A DNA stretch of 49,978 bases from Candidatus Dadabacteria bacterium. GTDB taxonomy: Bacteria; Desulfobacterota_D; UBA1144; Nemesobacterales; Nemesobacteraceae. A program made the translations under genes and the position numbers. Positions 1 through 49,978 of the stretch are shown piece after piece (positions within the stretch are counted from its first letter, which is position 1; each line of letters opens with the position of its first letter). The notes below the pieces were generated by a model that did no database searches, was not told where the DNA came from, and worked only from the letters and a program-made list of their open reading frames with translations. The stretch lies in NCBI GenBank assembly GCA_009837205.1, contig VXTZ01000027.1, forward strand, positions 6,301-56,278, in the 5' to 3' direction.

Positions 1-100
1 TCTTCTATCTAAAACACTCTAAAAAAGCTTTAGGAAAAAAGAATAAAAATGCTCAGAAAAGAAATTTGAGGCGTCGCCTAGTCACCCCCGGAGTATGCAA

Positions 101-116
101 GGAGATCTGCATCTCC
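101..116. repeat. Small perfect hairpin in leader region
   Basis: A 6-bp stem GGAGAT/ATCTCC encloses the loop CTGC. It lies in roughly 330 bases (1-326) where I see no convincing gene, tRNA or promoter. Whether it is transcribed is unknown. Confidence 0.35.
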
Positions 117-569
117 TCCTACGGAACTTTTGGGATCCAAGGTTTTCCTCGGCAGTCGCAAGCAGGTTTTGTCTGCGTCAAACTGAGCAACAATTTTGTA
201 CGTTCTTAGGGTTTTGGAGTTGTTAGAAGTGATTTGAAGGTCTTTAAAGGGTAGGAATTCGAGTTGGTTTATGCTACACTGTGTGCTTATAAGGCCGTTG
301 TTCTCCTGTGTTATAACGTATTGTGATCACTCATACTTATACCACAAGCAACGGCTTTTCTATTAGAAGAATATAGGCGAAGTGTAAAAGAGATAAGCAT
401 CGAGTTTGGGTCGACAGGATACCTTGTAAAGATCACGGCAATTAGTGAAGACGGTTCCCGTGTTTATTTTGACCTCCGCAATGGTAACACAGGCTCCTTT
501 CGCAATGCAGACCAAGAATATTCCATCGGTGAAGTTCTACTCATAGCTGATAATACGGATAACTCCGGC

Positions 570-1631
570 TTGAAAATTGAAAAAGCGCCTAATAGCGCTT
601 GGCCTGATGCACTGTGGGTCGGAATCGTGAAGATTAAGCTTTCAGACATCACGGTAATCGATTCAGGCGGAAGGTTTCGGGTGGTCCCGACAGTAACCAC
701 GCCTAGTTACGATATCGGAAACACAGTTCAGGCCGGGGATGTGCAGGGAGTCACTAGGGTACTTTCCGAGACACCGATCAAGTACATTGATTTGCCGGAG
801 GTGGATGATTCGGTTATTGATCAGTTCCGCTCAGAACATCCCAATGAGTCCGACCTCGGATTTGATGATTTCGGAGGTCTCCCAAGGGTTGTGGCTAGGG
901 CGCGGGAATTGATTGAGGTACCACTAGCGAACAGCAAATCTCTGTCGGCGATTGGAGCACGTCCGATTAAGGGTGTACTTTTCACCGGGGAGCCAGGCAC
1001 CGGGAAGACGATGTTGGCTCGTATAATTGCCTCGCAATCTGAGGCAACTTTCTACGAGATTTCTGGCCCAGTGATATTCAGCAAGTGGTATGGGCAGAGC
1101 GAGGAGTTGCTCAGGAAACTGTTTGAAAAGGCGGGGGAAGAGAAGAAAGCGATCATCTTCTTTGACGAGATCGATAGTATAGCCGCTCAGCGTGGAGACG
1201 AATCACATGAGGCATCAAAACGCGTTGTCGCTCAATTGCTTACGCTCATGGACGGGTTCGCTTCCGACACTAGCATTATTGTTATTGCTGCGACCAACCG
1301 ACCTCAGGACCTCGATGTCGCCCTTCGAAGGCCGGGTCGCTTTGACTGGGAAATCGAGTTTCCCTACCCGGACGAGCGTGACAGAAAAGATATCCTGATA
1401 AAGACAGCGCGCCGACTCTGCACTAGAGAGCCGCTTCCCCACGCTATGATCGCAGAGAGGTCTGCCGGGTGGTCGGCAGCAGAACTAGCACAGATTTGGA
1501 GTGAGGCTGCATTACTGGCCGTTCAAGACCAGCGAAAGCAAATTTATGAAGAGGACTATATTGGCGGGTTCGAGCGTGTCTCCCGCAACCGGAATCGGGC
1601 GGGAGGTGTCAGGCGGACTGGAGGCAATTGA
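570..1631 (+). CDS. Cdc48/VAT-like AAA ATPase, N-terminus probably incomplete as called
   Basis: This is a single AAA+ module of the Cdc48/VAT/FtsH-like classic AAA group, whose members use ATP to unfold or remodel proteins. Visible motifs are Walker A GEPGTGKT (about residue 140), Walker B IIFFDEID (about residue 200), sensor-1 AATNRPQ and the arginine-finger stretch RRPGRFD. The called start is a TTG at 570. The frame stays open back to 327 (after a TGA at 324-326) and encodes a beta-rich, protein-like stretch, but it contains no ATG, GTG or TTG. The true start is therefore either a rare codon or lost to a frameshift. The stop overlaps the next start (TGATG), so the two genes are almost certainly co-translated. 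The substrate is unknown. Confidence 0.8.
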   Translation: MKIEKAPNSAWPDALWVGIVKIKLSDITVIDSGGRFRVVPTVTTPSYDIGNTVQAGDVQGVTRVLSETPIKYIDLPEVDDSVIDQFRSEHPNESDLGFDDFGGLPRVVARARELIEVPLANSKSLSAIGARPIKGVLFTGEPGTGKTMLARIIASQSEATFYEISGPVIFSKWYGQSEELLRKLFEKAGEEKKAIIFFDEIDSIAAQRGDESHEASKRVVAQLLTLMDGFASDTSIIVIAATNRPQDLDVALRRPGRFDWEIEFPYPDERDRKDILIKTARRLCTREPLPHAMIAERSAGWSAAELAQIWSEAALLAVQDQRKQIYEEDYIGGFERVSRNRNRAGGVRRTGGN

Positions 1632-3022
1632 TGAGTGTCGCATCTCGCATACGAGATTGGCTGCGATGCGCAAAGCCCCGACGGATCACGCAGAACTCCA
1701 CCGGGCTGTTGCGGGAGTTCGTCTATTTGGACGAAGTGTCTGTCTATAGCATCCTAGCCTCACGAAAGGATGGAATCGCCGCCGAATTCACTGAGAGCCA
1801 GACGGCCTCTCTGAACACAGATGTCGAGGGTTCACTTAGCGTTGGGTTTAATGCGACGAAGGCAAAGCTGGGCTCTAAGCGGCAGAGTAGCCATGTTCAG
1901 AGTTCTCAGGTGCTGCGCAAGGCGATCATTCAGACGAGCTTCAAAGAACTGTACGATATTGAACAGTATTCGCTCGCGTTGAGTCCGCCTGACGCCGATT
2001 GTGTGCCCACAGTTCATACAGTCGACGATCTTGAGAAGAGACTCGATCTATCTGTCAAAGATGCTTGGCTTATCGATCCGAGCACCCTATGTCGAGGCGA
2101 ACTCTTAGAAGTGGAAGTAGATCTGGAAGCTGATCCGATTTTTCGCATGGCTTCAATCATTACAACTCTTCAAGAACTCATGGAGGACAACGAGCATCTG
2201 TTCGGGAATGAGATTTCCGCCCAACTGCCTCAGATGCGTTCGATGGCGCAGTTACTGGAGAGTTTGCTCGTTGGCCTCGTTCCTATCCGAGGACGCCTTG
2301 TAGATTACAAGTCAGCCAAAATTGGTGATCGTGATATCTTAGTGCACCGATTGCTTCTTGAACAGATACCACCCGCCACCCAGCCCAAAACCTACCCTGC
2401 GTTTGTGGTCGGTGTTGCTCAGCATGATTTGTTTTGGAAGGATATTAGACGCGTACTATTCTCTCAGGCTCAGTACACTGTTTTCTGTCGGCTCGCAATA
2501 AGCGGTTTGGTGGAGAAGTGGCATCCAGTCAAGGTAGCGGGTGTTCTTGCGGGGATTGTCCCACAATTTGATGAATTGATTAGAGAATTCAGCGAAATAG
2601 CAAGCCGAGCCATGACTGCTACAGCCGACGCTTCAACAACATCGATAGGCGAAGACGAGCATTCAGCTACGGACATGATCAAAGCGTACGCCGAATTACT
2701 CTTAACCCACCAAGGTAGCACCCTCAACCCTGACATGATTGACGACATGATTCAAGGGATCTCGCCCGAACGTGACTGGCTGAGCAGTGTAGATGGACGA
2801 CGAGACGTGTTTTACAAAGTGATGCAACGGGTCGAAAAGGCATTAGGAGTAAAGATATCGGGCGAAGTTGCTTACGAGATCAGGGATGCTGCCACGCGCA
2901 ATGTCGGCCTCGCGGGTGTGCGGGTTCCTCAGGCGTCGAGCGGCAGAGAATACGATGCTGCGCCGGTTCCTAGTGGCCATGAAAGGTTCCTAGACACCGA
3001 AATCATAGCGATCTATTGGTAA
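1631..3022 (+). CDS. DUF6414-like protein coupled to AAA ATPase
   Basis: A 463-residue soluble protein with no signal peptide or clear membrane segment. Near residue 28 it has the stretch LREFVYLDEVSVYSILASR, followed by a region rich in Ser/Thr/Gln. I recognise this start as typical of the DUF6414 family, whose function is not known to me. The likely start is the ATG at 1631; an in-frame TTG lies one codon upstream. It overlaps the stop of the AAA ATPase by one base, which points to a two-protein machine in which the ATPase acts on or with this protein. It sits at the edge of a defence-rich region, so a stress or anti-phage role is possible but is inference only. Confidence 0.6.
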   Translation: MSVASRIRDWLRCAKPRRITQNSTGLLREFVYLDEVSVYSILASRKDGIAAEFTESQTASLNTDVEGSLSVGFNATKAKLGSKRQSSHVQSSQVLRKAIIQTSFKELYDIEQYSLALSPPDADCVPTVHTVDDLEKRLDLSVKDAWLIDPSTLCRGELLEVEVDLEADPIFRMASIITTLQELMEDNEHLFGNEISAQLPQMRSMAQLLESLLVGLVPIRGRLVDYKSAKIGDRDILVHRLLLEQIPPATQPKTYPAFVVGVAQHDLFWKDIRRVLFSQAQYTVFCRLAISGLVEKWHPVKVAGVLAGIVPQFDELIREFSEIASRAMTATADASTTSIGEDEHSATDMIKAYAELLLTHQGSTLNPDMIDDMIQGISPERDWLSSVDGRRDVFYKVMQRVEKALGVKISGEVAYEIRDAATRNVGLAGVRVPQASSGREYDAAPVPSGHERFLDTEIIAIYW

Positions 3023-3321
3023 TCGTGCGGTGAGATATGAGTATCCAGTGTAGGCAGCGGTGCAAGAATGCTCCGTAGAAACAGCATAGAGGGGTGAAGA
3101 GGTTGCGGAGCGCTAAGTTAACGGGGGCGCACATAGCGCATACTGTGAATTACTCTCTTATAGGAGAGGGATATCGGGATTGGCCATGTTGGTGCTCAGG
3201 TTCAATCTTGATGCTGTAATCTATTATACAAAAAACACCAAGGAGAGTGTCGTTTAGCTAGTTATGCTATTTGTCTAGTTATGTATATAAGTTCCAATCT
3301 TTAGGCTATAGAGGGTATCGA
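3023..3321. other. Convergent intergenic region, no gene seen
   Basis: About 300 bases between two converging genes. It holds a weak hairpin at 3153-3168 (CTCTC/GAGAG) without a clear T-run, and a direct repeat CTAGTTATG at 3258-3266 and 3275-3283. No convincing coding frame is visible. Confidence 0.4.
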
Positions 3322-5109
3322 TTACCCGCTCTTTCGCAAAGAAGCAAACAAAACCAGTTCTTCTATGAGTTCTCGCATTTCCGAGGGAATCTCATCAACG
3401 TGCATGGCGTCAATAATTGCGGCCGGAGTGACGCTGACACCATAACTACCCTGCAAGTATTCATTAACGGTACTAATCGCCTCTTTGCCTGGGATAAGCT
3501 TGTAACGTTCGACCGGATCACTCCACAACCCCTCGAATTTTTCCAAACTTTCGACATCTATCCGTGCATCATCAACTTTAGTCCCTCGAGAGCGAGCAAA
3601 TCTTCTATGGTGAGACAGAAATTGAGCTTCCACTGAACTTTTTTTATCCGCCGCAAACTCGTCTAACATCACCGCCGCCTCGGACACATATTCAATCTCC
3701 TTTCTCGTTCGCCGCACCTGATCCGAGATCCTTCTTCTTGCCGCCCGGTCTATAGCGGATGGCACCAGCACAAAATTCTCGATTTCCTTACGGTCAAGAA
3801 TCTCCACATACTCACAAAAATCCCGGCACTTGTTTTCTATTTCCTCGCACTCCTCATCCGACCGGTAATCCCGATCAAGTATAGCGGCGGCAAGGATACC
3901 GCTTTCCAAGGTAGTTTCCATACCCTCCTTTAGAGACCTAATGCGGTCCGGATTAAAACCACCAACCGGAACTACTGCGAAGCCGTGTCGATTGCTTACA
4001 CTTTCTTTTTTTAATTTTCGCGCGAACGCACCGAGAATATGGAAGTCCTTGCCCTCCACGAAAACGGCTTTCCGCGTTTTCGCCAATTGCGTAAGGGTCG
4101 GGTTGGTAGTCGAGCCTAATGCCGCAAACACTTCAACCAGTTGAGACGGGTTTTTCAATCGACGAGCGGAACTTAAGCGTTTGTCGATAAAAACGATATC
4201 TGTGGTTTCGGCCTCGGCGATTATTTCCGTCGAGTGAGTCGCGATCAGAATATCTGGACCTAGGTCGCGCAGGAGTAAGAGCAACTGACGTTGCAACTCC
4301 GAGTGCAAATAAATGTCGGGTTCATCAATCAAGAACAGCGATGAATCAGCTGATTGTATCAAATGCGTTAACATCTGACACCAGACCTGAAACCCGAAGC
4401 CCGACCAAAACAACTCCCGCATAACCCGATCTTCAAGGCAGAACATGTGTAGTCGCGTCGGTTTATGTGTCATATCAACATCGGGTCTCTGAATATCCAT
4501 CCCAGGCCATGTCTCGGCCAAAACCTTGCGAAATTTTTCAAACTGTTCGGGGTAATAATGCCAGATATTGCGAAAATTCCGTGCGGCCCTGTAGTTAAAC
4601 AACGCCCGGCGCGCTGCCTCCATCTGATACAAAGGTTCATGGTGTTCCACCGGTCCGAGAATCGGCACGAAACCAATCCTGCATTTAAATTCCCTCTTTA
4701 CGCTTGACGGAGTCCTTGGAGAACCTCTTGGAGTGTCCAGTGTGAGTACGCAGGAACCCGGCGCCAGAAAATGAAGCGTCAAAGTATTTCCGTTTGACAG
4801 AGTGAATTTTATTTCGGCGCCCTGCTCGTCCTCATAATTGAAGAAGATGTTTTCTTCCGCTATGGAAATGTCTGACAAATCAACCGTATAACCGAAACCC
4901 AGTTCACCACTATGCATCGGCTTTCGCGCGTTAGCGATACGCATAGCGGAAGCCAGAATACGAAATGCCGTGAGCACGGTCGATTTGCCACAGTTATTCG
5001 GACCGACCAGTATGTTAAAATGCTTCAGGTCGATTCTGAAAGTCCTAAAGGCTTTAAATCGCTTGAATTCGATACGGGTGAATCTATCGAAGGTGTCTGT
5101 TTCAACCAT
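3322..5109 (-). CDS. OLD-family ATP-dependent endonuclease (ABC ATPase + TOPRIM)
   Basis: A 595-residue protein with an ABC-type ATPase followed by a TOPRIM nuclease domain, the arrangement of OLD (overcoming lysogenisation defect) nucleases. The Walker A GPNNCGKST lies near residue 36. Walker B FLIDEPDIYLH and the H-loop ATHSTE lie in the middle. The TOPRIM glutamate is in VFVEGKDFHIL (about residue 350) and the acidic pair in LDRDYRSDEE (about residue 412). Family members cut or nick DNA and defend against phage. No UvrD-type helicase is adjacent, so this is a solitary (class 1-like) OLD rather than a GajA/GajB (Gabija) pair. It is transcribed toward the AAA/DUF6414 operon. Confidence 0.85.
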   Translation of the reverse strand: MVETDTFDRFTRIEFKRFKAFRTFRIDLKHFNILVGPNNCGKSTVLTAFRILASAMRIANARKPMHSGELGFGYTVDLSDISIAEENIFFNYEDEQGAEIKFTLSNGNTLTLHFLAPGSCVLTLDTPRGSPRTPSSVKREFKCRIGFVPILGPVEHHEPLYQMEAARRALFNYRAARNFRNIWHYYPEQFEKFRKVLAETWPGMDIQRPDVDMTHKPTRLHMFCLEDRVMRELFWSGFGFQVWCQMLTHLIQSADSSLFLIDEPDIYLHSELQRQLLLLLRDLGPDILIATHSTEIIAEAETTDIVFIDKRLSSARRLKNPSQLVEVFAALGSTTNPTLTQLAKTRKAVFVEGKDFHILGAFARKLKKESVSNRHGFAVVPVGGFNPDRIRSLKEGMETTLESGILAAAILDRDYRSDEECEEIENKCRDFCEYVEILDRKEIENFVLVPSAIDRAARRRISDQVRRTRKEIEYVSEAAVMLDEFAADKKSSVEAQFLSHHRRFARSRGTKVDDARIDVESLEKFEGLWSDPVERYKLIPGKEAISTVNEYLQGSYGVSVTPAAIIDAMHVDEIPSEMRELIEELVLFASLRKSG

Positions 5110-5293
5110 GTAAAAACCCTTTTTTGCCGCGCTAAGATATAGGGAAAAACTAACTTATTCACATGGGCAAACAACTTTTTGAAGGAATCGGCGACTATCA
5201 CCTTTCACTGAAAACTGAAAACTCAGAGGAACTTATCTCAGCGTAATTACTAAGTACAGTTTCTGGGGTTCTCTTCCAAGCTCTTCCCAACGA

Positions 5294-7213
5294 CTACTTC
5301 TGCTCGGTAAATTCGGCGTCTATAACGTCGTCGCCCGAAGTGGAATTTCCCTGCTCGGGGGCTTGATCCTCAGTCCCACCCTCCCCGGCACCCGCAGAGG
5401 CTTCTTCCTGCTGCTTCTTGTACATCAGTTCCGCAAGCTTGTGAGAGACAGCGGTTATTTTTTCCGTAGCGAGATCAATTTTACCCAAGTCATCCGATTT
5501 AAGGGCTTCCCTTCCTTCCTCAAGTGCCTGCTCAAGCTCTTTTTTCTCATCCTCAGAGAGGCCATCGCCGAGTTCCTGGAAACTCTTGTCGGTCCTGTAG
5601 ACAAGCTCGTCAAGCTGGTTTCTCTTTTGAACCTGCTCGCTTTTTTCCTTGTCCTTCTCGGACATCTTCTCGGCTTCCTCTACCATGGAGTCGATCTCGT
5701 CGCTGCTGAGCCCGCTTGAAGCCTCAACTTTCACTTTCTGCTCCTTCTGGGTCGCATTGTCCTTCGCGGATACGTGGAGTATTCCGTCAGCGTCGGTGTC
5801 GAAAGTGACTTCTATCTGAGGAATGCCCCTAGCCGCAGCGGGAATGCCCGACAGAATGAACCTCGCAAGCGTCCTGTTATCGGCAGCCATCTGCCGCTCT
5901 CCCTGCAGCACATGGATCTCAACCGAGTTCTGGTTGTCCTCCGCCGTGGTGAAGATCTGGCTTTTCTTGGTGGGAATGGTCGTGTTTCTTTCGATAATGG
6001 TGGTCATGACCCCTCCGAGGGTTTCTATGCCCAGTGAGAGCGGTACCACGTCGAGAAGGAGCATATCTGTCACGTCCCCCCCCAGCACGCCCGCCTGTAT
6101 GGCAGCCCCCATGGCAACCACCTCGTCGGGGTTTATCCCCCTGCTAGGGTCCTTTCCGAAAAAGTCTGTAACGACCTTTTGTACAAGCGGGATCCTGGTC
6201 GATCCGCCGACCAGTATTACCTCTGCTATTTCGCCCGGGCGAAGCCCGGCGTCCTTAAGGGCCTGCTCGCAGGGCTTTAAGGTGCCTTTTATGAGATCCT
6301 CGATCAGCTGCTCGAACTTTGAGCGCGTTATCTTCAGCACAAGGTGCTTGGGACCGCTCGCGTCGGCCGTTATAAACGGCAGGTTTACTTCCGTCTCGAC
6401 GGTGTTTGAAAGCTCGATCTTGGCCTTCTCGGCGGCTTCTCTTAACCTCTGCACGGCCATCTTGTCCGCCCCGAGGTCTATACCGGAATCCTTTTTGAAC
6501 TCGGAGATAATGTAATCGATGACCCTCTTGTCAAAATCGTCTCCGCCGAGATGAGTGTCGCCGTTTGTAGACTTTACCTCTATGACGTTGTTTCCGACTT
6601 CAAGCACCGACACGTCGAAAGTTCCGCCCCCAAGGTCGTAAACAACAATCATACCCTCTTTTTTCTTGTCAAAACCGTAGGCCAAAGCTGCCGCGGTCGG
6701 CTCGTTTATTATGCGCTTTACGTCAAGACCGGCTATCTTTCCGGCGTCTTTCGTAGCCTGGCGCTGGCTGTCGTTAAAATAAGCTGGAACAGTGATAACG
6801 GCTTCAGTGACTTCGGAACCCAGGTAATCCTCTGCAGCCTTCTTAAGCTTCATGAGCACGTGCGCTGAGACCTGCGGGGGAGAGTACTCTTTTCCCTCTA
6901 CCTCGACCCAGGCGTCCGATTTGCCTGATTTTACTACCTTGTAGGCAAGGCTGTCAGCTTCGCTCGATATCTCCTCGAACCTTCTGCCCATAAGCCTTTT
7001 CGTGGAGTAGACGGTGTTCTCGGGATTGGCCACGGCCTGGCGCTTCGCCGGTCCGCCGACCAGAACCTCTTCTCCGTCCTTTAGAAACGCGACCACCGAA
7101 GGGGTCGTTCTCGTGCCTTCCTCGTTGATTATCACTTTCGGCTCGCCGCCCTCAACGATGGCTACGCATGAATTGGTTGTTCCAAGGTCTATTCCTATTA
7201 TCTTAGAAGCCAT
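5294..7213 (-). CDS. dnaK: Molecular chaperone DnaK (Hsp70)
   Basis: Full-length Hsp70 of 639 residues. The nucleotide-binding domain begins with [18 protein letters not shown] and contains the phosphate-2 motif [14 protein letters not shown] and the adenosine motif [11 protein letters not shown]. The substrate-binding domain follows, then a helical lid ending in the usual acidic tail ([12 protein letters not shown]). It binds exposed hydrophobic peptides and refolds proteins with DnaJ and GrpE, neither of which is in the window. The ATG is preceded by an AGGAGG ribosome site. It lies 26 bases downstream of rpoH on the same strand, so the heat-shock sigma factor and its classical target and regulator are probably co-transcribed. 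Confidence 0.99.
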
Positions 7214-7239
7214 TTAATTCCTCCTGGGTTTTCTTCTTA

Positions 7240-8100
7240 TTAGGGATGAATTTCAAGTTTCTCGGCCATGTATCCCCTGAGTTTCCCTATGGATTCGGCC
7301 TGTATCTGCCTTACCCTCTCCTGGGAAATCCCGAGGTCACGGGCTATTTCATGGAGTTTTCTTGGAGGTTCACTGAAATACCTCTCGTTTATCACCTTTT
7401 TCTGCCTCTCTGAGAGCATCTCGAGAGCTTCGCGCAGATTCTCCCTGGCAAGGCTGTCGAACCCGAGTTCGCCGAGCACCTGCTCTTGATTATCCGACGG
7501 ATCAGGGAGCAACTCACCGTAAGTGGCCGAGGAGTCATCTCCTGCGGGACGCTCCGAGAGGGAAAGATCTCTTTTGGAAGCACGGACCTGCATCTCGGAG
7601 ATTTCCTCTTCCTTGACGCCGAAATGGTCCGCCAGGCGGCTTATGTCGTCATCTTCCATGCTAACAGCGGTTATCCCGAGTTTGCGCTTCGCCCCTTCTA
7701 TTCTCTGGAAAAGCTTTCTCTGGGACTGCGTTGTTCCGATCTTCACGTTGCTCCAGAACTTCATTATATGGTTCTGGATCCTTACCCTGATCCACCACAC
7801 CGCGTAGGATATGAGCCTGTACCCCTTGTAGGGGTTGAATTTCTGAACGGCGCGCATCAGTCCTATTGAACCTTCCTGAACAAGGTCCATCATTGGAAAA
7901 CCGTAAGACTTGTATTCAGAAGCGATTCTCACCACAAACCTTAGGTTTGACACCACAAGCTTGTTGGCCGCTTCAAGATCTTCGTTTTCGTAATATCTGA
8001 CCGAAAGCGCGTACTCTTCCTCTTTTGAGAGAAGTGGATGTTTTTCCATCTCCCGCATGAAAACCGAAAGAGAATCGCACGTTGCAACTGCCGTTTGCAT
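7240..8100 (-). CDS. rpoH: RNA polymerase sigma-32 (heat-shock sigma factor)
   Basis: A 286-residue group 3 sigma-70 protein. Region 2 contains SNLRFVVRIASEY and a DLVQEGSIGLM core-binding motif. The QRKLFQRI stretch (about residue 130) corresponds to the RpoH box. Region 4 ends with an HTH of the form LHEIARDLGISQERVRQIQ. Length and motifs fit RpoH rather than RpoD, which would have a long region 1. It directs RNA polymerase to heat-shock promoters. The start is ATG at 8100, with TGGAGG ten bases upstream. It precedes dnaK in the same transcription unit, giving a likely autoregulatory circuit because DnaK normally restrains sigma-32. Confidence 0.96.
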   Translation of the reverse strand: MQTAVATCDSLSVFMREMEKHPLLSKEEEYALSVRYYENEDLEAANKLVVSNLRFVVRIASEYKSYGFPMMDLVQEGSIGLMRAVQKFNPYKGYRLISYAVWWIRVRIQNHIMKFWSNVKIGTTQSQRKLFQRIEGAKRKLGITAVSMEDDDISRLADHFGVKEEEISEMQVRASKRDLSLSERPAGDDSSATYGELLPDPSDNQEQVLGELGFDSLARENLREALEMLSERQKKVINERYFSEPPRKLHEIARDLGISQERVRQIQAESIGKLRGYMAEKLEIHP

Positions 8101-8122
8101 CTAGCATGTACCTCCACTTCTC

Positions 8123-8150
8123 AAACTAATCATCAAAAGGGGCATGTCAA
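8123..8150 (-). promoter_or_regulatory. Candidate sigma-70-like promoter of rpoH-dnaK
   Basis: On the minus strand a perfect -35 TTGACA (8145-8150) is followed after 16 bases by TAGTTT (8123-8128), a weak -10. The rpoH start codon is about 23 bases further downstream. The -35 is convincing and the -10 is not. Confidence 0.4.
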
Positions 8151-8280
8151 GGTTTCAGAGCAAAATAAAAGAGAAGGGAAAAAACAATAGAAAATAATTT
8201 AAGTATTGATTCTAACCTGTTCAGATAATTGCCTCTATTGTCCCAATGATTATTTTCAGATTAAAGCGAAAGGAGTTTTA

Positions 8281-9189
8281 TTATACAGAGGATGATCCAA
8301 GTGTGCGATACGCTATTTTATCGTAAGCGTCTGGTTCATTTTCTTTGTTTGACTCGAAACCCGAAGTCGCTTCGTCCAGATGCAGGAGTGAGATTGTGAA
8401 ATTATACCGATCCGCAAAGAGAACCATTTCTTCACAAGGCTCTTTAAGCCATACTCCAGCATCAATCTCAAGGACTCCATTGTTCTTTTCGGCAACTTTT
8501 CTCTGAGCGGCAAGTGATTTATCAGGGATTTGAATGGGCGGCATGTCTACTGTCTTGAAAAACGCACCGGTTTTAAACGCAGGTCCGCTCGACCTCGACC
8601 ACAGAATGAACTCATCTCTTGAGACGACAAGAATAGACCGCCGCTCAGTATAATGTAACCAGCGCAATATTGAAGCTGTCAGGGAAGTTTGATATCGATC
8701 GGAACATATTCCAATCATTCTCAGATCGGGTTTTATGCGCGGTCCAATTTGTTTTCTGAAGTCATCAAGGGGCATAAGCAAATTTGCCGCGAAACTGTTG
8801 GCTTGGCTTTCGATTTGGTTATAGTTGGAGTCCCATATCGCCATGTCTTCTTCCGTACACTGGATACCCCCCGGATACTTCAACCTGTGTAGAAGGTAAT
8901 GACCGAATTCATGCGCTATAGTAAAATTTATTCTGCCTGATGAACTTATGGCGTTGTTATAGATAATCCCCCAGCCCTTTTTACCATTCTGCGCGGGATG
9001 CAACGCACCTTCGAAGCCACGTAGGGAACCGTCTAGTACATCTGTGATTGGATCGCCGGGAAACTTATGCTGGGAAAAGTCAAGCGCAAGTTGTTTTACT
9101 TTCACCGGAAACCGGTCGGCTTTATAAGTAGCATTGAGTATTAGGGTAAGATCGGTAGCCCAGCGCTCAGGAGACAGTTCTTTGGTCAT
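8281..9189 (-). CDS. capP: ImmA/IrrE-type metallopeptidase, CapP-like
   Basis: A 302-residue protein with the zinc-protease motif AHEFGHYLLHR near residue 92 and the second-half acidic/Asn stretch expected of the ImmA/IrrE (DUF955) family. Family members cleave an XRE-type repressor when activated by DNA damage or ssDNA. The gene abuts the XRE gene with no intervening base (XRE stop 9190-9192, this ATG 9187-9189). The pair is divergent from the CBASS operon, the arrangement described for CapH-CapP control of CBASS. The C-terminal half could be the sensor domain, which is inference. The gene symbol is given by analogy; sequence identity to known CapP was not tested. Confidence 0.8.
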   Translation of the reverse strand: MTKELSPERWATDLTLILNATYKADRFPVKVKQLALDFSQHKFPGDPITDVLDGSLRGFEGALHPAQNGKKGWGIIYNNAISSSGRINFTIAHEFGHYLLHRLKYPGGIQCTEEDMAIWDSNYNQIESQANSFAANLLMPLDDFRKQIGPRIKPDLRMIGICSDRYQTSLTASILRWLHYTERRSILVVSRDEFILWSRSSGPAFKTGAFFKTVDMPPIQIPDKSLAAQRKVAEKNNGVLEIDAGVWLKEPCEEMVLFADRYNFTISLLHLDEATSGFESNKENEPDAYDKIAYRTLGSSSV

Positions 9190-9510
9190 TTATTTTTTCC
9201 CAATCAATTTTGCTATATCTCGAATTTTCTTACGGGTTTCAGGGGGCATTTTTTTATATTGTCGATAAAATTTGGCGTCAACCGCCTCCTCTTCGCTGAC
9301 GGCTGCCTCATTGTCCAGCAGATATTCTATTTCCACCTCAAGTTCCTTGGCGATCCTGGCTATTTTCGTAGCGGATGGTCGTGGAAGGTTTCTGTTCTCA
9401 AGCTCCCAGATATAGCTTTTGCTGGAATCTGTTCGTTTAGCAAGTTCCTCAAGGGTTAAGCCCTTCTGTTTTCTGATCTTTTGAATCTTAGCGCCTAGAG
9501 TACTTGACAT
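9190..9510 (-). CDS. capH: XRE-family repressor, CapH-like
   Basis: A 106-residue protein with a classic N-terminal helix-turn-helix (about residues 7-62) containing IRKQKGLTLEELAKRTDSS and SYIWELENRNLPRPS. A basic C-terminal tail may be the cleavage or dimerisation segment. It is the first gene of a two-gene unit with the ImmA-type protease and points away from the CBASS operon. It most likely represses its own promoter and that of CBASS until the protease cuts it. Operator-like palindromes lie in the shared intergenic region at 9590-9605 and 9635-9649. Confidence 0.85.
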   Translation of the reverse strand: MSSTLGAKIQKIRKQKGLTLEELAKRTDSSKSYIWELENRNLPRPSATKIARIAKELEVEIEYLLDNEAAVSEEEAVDAKFYRQYKKMPPETRKKIRDIAKLIGKK

Positions 9511-9589
9511 AGATTTTTCCAGTTTTTTGGCAGTTCACTATAGAAGTATTTTAATTACTTGACTTCAGAAATTCAATAGGGAATAATAA

Positions 9590-9605
9590 GTTCGGAGTAT
9601 CGAAC
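9590..9605. promoter_or_regulatory. Operator-like palindrome between XRE/ImmA and CBASS
   Basis: Perfect inverted repeat GTTCG-N6-CGAAC in the 140-base region between the divergent XRE gene and the patatin gene, just upstream of the CBASS -35. Its size and place suit an XRE dimer site. Confidence 0.5.
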
Positions 9606-9614
9606 ATTCATTGC

Positions 9615-9642
9615 TTGAAAAGAAATAGAAAATAGGTATAAT
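9615..9642 (+). promoter_or_regulatory. CBASS operon promoter
   Basis: The -35 is TTGAAA (9615-9620) and the -10 is a perfect TATAAT (9637-9642), with a 16-base spacer. Transcription would begin near 9649, only about two bases before the ATG at 9651, and no Shine-Dalgarno is seen there. The first gene would thus be read from a nearly leaderless mRNA. The -10 lies inside a second palindrome, GGTAT-N5-ATACC (9635-9649), a natural repressor site. Confidence 0.6.
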
Positions 9643-9650
9643 AGATACCC

Positions 9651-10562
9651 ATGGAACAGAAAACCAGATTCTTCAGAATATTGTCCCTTGACGGGGGTGG
9701 AATCAGAGGAATTTTCTCGGCTCGAGTTCTCGACCTAATGAACGATAAACTGGGCATCAACACCTATAATACCTTCGACCTTCTCGTAGGTACAAGTACG
9801 GGAAGTATCGTTGCTGCTGCCGTCGCGACGAGATATAACTTATCGAAACTCGTCCAAGACTACGAGTGTCATGCTCCCCGGATATTCAAAAAGAGGTTTC
9901 CCCTATGTGGTTTCTTGAGAAGCAGGTATGACAACGAAATTCTGGAGAACCTTCTGCATGAAAGCTTTGGAGAAATTACTCTAGGCGACATAAAAACGCC
10001 CTTGATAATTAACGCCACGAATGTCAGCACCGGGAAGGTGCATGTTTTCAAGTCTTCCTACCAAGAGGAGAGGCGTGGTGGCGACTATTCCCGTGATGGG
10101 GATGTGCCCCTTTACAAAGCTGTTTTAGCGTCATGTTCGGCACCGGTCTATTTCGACCCCGTGGAGATTTCGGGGGACCTTGTCTGCGATGGTGGGCTGT
10201 GGGCGAATAATCCGGCGCTTGTTGGATATGTTGACGCAGTAAGGAATTTCAACAAGGCTCCGGCGAACACGAGAATACTGTCTATAGGAACTGGAAACAC
10301 CAGACAGTTCTATCTCCCCTCGTATATGTGGGGGTTGGTAACGGGCTGGAAAAAAGAAAAAATCGTGAATTTTGCCATGCTTAGCCAGACTCAATACGCT
10401 GAGAATTGTCTGAGCCTGATCATGCCTGAGAATGTTCTAAGAATAAATCCGGAGATTGAGAACTGGGACCTTGATGACTACAAGGTTCTGCCAACATTAA
10501 AGAGTTTAGCCTCGCGAGAGGTAACTAATCGCGGGGAGTTGATTAAGGAATTTTTACAATAA
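9651..10562 (+). CDS. capV: Patatin-like phospholipase, CBASS effector (CapV-like)
   Basis: A 303-residue patatin-family phospholipase. The oxyanion motif GGGIRG is at about residues 15-20, the nucleophile elbow GTSTGS at about 46-51, and the catalytic aspartate in DGGLWANNP at about 179. In CBASS, CapV is switched on by a cyclic nucleotide from the adjacent CD-NTase and degrades membrane phospholipids, killing the infected cell. It is followed after 17 bases by the CD-NTase gene on the same strand, with an AGGAGG site between them. No signal peptide is seen, consistent with a cytosolic enzyme. The ATG lies immediately after the promoter. Confidence 0.92.
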   Translation: MEQKTRFFRILSLDGGGIRGIFSARVLDLMNDKLGINTYNTFDLLVGTSTGSIVAAAVATRYNLSKLVQDYECHAPRIFKKRFPLCGFLRSRYDNEILENLLHESFGEITLGDIKTPLIINATNVSTGKVHVFKSSYQEERRGGDYSRDGDVPLYKAVLASCSAPVYFDPVEISGDLVCDGGLWANNPALVGYVDAVRNFNKAPANTRILSIGTGNTRQFYLPSYMWGLVTGWKKEKIVNFAMLSQTQYAENCLSLIMPENVLRINPEIENWDLDDYKVLPTLKSLASREVTNRGELIKEFLQ

Positions 10563-10579
10563 TTATAGGAGGTATTGAA

Positions 10580-12169
10580 GTGAAGCACGTTAAGTATTTC
10601 GACGATTTTTTGAAGGAAAAAGTCAATCTAAACCAATCCAGACTGGACACTTTGGATCAGAAGGTTGAAGCTGTTACGAATCTGCTTAAATCCAAACTGG
10701 CTGGATACAGGAAATACAGTCCCCAAGGGTCCTACGCGCATAAAACCATCATAAAACCCGTTGCGGAGAACGATGAGTTTGATGCCGACATCCTGATTTT
10801 TATAAAGGATGAGGACTTTAAACCCGATGAGTTTCAGGAGGATTACGTAAGGAAGGTATATGACGTTTTTAAGGATAACGGAAACTACAAAGACATCGTT
10901 CACTTAAGCACCAGATGCGTTACCATCGATTATGCTGGGGATTTTCACCTCGACGTGGTTCCATGCGTCGAGTACCAAGGGAAATTCTATGTATGTAACA
11001 GAGTAGAGAAGAAGTACGAACAGACGGACGGTGATGGGTACAGAAGATGGTTTGCCGAGAAGAACAGAATTACCGGCAACAATCTCTTGAGAAAGGTAAC
11101 TCGCCTTCTTAAGTTCCTGCGTGACCACAAGAGCAACTATTCTATAAAATCGATTCTGCTGACGACCCTTCTTGGGAATCATGTTTATATTTCTGATGAG
11201 GATTCGTCAGCGTTCAGTGATCTGCCACAGGCGTTAAAAACTCTGTCCAACAGGATTAATGATTTCCTGAAAAATAATCCGCAAATGCCGATCATTGAAA
11301 ACCCGGTCTTACCCGGGGAAAACTTCAATAGAAATTGGGATGAGACCAAGTACAAGAATTTTCGCGAAAAGTTCAATTTATATAACACTAAAATTGACAA
11401 AGCCTTTGAAGAGAAAGACCACAACGAGAGTGTGAAGCTCTGGAGGGAGGTGTTTGGCGATGATTTCGGTAAATTACAGAAGAAGCCTAGCTCGGGGGCG
11501 GCTGCCGGCGGCCTTACGCCCATATATCCTACTAAACCATATGCTAGCCATGAAACCCCTATCTTACCCACGATTGAATACACTCCTGCAGAAATGGAGA
11601 AAATACGGTGCCGTTTTCCCGGTTTGTATTACGATAAAGGTGCCGTAAGGGGAGAGATCAGTTTCAGTGCAAGGTACGAACTCTCGGGCAGGAAGAAAAA
11701 GAAAAAATGGATAATAACGAACTGCTCTTCGGGGAAAAACTGCATTCAGGATGTCTACGAAATTAAAATACTCCTCAACGGACAACCAAAAGTCTTTGAG
11801 GTTGGAGGCAGGATTAAAAAGCTAGCGGAGAAACTCGGCCGCCCGATTGTTGACTTGCATTTATTTCCTGAGGATGAGAGTTGCTGCTTAGGGATCTTTT
11901 TGATAAATGAAAGGGAAACCTTAAGCAACTTTGTCATTAACAAAGTATACCCGTACTTTGTTTGGCAAGCTTATTTTGAAAAGTTCGGGAAAACTCCTCC
12001 TTGTGGAGAATATTCGCATGGAGAACAAGGTAAACGAGAGTTTCTGAAACATGTTTCCGATATAGGGCGAAATGATCCATGCCCTTGTGGAAGTGGGCTA
12101 AAATTTAAAATCTGTTGTCACTCAAAGACAAAAGGGAAAAAGAAACTCAGAGGCAATTCTCAATTTTGA
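10580..12169 (+). CDS. CBASS CD-NTase with C-terminal E2-like and SEC-C domains
   Basis: A 529-residue protein. The N-terminal half is a DNA polymerase-beta-type nucleotidyltransferase of the CD-NTase family. It has GSYAHKT (about residue 50), the metal-binding DEFDADILIF (about 65-74) and the third aspartate in FHLDVVPCVEY (about 124). It should make a cyclic oligonucleotide that activates the upstream phospholipase. After a Gly/Pro-rich linker, residues about 340-490 resemble the bacterial E2-like fold of CBASS Cap2 proteins. An early FPG motif is followed by YEIKILLNGQPKVFE, a HLFPEDESCCLG stretch in the place of the catalytic Cys, and PYFVWQAYFEKFGKTP before GEYSHG. The C-terminus is a SEC-C zinc motif (NDPCPCGSGLKFKICCH). 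The start is GTG, seven bases after a perfect AGGAGG. The CD-NTase and SEC-C calls are firm; the E2-like call is my inference. Confidence 0.88.
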   Translation: MKHVKYFDDFLKEKVNLNQSRLDTLDQKVEAVTNLLKSKLAGYRKYSPQGSYAHKTIIKPVAENDEFDADILIFIKDEDFKPDEFQEDYVRKVYDVFKDNGNYKDIVHLSTRCVTIDYAGDFHLDVVPCVEYQGKFYVCNRVEKKYEQTDGDGYRRWFAEKNRITGNNLLRKVTRLLKFLRDHKSNYSIKSILLTTLLGNHVYISDEDSSAFSDLPQALKTLSNRINDFLKNNPQMPIIENPVLPGENFNRNWDETKYKNFREKFNLYNTKIDKAFEEKDHNESVKLWREVFGDDFGKLQKKPSSGAAAGGLTPIYPTKPYASHETPILPTIEYTPAEMEKIRCRFPGLYYDKGAVRGEISFSARYELSGRKKKKKWIITNCSSGKNCIQDVYEIKILLNGQPKVFEVGGRIKKLAEKLGRPIVDLHLFPEDESCCLGIFLINERETLSNFVINKVYPYFVWQAYFEKFGKTPPCGEYSHGEQGKREFLKHVSDIGRNDPCPCGSGLKFKICCHSKTKGKKKLRGNSQF

Positions 12170-12315
12170 CTTATTAAGAGTCCTATTCCAAAATTTAGAT
12201 AGCTTCGATGGTCGGCATGGCGATTAAAAATGGGACAAGTGGCCTACAGCAATGAGGAGTTTGCTATGTAACGATTTTCGGGGTTCAGGTTTCCAGAATT
12301 AGAGCGGCAGCCCGT

Positions 12316-12358
12316 ATTCCGGCAATCTGACAGTCGGGTTGCCCGATTCAGACGGAAT
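12316..12358. repeat. Large REP-like hairpin between CBASS and DISARM-like operons
   Basis: Nested stems ATTCCG/CGGAAT, TCTGA/TCAGA and TCGGG/CCCGA with loop TTG, and a 4-base bulge on one side. There is no T-run on either strand, so it is not a standard intrinsic terminator. It lies at the truncated end of the DUF262-like remnant. The surrounding bases 12170-12347 contain nothing else I can support. Confidence 0.65.
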
Positions 12359-12500
12359 GCCCCGCCGATTTCCCGAAGAATAGCCAGTCCCGGCCAACCG
12401 CGGACGCAACAATCTCTTCAAGGTCGATTTCACCCAATTCAATGTCCGTGATTAGTTGGTTCAGATCATAGTCAACTTTAGTGAAAACAGTTTTACCCAT
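12348..12500 (-). pseudogene. Truncated N-terminus of a DUF262-like (GmrSD-type) protein
   Basis: A 50-codon frame with a good ribosome site (GGAG, about a dozen bases before the ATG at 12500). It begins MGKTVFTKVDYDLNQL and continues ITDIELGEIDL. This matches the characteristic opening of DUF262/GmrS-like nucleases as I know it, which normally continue into an IQRPFVW motif. Here the match ends after about 25 residues and the frame stops inside the hairpin at 12316-12358. I read it as the stump of a defence gene deleted after its first codons. It could instead be a short unrelated peptide. It lies 39 bases downstream of the DISARM-like operon on the same strand. Confidence 0.4.
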
Positions 12501-12539
12501 CTGTAAAAAGTCTCCTTCAATACTGTTTCTGCGTGGCGG

Positions 12540-14156
12540 TCACTCAAGCGTTTTGCCAAATGCTTTGCGGATATTTGCTTCAACTTCGGGATCCATACAC
12601 GCCTTGGATAGATAGTTTAAAAATTGGTTCAGTTCGACTTCAGAATTTATTTTGGGTTCGCCTCTCAAATCAATATTTACAGAATTTTCCTGAACTGTAA
12701 TTCCATATTCACCTTGGTCTAGGCTAATGCGTGTGTGGATACAGTCCCATTTTAACTCTCGAGCGAGAGTGAGGGCCGCTTTTTTCTCACTGGATTTCCA
12801 AGTTGACCCATCACCGAGCAACTCAAGCAAGGGGCGAATCCTGTCGGGAGATTTACCAAGGTCAATATCTGTTCCGGCAATCCTATGAGACATCTGAGCC
12901 ATACGATGGGAAACCGCCGACCGAAGTCTGGGATGAGACCGTAACCCCAGAGAAAGTTTTTGCCACCCGTCACGGACACCAAATAAGATCGCAGCCGCCA
13001 GCCAATCAGGTTCATCTAGCTTGTCATTGCTGATATTGAGAAGGTCCGCACATTTCTCACGCAGAAAGAACAACGTCATAGCGCGAGCTAGAGGTGCGTT
13101 ATGACGTTCAAACAATTCGCTGATCGTTGCATCAGCCAACCCCCTAAGGGATGTAAGGGTATCTTGAAGCTTCTTTATGCCTTTGCGTAGTTGTGGTCTA
13201 AGTTCCGCGGAAACCTCTTCAAGATTGTTAATCAATATGTCTTCAGCTCCAGTGCTTCCACCAGCTTGTCCGGTTTTTCTCCACTCCACCAGTCCTTCAA
13301 CAGCTTTCCAAAAAAACCATGTCTGAAAAACATCTCTGTCTTTCACGCGATTTTTCTCTACTTCCGGTGGCAACGATGCGACCCCAGTACGCATCCAAGT
13401 CTGGAGTCCTGAAAATATAGGATGGCCGCCTGCTTGTTCCTTCGTAGAATCGTCTGGGTCAAAAGCATACCGACATGTACGAACCGCTACGTCACCCATG
13501 TTGGCAACAAGAAGAGTCATTGCCATGATGCCCCCCGCAGCGAGTGGCTCTTGCAGCGGAACATAGCGCTCTGTAGGTCCTTCCTTTGGAGGCCAAGAGA
13601 CGGTAGATGACTTAGCAGTAAAAAGAGCTTTTCTTTTTGATCCGCACCTGACATCCTCAAGAGGCACATTGTCAAAGTCTTTGGCTCCCTCGTTGCATGC
13701 TTTTATATCCTCATCCGATTCAAAAACAACCGTTTTGATCCAAGACATAGGCAATGGTGCGGGAACCAGAATTGCATAATCGTTCCCATCTAACTGATCC
13801 GGGAAGCGAGCTTCCCGGATATTATCTTTACCGAGAAATATTAATTGTCCCGAGAGTTTGGACAGGTCAAAATCAATAACGGTCGGCTTTAAATACTTTG
13901 CTTCTCTCGTAGATAATTCAATCGTCTCCCACGGTACTTGGTCAATAAACAAAGGAATCCAACCCGGAAAGCTGCTAAGAGTATCTTCGTAGTATTTGTC
14001 AGCGAATCCGTGCGGAGGCATCACGAGTCCCGTTGAGAGCATATACATCATGTTCAGATGATTCGTGACGAAAAGCCACGAATCGGGAGTTTTAGTCCGG
14101 GTTGGCGCATCTCCGGCAGTTTTCCCGCTTTTCAAAAGTGGAAGTTCTTCTGTCAT
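12540..14156 (-). CDS. Unrecognised protein, last gene of DISARM-like operon
   Basis: A 538-residue soluble protein that I do not recognise. It has no signal peptide, transmembrane segment or obvious nucleotide-binding loop. The N-terminal third is rich in aromatic residues and prolines (for example MPPHGFADKYYE and FPGWIPLFIDQVPW), suggesting a folded sensor or adaptor rather than an enzyme with a simple motif. The C-terminal half is mostly helical. Its start overlaps the stop of the SF1 helicase by 4 bases, so its stoichiometry is probably linked to the helicase. In place it substitutes for drmC, the phospholipase-D gene of canonical DISARM, which it does not resemble. Confidence 0.7.
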   Translation of the reverse strand: MTEELPLLKSGKTAGDAPTRTKTPDSWLFVTNHLNMMYMLSTGLVMPPHGFADKYYEDTLSSFPGWIPLFIDQVPWETIELSTREAKYLKPTVIDFDLSKLSGQLIFLGKDNIREARFPDQLDGNDYAILVPAPLPMSWIKTVVFESDEDIKACNEGAKDFDNVPLEDVRCGSKRKALFTAKSSTVSWPPKEGPTERYVPLQEPLAAGGIMAMTLLVANMGDVAVRTCRYAFDPDDSTKEQAGGHPIFSGLQTWMRTGVASLPPEVEKNRVKDRDVFQTWFFWKAVEGLVEWRKTGQAGGSTGAEDILINNLEEVSAELRPQLRKGIKKLQDTLTSLRGLADATISELFERHNAPLARAMTLFFLREKCADLLNISNDKLDEPDWLAAAILFGVRDGWQKLSLGLRSHPRLRSAVSHRMAQMSHRIAGTDIDLGKSPDRIRPLLELLGDGSTWKSSEKKAALTLARELKWDCIHTRISLDQGEYGITVQENSVNIDLRGEPKINSEVELNQFLNYLSKACMDPEVEANIRKAFGKTLE

Positions 14157-15313
14157 TTTAATTCCTCTCGCCGTAACACATTATTGTCCTCGGGCAAAAT
14201 TTCTTCAATATCCTGACGCCCATTGCGCTTCATAAACATAAATACCTGATCTCTCGCTCGGGCAACCATTACGTAGAAAAGGCGCCGTGCGGCATCCGGG
14301 TTTTGCTTCTGGAAACGGTGCTCATCAATATCCGCAAGAATCGCCACATCAAACTCAAGCCCCTTGCACGATTGTGCGTTAATGACCAAGATACCGCCCT
14401 CGTTAAAAGCGACCCCGACTCTCTTCATATTAGCATAGTAAGTCCTTATTGCAGGTCGAGGATTGTCCAATGGAACTTGCAATGACTGAAGAGCATCCAG
14501 GTAGCGTTTTCGGATTGCGTTGTTTGGTGTGATAATTCCGATAAGCTGCCTCGGATCTCGGTCGCTCAGAAGCAGGATATGTCGCACGACCTTGTTGAGA
14601 TCGCTTCCATTGTAACGGTAAAGCATTGGAACGCGCCCTCTGGCAGGTTCGGGAAGTTCAGGGGGCGGGCTTGCCGGGTCCCCGGTGTAAAATTTCCGCG
14701 CCAGTTTTGCCACTTGGTAATGATTGCGGTAATTCTGCTTGAGTTCAATCACTTCATCCGCATCAATAGCCAAGCAATTCTCTATAGCCCTTCGGCTACT
14801 GTTCCTTTCTCCGATCTGCTGATTCTGGTCGGCAACGACAAAAAATCGATTAAAACCAAGATTCACAAGGGCGTTGTAAAATTCTTGGGGCATATCCTGC
14901 CCCTCGTCAATTATGAGAAATCTCTGCTTATTTTCTATTTCGGGTAATGCTTCGACAATCTTTTCGACACCCGGCCAGTCAATAGGTTTCCACTCACTAT
15001 CGCTGTTGAGCCGAGGAACAGACTTACCCGTGATTTTCGGAAATTCTTTAAGGAACCATCCGATATAAGTTTGACTAGCCAAACCTCCGAACAATTGTCC
15101 GCTAGCTGTGTCCAGAAGACGATTATAGACCAGAAACAAATAGTCTTCCTTTTCTCGGAAATAGCGTCTCGCGCGAATCAGAGCTAGCACCGATTTTCCA
15201 GTCCCAGGTCCACCAACGATCAAATGCTGACCCTCTTTGGGTAAGGCGCGAGCCTCCTCCTGTTCCTTGCTGAGGTCTTGAATACCCGGCAACTCAAATT
15301 TTCGTTTTGGCAC
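14153..15313 (-). CDS. Small UvrD/Rep-type SF1 helicase of DISARM-like operon
   Basis: A 386-residue superfamily 1A helicase, much shorter than UvrD or Rep (about 670-720). Seen in order are Walker A VGGPGTGKSVLA (about residue 33), the motif II variant LIIDEGQDMP, motif III VVADQNQQIG, motif IV KQNYRN, motif V INAQSCKGLEFDVAIL and motif VI RRLFYVMVARARD. All core motifs are present, so it is likely active, but the 1B/2B accessory domains are minimal. It starts 3 bases after drmB stops and overlaps the next gene by 4 bases. Canonical DISARM class 1 has an SNF2-type helicase and class 2 has drmE; an SF1A helicase in this slot is different from both. Confidence 0.85.
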   Translation of the reverse strand: MPKRKFELPGIQDLSKEQEEARALPKEGQHLIVGGPGTGKSVLALIRARRYFREKEDYLFLVYNRLLDTASGQLFGGLASQTYIGWFLKEFPKITGKSVPRLNSDSEWKPIDWPGVEKIVEALPEIENKQRFLIIDEGQDMPQEFYNALVNLGFNRFFVVADQNQQIGERNSSRRAIENCLAIDADEVIELKQNYRNHYQVAKLARKFYTGDPASPPPELPEPARGRVPMLYRYNGSDLNKVVRHILLLSDRDPRQLIGIITPNNAIRKRYLDALQSLQVPLDNPRPAIRTYYANMKRVGVAFNEGGILVINAQSCKGLEFDVAILADIDEHRFQKQNPDAARRLFYVMVARARDQVFMFMKRNGRQDIEEILPEDNNVLRREELK

Positions 15314-15316
15314 CAG

Positions 15317-17074
15317 TTAATCCTCTAATCCTCCGTCCACACAGTCAAGGAGTCCAGGGAATTGCGAGGCACAACCATTAATAAATGTTCTATCCAAAAG
15401 GATATTACCATAAGAGCAACTCGGTTCCGGCACAAGCGCACAAGCGTGACAAGCGGCACGATTCAGCAAATCGGGCCCTTGTCCGTCTTGCTCTGAGCAT
15501 ACCGGATCCAAAGAACACCAAGTCGCAGTCTCAAACACGCTGGTCAGCAAACGGAGAAACCGCTCGGGCTTCGCCATCTCCATCAAGCCACCCAGGGAAC
15601 CTTCCTCGTCCGCAACTGCGTCAAGTTGCCTGATCATGAGATGAGCAAGCGTGTGGCACAGTAGAAAACGTGGCGAAGGATTAATCTCAAATTCGAAAGA
15701 GAATTCCTTTTTTGCGAATCGCTTTGAAAAAGTATCCGCTCTCTCCCACAGAACCTTGCTGACACTTTCCCAGCGTTGCAGTATCGCTTCATCAAGGGTA
15801 ACAAAAATTCCTTCTCCGTAAAGTTCCAGTGCTGGAAGCCAGCGACTCTCGCCTACGATATCCGGTGGTACTAGTTCCCTACCCCCAGCGCGCCGGAACC
15901 CCTTGAGAACCATGATTTCCTTCAGCTTGTTGACGGCAACCAGATTTGAGACAATGTTCACCACACGGCGCGGAACACCTGACCCGAGATTCTGAGCAAG
16001 CGCTTTCCACTCCCGCGTCCAGTGCTTGGTAACAAAATCCTCGTCTTCTTTGAAATCATGGATTTCTCGAACCAGAACCTCGTATTCGTCCGCAAAAAGA
16101 TCACCCGTTTTAATCTCCTGGCCATACAGAGGATAACCTCCGTCAATATCCCTGATAGAATTTTCTATTTCGCCAGTCTCACAGTCGTAGTCATCCGCGA
16201 CCTGCCTCACCGCACTTTTTCGTGCTAATTCGTTCTTCGCATTCCGTATCTTCTCCTGACTGTTTAAGTCGTTATACAGGCGATCCGTAATGGTTCCTTG
16301 ACGGACTCGCGACTCCGGCGGAATAACAAGTGCCGCATTGTTCGATGCGGAGTGAATTCGAGCATCGTTAATCTGCAGAATCCAAGCGGGTTCCTCCAGA
16401 GCACTATCGGGATACTCGTTAATCCATGGTTGCTGCCAACAGTTGCGCGGGAAATAAAACCGCAACGGCAGCCGTTCGTCCGACCGGCATTGGCAACGAG
16501 TGCAGAGTATGGATTGGCCGATCCCGATTCCGGACCTTTGCATCTTTAAATAGGGCTCTTCCCAGTCCGGGTTACACTCATTTGTATCGCTGGCATTATC
16601 GTGAACCAGATCATGCCAAGGAACATCGGTCAGATAGCCTTTTCCGTGAACCAGAACCCATGGCACCTGCTCCAATTCACCACTGCAGATATCTCCAGTT
16701 TCTGTTTCGGTTCCCCCACAGGACCACTCATTGTCGCCCCGCTTCTCCTTCCAAGGTTCCCAATGCATCAATCCGCACTTCAGACAACGTGTCCACTTCG
16801 GAAACCTTGAGGCCGGAATCCATCCACTTACCGCCCCGTCATCCTCCTGTTCTGTCACATGCGGCGGTGTGCAAAGCCTCATGTTAGCAATGCCTAGCGC
16901 TTTGCATATGCGATCCACATGGCGGATTTGCTGATCCTCAAGATTGCGGCCCGGAGAAATCCATCTGCGTATATCGTTGACGACCATGACTCCCTTCTGA
17001 GTGCGTACAATGGCACCTACGGAGCAGTAGCGTAACAGGTCCGAGAGACGAACTTCAATGTATTCTTCAGTCAT
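15317..17074 (-). CDS. drmB: DrmB-like DUF1998 protein (DISARM)
   Basis: A 585-residue protein with Cys clusters typical of DUF1998/DrmB: CLKCG and CSGE near residues 95-130, CTRCQC near 190, and a C-terminal set with CSLDPVCSEQ, CHACALVPEPSC and a final Cys. The characteristic HTLAHLMIRQL helix precedes the last cluster. DrmB forms a complex with the helicase DrmA that recognises and clears phage DNA. Its ATG at 17074 overlaps by 8 bases the frame that continues drmA beyond its premature stop, which indicates the two were originally translationally coupled. Confidence 0.85.
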   Translation of the reverse strand: MTEEYIEVRLSDLLRYCSVGAIVRTQKGVMVVNDIRRWISPGRNLEDQQIRHVDRICKALGIANMRLCTPPHVTEQEDDGAVSGWIPASRFPKWTRCLKCGLMHWEPWKEKRGDNEWSCGGTETETGDICSGELEQVPWVLVHGKGYLTDVPWHDLVHDNASDTNECNPDWEEPYLKMQRSGIGIGQSILCTRCQCRSDERLPLRFYFPRNCWQQPWINEYPDSALEEPAWILQINDARIHSASNNAALVIPPESRVRQGTITDRLYNDLNSQEKIRNAKNELARKSAVRQVADDYDCETGEIENSIRDIDGGYPLYGQEIKTGDLFADEYEVLVREIHDFKEDEDFVTKHWTREWKALAQNLGSGVPRRVVNIVSNLVAVNKLKEIMVLKGFRRAGGRELVPPDIVGESRWLPALELYGEGIFVTLDEAILQRWESVSKVLWERADTFSKRFAKKEFSFEFEINPSPRFLLCHTLAHLMIRQLDAVADEEGSLGGLMEMAKPERFLRLLTSVFETATWCSLDPVCSEQDGQGPDLLNRAACHACALVPEPSCSYGNILLDRTFINGCASQFPGLLDCVDGGLED

Positions 17075-17420
17075 GAATTTTCAGCATCCCCTTATTTTCA
17101 ACATTCCTCATTGAGTGCATGGTCGGCCACAGTCCAGTACGTAAATCGCCGTGGGTGTACAATAAACGGTCGGAGTTCCATTCATCGTCACTTGTCTGAT
17201 AATTAAGCTGGCGATGGTTTTTTTTACAACGTTGCGCTTTGTCGTGCCATTGGTCCACAAGATGCTTTATATGGGCAACCGTATCACTATATTGTCCGGT
17301 TTCGGAAATGGCTCGCTCGCAACGCTCCTTGAATTTTTCAACTACTGCTCTTACTTTTGGGGAATCCCGATCAAACTTCCCCGCTGATGTGTTGTGGTGA
17401 AGATCTTCACAGACATATCA
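17067..17420 (-). pseudogene. drmA: C-terminal 116 codons of drmA cut off by an in-frame TGA
   Basis: The drmA frame continues without interruption past the TGA at 17418-17420 for another 116 codons, ending at a TGA at 17067-17069 that overlaps the drmB start. The segment is protein-like and ends with WPTMHSMRNVENKG. This is the kind of SMR(N/E)-V motif I associate with the C-terminus of DrmA/DUF1998-linked helicases. CGA to TGA (Arg to stop) is the simplest cause. A GTG at 17256-17258 could restart translation. A sequencing error is also possible. Confidence 0.75.
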
Positions 17421-20207
17421 AAGCGTGACGACTAGAGCTGCGTGGAGCGCACGAGACCGAACTTGGTAGGTATAAGGCGTGACGCTGCTTGGTTCCACGA
17501 AGCGGTAGAAAGATTCGTGGTAAGGTCGGAAGCTCTCATAGTGCGATAGGCTGCGAGCTTGATGCCGGTAGTAGTTCACGAAAACCAATCCCGGAACTTC
17601 AGCGCGCCCAACTCGACTGGTTGCCTGTATATACTCGGCCGTGGTCAGTGGTTGTCCGTTGACAATCATCAAAGCGAGGCGCGTTACATCAAGGCCAACT
17701 GATATCATATTGGTAGCCAGAACGGCATCAAGACAATCAGCATCTCCTCTGGATTTCATTAACCGTTGGAACGTTCCGGCGTTTTCCTCGGCTGTCTGCA
17801 TTCCCGTAATCTGAGCAATACGCGTGTGCTGAAATCGCTCGGTCTGAAGTCCGTTGACAAGTAGTTGACCAAAATCCCGCACCTCTGTCACCAAGGAGTT
17901 GTGGCTGTCCCTGACGGCCTTCAGGCTGCCATGGTAAACGACCTGAGTCCACCAAGCTTCAAGAAAATTCTCCCGATTGACGGCTCCGTCAAACACAACA
18001 CATGGACCTGCAAGTAGTGCGGCGGCAAGTGGAACCAAGCAACGCTGCTGACCAATAAAAGGGGACAGATAACCAATATAGAGACGTCCCGGACGCTCCT
18101 CATCCACACGCGCGAAGTAAGAATCATCATAGGACAAACCAGGCGGTGGGAACACTTCAAGATTTCTTGCGTACAAGCGTCGCACTTGTTCCCGCGTCAT
18201 ACAGGTAGTCGCAGTTGACGCAACGTATTTGGGGCGAACGCCACGGCATAAGAGCAACGTGTCAAACCCCGCTTCATAGAGCCCCGCTACCGACCCCAGA
18301 GGACCAGTGATAAGATGCAATTCATCTTGTATGACCAATTCCGGTGGACGAAAATTCGTGCCAACACCGAAAAATGCACCGGCACGTTCCTCCCAAGTAA
18401 GACGCGCGAATTTGTCAACGGTTGCAATTAGCAGAGACGGTGGATGTTCATAAAGAAATTCGTCCAGAACATTGCACGGCAAAGAACCGTCATCTTTCCC
18501 AAATTCGCATTTATTATTGACGCAAAGAAATTGAAACTTTTTTTCCGTAGCATGGTAACCACGCATAGCGTCAAACTGTGTTCCACAACGCGGACAAGAT
18601 TCCAATATCAACTTGTGCCGCATCTCGGTCTTGCCAGCCTTGATCTCATCTACTATGTCCTTGGCTTGGCTGAATGTGTTGGGACCAACCTTTCTCCCCA
18701 CCCATATACCTATATCAAACGGGTTTTTGCCCAGTTTGTCAGGATTTTTTCTACGAATCAACTCCAGGGCACATATCATTCGAGCCGCACGTTCAAACTG
18801 TTGTTTGGTCAGGAGGCGCAAGGTGTAGCGCATAAAAGCCACGGTTCCCCCACCTGAACCCCCATCATATTTCAGGCGTCGCCAGACGATTAGAAAAGCA
18901 ACCAGTCCCAAATACGCCTCGGTTTTACCACCACCGGTAGGAAACCATATTAGATCAAGTATGTCTCGATAATCATCGTCTTCGTGGATTACAGACACCA
19001 TAACCGTAAGCAAGAAAGCTAGCTGGAAAGGGCGCCAGCGATAGCACCTCAGTTCAATCTTCTTGCCTTTAATAAGGTCGGCTTGGCGCATCTGGTCAAG
19101 CATTGCCTGATTCGCTAACTGAAAGGACTCACTTGCGAGTCGATCAGTTCGAAGCGTTTCAACGCATCTTCGCATCCGTTCCAACGCCGTGACCATCCTG
19201 TCACAGATACGCTTTGCCGTAGCCTGCTCGCTAGCACTTAACGTCTTGGAATCAATGGCGATTTGTTGCTGTTCGTCAATCCAGTCGGAATACCCATCTA
19301 CAAAACGCTCGAGCTCTTTATACATTGGCTTATCGGCGAGAGATGCGATTTCAAGAACCGAATCTTCACCCCCTGTATTGACCGTTACTGCGGGAACCTC
19401 GGTAATCGGCATGAATTCGGACCAGATCCGTGGCTTATCCCGATTGCCGAGGCACACCTCCCAATCCACAGCCGCTCCATGCCCTATAGCGTAAATCCGC
19501 TTTTTCTTATACTGAAGTTCAAGTTCCTGCTCTTCTTCGTTAAGCAAACTTGCATCAACGCGTGGATATTCAATCAGTTCACCGCTTTCTATAGAACACT
19601 CAATATGTGCTTCAAACAATGATTTTTCTATTAGGTCAAGGGACTTATTTCTTGAGTTCAGTTCACATCTATTGCAAAGCGAAACCGTCACAATTAGGCC
19701 ATCTGCATATGATCTTGCATTAATATTGATTTCCGCGCGCCCATCCCAAATTATCTCGCTCGCTCTTGGGAGCGGTAATGATTTAATGAGAGTATGCTCT
19801 TGGAGGCAGGTTCGCTCATAACCCAGTTCTGGTTTCTCCAGATTTCTGTTTTTATAAACAGAAGCACTAGCAGTTATGGAAAGACGCTTATCTTCGCCTC
19901 GAAGATAAAAGGAAAAGCCAACAGAAGATGGTGGTGCAAAGCGTCGCCTACGTGCTGTCCAGGCAAGCTTCCGACTTTCCTCCTCATCGTCTTCAATTTT
20001 TAATTCCTCTTGATCTTCAAGTAAGGCTGGAACTGTTTCTTCCTGCTCCAGGTCAATGCTAGATAGGTCGGGCACCACGGGATGCAAAACTCCTGTCGGA
20101 TATCTATCTAACGGAGACATTGACAGGTTTTTTCCTTCAGTAGCCGGGCCTATAAGTTGTTGACGCACCCAAGAAACGAGTCTTTGTCTAGCTTCTACAT
20201 AAGGCAT
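17418..20207 (-). CDS. drmA: DrmA-like DISARM helicase, prematurely terminated
   Basis: A 929-residue SF2 helicase of the DISARM type. The N-terminus has RLVSWVRQQLIGPATEG, typical of DrmA. Walker A IWFPTGGGKTEAYLGL is near residue 424, the DEXH box VIQDELHLI near 627, and motif VI QATSRVGRA near 862. A Cys set (CPRCGTQ and CVNNKCEFG) sits between the two RecA lobes. In DISARM, DrmA loads on DNA ends or unmodified DNA and acts with DrmB. It is first in a four-gene minus-strand operon. The protein stops at a TGA about 116 codons before its probable natural end. All helicase motifs are upstream of the stop, so partial activity is conceivable. Confidence 0.87.
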   Translation of the reverse strand: MPYVEARQRLVSWVRQQLIGPATEGKNLSMSPLDRYPTGVLHPVVPDLSSIDLEQEETVPALLEDQEELKIEDDEEESRKLAWTARRRRFAPPSSVGFSFYLRGEDKRLSITASASVYKNRNLEKPELGYERTCLQEHTLIKSLPLPRASEIIWDGRAEININARSYADGLIVTVSLCNRCELNSRNKSLDLIEKSLFEAHIECSIESGELIEYPRVDASLLNEEEQELELQYKKKRIYAIGHGAAVDWEVCLGNRDKPRIWSEFMPITEVPAVTVNTGGEDSVLEIASLADKPMYKELERFVDGYSDWIDEQQQIAIDSKTLSASEQATAKRICDRMVTALERMRRCVETLRTDRLASESFQLANQAMLDQMRQADLIKGKKIELRCYRWRPFQLAFLLTVMVSVIHEDDDYRDILDLIWFPTGGGKTEAYLGLVAFLIVWRRLKYDGGSGGGTVAFMRYTLRLLTKQQFERAARMICALELIRRKNPDKLGKNPFDIGIWVGRKVGPNTFSQAKDIVDEIKAGKTEMRHKLILESCPRCGTQFDAMRGYHATEKKFQFLCVNNKCEFGKDDGSLPCNVLDEFLYEHPPSLLIATVDKFARLTWEERAGAFFGVGTNFRPPELVIQDELHLITGPLGSVAGLYEAGFDTLLLCRGVRPKYVASTATTCMTREQVRRLYARNLEVFPPPGLSYDDSYFARVDEERPGRLYIGYLSPFIGQQRCLVPLAAALLAGPCVVFDGAVNRENFLEAWWTQVVYHGSLKAVRDSHNSLVTEVRDFGQLLVNGLQTERFQHTRIAQITGMQTAEENAGTFQRLMKSRGDADCLDAVLATNMISVGLDVTRLALMIVNGQPLTTAEYIQATSRVGRAEVPGLVFVNYYRHQARSLSHYESFRPYHESFYRFVEPSSVTPYTYQVRSRALHAALVVTL

Positions 20208-20260
20208 GATCGGTTCAGTACTACTTTACCATAACCATCTTCCTTCTTCATATATTATGC

Positions 20261-20307
20261 CCGATGAATAGTGTGGATTTCGATGGATTAGTGTCCATTT
20301 TCATCGG
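20261..20307. promoter_or_regulatory. Inverted repeat upstream of drmA
   Basis: An 8-bp inverted repeat CCGATGAA/TTCATCGG with a 31-base centre that contains a smaller TGGA/TCCA pair. On the drmA strand a CATAAT/ATAATAT stretch follows, as a -10 might. The position, 54 bases upstream of drmA, suits an operator. The rest of 20208-20445 shows no gene. Confidence 0.45.
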
Positions 20308-20445
20308 AATACACAATAATGTATTGGGAATTGTCTCTGCTGCTACACCGAAGTTCCTCTACCTCCCCCTACAGCATGTACGTTTTATCAAGCGGGATAA
20401 GTATCTATAGAAAACAAATTAAATAGTAGTTGCAACTTGCTAAAA

Positions 20446-21612
<1,167 letters not shown>

Positions 21613-21626
21613 TCCAGTAACCTCCC

Positions 21627-22358
21627 CTATTTCCCCTTAATCTTCCTTAAAAGCCAGGAAAGCGGATCATAATACTTGTCAACCACCCTCTCTTTAAGCG
21701 GAATGATTCCGTTGTCGGTTATGTGTATGTCCTCGGGGCACACTTCCGTGCAGCATTTCGTGATGTTGCAGAAGCCGACTCCAGCTTCCTCGCGCGCGAA
21801 TTCCCTTCTGTCAAGGACATCCAGGGGATGCATCTCCCGCTCGGCGATCTTTATCATGAACCTGGGTCCCGCAAACGCGTCTTTTCTGTTGTGGTCGCGA
21901 AGTATGTGACAGACGTTCTGGCAGAGAAAGCACTCTATGCATTTTCGGAATTCCTGTCCCCTCTCGACGTCCTCCTGGTACATGACCCACTCGGTATCTT
22001 CTGCGGGGGTAAACGGAGGAATCTTTTTGCTTACTTCGTAGTTCCAAGAAACGTCGGTCACGAGGTCCTTTATCACGGGAAACGCCTTGATCGGGTAGAC
22101 GGTGATCGTTTCGCCCTCGGCGAAACTGTCCATGCGGGTCTTGCAGGCAAGCTTCGGTTTTCCGTTTATCTCGGTGCTGCAGGAGCCGCACTTGGCCGCC
22201 TTGCAGTTCCATCTTATCGCCAGGTCGCCGTTGTAGTTGGCCTGTATGTAGAAAAGCGCGTCGAGGACCACCATCCCCTCATCTACCGGGACCTCGTACT
22301 CCTTTTCCTCTCCACCCTGCGCGTCACCGCGAAAAACTCTTAGCTTGGCTACCGACAT
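21627..22358 (-). CDS. sdhB: Succinate dehydrogenase iron-sulfur subunit (Sdh1-type)
   Basis: A 243-residue protein with an N-terminal [2Fe-2S] ferredoxin domain ([21 protein letters not shown]) and a C-terminal dicluster domain ([11 protein letters not shown] and [15 protein letters not shown]) for the [4Fe-4S] and [3Fe-4S] centres. It carries electrons from the flavin of SdhA toward quinone. The wording around the clusters resembles actinobacterial Sdh1 more than E. coli SdhB. The start is taken as ATG at 22358, sharing one base with the sdhA stop (TGATG); a GTG one codon upstream is an alternative. Confidence 0.95.
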
Positions 22359-24076
22359 CACTTATCCTCCGTAAACAGTTTCGAAAGCTCCTCGGGCATC
22401 TCTATGATCGGCCGCGTTGCGACGTCCATAGCCTCGTCTTTAATGGAGACAATGAAATTGAGCTTGCCCCATTTCTCGTCGTCGCTCTCAGGATAATCGA
22501 CCCGGCTGTGAGCTCCCCTGCTCTCTTCTCTCGCAAGCGCGCATCTCGCAAGCGCCTCTGAGACGATCAGCATCGACTTGAGGTCCCTGCAGAGATGCCA
22601 TCCCGGGTTAAACATTACCGAGCCCTCTATCTTGAGTACTTTCGCCCTCTCCTTCAGTCCCTCTATCTCGTCTATGCCCTTCTGTATGTTCTCTTCCGTG
22701 CGGAACACCCCTATGTAGAGCTGCATCGCGTCCTGGATATCCTGATGGATCGTGTAGGGGTTCTCTCCCTGGGTGTTGTTAAAAGGCTCCCTGAGCTCGT
22801 TTGCGTATCCCTCAACGAGCTCGGCGGGTATCTGTGCGTGGGATTTACCGCTCGCGTAAGCCGCGGCTCCCTCGCCCGCCCTTTTCCCGAAAACGAGAAG
22901 ATCAGAGAGAGAGTTTCCGCCTAGACGGTTCGCCCCGTGCATTCCTCCCGCGACCTCGCCTGCGGCGAAGAGCCCCGGAACGGTGCTAGAGCAGGTATCT
23001 CCTTCAACCTTGACTCCGCCCATCACGTAATGGGTGGTCGGGAATACTTCCATAGGGCCTTTCGTTATGTCTATATCGGCAAATTCCATGAACTGGTGGT
23101 ACATGCTCGGGAGCTTTCGCTTCACGTAATCGGCTCCCCTGTGCGAGACGTCTAGGAACGCTCCGCCGTGGGGAGAACCGCGGCCCTGCTCAACCTCGGT
23201 GTATATGGATCTTGCGACCACGTCGCGGGTCGATAGCTCCATGCGCTCGGGGTCGTATCTCTCCATAAAGCGCTCGCCCTCGCTGTTTGTGAGAATGCCT
23301 CCCTCTCCGCGCACCGCCTCGGTAACCAGGATTCCCCTTACGCTCGGGGGCCAGACCATCCCCGTGGGATGGAACTGTATGAATTCCATGTCTATAAGCT
23401 CGGCTCCCGCCTCATACGCCATCGCGTGGCCGTCGCCGGTGTATTCCCAGGAATTAGAGGTGTACTTGTAGGCCTTTCCTACCCCGCCCGTCGCGAGAAC
23501 AATGGCGTTTGCGCGGAAAAGAACGAACTTTCCGCTCTCTCTCCAGTAGCCGAAGGCTCCCACAACCCTGTCTCCGTCCTTTACGAGATGGGTTATCGTG
23601 CATTCCATGTAGACGTCTATGCCCGAGTGTATCCCCTTTTCCTGGAGGGTCCTTATCATCTCAAGACCGGTTCTGTCGCCCACGTGGGCAAGCCTCTTCC
23701 AGGTGTGCCCGCCGAATGCCCTCTGATTTATTCTTCCTTCTTTTGTTCTGTCAAAAAGCGCTCCCCAGTATTCAAGCTCTCTCACCCTCTCGGGAGCCTC
23801 CTGCGCGTGGTAAAGGGCCATCTGCCAGTTGTTAAGCATCTTCCCGCCCTTCATGGTGTCCTTGAAGTGGGTTTCCCAGTTGTCTTTCGTGTCGACGTTT
23901 GCCAAGGCGGCCGCAACGCCGCCCTCGGCCATCACGGTGTGGGCCTTGCCGAGCAGGGATTTGCATATAAGTGCTGTCGAGGCGCCCTGGGCGGAAGATT
24001 CGATGGCGGCCCGAAGCCCTGCCCCGCCTGCGCCGATAACTATAACGTCATGAGTGTGTGTTTCGTATTTTTCCAC
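22358..24076 (-). CDS. sdhA: Succinate dehydrogenase flavoprotein subunit (Sdh1-type)
   Basis: The FAD-binding subunit, with HDVIVIGAGGAGLRAAIE at the N-terminus, the HTVMAEGG flavin-attachment region, the substrate loop EFIQFHPTGMVWPPSVRGILV, and the GGMHGANRLGGNSLSDLLVFG motif. It oxidises succinate to fumarate. The frame is open to 24232, but that would overlap sdhC by about 150 bases. I place the start at GTG 24076 (VEKYETHTHDV), two bases after the sdhC stop and with GAGG about 11 bases upstream, giving 572 residues. Wording is close to mycobacterial Sdh1 flavoproteins as I remember them. Confidence 0.96.
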   Translation of the reverse strand: MEKYETHTHDVIVIGAGGAGLRAAIESSAQGASTALICKSLLGKAHTVMAEGGVAAALANVDTKDNWETHFKDTMKGGKMLNNWQMALYHAQEAPERVRELEYWGALFDRTKEGRINQRAFGGHTWKRLAHVGDRTGLEMIRTLQEKGIHSGIDVYMECTITHLVKDGDRVVGAFGYWRESGKFVLFRANAIVLATGGVGKAYKYTSNSWEYTGDGHAMAYEAGAELIDMEFIQFHPTGMVWPPSVRGILVTEAVRGEGGILTNSEGERFMERYDPERMELSTRDVVARSIYTEVEQGRGSPHGGAFLDVSHRGADYVKRKLPSMYHQFMEFADIDITKGPMEVFPTTHYVMGGVKVEGDTCSSTVPGLFAAGEVAGGMHGANRLGGNSLSDLLVFGKRAGEGAAAYASGKSHAQIPAELVEGYANELREPFNNTQGENPYTIHQDIQDAMQLYIGVFRTEENIQKGIDEIEGLKERAKVLKIEGSVMFNPGWHLCRDLKSMLIVSEALARCALAREESRGAHSRVDYPESDDEKWGKLNFIVSIKDEAMDVATRPIIEMPEELSKLFTEDK

Positions 24077-24078
24077 GT

Positions 24079-24810
24079 CTATATCAACCTCAGGTCGGTA
24101 ATTGTTCCGTTCGCTACCAGGAACACGTAAAGGTCCGTGAGAGCCACGAAAACAAGGCTTGTCCACGCCCATTTCATATGTACTTCGTTCTGGACGCTTA
24201 TGGCGCCCCAGAGACGAAAGCGGGTCGGACACTTTGAGAACACGTCAAGATTCCCTCCCATCAGATGGCGAAACGAGTGGCAGGAAAACGAATACATGGT
24301 AAGCAGGAACGCGTTTGCGGTAAGAACTATGGTCCCGACGCCCACTCCGACCCCGTCATGGAAGAAAAAGGCTTCGTACGAGTCAATCCACAAAAACAGC
24401 AGAATGACGATAGAGGCGTAGAGAAAAAACCTGTGGATGTTCTGCAGGATGAACGGAAAGCTCGACTCTCCTGTGTAGGAGCCCCTTTTACCGACCGGTT
24501 TTACCGCGCAGCCCGGAGGCGAGAAGAAGTACGCTCGGTAGTATGCTTTTCTGTAGTAATAGCAGGTCGCTCGGAATCCAAGCGGCGCCCAGAGAATAAG
24601 TATTGCCGGGGAAGCTGGCCACCAGTCAAAGAGCAGAAGCGGGGAATAAAAAGGCGAGAGGTAGGGCTCGGTGTAGAAAAACTGGTTCGAAAGAGCCCTC
24701 CACGTGGAGTAGATTCCAAAAGCCCCAAGTACCACCCCGGTTATGAGAGGCTCTATCCACCACACATCCTTTCTCATGGTGAGCGCCTTGCTCGCCGTAC
24801 CGTTAGCCAT
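24079..24810 (-). CDS. sdhC: Sdh1-type succinate dehydrogenase membrane anchor, possible Rieske-type cluster
   Basis: A single anchor of 243 residues with five predicted membrane helices (roughly 15-38, 65-90, 125-150, 165-185, 215-237), rather than the usual separate SdhC and SdhD. Cys and His occur in conserved-looking settings: RATCYYYRKAYYR, SPPGCAV, QNIHRFFLY and YSFSCHSFRHLMGG. In mycobacterial Sdh1 the anchor region has been reported to hold a membrane-embedded Rieske-type [2Fe-2S] cluster with Cys/His ligands; a similar centre is plausible here. The start is set at ATG 24810, ten bases after GGAGG. The longer frame to 24915 would overlap mdh. Confidence 0.88.
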   Translation of the reverse strand: MANGTASKALTMRKDVWWIEPLITGVVLGAFGIYSTWRALSNQFFYTEPYLSPFYSPLLLFDWWPASPAILILWAPLGFRATCYYYRKAYYRAYFFSPPGCAVKPVGKRGSYTGESSFPFILQNIHRFFLYASIVILLFLWIDSYEAFFFHDGVGVGVGTIVLTANAFLLTMYSFSCHSFRHLMGGNLDVFSKCPTRFRLWGAISVQNEVHMKWAWTSLVFVALTDLYVFLVANGTITDLRLI

Positions 24811-24892
24811 ATTGTAGAAACCTCCAAAAATATTTCCGGAGCGTCCGTCCGAGATTATAAACGGCGCCGGGGGGCGGAATGTAAACGGAACC

Positions 24893-25840
24893 CTAGAGGA
24901 TTCCCATTCCGTCAATTATTTCGCAAAGCTCTTTCACCTTGCCCGCCGAGACATGCAGAGCCTCCATCTCCTCACTGGAAATCTCAACCCCTATTATCTC
25001 CTCAACCCCTTCTGTGCCGAGCCTTACGGGAAGACCCACGAAGGTATCTTCCACTCCGTAATGTCCGTCCGCGTACACGCAGCAGGGAAGTACTTTCTTC
25101 TTATCCTTTATGATTGCCTCAGCCATTTCCACCGCAGCTACCGCTGGGGCGTAAAAAGCACTTCCGGTCTTAAGAAGCGCTACTATCTCGGCGCCTCCCT
25201 TCCTGGTGCGGTCGACCATCTCCTCAAGCCTGTCGGCCGGGACAAGCTGCGCTATGGGAATACCCGACACCGTGGTGTTGCTTAGAAGCGGAACCATCGT
25301 GTCCCCGTGTCCGCCGAGAACTGAGGCGTTTATGTTCTCAACCGATACCCCGAGTTCCATCGCGATAAACGCGCGGAAACGCGCGGAATCAAGCACCCCC
25401 GCCATCCCCATCACCTTGTTGTCTGAAAGGCCGCTTACCCTGTGCGCCACGTAAACCATGGCGTCAAGCGGGTTGGTAACCAGTATGAGTATCGCGTCCG
25501 GGGAATGAGCAACCACCTGCTCCGTAACGCTCTTTACCACCTTGGTGTTTGTCGAGATAAGGTCATCACGGCTCATCCCGGGCTTTCTCGGAATGCCCGA
25601 GGTGATTATCACCACGTCTGAGTTCGCCGTGTCTTCGTAGTTGGTTGAACCGACGAGATTTACGTCGCTTCCGGTAATCGGGCACATCTGGGCAAGGTCA
25701 AGCGCCTTTCCCTCGGGAATTCCCTCCACTATGTCAATCAAAGCCACGTCGGCAAGTTCAAGCTGTGCAATCCGAAACGCCGCCGACGCGCCGACGTTTC
25801 CCGCACCTATCACAGAAATTTTCGCTCTGCCGTTCTTCAA
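24893..25840 (-). CDS. mdh: Malate dehydrogenase (LDH-like type)
   Basis: A 315-residue NAD-dependent dehydrogenase with the Rossmann motif VIGAGNVGASAAFRIAQ, the acidic NAD-ribose residue in VALIDIVEG, the substrate-arginine loop SGIPRKPGMSRDDL and the catalytic histidine in GGHGDTMVPL. The arginine in the mobile loop specifies malate/oxaloacetate rather than lactate. It lies 42 bases after icd and 82 before sdhC on the same strand, inside the TCA run. Confidence 0.96.
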   Translation of the reverse strand: MKNGRAKISVIGAGNVGASAAFRIAQLELADVALIDIVEGIPEGKALDLAQMCPITGSDVNLVGSTNYEDTANSDVVIITSGIPRKPGMSRDDLISTNTKVVKSVTEQVVAHSPDAILILVTNPLDAMVYVAHRVSGLSDNKVMGMAGVLDSARFRAFIAMELGVSVENINASVLGGHGDTMVPLLSNTTVSGIPIAQLVPADRLEEMVDRTRKGGAEIVALLKTGSAFYAPAVAAVEMAEAIIKDKKKVLPCCVYADGHYGVEDTFVGLPVRLGTEGVEEIIGVEISSEEMEALHVSAGKVKELCEIIDGMGIL

Positions 25841-25882
25841 GATCCCACTCCTTCTGAAAAGATTTGCGTGCCGCGAGCCCCT

Positions 25883-27127
25883 CTAGTCCATTACCTTGTC
25901 CATGTTTGACACGATGGCCTCTCCGTACTCGGAACACTTAAGAAGGGTCGCCCCCTCCATCTGTCTCTCGAGGTCATAGGTAACCGTTTTCTGCAAAACA
26001 GTCTCCTCCATCGCCCTGAAAACAAGCTCCGCAGCCTCGTGCCATCCCAGGTACTGGAACATCATGACTCCCGAGAGTATTACGGAACCCGGGTTTACCT
26101 TGTCCTGCCCGGTGTACTTGGGAGCGGTTCCGTGGGTGGCTTCGAAAACCGCCAGGTAATCGCCTATGTTGCCGCCCGGAGCAACTCCGAGACCTCCTAC
26201 CTGCGCGGCGCAGGCATCGGACATGTAGTCGCCGTTAAGATTAGGCATGGCCATCACGTCGTATTCACTGGGTCTCGTGAGAACCTGCTGGAACATGCTG
26301 TCGGCTATGCGGTCCTTTATGACGATCTTGCCGTCGGGCTGCTTGCCGCCGTAATCGTCCCAGAGTTCATCCTCGGTTAATGTGATCTCCGGGAACTCCT
26401 CTTTCGCAAGCTCGTAGCCCCATTCGCGGAAGGCACCCTCGGTGAACTTCATTATGTTGCCCTTGTGGACGAGGGTGACGCTCTTTCTTTTATATTCTAT
26501 TGCGTATTCGATCGCCTTTCTAACAAGCCTCTTGGTTCCGAAAGGACTTATGGGCTTTATTCCTATCCCGCTCAGCTCGCGGATGTTCACCCCGTAATTC
26601 TCAACGAGATACTCTCTTACGGCAGCCGCTTCCTCGGTGCCGCTCTCCCACTCGATTCCCGCATACACGTCCTCGGTGTTCTCCCTGAATATCACGACGT
26701 CTAGCTTGCCGGGAACCAGAAGAGGGTTGGGGGTTCCCTTGATCCATCTTACGGGCCTTACGCAGGCGTATAGATCAAGTATCTGGCGGAGCGCAACGTT
26801 AAGGCTCCTTATTCCTCCTCCAACTGGAGTGGTAAGCGGGCCCTTGATGGCAACAATATATTCTTTTATCGTTTCGGTGGTTTCCTCGGGAAGCCATTCG
26901 CCGGTCTCTTCATACGCTTTCTCTCCGGCCAGCACCTCAAGCCACGCTATCTTCTTCTTTCCTCCGTAAGCCTTCTCGACCGCGGCGTCGAACACTATCT
27001 GGGATGCGTGCCAGATGTCGGGGCCTATCCCGTCGCCTTCTATGAAGGGAATTATCGGGTTGTCGGGAATTACAAGCTTTCTGCTTTCCTCATCAATCTG
27101 TATTTTTTCTCCGCTTGGGACTGTCAT
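25883..27127 (-). CDS. icd: Isocitrate dehydrogenase, NADP-dependent type
   Basis: A 414-residue protein of the E. coli Icd type. The N-terminal [13 protein letters not shown], the phosphorylatable-serine region [17 protein letters not shown], the substrate/metal stretch [15 protein letters not shown], and [19 protein letters not shown] near the C-terminus are all present. It converts isocitrate to 2-oxoglutarate with release of CO2. It lies 86 bases after acnA and 42 before mdh. Confidence 0.97.
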
Positions 27128-27213
27128 TGAACACCTCTCCTTTTGAGCTAAACAAAAATTTAAATCTTACAATATAATGAAAAAAACCACCCTTTTCAAA
27201 TCGATCTCTCCAC

Positions 27214-29880
27214 CTACCCTGATATCATCTGACGCAGGACGGTCTGAAGTATCCCGCCGTTGCGGTAATATTCGACCTCAACCGGCGTATCTAGCCTGCA
27301 CGTGGCGTGAAATTCTCTCTGCCCGCCATCAGAGTCCGTCACGGTTACGGTCATCCGCTTGCCCGGATAAAGGTCCTCTGAAATCCCGCTTACACCGAAG
27401 GTCTCAAAGCCCGTGATGCCGAGAGATTCGGCACTCTCCCCCTCCTCGAACTGAAGGGGCAGAACCCCCATTCCCACCAGGTTGCTCCTGTGAATCCGCT
27501 CGAAACTCTCCGCTATGACGCACCTCGCGCCCAGAAGAGCGGTTCCCTTTGCCGCCCAGTCCCGGGAGCTTCCCGTCCCGTATTCCTTCCCGCCGATTAC
27601 GACAAGGTCCGTCCCGTCGCTCATGTACCTTGAGGACGCTTCGTAAATCGACATTTCCTCTCCCGTGGGAACGTGAACCGTCCACCCTCCTTCCTTTCCT
27701 CCGACCATCTTGTTTCTTATCCTGATGTTAGCAAACGATCCACGGATCATAACCTCGTGATTCCCCCTCCTTGAACCGAAGCTGTTAAAGCTCCTCGGGG
27801 TAACGCCTTTCGAGATAAGATAGCCGCCTGCGGGGCCGTCCTTGGGGATTGAGCCCGCGGGGGAAATATGATCCGTCGTTATCGAGTCTCCAAGTAGCGC
27901 AAGCACGTTCGCCCCTTCTATGTCTTCTGGGTCTTCGGGCTCAAGCGGGAAATCATCGAAAAACGGGGGCTCCTGTATGTAGGTGGATTCCGTATCCCAC
28001 TCATAAATGTCTGACCTCGGAGCCTCAAGAGATTTCCAGGTCTCATCGCCTTCAAAAACCCTTGAGTACTGGGTGTTGAATATTTCGGGGGTGATTGACT
28101 CCGCTACCGTATCGATTATCTCCTGCTGCGTCGGCCAGATGTCCCTGAGGAACACTTCGTCCCCGTCGCTTCCAACCCCGAGGGGTTCGCTGTAGAGGTC
28201 GATTCCGACCTTGCCGGCTATGGCGAACGCCACGACAAGCGGAGGCGACGCCAGGTAAGCGAATTTCACAAGCGGGTGCACCCTGCCCTCAAAATTCCTG
28301 TTTCCGCTTAGAACCGCGGCGCAGGTAAGGTCGTTTTCCCTTATGGCCGCGTCCACGTCTTCTGGAAGCGGACCGCTGTTTCCTATGCAGGTCGTGCATC
28401 CGTATCCGACCAGACCGAAACCCAGTTCCTCAAGATACGGGGTAAGTCCCGCGGCGTTCAGGTAATCCGTTACCACCCTCGACCCCGGCGCCAAACTCGT
28501 TTTCACGTAAGGATTAACGGAAAGCCCCCTCTCAACGGCCTTCTTGGCGAAAAGCCCCGCCCCTACCATAACGGAGGGATTCGAGGTATTCGTACAGCTC
28601 GTGATGGCGGCTATTACGACCGAACCGTCTGAAATTCCGTTCGCCGCGCGCGATGCGTCTCCGTTCGCGGCAAGTCCCCTCGCCTGAAGATTCTCGTGGT
28701 AGGAGCTTTTCATGTCCCCGAGCGATATTCTGTCCTGCGGGCGGCTCGGGCCGGCAAGAGACGGCTCGACGGTTGATATGTCAAGTTCCAGCGTATCGGT
28801 GTAAACCGGGTCTTCCGCATCGTCGGTTCTGAACATTTTCTGTTCCTTCGTGTAGGCCTCGACAAGCGTGGCAGCGTCGTCCCTGCCAGTCGTCCCGAGG
28901 TATCTAAGTGTTTCGGCGTCTACCGGGAAAAATCCCATGGTGGCTCCGTACTCGGGAGCCATGTTCGCTATCGTGGCCTGGTCAGAGAGCGCGAGGTTGC
29001 TCACTCCGGGCCCGAAAAACTCGACGAACTTGCCGACAACGCCCTTTTTCCTAAGCATCTCGGTCACCGTTAAAACCAGGTCCGTTGCGGTAACACCCTG
29101 TGAGAGGCGGCCGGTGAGCCTGAATCCGATGACGTCGGGTATCAGCATGTAAAGCGGCTGCCCCAGCATGCAGGCTTCTGCCTCTATTCCCCCTACCCCC
29201 CAGCCCATGACGCTAAGACCGTTTATCATGGTCGTGTGGGAATCCGTTCCCACTAGGGTGTCTGGGTAAGCAACCGACTCGGAGCCTGTCTGCTTTGAGA
29301 CGACTACGCTCGCAAGACACTCAAGATTGACCTGGTGCACTATTCCGGTTCCCGGGGGCACGACCCTGAAATTGTCAAAGGACCCCTGGGCCCATTTCAA
29401 GAAGGTGTATCTTTCCCTGTTTCTTTCGTACTCGACTTCCACGTTCTTGCCGAAAGCGTCGCCGCTTGCGAAATAATCGACCTGAACGGAGTGGTCTATT
29501 ACCAGATCAACGGGAACTATGGGATTCACAAGCGAGGGGTCTCCCCCTTTTTTCTCGACAACCGACCTCATCGCGGCAAGGTCGACCACGCAGGGAACTC
29601 CCGTGAAATCCTGAAGTATCACCCTCGCGGGGTTGTATGGAATTTCTCTCGCCTCGGTATTTGAAGGGTCCCACTTGGCGAGGGACTCCACGTGCTGCTC
29701 AGTCACGGTTTTTCCGTCAAAATTCCTGAGCACGTTCTCAAGCAGTATTCTTATTGAAAAAGGCAGTCTTGAAATCGATACGCCGTAGCGCTCTTCAAGT
29801 TTTGCGAGGGAATATATCTTGTAGGTTTTGTCCCCGACCGAAAGGTCGGAAAGAGTATCGAGATTGTCAGTCAAAGCCAT
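27214..29880 (-). CDS. acnA: Aconitate hydratase A
   Basis: An 888-residue aconitase of the AcnA/IRP1 type. The three [4Fe-4S] cysteines are in [17 protein letters not shown] and [15 protein letters not shown]. The [10 protein letters not shown] motif, the linker and the swivel domain with [18 protein letters not shown] and [10 protein letters not shown] follow. It interconverts citrate and isocitrate. It is the first gene of the minus-strand TCA run; GAGGTG precedes the ATG. The upstream gap 29881-30052 holds no gene I can support. Confidence 0.98.
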
Positions 29881-30052
29881 ATGGCACCTCTTTTACACAG
29901 TTTCATATTTTGGAAGTCAGCGGGGTATTTTACCAAAGAGGGAGAAAAAATAAAACAGTTTCTGACGCCGATTAGTAAGGAATTTACGTTTTTAAGTAAC
30001 CGGACTCCTTAAAAATACTCCTGTGATTACCTTGTCTGCATTGTTGGGGAAT

Positions 30053-30436
30053 TTATTGAATGAACCCGTTTGACAGCTTTGTTCTGGCTTGGTCTGAAAT
30101 TACTCTTTGTTCTTTAGAAAGTTCGTGTTGCTCTAGCCGTTGTTCAAGATATTCTAATCGTTTATTAAGATGCTCGGTGGTATCCACAACAGAGGGGTTA
30201 TAATCAAAGTAATCCAATTCAGGCTTTACCACTTCCGCTCTATTTGCAGCAGTGATTATACTCGCAACGGCTCCTAGCACTCTCATGGGTAAAGAAAGAT
30301 TAAACATAAGAATAAATATCAATATAAGACCGATAGGGTTGAAGCTGAAGCCAGATATTGTGATACTAGTCATAAAAAATACTATAACTAGTGTGTCAGG
30401 AAAAGGAAACAGTTTTAGCTTATGCCGGAGAATCAC
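30053..30436 (-). CDS. Small membrane protein with coiled-coil tail
   Basis: A 127-residue frame with two hydrophobic stretches (about residues 13-32 and 34-55), then a charged helical tail rich in Glu/Leu/Arg (HLNKRLEYLEQRLEQHELSK) that looks like a coiled coil. I do not recognise the family. The GTG start at 30436 has no good ribosome site, and internal ATGs are alternatives, so the 5' end is unsure. Codon use is more AT-rich than in the flanking TCA genes, hinting at acquisition. Confidence 0.5.
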   Translation of the reverse strand: MILRHKLKLFPFPDTLVIVFFMTSITISGFSFNPIGLILIFILMFNLSLPMRVLGAVASIITAANRAEVVKPELDYFDYNPSVVDTTEHLNKRLEYLEQRLEQHELSKEQRVISDQARTKLSNGFIQ

Positions 30437-30495
30437 CTCTGGAAGAATATTTCCTGTCCTGGTCTTTCCGGCAGCGGTCCGATATTGATATCTAA

Positions 30496-30569
30496 TAATA
30501 TATTAAATATAATATTTTATATAGATTAGCATATTAACTCTTGACTATCCCTCTCGATGTAATATATTA
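30496..30569. promoter_or_regulatory. Paired palindromes upstream of hipBA-like genes
   Basis: The 10-bp palindrome TAATATATTA occurs twice (30496-30505 and 30560-30569), centres 64 bases apart, in a very AT-rich region. The second copy overlaps the -10 of the candidate promoter. This looks like an autoregulatory operator pair for the downstream HTH protein. Confidence 0.5.
30541..30568 (+). promoter_or_regulatory. Promoter of hipBA-like operon
   Basis: The -35 is TTGACT (30541-30546) and the -10 is TATATT (30563-30568), with a 16-base spacer, leaving a leader of about 37 bases before the ATG at 30613. Confidence 0.55.
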
Positions 30570-30612
30570 AGCTATATTAAAAATCGTTTTCAATATAGAA
30601 TTGGATATCAAA

Positions 30613-30927
30613 ATGAGCTATGCGATTGAACATATAGCCAGCGCGCTGAGGAAGGCCCGCGAGGCAAAGGGGCTCAGCCAGCGTGAACTCGGCAAAAAAG
30701 CAGGCGTTCCGCAGGGCCATATCTCAAAGATTGAGAACGGCGCGGTCGACCTCAGAGTTTCAAGTCTGGTAGCGCTAGCCCGCACTCTTGACCTGGAACT
30801 CGCGCTCGCCCCGCGCAAGATTGTTCCCGCCTTGAAATCGCTTGTGCGTAGCAGCGCCACGGACGCACTGCGGGAAAGGGTAACCCCGCAGCCGCTCTAC
30901 AGTCTTGATGAGGAAGGAGATGACTGA
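30613..30927 (+). CDS. hipB: HipB-like XRE antitoxin/repressor
   Basis: A 104-residue protein with an N-terminal helix-turn-helix (KARE AKGLSQRELGKKAGV and HISKIENGAVDLRVSS, split here by a space for length) and a charged tail. The start is set at ATG 30613; an in-frame TTG lies 12 bases upstream. The stop overlaps the kinase start by 8 bases. In HipBA modules this protein binds the HipA kinase and the operon promoter. The paired palindromes upstream support autoregulation. Confidence 0.85.
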   Translation: MSYAIEHIASALRKAREAKGLSQRELGKKAGVPQGHISKIENGAVDLRVSSLVALARTLDLELALAPRKIVPALKSLVRSSATDALRERVTPQPLYSLDEEGDD

Positions 30928-32140
30928 CGTACATGTTCTGGATGTCCTGCTTTACGGCGACCCCATAGGCACGCTTACCCGCGTAGGGGACGACCGCGCC
31001 TTATTCGCCTTCAATGACTCCTATATCGGGGACTCTGCAAAGCCCACGCTCGGTCTGGGGTTCAAGGACCGGTTCGGAGAACTGATTACCGGGTTTCCGC
31101 CCACGCAGACGCGGCTGATACCGTTTTTTTCAAACCTGCTTCCCGAAGACCCCATGCGCACCTACCTTGCGGATCGTGCGGGGGTAAAACCCGTCCGTGA
31201 GTTCTTCCTGCTCTGGGCGCTTGGCGCGGACCTTTCGGGAGCGGTTACCGTTACCCCCTCGGGCGGTGAATTATGGCCGTCGGATGTCTCCGACGACAGC
31301 GACCGCGGCAGCGGTCGGCGTGAGAATGCCCTGCGATTTTCTCTGGCCGGCGTACAGCTTAAGTTCTCAGCCGTTGAGAAGGCTCGCGGCGGTCTTACCC
31401 TCCCGGCCAGAGGCGTCGGCGGTTCATGGATAGTCAAGCTGCCTTCTCTTCATTTTGCGGGAGTGCCCGAGAACGAGTTCTCGATGATGACACTTGCCCG
31501 GCTCCTGGGCATAAACGTGCCGGAGGTGCGCCTCATCAGCGTTGACTCGATCGAAAACCTGCCCGAAGACATCGGTCGCTTAAGCGGACAGGCGCTTGCC
31601 GTCAGGCGCTTTGATCGGTCAGATGACGGCGGCGCGGTTCACGTCGAGGACTTTGCTCAGGTTTTCGGCATCTATCCGGAGGAGAAGTATAAAAAGGCCA
31701 GCGCGCGTAACATTGCCACAGTGATCGGGGCCGAATGCGGCGAGGATGACATTGCCGAGTTTATCCGCCGCCTGACCTTCAACACGCTTATCGGCAATGC
31801 CGACATGCACCTTAAGAACTGGTCCCTCATTTATCCCGACAGGCGCAATGCGGCACTGGCACCGGCCTATGATTTTGTTTCCACGATTGCCTATATAGAG
31901 GACAACGAGGCCGCTTTGAAATTCAGCCGGACCAAACGCTTTGATCGCTATTCAGAGGATGAGCTTTCCCATCTTGCCGCCAAGGCCCTGCTGCCGGAGA
32001 AGCTCGTTCTGGACACTGTGCGTGAAACCGTCGCGTTGTTTTACCAGTACTGGAATGCGGAGAAGGCAAATCTTCCGTTGCCGGACAATGCCGTCAAGGC
32101 CATAGAGAATCATCTTAAGATTATCCCCTTGGCGATATGA
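30920..32140 (+). CDS. hipA: HipA-family Ser/Thr kinase toxin
   Basis: A 406-residue HipA-type kinase. It has the N-terminal DVLLYGDPIGTLTRV subdomain, the nucleotide-binding GSWIVKLPSL, the MTLARLLGINVPEVRLI helix, LAVRRFDR, the catalytic loop LIGNADMHLKNWSL and the metal-binding LAPAYDFVSTI. Length and motif order indicate an intact kinase. E. coli HipA phosphorylates glutamyl-tRNA synthetase and causes persistence; the target here is unknown. The ATG at 30920 follows GGAAGGAG and overlaps the antitoxin stop. Confidence 0.9.
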   Translation: MTDVHVLDVLLYGDPIGTLTRVGDDRALFAFNDSYIGDSAKPTLGLGFKDRFGELITGFPPTQTRLIPFFSNLLPEDPMRTYLADRAGVKPVREFFLLWALGADLSGAVTVTPSGGELWPSDVSDDSDRGSGRRENALRFSLAGVQLKFSAVEKARGGLTLPARGVGGSWIVKLPSLHFAGVPENEFSMMTLARLLGINVPEVRLISVDSIENLPEDIGRLSGQALAVRRFDRSDDGGAVHVEDFAQVFGIYPEEKYKKASARNIATVIGAECGEDDIAEFIRRLTFNTLIGNADMHLKNWSLIYPDRRNAALAPAYDFVSTIAYIEDNEAALKFSRTKRFDRYSEDELSHLAAKALLPEKLVLDTVRETVALFYQYWNAEKANLPLPDNAVKAIENHLKIIPLAI

Positions 32141-32278
32141 CACCTGCATGTCTTCCCCTCGATAGCAAGCAGCATAGTCCATCTCCCCGTAGCAAACCGG
32201 ACAGTCAACATGCTCTGCTGCAATTATTAACAACAGTCTCCAAAGCTACCTGCTCAGGCGAGGTGATCGGGAGACCGC

Positions 32279-32292
32279 CGGGGATTTCCCCG
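32279..32292. terminator. Weak hairpin between convergent hipA and fabF
   Basis: Stem CGGGG/CCCCG with loop ATTT, set inside a GC-rich stretch just before the fabF stop. It has no strong T-run on either strand. It may slow or end transcription from either side. Confidence 0.35.
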
Positions 32293-32303
32293 ACTCCGGG
32301 AGG

Positions 32304-33536
32304 TCAGTCGAACTTGCGTAGCGCGACACTTACGTTCGTTCCACCGAAACCGTAGGAATTGCTGAGAGCCACTTTTATCTTACTGTCTCTCGCGGTGTGC
32401 GGAATGTAATCCAGATCGCATTCGGGATCGCTCTCAAAAAGGTTTATAGTCGGCGGCAAAACGCCGTCTCGAAGCGCAAGCACGCAGATTGCCGCTTCCA
32501 CCGCCCCCGCCGCGCCGAGCAGATGGCCGGTCATGGATTTCGTGGAACTCACCGGAATTCGCCGGGCGTCCTCGCCGAACACTTCCTTGATCGCGTTGGT
32601 TTCGTTAACGTCGTTAAGACGCGTCGAGGTTCCGTGGGCGTTTATGTAATCCACGTCCCCGGGATTAAGGCCCGAATCCTCCAGAGCCGCGTTCATGCAG
32701 CTTGACGGTCCCTCAAGCGAAGGCGCCGTGATGTGAAAGGCGTCGGCGCTCATTCCTGAGCCGAGCACCTCGGCGTATATGCTGGCACCCCTTTTTTTCG
32801 CGAACTCGAGCTCTTCAAGGATCAGCACTCCCGCCCCTTCCGAGAGGATAAACCCGTCGCGCCCCATCTCAAACGGCCTCGACGCGGTCTCCGGCTCGTC
32901 GTTTCTGGTCGAAAGCGCCTTCATGGCGTTAAAAGCCGCGAAGGTAAGGGGGATTAGCGGAGCTTCGGCTCCGCCGGCTATCATAACGTCCGCCTTGCCG
33001 TCCTGTATTATCTTGGCGGAAAGCGCGAGCGAGTGACCGCTTGCGGAACACGCGGTCGTCGAAGAACAGTTGGGACCCTTGGCGTTGAACCTTATCGAGA
33101 CGTATCCCGAAGCCATGTTGGTCACTATGTTCGGTATGAAAAACGGGGAAACGCGGTTAGGACCCTTGTTCTCCATCGTGAGGACGGTGTCGTAGAAGGT
33201 TTTCATCCCGCCGATTCCCGATCCGATAAAAGTCCCCGTGCGCCCGGAGATATCATCGGTAACCTCAAGCCCGGCATCCTCAAGCGCCAGCTTGGTAGCC
33301 GCGATGGAGAGCTGAATGAACCTGTCGTTTCTCTTCGCATCTTTCGGCTCCATGTAGAGCGTCGGTTCGAAATCCTTCACCTGCCCCGCGATCTGCGTTT
33401 TAAGATCCGAGGGATCAAAGGACGAAACCCTGCTCACTCCCGGAACCCCTTCGCAGATCGAAGACCATGTGGCGTCGTTCCCCACCCCGACGGGCGTTAT
33501 AAGCCCTATACCTGTAACCGCTACCCTTCTTCCCAT
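32304..33536 (-). CDS. fabF: 3-oxoacyl-ACP synthase II
   Basis: A 410-residue KAS II condensing enzyme. The catalytic cysteine is in STTACSASGHSLAL, and the two histidines are in INAHGTSTRLND and MTGHLLGAAGAVEA. The end has SNSYGFGGTNVSVALRKF. It elongates acyl-ACP with malonyl-ACP. It is the last gene of the fatty-acid cluster and starts 6 bases after acpP, so it is strictly co-transcribed. Confidence 0.98.
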   Translation of the reverse strand: MGRRVAVTGIGLITPVGVGNDATWSSICEGVPGVSRVSSFDPSDLKTQIAGQVKDFEPTLYMEPKDAKRNDRFIQLSIAATKLALEDAGLEVTDDISGRTGTFIGSGIGGMKTFYDTVLTMENKGPNRVSPFFIPNIVTNMASGYVSIRFNAKGPNCSSTTACSASGHSLALSAKIIQDGKADVMIAGGAEAPLIPLTFAAFNAMKALSTRNDEPETASRPFEMGRDGFILSEGAGVLILEELEFAKKRGASIYAEVLGSGMSADAFHITAPSLEGPSSCMNAALEDSGLNPGDVDYINAHGTSTRLNDVNETNAIKEVFGEDARRIPVSSTKSMTGHLLGAAGAVEAAICVLALRDGVLPPTINLFESDPECDLDYIPHTARDSKIKVALSNSYGFGGTNVSVALRKFD

Positions 33537-33542
33537 TTCCCC

Positions 33543-33809
33543 TTATTCATCCTCCGAAGCGGCTTCAACTGAACTCTGGATAAAGTTGATCGCGTCCTGA
33601 ACGGTTATTATGTTCTCCGCGTCTTCATCCGAGATCTCAAGCCCGAACTCATCCTCCATGGACATTATAAGTTCCACGAGGTCAAGCGAGTCGGCTCCGA
33701 GATCCTCTATAAAGGAAGAATCGGGAGTTATCTCATCCTCGGCTTTGCCGAGATGGCTCGCGATCATCTCCTTTACCTTAGCTAAAATTTCAGCATTATC
33801 CTTTGCCAT
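33543..33809 (-). CDS. acpP: Acyl carrier protein
   Basis: An 88-residue acidic protein with the phosphopantetheine attachment serine in [13 protein letters not shown]. The start is set at ATG 33809 ([11 protein letters not shown]), with AGGAGG upstream. The frame is open to a TTG three codons earlier. The C-terminal tail ([10 protein letters not shown]) is slightly longer than in E. coli AcpP. Confidence 0.98.
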
Positions 33810-33830
33810 GTGAGTCAAACCTCCTAAATT

Positions 33831-34574
33831 TTACATGTAAATTCCGCCGTTAACTTTTATAACCTCCCCGGTTATGTACGACGCGCCTTCGGAAACCAGA
33901 AAACACACCACGTTTGAGATGTCCTCAACGCGCCCGAATCTGCCGAGAGGTATAGCTTCCAGATATTTTTTTCTCATCTCCTCGTTAAGGTCCGCGATAA
34001 TATCAGTCTCAACAAAACCGGGACTTACGGCGTTCACGGTTATTCCCCTTGAACTGAATTCCTTGGCGGTTGCTTTCGTGAGACCTACTACCCCGGCCTT
34101 TGAAGCGGCGTAATTCGCCTGCCCCGGGTTTCCGGCCTCACCGGCAGTCGAGGTGATATTTATTATTCTTCCGTAACGGTTCTTGAACATACCCCTTGAA
34201 ACCGCCTTGGTACAGTTAAACGCTCCCTTGAGGTTTATGTCCATGACACGGTCCCAGTCCTCCTCCCCCATTCTCATCAAAAGCCCGTCATTCCTTATTC
34301 CCGCGTTGTTAACAAGTATATGTATTCCGCCCAGTTCACCCGAGAGTTCCCCCACGCACCGCTGAACCTCGTCGAAATCGGAGACGTCAAAGCCGACCGC
34401 CCTGCCCTTGCCCCCTTCCTGCTCTATCTCCTCGAGGGTCTCATCGGCCGCCTGGCGGTTGCTGATGTAGTTAATCAGAACATACGCCCCGCGCGAAGCG
34501 AGTTTCTTCGCAATGTCCTTTCCTATCCCGCGCGACCCGCCGGTTATAAGTGCAACCTGATTACTGAATTCCAT
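33831..34574 (-). CDS. fabG: 3-oxoacyl-ACP reductase
   Basis: A 247-residue short-chain dehydrogenase with TGGSRGIGK cofactor motif, NNAG at about residue 90, and the catalytic Ser-Tyr-Lys set in ITSTAGEAG and YAASKAG. It reduces 3-oxoacyl-ACP with NADPH. Its start overlaps the fabD stop by 14 bases. Confidence 0.97.
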   Translation of the reverse strand: MEFSNQVALITGGSRGIGKDIAKKLASRGAYVLINYISNRQAADETLEEIEQEGGKGRAVGFDVSDFDEVQRCVGELSGELGGIHILVNNAGIRNDGLLMRMGEEDWDRVMDINLKGAFNCTKAVSRGMFKNRYGRIINITSTAGEAGNPGQANYAASKAGVVGLTKATAKEFSSRGITVNAVSPGFVETDIIADLNEEMRKKYLEAIPLGRFGRVEDISNVVCFLVSEGASYITGEVIKVNGGIYM

Positions 34575-35496
34575 CTGTCTTAATATGATTTAACTCCTCA
34601 ATTTTTTCAATACCGGCGCAACGAACGCCTTTAAGGGTTCTTTTCACAAGACCGCTTAGAACCTTGGAGGGACCGATCTCAAGAAACTCAGAAACCCCGG
34701 AGTCCTTTAGAAACTCAAGGGACTCAGCCCATCTCACCGGGCTCACCACCTGCTCCACCAGTATATCCGCCACCTTGGCGGAATCGGAATTGGCCTCCGC
34801 CCCGGTATTGGTGACTACAGGACACTTAACAGGGTGAAAATCTATTTCCCCGAGAACGTCTCTGAGGCGCGCGGCCGCGGGCTCCATAAGGGAGCAGTGA
34901 AAAGGCGCGCTCACCTCGAGCTCGACAACCCGTCTTGCCCCTTTTTCCTTAGCAAGCTCCGACGCGGCCGAAACGGCCCCGGCTTCTCCTGAGATAACGG
35001 TCTGTGTGGGTGAATTGAAATTAGCCGGGGAGACCACGTTTTCTTCCCCCGCAACCTCGGCGCAAAGCTCGCTTACTTCCTCGGACGTGAGGCCCAGCAC
35101 GGCAGCCATTTTGCCAACTCCCGGGGGAACCGCTTCCTGCATGAACTCCCCTCTTTTTCTCACGGTACGCACGGCGTCACCAAACTCGAGGCACCCGGAG
35201 GCGACAAGGGCTGTAAATTCCCCGAGGCTGTGTCCGGCAACCAGGTCTGGCCTTATTTCCGTCTCCTCAAGAACCACCCTCAACGCGGCCACGCTCGTTG
35301 TAAGTATCGCCGGCTGGGCATTCGCGGTAAGAGCAAGGGTCGCCGCCTCGCCCTCAAAGCAAAGCTTCGCCAGGTCGATTCCCAGAGCGTCATTTGCTTC
35401 TTCAAAAGTCTGCCTCGCAACTGCGAACTCGGCGCAGAAATCAGCGCCCATGCCAATGTACTGGGAGCCCTGACCTGGAAAAAGGAAAGCTATCAT
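34561..35496 (-). CDS. fabD: Malonyl-CoA:ACP transacylase
   Basis: A 311-residue protein beginning MIAFLFPGQGSQYIGMG. The catalytic serine is in GHSLGEFTAL, and the histidine is in VSAPFHCSLM. It loads malonyl units on ACP. It lies between rpmF and fabG, 15 bases after rpmF. plsX and fabH, commonly found between rpmF and fabD, are absent. Confidence 0.97.
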   Translation of the reverse strand: MIAFLFPGQGSQYIGMGADFCAEFAVARQTFEEANDALGIDLAKLCFEGEAATLALTANAQPAILTTSVAALRVVLEETEIRPDLVAGHSLGEFTALVASGCLEFGDAVRTVRKRGEFMQEAVPPGVGKMAAVLGLTSEEVSELCAEVAGEENVVSPANFNSPTQTVISGEAGAVSAASELAKEKGARRVVELEVSAPFHCSLMEPAAARLRDVLGEIDFHPVKCPVVTNTGAEANSDSAKVADILVEQVVSPVRWAESLEFLKDSGVSEFLEIGPSKVLSGLVKRTLKGVRCAGIEKIEELNHIKTDGIQ

Positions 35497-35511
35497 GGAT
35501 TCAGTGTGTGT

Positions 35512-35715
35512 TTAGTCTTCCGCAACGACTTCCGTATCGGGAGCCTGTCTGAAGAAATTCCTTCCCTTGTAGTAGCCGCAACTGGGACAGGCCCTGTGGG
35601 GAGGTTTCATCTCGTTGCACTCGGGACAAAAGGAAGCCCCAGGCAACGCAACGGAATAATGGGTTCTTCTTTTTCTTGATTTCGATCTGGAAGTCTTTCT
35701 TTTGGGTAATGCCAT
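35512..35715 (-). CDS. rpmF: Ribosomal protein L32
   Basis: 67 residues starting MALPKRKTSRSKSRKRRTHY. It has two CxxC pairs (CPEC and CPSC), so this is the zinc-binding C+ form. It lies between yceD and fabD, the widely conserved order yceD-rpmF-fatty-acid genes. Confidence 0.98.
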   Translation of the reverse strand: MALPKRKTSRSKSRKRRTHYSVALPGASFCPECNEMKPPHRACPSCGYYKGRNFFRQAPDTEVVAED

Positions 35716-35734
35716 CTCAGTCTCCTGGTTGAAA

Positions 35735-36244
35735 CTATATCTTTATATCTTTAAGCACCGCAAAGCGCGAGTCCTCTTGGCGGGTCTCGCAGCCGCACTG
35801 CTGTTCGTTAAGATTCTGTCCGCACCCGCTGCAAAGTCCCCTGCAGTCCTCTGTGCAAACCACCTTGTAGGGAAGCGAAAGATTAACCTGCTCTCTCATG
35901 TAATCGTTAAGGTCTATCGTCCTACCCCGGTAAGTTTCATAATCTATGTCTCCGCCTGCTTCCTCCTTCTTTTCTGTCTCAGAAGGCGAAAGAATGAGGT
36001 TTACCCCAAGATTCGTATCAACGCTTACGTCGCTTAAGCAACGGGAACACCGGGCGACCGCCAGGAATCCGATTTTTCCCCGCACGCTTATCTCGCCCGC
36101 CGTGCGTAAAAGATCAATATGAAACTCTATATCGGAATCCACGCTCGCGACTTCTGATTTCTCGGAACCGCCGAGCCATCCCGGCCCCCTCGTGAGATTA
36201 AGACTCAATCCCCCGTCCTTTATTTCCGATACGTTGACTATCAT
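35735..36244 (-). CDS. yceD: YceD/DUF177 protein
   Basis: A 169-residue DUF177 protein with the N-terminal beta region, the first CSRCL zinc-like pair (about residue 71), then DLNDYMREQVNLSLP and the C-terminal CTEDCRGLCSGCGQNLN. The family is almost always linked to rpmF and in plants and bacteria is tied to 23S rRNA levels. The first gene of the operon; a good promoter lies upstream. Confidence 0.93.
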   Translation of the reverse strand: MIVNVSEIKDGGLSLNLTRGPGWLGGSEKSEVASVDSDIEFHIDLLRTAGEISVRGKIGFLAVARCSRCLSDVSVDTNLGVNLILSPSETEKKEEAGGDIDYETYRGRTIDLNDYMREQVNLSLPYKVVCTEDCRGLCSGCGQNLNEQQCGCETRQEDSRFAVLKDIKI

Positions 36245-36276
36245 CGCGCGGAAGCCCCGCCTGCAAAAATTGCTCT

Positions 36277-36304
36277 AATATAAACCACAATCGCTTTATT
36301 GCAA
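36277..36304 (-). promoter_or_regulatory. Promoter of yceD-rpmF-fab operon
   Basis: Minus-strand -35 TTGCAA (36299-36304), 16-base spacer and -10 TATATT (36277-36282), with the yceD ATG about 33 bases below the -10. Confidence 0.55.
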
Positions 36305-36335
36305 GTGATCAAGAGAAATAAGAGTTTCTGGAGGA

Positions 36336-37286
36336 TTAAGTTTCTGGAGTGAGCACAGGGTTGAACTGGGGTTGTGCGTTCCACAAATAGCCTTGTAACC
36401 AGAGCCGGCCTTCAACATTCTGACCAACCTTAGGAGGCTCACTGCCTGACCAGGCGCGTTGGGTCACAACAATTTTCAGTTCGGCATCTTCATATTCTTC
36501 ATCAAACCTCATGACTATAACCCTTATCTGCCAGCCGGATTGACCGAGCATATCGCCAAATCGTTCTTTTGAGAAGGGTTTTACCTCAAGCACGGGACCG
36601 TGAAACCAGTAGTCATCCTGATTCCACTCGGTAATGGGCAGAAACATGGCTGCATCTTCCATACTTATCACAGGAGGTGCCGACTCTTCTAAAGCCAGTA
36701 TTTGCCTTGTCTCAGGTGTTATGGAAATTTCTCTGACCTCAGCTGGTTTTGCCTCGTAGGCGATGCCTGACAGAATGAAGTCGTAAGCCTCTCCTGCCTT
36801 ATACCATGCACAGTTGCTGAAAAATTGGGTATCAAAGAATGAAATGTGTGATTGGCCCCAGCTTCCCTCAATTAGGGTCTCTGCTCGGTTCAGGACAAAA
36901 ACCTGTCTAATCTCAATACTAGCTTGAATACCTTCGCTGAAGAAGGGATACAAGCTGAGCAACTCGCCGCCTTCTTTGTCTACACTACTTGAACTCCGAA
37001 GTATACCAGTGAACGTGGTTATTAAACCTCTATTATTATTTGGCCAGCAAAGGTGAACGCCTTTTGGCCACTCTGCCGGAACCTTGCGTGGAACAGGACG
37101 ACCGTCGCTATATGAAACAGTGCCTAGCGAGCTCCCGATGATTGTGGGCAATTCATCAACCAAGCTGTCAATGTTTTCGTAAAACGGATCCCAATGCGAA
37201 CCAGGAAGATAATCTTGGTCCTCAGGTTCCCAAGTGAATGTACAATCGGGCCATGAAGCAAAAGAGGTTGAATAGTTGTCGGACAT
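36336..37286 (-). CDS. Unrecognised soluble protein
   Basis: A 316-residue protein rich in Trp, Tyr, Phe and acidic residues, with no signal peptide or membrane helix. The C-terminal third has a beta-rich, OB-like look (QNVEGRLWLQGYLWN), and the middle has DDYWFHGPVLEV. I do not recognise the family. It has no operon partner: 91 bases separate it from yceD upstream of the fab promoter and about 156 from the methyltransferase. Its codons are more AT-rich than those of the fab genes, which suggests transfer. Confidence 0.65.
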   Translation of the reverse strand: MSDNYSTSFASWPDCTFTWEPEDQDYLPGSHWDPFYENIDSLVDELPTIIGSSLGTVSYSDGRPVPRKVPAEWPKGVHLCWPNNNRGLITTFTGILRSSSSVDKEGGELLSLYPFFSEGIQASIEIRQVFVLNRAETLIEGSWGQSHISFFDTQFFSNCAWYKAGEAYDFILSGIAYEAKPAEVREISITPETRQILALEESAPPVISMEDAAMFLPITEWNQDDYWFHGPVLEVKPFSKERFGDMLGQSGWQIRVIVMRFDEEYEDAELKIVVTQRAWSGSEPPKVGQNVEGRLWLQGYLWNAQPQFNPVLTPET

Positions 37287-37442
37287 CTCTTGGGTTCTAG
37301 AACATACTACGGTAGTAGCCAGTAGTCAATATTGCGCAATCATCAGACTTTTTCGCTGTCTTCGTTCCAAGCTTTCTGGTTTGTTCCGAAGACGGGGAAT
37401 GCGCCCTGCCAGAATTGCCGCCCATTGCAGGTCCGAATCCTC

Positions 37443-38465
37443 CTATTCCGGCTTGCGGGCGTGGAAGAAATACATCGGGGTGAATATCCCGAGGCGCCCC
37501 GCTTCGGCGAAGGTTGCCGCAGTAAAGCTCAGAAGGTTGGAAACCTCGGTTGTTCCGCGCGGCACGATTCTCAGCCGTTCAAGCAGCCAGAGCAGACCGT
37601 GGGTCAGTCGGCGCCCCACCGCGGAACTGCGAAAATTTGCAAATGAAAGGCCCGATCCGACCATGGGCTGATACCATGGAATGCCCGGCGGGGCGTCGGC
37701 CGCTATATCGCGGGCCTCCACGAGTTCGAATCCGACTTTCCGCAGGATGTCGTCCACCTCGTGCGTCATGGGGATATCCGGAAGAGCGCTGGCATACTCC
37801 ATATCGGTCTTGAGCCGTCGGTGATCCGGGTCATCAGGGTTAAACAGGTCAGTCATGCAACATTCGTAGACCGCCAGAGATCCGCCGGGCTTTAGCAGGC
37901 GGAAAATTTCGGCGTAAACCCCAGTCCTGTCCGGTGCGTGACAGGTCCCCTCAATGGAATAAGCGGCGTCGAAGGATGCGTCCGGTGCGTCGATTTCCAT
38001 GAAATCGCAATGCAGCCAGTCGGCCAGATGGCCAAGACCCGCCGCCTCGCAGCGCTTCTCGGCCCGTTCGAGCTGCAGCGCATTGATGTTGACGCCCAGG
38101 ATACGGGCGCCGGAGAAACGCGCAATCTCGATCAACGGGCCGCCGACTCCGCAGCCCAGATCTATAGCCGTCATTCCGGGCCTGAGGCCGAGCCTGAGGG
38201 CGATATAGTGTTCGTGCCGGGCAATCGACGCGGCAAAGCTTTCATTAGCCGCCCGCGAAGCGAAATGGATGGACTGCCCCCAGCCGTACTCGATAAAGTC
38301 GGTGGCGAGGTCGTACCAGGTTATTACGGGATTCCGGGAATCCGTCTTGCTCTCGCCCGTACCTTCGTGCGCCGCGCCGCTAGGGCGACTTTTGAAACCC
38401 TCGATGCGCGTGGCGACGTCGCCTGATTTTCCGCTTTTGAAGATGTCGGTGAGGTTCGATCCCAT
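37443..38465 (-). CDS. Sterol C-24 methyltransferase homologue (Erg6/SMT-like)
   Basis: A SAM-dependent methyltransferase with the specific signatures of sterol 24-C-methyltransferases, not just a generic fold. It has the sterol region FIEYGWGQSIHFA, then ESFAASIARHEHY, the SAM motif IDLGCGVGGPLIEIARFSG, the YSIEGTCHAPDR region, LLKPGGSLAVYE and IPWYQPMVG. The C-terminal domain (LLERLRIVPRGTTEV to FTPMYFFHARKPE) matches the SMT C-terminal domain of yeast Erg6 as I remember it. The likely reaction is methylation of a sterol side chain at C-24. No sterol-synthesis gene is nearby, so substrate may come from elsewhere in the genome or from a host. The start is uncertain: ATG 38465, ATG 38507 and TTG 38540 are all in frame. 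Confidence 0.88.
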   Translation of the reverse strand: MGSNLTDIFKSGKSGDVATRIEGFKSRPSGAAHEGTGESKTDSRNPVITWYDLATDFIEYGWGQSIHFASRAANESFAASIARHEHYIALRLGLRPGMTAIDLGCGVGGPLIEIARFSGARILGVNINALQLERAEKRCEAAGLGHLADWLHCDFMEIDAPDASFDAAYSIEGTCHAPDRTGVYAEIFRLLKPGGSLAVYECCMTDLFNPDDPDHRRLKTDMEYASALPDIPMTHEVDDILRKVGFELVEARDIAADAPPGIPWYQPMVGSGLSFANFRSSAVGRRLTHGLLWLLERLRIVPRGTTEVSNLLSFTAATFAEAGRLGIFTPMYFFHARKPE

Positions 38466-38576
38466 AATCAAAGTCCCGATTGATACGCCCGGAATATAAC
38501 CGTCCATGCCCCGAAAATCAAAACTCCGGTCCGCTTTCAAGGAACATCCCGCACTGGGGACGGGGAAACGGACGGC

Positions 38577-39557
38577 TCAGACGTTATGACAGGCGACGCT
38601 GCGTCCGTCGGCTCCTTTTTTTTCCAGCCGCGGAGTCTCCCTTGAGCATACCTCCGTAGCCAGAGGACATCTCGGATGAAAACTGCAGCCCGAGGGAATA
38701 TCCGCGAGATTCCTTATTTCTCCCGATACGGACGCTTCGCTGCCGTTTTCGCTCCCGGTTGTCCTTATCTCGGGGATTGCGGAGATAAGCATCCTGGTGT
38801 AGGGATGCGCGGGGTTTGAGTAGATATCGTCGCTTGAGGCAATTTCGACTATTTTCCCAAGGTACATTACGGCCACAAGGTCGCTTACGTGCTTTACGAC
38901 GCGGAGGTCATGGGATATGAAAAGGTAGGAAAGACCGTGTTTTTTCTGAAGATCCTTAAGCAGGTTTATTATCTGCGCCTGCACTGACACGTCAAGCGCC
39001 GAGACGGGCTCATCGCAGACAACAAATTTCGGGCGAAGAGAGATCGCGCGCGCTATTGCTATCCTCTGGCGCTGTCCCCCGCTGAACTCGTGAGGATAGC
39101 GACCCATGACGTCGGCTCCAAGACCTACCTCGCCGAGAAGCCGGACCACGAACTCGTGGCGTTCTTCCTTTTTTACCGTGTTGTGAATGCTTATTCCCTC
39201 AGAGACAAGCGAGCCCACGTTCATCCTGGGGTTAAGGGAACCGTAGGGGTTCTGGAATATCATCTGCATTTCCCTTCTCAGGGAGCGAAGCCGAGCCGGG
39301 TCAAGTTCGGTGATGTCCTCTCCCTCAAAGAATATCTTCCCGGCGGTGGGAGCAAGAAGTCTCAGCACCGTTTTTCCAAGCGTCGTCTTGCCGCTGCCGC
39401 TCTCTCCCACAAGACCCACTGTACTGCCCCTTTCAATTTCAAGTTCTACTTCATCAACGGCACGTACATAGCTTGAAATTCTTGATAAAATACCTTTTCG
39501 GATCGGAAAGTACTTTTTAAGTTCTCTTACATTTAATATTGATTCATTCATTTTCAT
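38577..39557 (-). CDS. oppF: Oligopeptide ABC transporter ATP-binding protein OppF/DppF
   Basis: An ABC ATPase of about 326 residues with Walker A GLVGESGSGKTTLGK, signature FSGGQRQRIAIARAI, Walker B VVCDEPVSALDVS and the oligopeptide/dipeptide C-terminal domain (CSFHPRCPLATEVC). It powers peptide import with OppD. The start is placed at ATG 39557 or 39551; the frame is open to 39611 but would overlap the preceding gene. The other three opp genes lie at 45025-48023 on the same strand, so about 5.5 kb of foreign DNA separates oppF from its operon. Confidence 0.94.
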   Translation of the reverse strand: MKMNESILNVRELKKYFPIRKGILSRISSYVRAVDEVELEIERGSTVGLVGESGSGKTTLGKTVLRLLAPTAGKIFFEGEDITELDPARLRSLRREMQMIFQNPYGSLNPRMNVGSLVSEGISIHNTVKKEERHEFVVRLLGEVGLGADVMGRYPHEFSGGQRQRIAIARAISLRPKFVVCDEPVSALDVSVQAQIINLLKDLQKKHGLSYLFISHDLRVVKHVSDLVAVMYLGKIVEIASSDDIYSNPAHPYTRMLISAIPEIRTTGSENGSEASVSGEIRNLADIPSGCSFHPRCPLATEVCSRETPRLEKKGADGRSVACHNV

Positions 39558-39585
39558 AACTGAACAGACATAAATCAGTTCCGCG

Positions 39586-39891
39586 TTACGCCGCATTCTT
39601 TTCAGGTCCAAGGCTTTGAGCAGTTTCGCAACCCGACCTGATCCGTGCCCGTCTAAGTTCCCATGACCTCTGCAGGTTAAGCCAGAGCCTCGGAGTCGTA
39701 CAAAAATAACCGGACAAGCGTAGTGCCATGTCCTCTCTCACGTCACAATGGCTGTTAAGAATCTTCGTGATCCGGTCTTTCGGCACCCTTAATTTTTTTG
39801 ATAACTCGTCGATTGACAGCCCCAGCGCGTCAAGTTCCTGGCTAAGTATCTCACCCGGATGCACCGGCCTCATTCCGTTTACAGGGTTCAT
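39586..39891 (-). CDS. higA: HigA-family antitoxin, orphan
   Basis: A 101-residue XRE protein of the HigA/VapI type, starting MNPVNGMRPVHPGEILSQEL and ending with the family helix RLSGYFCTTPRLWLNLQ. The ATG at 39891 has GGGAG upstream. HigA normally follows a HigB toxin; the 137 bases upstream (39892-40028) contain no such gene, so it is solitary. It is the gene at the oppF edge of the insertion. Confidence 0.85.
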   Translation of the reverse strand: MNPVNGMRPVHPGEILSQELDALGLSIDELSKKLRVPKDRITKILNSHCDVREDMALRLSGYFCTTPRLWLNLQRSWELRRARIRSGCETAQSLGPEKNAA

Positions 39892-40028
39892 TCTCTGCTC
39901 TCCCTTGTTTAGCCCCAAACAGCAGGGTCGATAATAGGTTTAACCAGAACAGTATACGGGAAAACGGTTGTATAATTCCATCTTTACAGCGTCCTCACAA
40001 ATAAAGCCAGAAGATTGGTCCTCATTAC

Positions 40029-40598
40029 TCAGGAACCTATGCCGATCAGTACTAGGGGAACTGGCGGCACTCCTCGCCCTTGCTTAAGCAGATTCAGCAC
40101 TCCTCGTTCATAGCAAGGAACGCCAGAGGACATTTTCCGCTCCAGATCCTTCACAGGAAGTATCTCAATCCCCACGTCAATCATGTCAGAAACATAGGAA
40201 CTGAGATGCTCGGCAAACAGTTCACGGGAGGTAAAAGCGTAATCGTCAAACTGCAATTCCACCGCCACCCGACCTTTTGCAAAACAGGGCCGGTTATAAT
40301 ATCTTATCGCTTCATGTTCGGATCTTTTGATTCCACATCCTTTCTCATCTCCAGACATCTCGCGTACATTGCGAAGAAGATTTCCGTTGCGCATTACCCA
40401 GAATGCCGCCCTTCGCTGTTGCCACCCTCTGCTTTCAAAGCCATCTTTGAACCGTTTGCTGATTTCTTCAGGGGAAACCAGCAGATTTTCCTGCTGTCCA
40501 TCTTTTTCCGTAAAGACCCTGACTCGGCAAGCCTCGGCGTCAACGCTCTCTATCACAGTCCGTATGTCCATCCATAGCTCCCCGTAGCGAACCAGCAT
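40029..40598 (-). CDS. BglII-like restriction endonuclease
   Basis: A 189-residue protein with an endonuclease core: RPCFAKGRVAVELQFDDYAF holds an ExQ-type metal site, and DVGIEILPVKDLERKMSSG and PVPLVLIGIG follow. This pattern fits the BglII family (active-site Asp...ExQ). The frame is open to 40682, but the ATG at 40598 has GAGGA nearby, and the upstream part is the transposon end. No methylase is adjacent on this side. It may be a solitary nuclease left after its partner was lost, or the original partner of the broken frame at 42622-42933. Confidence 0.65.
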   Translation of the reverse strand: MLVRYGELWMDIRTVIESVDAEACRVRVFTEKDGQQENLLVSPEEISKRFKDGFESRGWQQRRAAFWVMRNGNLLRNVREMSGDEKGCGIKRSEHEAIRYYNRPCFAKGRVAVELQFDDYAFTSRELFAEHLSSYVSDMIDVGIEILPVKDLERKMSSGVPCYERGVLNLLKQGRGVPPVPLVLIGIGS

Positions 40599-40629
40599 AC
40601 ATTCCTCGCCGTTTAAGTGTGAATGACTA

Positions 40630-40637
40630 GATTTAAT
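40630..40637 (+). repeat. Left target-site duplication of IS1595 transposon
   Basis: GATTTAAT immediately outside the left inverted repeat. The identical 8 bases lie outside the right end at 42619-42626. An 8-bp duplication is characteristic of the IS1595 family. Confidence 0.92.
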
Positions 40638-40659
40638 CGTAATTATGCATTTGACAAAG
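40638..40659 (+). repeat. Left terminal inverted repeat
   Basis: 22 bases starting CGTAATTATGCATTTGAC, perfectly inverted at 42597-42618. Imperfect similarity continues inward (TACAAGATATAGAAT here against TACAACATGTAGAAT at the other end). Confidence 0.95.
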
Positions 40660-40690
40660 CAAAATACAAGATATAGAATCATGCCTTATA

Positions 40691-41173
40691 GTGAAAATTT
40701 TGAAATGGGCTTTTCGGGTTTTTGTCGAAGAACACCTTTTTTACTTCTTGGGAATTCCTGCTATTGGAACATGGGGGGCTTTTTTTACGAGGAAAAAACA
40801 AATGGCACTTGAAGTTCTCCCTATTACCTTATTACTCTTTGGTGTCTGTGCTCTTGTCGGCGGTTATTTTTCGGTAAAAAAAGCGATAAGAAAAGTTTAT
40901 CTTGAGGATCTTGAAGAGGTTCTTTCGTCCGTGAGGAATCTATTGGCAACTTGGCATTCTCCGACTTTGAACATTCTCCCATCAACTGAATCTGGGCCTG
41001 ATCTTTTTCAATTAAGAATGGAAGCGATGGAGAAAACTTTAAACATAAGACCTAAATTAGTTAAAAGTCACGGAAAAGAAAAAATACCCCCGTTAATCAC
41101 TGCGGATAATCCTGAATCGGTGATTACTTGGTATTCGTTTTTAGTTAGCGAAGTCGCGGCATATAAGAATTGA
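40691..41173 (+). CDS. Transposon passenger 1: small membrane protein
   Basis: A 160-residue protein with one hydrophobic segment near the N-terminus (about residues 14-33) and a second near 42-60, followed by a charged soluble tail. I do not recognise it. The start is GTG at 40691, just inside the left inverted repeat, so the element's end may supply its promoter. It overlaps or abuts the next gene (stop 41171-41173; next ATG 41179). It is a passenger of the IS1595 element, not part of its transposition machinery. Confidence 0.6.
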   Translation: MKILKWAFRVFVEEHLFYFLGIPAIGTWGAFFTRKKQMALEVLPITLLLFGVCALVGGYFSVKKAIRKVYLEDLEEVLSSVRNLLATWHSPTLNILPSTESGPDLFQLRMEAMEKTLNIRPKLVKSHGKEKIPPLITADNPESVITWYSFLVSEVAAYKN

Positions 41174-41178
41174 AGAAA

Positions 41179-41511
41179 ATGCGAAAGATACTAGTTCTTA
41201 GTTTGTTGCTTACCTTATTTACTTCTGTTTCAGCGGGTGCGGAAGCAGAAGAACATGAAGCAGAGCTTAGCGAGTTTCTTAGATTCTCTGCCTACGCAAT
41301 ACAATCCTTCGGCTGGAAATGCAACGAAATTCAACGTTTAGACAATGGTTCTTTCGATTTCGGCCCCCGCAGCGCTCCCGGCTATGCTATTACCTACAAG
41401 ATTACATGTGAAGACAATCTGACATATTATATGAGATATACAGGTATGCCAAGTAATACCAAACAACGTATTGCTTTCTGCCATAAAGGAACATGCAAGG
41501 AGTTCAAGTGA
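41179..41511 (+). CDS. Transposon passenger 2: secreted small Cys-containing protein
   Basis: A 110-residue protein with a clear signal peptide (MRKILVLSLLLTLFTSVSAG followed by a small-residue cleavage site). The mature part is about 90 residues with four cysteines (WKCNE, KITCED, FCHKGTCKEF), which could form two disulfides. The start at ATG 41179 gives a normal leader; a TTG three codons upstream overlaps the previous stop. It is convergent with the transposase, ending 2 bases from it. The family is not recognised. Confidence 0.65.
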   Translation: MRKILVLSLLLTLFTSVSAGAEAEEHEAELSEFLRFSAYAIQSFGWKCNEIQRLDNGSFDFGPRSAPGYAITYKITCEDNLTYYMRYTGMPSNTKQRIAFCHKGTCKEFK

Positions 41512-41513
41512 GC

Positions 41514-42401
41514 TTACGCAGTCAACTTCTTGTAAGTAAGAGTTTCCGTGTTCATAATGCGCCTAAGCGTATCAATGAAGATGTGAGGGTTATCCCGGTT
41601 ATTAAGCCGCCATTCAAGCTCTTCTATGTAGCGGTCCATGTGCTTGACGGACATCTTATGGAATGCTCCAATGATGGAACGCTTGAACAGGCTCCAGACT
41701 CCCTCGATGCTGTTGATATGAACATCACCTCTTACCCATTCCTCTTCGGAGTGGGTAACGGTTTCATGGCGGGTATTATGATCTTCAATTCCGAGATAGG
41801 CTTTCCATTCATCGGTATATATGGCTTCAGCTTCGTCTTTCACAGCCCGCTTGATGAATCCGTGAAGAGTCTCCCGCTTGGTGTCGGGGATTCGTTCAAT
41901 ACGAACCTTCCCGCCTCGCTGGATGGCTCCGGCAACCCATGTTTTATTGCCCTTGTAAGCCCTGCCTTTGCCCTTTGTTTTTCCACCTATCAGTGTTTCG
42001 TCCACCTCCACGATTCCTATGAGGGTAGGACCTTCAAACGGTTCATTACCCATAGCCTCACGGATCCGGTGGCAGAGATACCATGCTGTCCTGTAGTTAA
42101 TTCCGAGAGTTCGTTTTATCTGGTTGGCCGAGATTCCTTTCTTGGACTCACACATAAGATAGATGGCGATAAACCATTTTCTCAGGGGCAAATGGGAATC
42201 ATGCATAATAGTTCCACTGGTTACCGAGAACTGGTAACCGCAACCCTTGCACTCAAAACGCTTCTGTTTTGGAAGTGGAAGAACTTCGACAGACCCGCAA
42301 CGGGCGCAGTGAATACCATGCGGCCAGCGGATGTTTTCAAGTGCCTTACGGCACTGATCATCTGTTTGAAACTTATCCATTAAGGAGACGAGATTGATCA
42401 T
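41514..42401 (-). CDS. IS1595-family transposase
   Basis: A 295-residue transposase with an N-terminal zinc ribbon (CARCGS and CKGCGYQFSV, about residues 32-65) and the ISXO2-like DDE domain: VEVDETLIGGKTKGKG (first Asp), AIYTDEWKAY (second Asp) and the terminal HINSIEGVWSLFKRS (Glu/Asn side). Full-length and in frame, so probably active. ATG at 42401 has GGGGA upstream; its start codon overlaps that of the small gene on the other strand. Confidence 0.94.
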   Translation of the reverse strand: MINLVSLMDKFQTDDQCRKALENIRWPHGIHCARCGSVEVLPLPKQKRFECKGCGYQFSVTSGTIMHDSHLPLRKWFIAIYLMCESKKGISANQIKRTLGINYRTAWYLCHRIREAMGNEPFEGPTLIGIVEVDETLIGGKTKGKGRAYKGNKTWVAGAIQRGGKVRIERIPDTKRETLHGFIKRAVKDEAEAIYTDEWKAYLGIEDHNTRHETVTHSEEEWVRGDVHINSIEGVWSLFKRSIIGAFHKMSVKHMDRYIEELEWRLNNRDNPHIFIDTLRRIMNTETLTYKKLTA

Positions 42402-42573
42402 GGTTCAAAAATCCCCTGGAAAAAGAAAGAAACTTCCCAAAGACGCATTTGAACGAGGCGATAGATACCTCATGGAGTGTATCTTCGGGAAACGAGTAAT
42501 GAAGGAACTGGACAAAATCACTTCGGAAGAACCGAAGGAAAAGCTTGAAATTAATACTGAATTTCTCATGTAG
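42400..42573 (+). CDS. Small basic/acidic protein at transposon right end
   Basis: 57 residues, beginning MVQKSPGKRKKLPKDAFERG and ending in an acidic tail (KITSEEPKEKLEINTEFLM). A GGAG ribosome site lies about 12 bases upstream of the ATG. It is divergent from and start-overlapping with the transposase. It could be a transposition accessory or regulator; no family is recognised. Confidence 0.5.
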   Translation: MVQKSPGKRKKLPKDAFERGDRYLMECIFGKRVMKELDKITSEEPKEKLEINTEFLM

Positions 42574-42596
42574 ATAATTCTACATGTTGTACACTA

Positions 42597-42618
42597 CTTT
42601 GTCAAATGCATAATTACG
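42597..42618 (-). repeat. Right terminal inverted repeat
   Basis: Exact inverse of 40638-40659, ending at the right target duplication. Confidence 0.95.
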
Positions 42619-42626
42619 GATTTAAT
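42619..42626 (+). repeat. Right target-site duplication of IS1595 transposon
   Basis: GATTTAAT, identical to 40630-40637. Confidence 0.92.
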
Positions 42627-42933
42627 CTGCATCGACAACCTCCTCCGGTTTTGCGGCATAGAAACCAGATACGAGATGGGAAAATACCAGATCCGGTTCT
42701 GCGAATCCAGTATCAGAATTGGAATATGCACCCAGAGAATGAAGATCATTCAGGTCGCCCTTTCGGAAGAATACAGAAAACATTTCGGTTGCATATTGAT
42801 TAGTCAACTCCCACGGATCAGAAGGCGAGAAGAATCAGGAAGGAGGCAAACATGCATATATAGATTTGATCAGCCTTATGAACATACCAGAGCTAAACGG
42901 ATTAGCAAAAAAGATCGTAGGAACCCTCGACAT
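42622..42933 (-). pseudogene. Broken reading frame next to transposon, identity unknown
   Basis: A minus-strand frame from ATG 42933 (MSRVPTIFFANPFSSG...) to TAA 42622-42624, interrupted once by a TGA at 42835-42837 after 32 codons. It ends ...FYAAKPEEVVDAD inside the target duplication. Removing the transposon puts its stop about 35 bases before the BglII-like gene, as in an operon. The translation looks protein-like but I cannot name it. The remainder of 42574-42970 has no convincing gene; plus-strand frames there lack support. Confidence 0.25.
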
Positions 42934-42970
42934 CTCCTTAATTCTTGGGTAAATTACTTCCCGAAGTTTA

Positions 42971-43477
42971 ATGGAAGAAAAGATAATACCGAGCAAGAAA
43001 AACGGGGTCGTCGAGTCACTTCCTGAGGGAACATCGCTAACAGAGATAATGAGGACGTTCCCTGATAACGCTACGGCTGAAAAATGGTTTGTTGAAAACC
43101 GCTGGCCAGACGGGATACACTGCCCGTGCTGCGGAGCGAAAAATATCCAGGAAAGAAAAACCCGTAAGCCTCAACCTTACCGTTGCCGTGATTGTCGCAA
43201 GGATTTCTCCGTCAAAACAGGGACGCTGATGCATCATTCTAGGCTTGGACTTCAGGTTTGGGCGATAGCCATATATCTTCTTGTTACCAACCTCAAAGGT
43301 GTTTCCAGCATCAAACTCCATAGAGGTCTGGATATCACTCAAAAGAGCGCATGGCACTTGGCTCACCGCATAAGAGAGACTTGGAAAGATAATGAAGACA
43401 TGTTTTCTGGGGCTTTAGAACTTGATGAAACCTTTACGGGTAGCCAACACCTTCCCTATCAAGGACTGATCTCATGA
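42971..43477 (+). pseudogene. Truncated IS1595-family transposase
   Basis: Codes for the N-terminal half of a second IS1595 transposase. TFPDNATAEKWFVENRWPDG, the zinc ribbon (CPCCGAKN and CRDCRKDFSVK), KTGTLMHHSRLGLQVW and the first catalytic aspartate in LELDETFTG are present. Homology stops about ten codons before the stop, so two of three catalytic residues are missing and it cannot transpose. It differs from the intact transposase nearby, so it comes from a separate element. The methylase ATG overlaps its stop (ATGA). Confidence 0.85.
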
Positions 43478-44091
43478 ATGAAGAATTATCACGGTATCTT
43501 AATGGCAGGAAATTCGGAACTGTACTAGCCGACCCTCCTTGGAGATTTCATAACAGAACCGGCAAGGTTGCCCCGGAACACCGCAGATTGTCGAGATATG
43601 ACACCATGACATTCGAGGAGATAGCGGCACTCCCTGTAAAGGACCATGTTGCCGACATTTCTCATTGTTATCTATGGATACCGAATGCGTTGCTCCCTTA
43701 TGGTTTAGACATATTGGACGCTTGGGGCTTTGAATACAAAACAAACCTGATCTGGCACAAAATACGTAAAGACGGCGGGTCGGATGGAAGGGGCGTAGGA
43801 TTTTACTTCCGAAATGTGACAGAAATCCTGTTATTCGGCGTTAGGGGGAAAAACGCCAGAACCCTTGCCCCGGGCAGAAGCCAGGTTAATTTGATAGCCA
43901 GCCGCAAAAGAGAGCATTCACGTAAACCTGATGAGCAATATGATCTTATAGAGAGCTGTAGCCGGGGACCGTATCTTGAACTGTTTGGACGTGGCGGCAG
44001 GGAGAAATGGGTAGTGTGGGGCAATCAGGCTAATGGAGACTATCAACCTGACTGGCCTACATACAAATACAATTCGACGGGTGCCGAGTGA
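43474..44091 (+). CDS. MT-A70-family adenine DNA methyltransferase
   Basis: A 205-residue MT-A70-type N6-adenine methyltransferase. The catalytic DPPW is in VLADPPWRFHNRTG, and the family pattern continues with YDTMTFEEIAALPV, LWIPNALLPYGLDIL, WGFEYKTNLIWHK and GFYFRNVTEILLFGVRG. It has AAGGA eight bases upstream. Its stop overlaps the next gene by 4 bases (ATGA), and that gene encodes a BglII-like nuclease, so the pair is a type II restriction-modification system. The recognition sequence cannot be read from the protein. Confidence 0.9.
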   Translation: MNEELSRYLNGRKFGTVLADPPWRFHNRTGKVAPEHRRLSRYDTMTFEEIAALPVKDHVADISHCYLWIPNALLPYGLDILDAWGFEYKTNLIWHKIRKDGGSDGRGVGFYFRNVTEILLFGVRGKNARTLAPGRSQVNLIASRKREHSRKPDEQYDLIESCSRGPYLELFGRGGREKWVVWGNQANGDYQPDWPTYKYNSTGAE

Positions 44092-44819
44092 GCTTATCTT
44101 TACTGACGGATGCGGGATTTGATATTATCCACAAAAACCACGCCTTAGCAGTTCTTGCTAGGGATTTTCCTGTACCATTTAAAGAATTATGTGAAGTGTT
44201 AACGGGCATAAGGATTGCGGATGTGGAACTGATACAGGGTGGAGGGGGCGAAGCAAGTTCCACTCAGAGACTACGCAGAGATCTGACTAATAAAAACTGG
44301 GAGAAGCGCAGGATCACTATCAGAAAGACAGTGGACGAGCTGGAAAAGTTTTCAGTAACGCACGAAATTGACCATGTCAGAAGAACTGAGAATGGGACAA
44401 TCGCTCTTGAAATAGAGTGGAATAACAAAGACCCGTTTTTTGATCGCGATCTCGAAAGTTTCCAGCGTATACATAAAGATGGGGTGATTAGCGCAGGCGT
44501 GATAGTGACTCGCGGCAAGTCACTTCAAGATAGCTTGGTCAAAATTGTGGCTGACTGCGCTTCACGCTACAACATCAGAGGATTTGAGGACTTATCCGTA
44601 TTCGGAGTAAGTCCGACAAAACGACAACGTGACATGGTGAAAACCACAGGTGATGATTTCATAAAAGATTGGGCGCCTGTTTTCGTACGGGATAAATTTG
44701 GAAGGGCTACGACACACTGGGACAAGCTGCAGGACCGTATTGAAAGAGGTGTTGGAAATCCATGCCCGCTACTTCTCATAGGAATTCCGGCATCCGTAGT
44801 ATACGAGGGAGAATTATAG
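44088..44819 (+). CDS. BglII-family restriction endonuclease
   Basis: A 243-residue protein with the endonuclease core THEIDHVRR...IALEIEWNNKDPFFDRDL (Asp and ExE metal site), then FQRIHKDGVISAGVIVTRG and a C-terminal CPLLLIGIP strand also seen in the gene at 40029-40598. This fits the BglII family, and the neighbouring MT-A70 methylase protects the host. It overlaps the methylase by 4 bases and the next small gene by one base. Confidence 0.75.
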   Translation: MSLSLLTDAGFDIIHKNHALAVLARDFPVPFKELCEVLTGIRIADVELIQGGGGEASSTQRLRRDLTNKNWEKRRITIRKTVDELEKFSVTHEIDHVRRTENGTIALEIEWNNKDPFFDRDLESFQRIHKDGVISAGVIVTRGKSLQDSLVKIVADCASRYNIRGFEDLSVFGVSPTKRQRDMVKTTGDDFIKDWAPVFVRDKFGRATTHWDKLQDRIERGVGNPCPLLLIGIPASVVYEGEL

Positions 44820-44989
44820 TGAGCGAAGACCAAGAGAAATCTGACGGGCGGACGGAAATTATCCCACCCATACCTGACACACCAGAGAACGTAGCCAAGG
44901 CTATTATGATGAATAAGCCTAAGAAGGAATGGGATTACCTAAAGCGAAATCAGGCACGGAAATTTGGAGTTGGAAGAAAAGAGAAGTGA
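44819..44989 (+). CDS. Small acidic protein downstream of restriction enzyme
   Basis: 56 residues starting at GTG 44819, which shares one base with the nuclease stop (TAGTG). It contains PPIPDTPENVAKAIM and MNKPKKEWDYLKRN. No family is named with confidence. Its tight coupling suggests a role with the restriction module. The longer frame from 44762 overlaps the nuclease and is less likely. Confidence 0.55.
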   Translation: MSEDQEKSDGRTEIIPPIPDTPENVAKAIMMNKPKKEWDYLKRNQARKFGVGRKEK

Positions 44990-45024
44990 AATAGGAGTTC
45001 GGATGAGTATATCTTTCCAACGCA

Positions 45025-46017
45025 TTATTCCACCCCGTTTTCCAAAAACATCTCGTAGCGGAAACAGGCTGAACCGTGAAAATCAGAAACGCTGTAAAGG
45101 TCCGGCTGCGCCTCAAAACATTTTCCTTCCGCATACTCGCAGCGGTTGTTGAACCTGCACCCTTCGGGGAACTCGCCCGGAGATGGAATCGTACCCCTGA
45201 TCGAGTGAAGCTCCTCGCCCGCCGACTGGCCGGGAATCGAATTTATAAGCCCTATGGTGTAGGGATGCGCGGGGGCGGAAAAAAGCTGCTCAACGCTTCC
45301 CTGCTCAACCACCTTCCCCGCGTAAAGAACGTAGATGTCGTCGGCAACGTTTGAGATAACCCCGAGGTCATGGGATATAAGCATGACCGCCATCCCCATC
45401 CTGTCCCGAAGACTTTTTATAAGGGACAAAATCCCCGCCTGGATGGTCACGTCAAGGGCGGTCGTCGGCTCATCGGCTATCAGCAGTTCGGGGCTGCAAG
45501 CAAGGGCCATCGCGATCATTACCCTCTGGCACATTCCCCCGCTCAGCTCGTGCGGGTAGCTCGAGTATCTCTCCGCGGGAGAGGGAATGCCGACTGTGTC
45601 GAGCAGATCAACTACTCTTCTCTTTTCCTCTTTTCTCGAGACGTTCTCGTGAACCCTTATGACCTCGCCTATCTGGTCCCCCACGGTGTAAACGGGATTA
45701 AGGGAACTCATCGGTTCCTGGAATATCATGGAGATCCTGTTTCCGCGGTAATGCCTGAGTTCCCGCTCGGTGAGCGAAAGGAGGTTTTCTCCCTTGTATA
45801 TAACTTCCCCCGAGTTCACCCTGGCAGGCGGCACGGGCAGAAGCCCCATGACGGAAAGAGCGGTGAGGGTTTTTCCGCAGCCGCTTTCCCCTACGACCCC
45901 GACTATCCTCCCCTCTCCTATACTGAGGCTCACGTCTCCCAGGACCTCAAGCTCCCCGCCTTCTGAGGGAAAGGACACGTTAAGGTTTTTTATCTCAAGC
46001 AGCTCTGAATTCGCCAT
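45025..46017 (-). CDS. oppD: Oligopeptide ABC transporter ATP-binding protein OppD/DppD
   Basis: About 330 residues with Walker A GVVGESGCGKTLTALSVMG, signature ELSGGMCQRVMIAMAL, Walker B LLIADEPTTALDVTI and the OppD C-terminal domain CRFNNRCEYAEGKC. The start is ATG 46017; a GTG lies one codon upstream. It ends at the boundary of the insertion; the short stretch 44990-45024 holds no gene. oppF, its normal neighbour, is at 38577-39557. Confidence 0.95.
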   Translation of the reverse strand: MANSELLEIKNLNVSFPSEGGELEVLGDVSLSIGEGRIVGVVGESGCGKTLTALSVMGLLPVPPARVNSGEVIYKGENLLSLTERELRHYRGNRISMIFQEPMSSLNPVYTVGDQIGEVIRVHENVSRKEEKRRVVDLLDTVGIPSPAERYSSYPHELSGGMCQRVMIAMALACSPELLIADEPTTALDVTIQAGILSLIKSLRDRMGMAVMLISHDLGVISNVADDIYVLYAGKVVEQGSVEQLFSAPAHPYTIGLINSIPGQSAGEELHSIRGTIPSPGEFPEGCRFNNRCEYAEGKCFEAQPDLYSVSDFHGSACFRYEMFLENGVE

Positions 46018-46026
46018 CACGTAATA

Positions 46027-47025
46027 TTATCTTTCCTTTAGTTTGGGGTCTATCGCGTTTCTGAATCCTTCCCCCACCAGATTAAGAGCCGTAACCGTCA
46101 CGAAAATCGCAAGCCCGGGGAAAAGAACAAGCCACCACGCGAAATCCACGTACTTCTGGGACTGCGAGATTATCTCTCCCCAGCTGGGTTCCGGGGGCGT
46201 CACCCCGAACCCGAGAAAGCTGAGACTCGATTCAACCAGTATAGCTCCCGCCACTCCGAAGGTGGCGCTCACCAGAACGGGCGCAAGAGCGTTTGGAAGC
46301 ATGTGCTTTAGTATAATCCTGCGGTCGCCGCTTCCAAGGGCCCACGCCGCCTCGACGTAGTTCGTCTGGCGAAGTTTCAGAAACTCTCCGCGAACGAGCC
46401 TCGCCACGCCCGTCCAGCCCGTTATGCCTATCACTATCATGATGTTATAGATACTGGGCTCCGTAAAGGCGAGGATGGTGAGAATCAGAAAGAAAACGGG
46501 AAAGGTGATCATCACCTCTATCAGCCGTGAAATCGCAAAATCGATCCAGCCGCCGTAATAACCCGCGATCGCTCCCAGTATTATTCCTATCACCATGGCT
46601 ATCCCTACGGCAACCACCCCTATTGAAAGCGATATCCTCGCCCCGTGAATCATCCTGCTGAGAACATCCCTTCCCCTGTCGTCCGTGCCAAGAAAATGGT
46701 TCCCGTCGGGAGCCGAGAGAACGGAGAAGAAATCGCTTTCCGTGGGGCTGTACTTCACGGGGGGGAAAATCGCGAACGAATCCGGGTCGTCAAGATACAT
46801 GCCCCGAAGGTCCTCTCCGCGAAACTCGGGATAATCGATAACCACGGGGAAATAGTACTTGCCCTCCTCAACGAGCACTATGGGCCTGTTGCCCGCGAGG
46901 AAACTTTCAAAAAGCGCCGTCACCGCGAGGAGAACTATGAAGAAAAACGAGACGTACGCGAGGGAGTCCTTCTTGAACTCGATCCACACCCTGTCCCAGT
47001 ACCCGATGCCTGAGCCCTGCTTCAT
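46027..47025 (-). CDS. oppC: Peptide ABC transporter permease OppC/DppC
   Basis: A 332-residue permease with an N-terminal membrane segment, a long loop, then five more helices and the EAA-type loop (EAAWALGSGDRRIILKHML). The C-terminal half contains GVAGAILVESSLSFLGFG and PSWGEII, typical of OppC. It overlaps oppB by 4 bases and lies 9 bases before oppD. Confidence 0.95.
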   Translation of the reverse strand: MKQGSGIGYWDRVWIEFKKDSLAYVSFFFIVLLAVTALFESFLAGNRPIVLVEEGKYYFPVVIDYPEFRGEDLRGMYLDDPDSFAIFPPVKYSPTESDFFSVLSAPDGNHFLGTDDRGRDVLSRMIHGARISLSIGVVAVGIAMVIGIILGAIAGYYGGWIDFAISRLIEVMITFPVFFLILTILAFTEPSIYNIMIVIGITGWTGVARLVRGEFLKLRQTNYVEAAWALGSGDRRIILKHMLPNALAPVLVSATFGVAGAILVESSLSFLGFGVTPPEPSWGEIISQSQKYVDFAWWLVLFPGLAIFVTVTALNLVGEGFRNAIDPKLKER

Positions 47026-48023
47026 GATTTCCTCTCAAAGCCGATCCTGGGGTCAACCACGGCGTAGGTTAAATCCGATATAAGAATGCCGATCAGGGTA
47101 AGGAGAGCGGAGATGGTGGCGACGGCCATTATGACTGGGTAGTCCCTTGAAAGCACGGACTCAAATCCCAGCCTTCCTATCCCAGGGATCGAAAAGATGG
47201 TCTCTATGATAACGCTTCCCCCTATCATGGCGGGAAGAATCGAGGCGATTATCGTAACTATCGGGATAAGCGAATTCCTTAGGGCGTGCTTGAAAAGCAC
47301 CCTGTTTGGCGCAAGCCCCTTGGCCCTGGCTGTCCTTATGTAGTCCTCCCTGAGCACCTCAAGAAGGCTTCCCTTCTGGTAGCGCGAAAGCGATGCGAGG
47401 GAGGCGTAGGTAAGGCAGAAGACGGGGAGAACAAGGTGCCAAAGGAAATCGAGGGTTCTCTCGAGAAAAGGAAGGTCCTCATAGCCCCTCGAGTGCACGC
47501 CGTATATGGGAAAGATATCAAAAGCTCCCCCGCCGCCGAAGAAATAGATAAGCACCACGGCCATCCAGAAGCTCGGAATCGAGTAGAGAAGAAAAAGAAC
47601 GAAAGTCGTTGCGCGCTCCGCAAAGCTCCACTGCCTAACGGCTGACCAGGCCCCGATCGGTATGGCTAGCAGGTACACGAGGAAGATCGAAAGAGCGTTC
47701 AGTATGAGAGTGATCGGAAGTCTTTCCGCTATCTTGTCTATTACCGGGCGGTGGTCCTTGTAGGAATTTCCGAAATCAAGCGTCACGATCTGGCCGAGCC
47801 AGATGAAATACCTCTGGTGAACGGGCTTATCGAGACCGTAGAGCTTTTTGGTCTGCTCGACTATCTCCTTGGTCACCTGATCGCTTTTTATTCCCTGATC
47901 AAGCGACATCCTGCTCTCAACGGGGCTCCCCGGGGCAAGCTGTATCACCAGGAAAGTGATAAGGGTGATCCCGAACAGCGTGGGAATCATCAGCAGAAGT
48001 CTTTTCAGGATATAGTCCTTCAT
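47022..48023 (-). CDS. oppB: Peptide ABC transporter permease OppB/DppB
   Basis: A 333-residue permease starting MKDYILKRLLLMIPTLFGIT, with TARAKGLAPNRVLFKHALRN as the EAA loop and PAMIGGSVIIETIFSIPGIG near the C-terminus, typical of OppB. First gene of the operon. No peptide-binding protein gene (oppA) is in the window. Confidence 0.95.
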   Translation of the reverse strand: MKDYILKRLLLMIPTLFGITLITFLVIQLAPGSPVESRMSLDQGIKSDQVTKEIVEQTKKLYGLDKPVHQRYFIWLGQIVTLDFGNSYKDHRPVIDKIAERLPITLILNALSIFLVYLLAIPIGAWSAVRQWSFAERATTFVLFLLYSIPSFWMAVVLIYFFGGGGAFDIFPIYGVHSRGYEDLPFLERTLDFLWHLVLPVFCLTYASLASLSRYQKGSLLEVLREDYIRTARAKGLAPNRVLFKHALRNSLIPIVTIIASILPAMIGGSVIIETIFSIPGIGRLGFESVLSRDYPVIMAVATISALLTLIGILISDLTYAVVDPRIGFERKS

Positions 48024-48149
48024 TGGGGAAAAAAAGAATATCCTTCAAGAGTTGGATTTTTTATTATAAACCGAACGGAAAGTATACTCGCCATGCCGAA
48101 ATTTACTTCATATGCTTCCAAAAACAAGCTCTTAGGGTCGGTCAGGAAC

Positions 48150-49073
48150 TCAGATGGTATCGTGGATATATGGATTGTCCCTGAGTACCCGTACCAGTTT
48201 CCTTACGACTTCGCCTCGTTTACCACGACTCATTCTGTCAAGATTGATCCGCTTCCAGAGAATCGCGGGCAAGTTCCTCGCATCGGGAAAAGGAAGCAGG
48301 TTCCAGTCCGGCTCCCCTTCATTAAACCCGACGAGAAAAGCCCTGTGGCGCTCCGTGAGGGCACTTAGAATTCTCCCCGGCAGCGCAAGCTGGGTTTCGA
48401 GCAGGTTCTCAAGGCTCACATCGATTCTCGCCATCCCCGCAAAACGATGATGATAAAGGTTCCTTATGTCCTGAATTCTGGGATCAAGCACCTCATGAGT
48501 CGGCTTGCGATGGCTGACCAGATAAACGACAAAAGCGTCAAGTATCTCACGAGTAAGCTCTCCGCCTCTTTTAAAAAACAACCAAACATCGAATATGTCC
48601 CGCGGATGCTGTCTCTGCAGGGCCGCGCAGAATTTGCCCGCGTAAAGCTCCGCCTCCGAGAGGCAGTTTATCTTCATGCTCCCGCCGAACTCTTTTTCAA
48701 GCAACGGACACAAGGGCATCCTGACCGGCGGCAGCAAGGTTCCTCGCACCACTTCGTTAACTTCGATCTTAACCAGCATGCCGTCTTTTCTTACCAAGGC
48801 CTTAAAATTCTCCTGGATGTCCACTTCCGCCCCGGACAAGAATTTTCTGATCTCAGACCCGATCGCTTCCATGTTCTCACGGATATCGCGAAACGCTTCG
48901 TCGCGGCCGTTAAGCGGCAGGTAGCAGAGATCGATGTCCACGGAAAGCCTCGGGCAATTCCGGAAGAAGAAATTGATGGCCGTGCCTCCCTTGAGAGCGA
49001 ACACCTCCTGTCCGGCGGCAATCCGCAACGTCTCAAGCAGCAAGTCCGATTGCCTTCGATACGCTTCCGTCAT
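48150..49073 (-). CDS. abiEii: AbiEii-type nucleotidyltransferase toxin
   Basis: A 307-residue AbiEii/DUF1814 protein. The nucleotidyltransferase motif ALKGGTAINFF is at about residue 26, and the metal-binding DIDLCYLP is at about 46-53. LVKIEVNEV and the lysine of the AGKFCAALQRQHPRDIFD motif follow. Toxins of this family disable tRNA maturation by adding nucleotides. It overlaps the antitoxin gene by 4 bases. Confidence 0.9.
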   Translation of the reverse strand: MTEAYRRQSDLLLETLRIAAGQEVFALKGGTAINFFFRNCPRLSVDIDLCYLPLNGRDEAFRDIRENMEAIGSEIRKFLSGAEVDIQENFKALVRKDGMLVKIEVNEVVRGTLLPPVRMPLCPLLEKEFGGSMKINCLSEAELYAGKFCAALQRQHPRDIFDVWLFFKRGGELTREILDAFVVYLVSHRKPTHEVLDPRIQDIRNLYHHRFAGMARIDVSLENLLETQLALPGRILSALTERHRAFLVGFNEGEPDWNLLPFPDARNLPAILWKRINLDRMSRGKRGEVVRKLVRVLRDNPYIHDTI

Positions 49074-49867
49074 GAATCCATCCAGATTTCGGGAACCGTT
49101 ATCTTGAATCTCGAGTTCCAGAGTCCGCCGCTTACAACATGTCGGCTCCCTGAACCGAGATTAACGGACCCCAGGTTCAGTTCACGGTACCATTCGTGAC
49201 TGACAATCTCCGCCAAGGCAAGAAACAGCCGCTTTGCCTTTACCGACCTGCACGCAAGCAGGATGCTTTGCACCATCTCAGGGCGCAATGTCGCTAGGCC
49301 TTCCATAAGCTGCCTGGCTTCCTCGAAATCCGCGTGGTTCGGCAGCAGGTAGCAGTACTCAAGCATGGCCCGTTCGGGAGAGCTTATTTCGAGCGAGAAC
49401 TCCCCGGCACGCCAGTTGGTCACGCCCGCTGAAACCGGGTCAAACAGCGCATCGGCGTTAAGAATGCACAGGTTTGCGGCAAACGGCTGACGCGTAAACC
49501 ACTGGGGCAGTTTCCTTTCGGACCCGACGGCTAGCTGTAGAACGGGGCTTGCTCCAAGCGGCAGGTAATGCAGTCGCCCCTGATACCCAAGCGCCGTACA
49601 CGCCGCGGGGTAAACGGTCACGGAACGCTGCCGTTGCAAAGCGTAGATGGATCCTGACAAGGTAGGTTCCGTTCCAGCCCTCATCCATGCCCCTCTGCCA
49701 ATAGGACTCAGCCACCCGCTGCTCTTGTAGCCCTGCAGCAGCTGGGGGGAAACCCGTTGCAAGGCTAGCCACCCGCTGGTCATGGGAACACCCGGGGGAT
49801 TCTGGGCAAGCACGCGATTGATTCTGGTTCCCCGTGGCGTTTCATACTGTGTTTCTACGTAGCTCAT
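49070..49867 (-). CDS. abiEi: AbiEi-family antitoxin/transcriptional regulator
   Basis: A 265-residue protein with an N-terminal winged-helix-like region (TSGWLALQRVSPQLLQGYKSS), and the AbiEi_3-type body that includes SPERAMLEYCYLLPN. In type IV toxin-antitoxin systems AbiEi counters AbiEii without binding it and represses its own promoter. It is first in the two-gene operon. Confidence 0.88.
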   Translation of the reverse strand: MSYVETQYETPRGTRINRVLAQNPPGVPMTSGWLALQRVSPQLLQGYKSSGWLSPIGRGAWMRAGTEPTLSGSIYALQRQRSVTVYPAACTALGYQGRLHYLPLGASPVLQLAVGSERKLPQWFTRQPFAANLCILNADALFDPVSAGVTNWRAGEFSLEISSPERAMLEYCYLLPNHADFEEARQLMEGLATLRPEMVQSILLACRSVKAKRLFLALAEIVSHEWYRELNLGSVNLGSGSRHVVSGGLWNSRFKITVPEIWMDS

Positions 49868-49897
49868 ATCAATGTTCTCGGCCTGCCTTTGATTAAA

Positions 49898-49960
49898 GTT
49901 TTTATTTATTATTTAGAATATAAATACAAGTATACTATATTTTTAAGAAAATATAAAAAC
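49898..49960 (-). promoter_or_regulatory. AT-rich promoter/operator of abiE operon
   Basis: The region upstream of abiEi holds an inverted repeat GTTTTTAT (49898-49905) and ATAAAAAC (49953-49960). Between them a minus-strand -10 TATACT (49929-49934) lies 17 bases from a weak -35. The inverted repeat flanking the promoter suits AbiEi autoregulation. Confidence 0.45.
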
Positions 49961-49978
49961 AGTTTACTGAAAATGTTT

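Follow-up and report, generated by a model that had tools for sequence, protein, structure and literature searches.

A DISARM-type operon from a Candidatus Dadabacteria genome combines drmAB with a short SF1A helicase and a protein of predicted ADP-ribosyltransferase-like fold

In the original definition of DISARM, the phospholipase-D gene drmC is a core gene, although it is often missing. Class 1 and class 2 DISARM reportedly go back to Ofir 2018. Structural work on DISARM describes DrmAB as an auto-inhibited complex that is opened by, and then unwinds, DNA bearing a 5′ overhang; in the same study DrmC was dispensable and often missing from the operons, and the supply of the nuclease is called a mystery (PMC9142583). 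Within the YprA family, the splitting of helicase and DUF1998 protein into a pair is the mark of DISARM, whereas in ARMADA and TALON, which also use a YprA-type helicase, the two form one protein; TALON has a NERD nuclease and ARMADA II a GajB-like helicase (PMC12458937). Other known parts with a bearing on the present locus are the 'two-component ART' proteins (Pfam 2CompART; PF22546), DarTG and other pairs of ADP-ribosyltransferase (ART) and ADP-ribosylhydrolase (ARH), and helicases in which a NERD nuclease domain is fused to an SF1 helicase (PADLOC RTasNERD-Hel, Nhi and C3a187).

The window, by which we mean the whole stretch of 49,978 nucleotides that was analysed (contig VXTZ01000027.1), carries on its reverse strand four genes packed as one operon, as the preliminary description had reported: drmA (17418-20207), encoding a YprA-type SF2 helicase of 929 aa shortened by a frameshift; drmB (15317-17074), encoding the OB-CON-DUF1998 'canopy' subunit of 585 aa; a short SF1A (UvrD-type) helicase of 386 aa, here called H1 (14153-15313); and a protein of 538 aa, here called X (12540-14156). 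The close joins given there are borne out by a gap of 3 bp between drmB and H1 and an overlap of 4 bp between H1 and X. DrmA is of the DISARM type (NCBIfam DrmAS, E 5.8e-228; PADLOC DrmA, E 1.4e-182), although truncation of the protein brings its score below the NCBIfam cut-off, and DrmB, encoded by a separate gene adjoining drmA, lies above its own NCBIfam cut-off (DrmB_fam, E 1.6e-74; PADLOC DrmB, E 4.8e-41). H1 matches Pfam UvrD_C_2 (E 8.9e-9) and UvrD-helicase and has its motifs in place (Walker A GGPGTGKS, Walker B LIIDEGQD and KGLEFD), with residues that are invariant in the alignment. Membership in ARMADA or TALON was rejected on the ground that helicase and DUF1998 are separate genes here; a BrxHII/PglX pair and TPR-CSD/TBP are likewise absent from the unit.

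The drmA gene is not intact. A single frameshift near 17418 moves the last ~115 codons into another frame (17070-17417, reverse strand; 79 bits against the DrmA profile), the translation of which ends in GLWPTMHSMRNVENKGMLKIHD and the stop of which overlaps the start of drmB; full-length relatives of DrmA measure ~1040-1110 aa. With this displaced end counted, drmA and drmB overlap by 8 bp, much as in intact relatives.

The preliminary description had proposed that conserved co-occurrence of the 538-residue family with drmAB and the short helicase would mark a new subtype. Loci were collected by scanning bacterial genomes with an alignment of DrmA and taking the 80 best, to which others were added later, and the genes were called by profile searches on all six frames. 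X was found in 39 cases, fragments of loci included, and drmA accompanies it in 35; drmB was called as a separate gene in 34 of these 35, the exception (L022) having one frame of 1654 aa that spans the place of both drmA and drmB. H1 directly precedes X in all 38 collected X loci that reach that side. The arrangement drmA-drmB-H1-X is therefore not confined to this genome but recurs in 35 collected loci from many phyla, with Alphaproteobacteria, Actinomycetota, Planctomycetota and Deinococcota included. The best plasmid matches to DrmA show the order drmA, drmB, short helicase and hypothetical protein in Deinococcus gobiensis and on two Photobacterium plasmids, while single-sequence searches gave no match to X in viral contigs or plasmids and DrmA had none in viral contigs or phages. 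No small gene is conserved upstream of drmA in the relatives, the neighbours there being unrelated (PIN, HTH, RNase T).

Most of these loci hold a fifth gene that the preliminary description, in presenting four genes as the unit, had missed. It encodes a NERD nuclease domain fused to an SF1 helicase (~525 aa), and at 25 of the 35 drmA-X loci it is found either next after X or immediately ahead of drmA; proteins from the two positions are homologous (~27-41% identity across positions). They match Pfam NERD (E 6e-11 and 2.3e-12) and, as the best PADLOC family, RTasNERD-Hel (E 3.3e-41 and 2.0e-48). They resemble that family in their domain fusion and differ from it in being tied to drmAB, with no reverse transcriptase seen. 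Intact five-gene relatives are L018, L019, L020, L023 from Rhodanobacter thiooxydans LCS2, L025 and L109-L111. The gene is missing nearby at seven X loci with flanks, namely the window and L008, L009 from Photobacterium sp. TY1-4, L017, L022, L027 and L086, and at three more its place is cut by contig ends or rearranged. In the window this place is taken by 370 bp of non-coding or decayed sequence (12170-12539), short scraps with no Pfam match lying ahead of CBASS genes; an origin from DUF262 for the scrap at 12348-12500, suggested by eye, was dropped for want of a Pfam match. No NERD-helicase occurs elsewhere in the window genome (G000), which may either have lost the gene or never have had it. 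The reading of the four genes as one unit and a DISARM variant is supported, with the amendment that the usual full unit has five genes.

Since the loci above were anchored on DrmA, an X-anchored search independent of DrmA was run over 754 genomes of Alpha- and Gammaproteobacteria to avoid that bias. Apart from the two centre genomes it gave six, of which four have X together with drmAB, H1 and the NERD-helicase and two have H1 and X but no adjoining drmAB. One of these two (G395) has just a distant H1-X pair, and in the other (G830) the pair is split over two contigs; a weak second X match in G116 is likewise a pair alone. H1-X pairs without adjoining drmAB, as at L112, L114, L116 and L132, would be expected if the locus were two neighbouring systems, the remnant of an ordinary DISARM (drmAB) beside an independent H1-X pair of the 2CompART kind. 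This we regard as improbable, given the one order drmA-drmB-H1-X with overlaps of a few bases at 35 collected loci of many phyla, and given that the stand-alone relatives of X score only 58-84 bits against the X profile, where most DISARM-type X proteins score 210-670 bits. The phylogeny argues in the same direction: on the DrmA tree the X loci cluster, with 5 label changes where shuffled labels gave 26.

In that tree (maximum likelihood by a quick method; 83 rows; SH-aLRT support), the DrmA of the window falls within a clade of 22 rows (support 100) with X at every locus, and a wider clade of 63 rows (support 99) takes in nearly all loci with H1 or the NERD-helicase. The reference DrmA proteins of class 1 and class 2 DISARM lie outside both clades, the exact position of two class 2 rows being unsure because of long branches.

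The gene content agrees with this separation. The window shares with class 1 and class 2 the order and overlap of drmA and drmB, the DrmAS family and the split of helicase and DUF1998; in contrast, comparison with reference proteins found no relatives of drmC, drmD, drmE or the DISARM methylase in the window, as had been described, and no relative of the reference DrmC in the window or at any collected X locus. Flanks of up to 10 kb within the window's DrmA clade contain no relative of drmC, drmE or the DISARM methylase either, so that neither drmC nor the methylase occupies its canonical place in close relatives; a single drmD-like gene is found, in L017 only, on the opposite strand. Conversely, H1, X and NERD-helicases of the present type are absent from the reference class 1 and class 2 loci. 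DrmE was ruled out as the origin of either H1 or the NERD-helicase, no relationship having been found. The suggestion that the variant does not rely on a methylase has to be narrowed to the window's clade, because a C5-cytosine methylase lies near seven X loci outside it (L006, L035, L038, L041, L053, L067 and L092); most NERD-helicase loci without X also have one nearby.

One could still imagine ordinary decay, in which a class 1 or class 2 DISARM shed drmC, drmD or drmE and the methylase and then received two unrelated genes by insertion. The window copy is indeed decayed by its frameshift, and drmC is often lost from DISARM operons (PMC9142583), but the DrmA proteins of class 1 and class 2 lie outside the window's clade, their loci are devoid of the three additional genes, and intact five-gene relatives exist, all of which make this reading very improbable. 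We rate the set drmAB-H1-X, with or without the NERD-helicase, as a new DISARM variant. In the open literature, no paper was found that joins DISARM with an ADP-ribosyltransferase or a NERD-helicase, save the ARMADA preprint, which names NERD for TALON only (PMC12458937); an earlier listing in subscription papers or supplementary tables is possible. In the variant, three separately known parts, DrmAB, a two-component ART pair and the NERD-helicases, are joined in one five-gene system across many bacterial phyla.

Searched singly, X of the window matches no family in Pfam or PADLOC, and it had been described as a protein of unknown fold, a statement that the predicted structure overturns. A model by AlphaFold from 28 homologs (pLDDT 89.3, pTM 0.90) has DarT structures as its best Foldseek matches in the PDB (prob 1.00, E 1.3e-3, TM 0.53-0.57 by target), with ADP-ribosylglycohydrolases next and yeast Tpt1 also among the matches, none of which reaches E 0.001. 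The ART-like region spans approximately residues 25-180 (13617-14084) and an all-helical, ARH-like region approximately residues 200-430 (12867-13559). When residues 195-538 were modelled alone (pLDDT 90.4), ADP-ribosylhydrolases filled all the leading Foldseek rows, with prob up to 1.00 and a TM of only 0.3-0.43, so this predicted assignment is a remote one. Alignment of X with six ARH sequences by hhalign, one of them (L126) mis-framed in the alignment, gave no signal, which makes the ARH link a structural one. Sequence similarity to DarT is weak by hhalign (E 0.03), and the X profile gave only chance matches to designed helical repeats among PDB chains.

A second line of evidence comes from 2CompART. 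With E values of up to 1 allowed, PF22546 matches seven of the 28 X homologs; the strongest match, that of L025 (25.4 bits, E 1.8e-5), falls under the Pfam cut-off of 27 bits. A protein of 540 aa at L132 exceeds this cut-off, directly follows an H1-type helicase (160 bits against the H1 profile) and is collinear with X over 394 columns. From these matches, H1-X appears to be the two-component ART pair in a form resident in DISARM. The likeness of gene order extends to L112 and L116; unlike the DISARM-resident form, the pairs stand without drmAB or a NERD-helicase, and X proper scores under the Pfam cut-off. The stand-alone pairs, at L112 (8261-11805), L116 (7251-10681) and L132 (8226-10912), each consist of an H1-type helicase and an X-like protein (540-785 aa) and possibly form a two-gene system of their own.

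Conserved in the ART-like region are T31, N32, N35, K54, Y55, Y56, D58 and E85. In the weak hhalign alignment, T31 and N35, nearly invariant in the X family, align with T15 and N19 of DarT, residues in contact with the NAD+ adenosine ribose (PMC9967889), whereas the equivalent of DarT H13 is not conserved and the position aligned with E160 is hydrophobic or variable rather than acidic. Residues 195-538 contain no conserved acidic residue and no conserved ARH metal ligands, where the reference ARH sequences have DD and DSDST/DADTT motifs. Because neither the catalytic glutamate of DarT nor these ligands are conserved, X is more likely a regulator that binds NAD or ADP-ribose than an active transferase. 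Loss of the glutamate is no proof of inactivity, since DarT itself uses an unusual Arg-centred mechanism. X could instead be an active ADP-ribosyltransferase with a non-canonical site that marks phage DNA or host components, its ARH-like part controlling or reversing the mark, in the manner of a DarTG-like effector delivered by the DISARM helicases. The best fold match is a DNA-targeting ART, T31, N32, N35, K54, Y56, D58 and E85 resemble an active pocket, and departures from the canonical triad are on record for DarT and for Tpt1/KptA-type folds without the catalytic glutamate (PMC9967889), a family represented among the matches by yeast Tpt1; weighed against the E160 position and the lack of conserved metal ligands, an active X seems rather unlikely. 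The comparison with DarTG has further limits: X would hold DarT-like and ARH-like folds in one chain and is embedded in a helicase operon, and DarG is a macrodomain, not an ARH.

If X is a regulator, a scheme for the operon can be drawn. DrmAB would load on phage DNA with a free 5′ single-stranded end and translocate, as the literature shows for Serratia DISARM. H1 and X would act as a two-protein module, one that also exists alone, with H1 as an SF1 DNA motor and X, predicted to carry degenerate versions of both a DarT-like ADP-ribosyltransferase fold and an ADP-ribosylhydrolase-like fold, most likely binding NAD+, ADP-ribose or ADP-ribosylated nucleic acid so as to license or restrain the helicases. 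Such control would replace the methylation mark of classical DISARM, with the ART/ARH-like protein sitting where the methylase would be. The NERD-helicase, where present, would cut the unwound DNA; we propose that it takes the nuclease slot of drmC, in which case the lineage, presumably anti-phage in function, offers an operon-encoded answer to the nuclease question of DISARM. A bolder version, which we put forward tentatively and with less confidence, makes this a third DISARM lineage in which methylation-based discrimination of self from non-self has given way to an ADP-ribose module, a helicase with an ART-ARH fusion writing, reading or erasing ADP-ribose on nucleic acid at DNA engaged by DrmAB, with the NERD-helicase as the nuclease.

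The copy in the window is probably inactive, a partial and frameshifted system, because drmA is broken and the NERD nuclease gene is missing; both features could in part be artefacts of a draft assembly. A functional copy would require that the shift in drmA arose in sequencing or assembly and that forms with four genes borrow a nuclease from the host. The six other X loci with flanks but no NERD gene nearby are compatible with this, as is the dispensability of DrmC in the DISARM tested (PMC9142583), but the gene is kept directly after X in most close relatives, and we consider a working copy possible though unlikely. The explanation that we hold, with moderate confidence for the whole including mechanism and inactive copy, is that the locus belongs to a distinct DISARM lineage with the usual set drmA-drmB-H1-X plus a NERD nuclease-helicase. 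The window genome most likely gained the operon horizontally, since X is absent from all of ~100 relatives searched and DrmA occurs in only one distant genome; the window genome belongs to a small and little-sampled group (58 genomes available in its phylum).

A CBASS adjoins the operon (8281-12169), with divergent capH/capP regulators (8281-9510), a patatin phospholipase (9651-10562) and a DncV-like cyclase with an E2-like stretch and a SEC-C motif (10580-12169). At lower coordinates (570-5109) lie further defence-like genes, in which an IetA-type AAA ATPase (570-1631) precedes a DUF6414 protein (1628-3022) and an OLD/AriA-like ATPase is encoded at 3322-5109. Together with the CBASS and the DISARM genes they form a defence island around dnaK/rpoH and TCA-cycle genes.

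Elsewhere, the five-gene unit of Vibrio ezurae (L030, 3323-21812) stands between a YprA-type helicase of 2144 aa (DEAD, MZB) and a UvrD helicase with an N-terminal extension of ~250 aa, which gives the appearance of nesting within an ARMADA type II-like operon. Seven loci from Actinomycetota (L054, L073, L074, L081, L083, L085 and L093) have a gene for ~1550-1615 aa followed by the NERD-helicase, drmA and drmB but lack both H1 and X, which makes them another variant. At L037 (14811-18065), and also at L042, L051 and L057, the order NERD-helicase-drmA-drmB is followed by a protein of ~1050-1120 aa with a weak match to H1 (86-93 bits) and then by a gene for 581-1118 aa, an arrangement that is perhaps another swap of the H1-X module.
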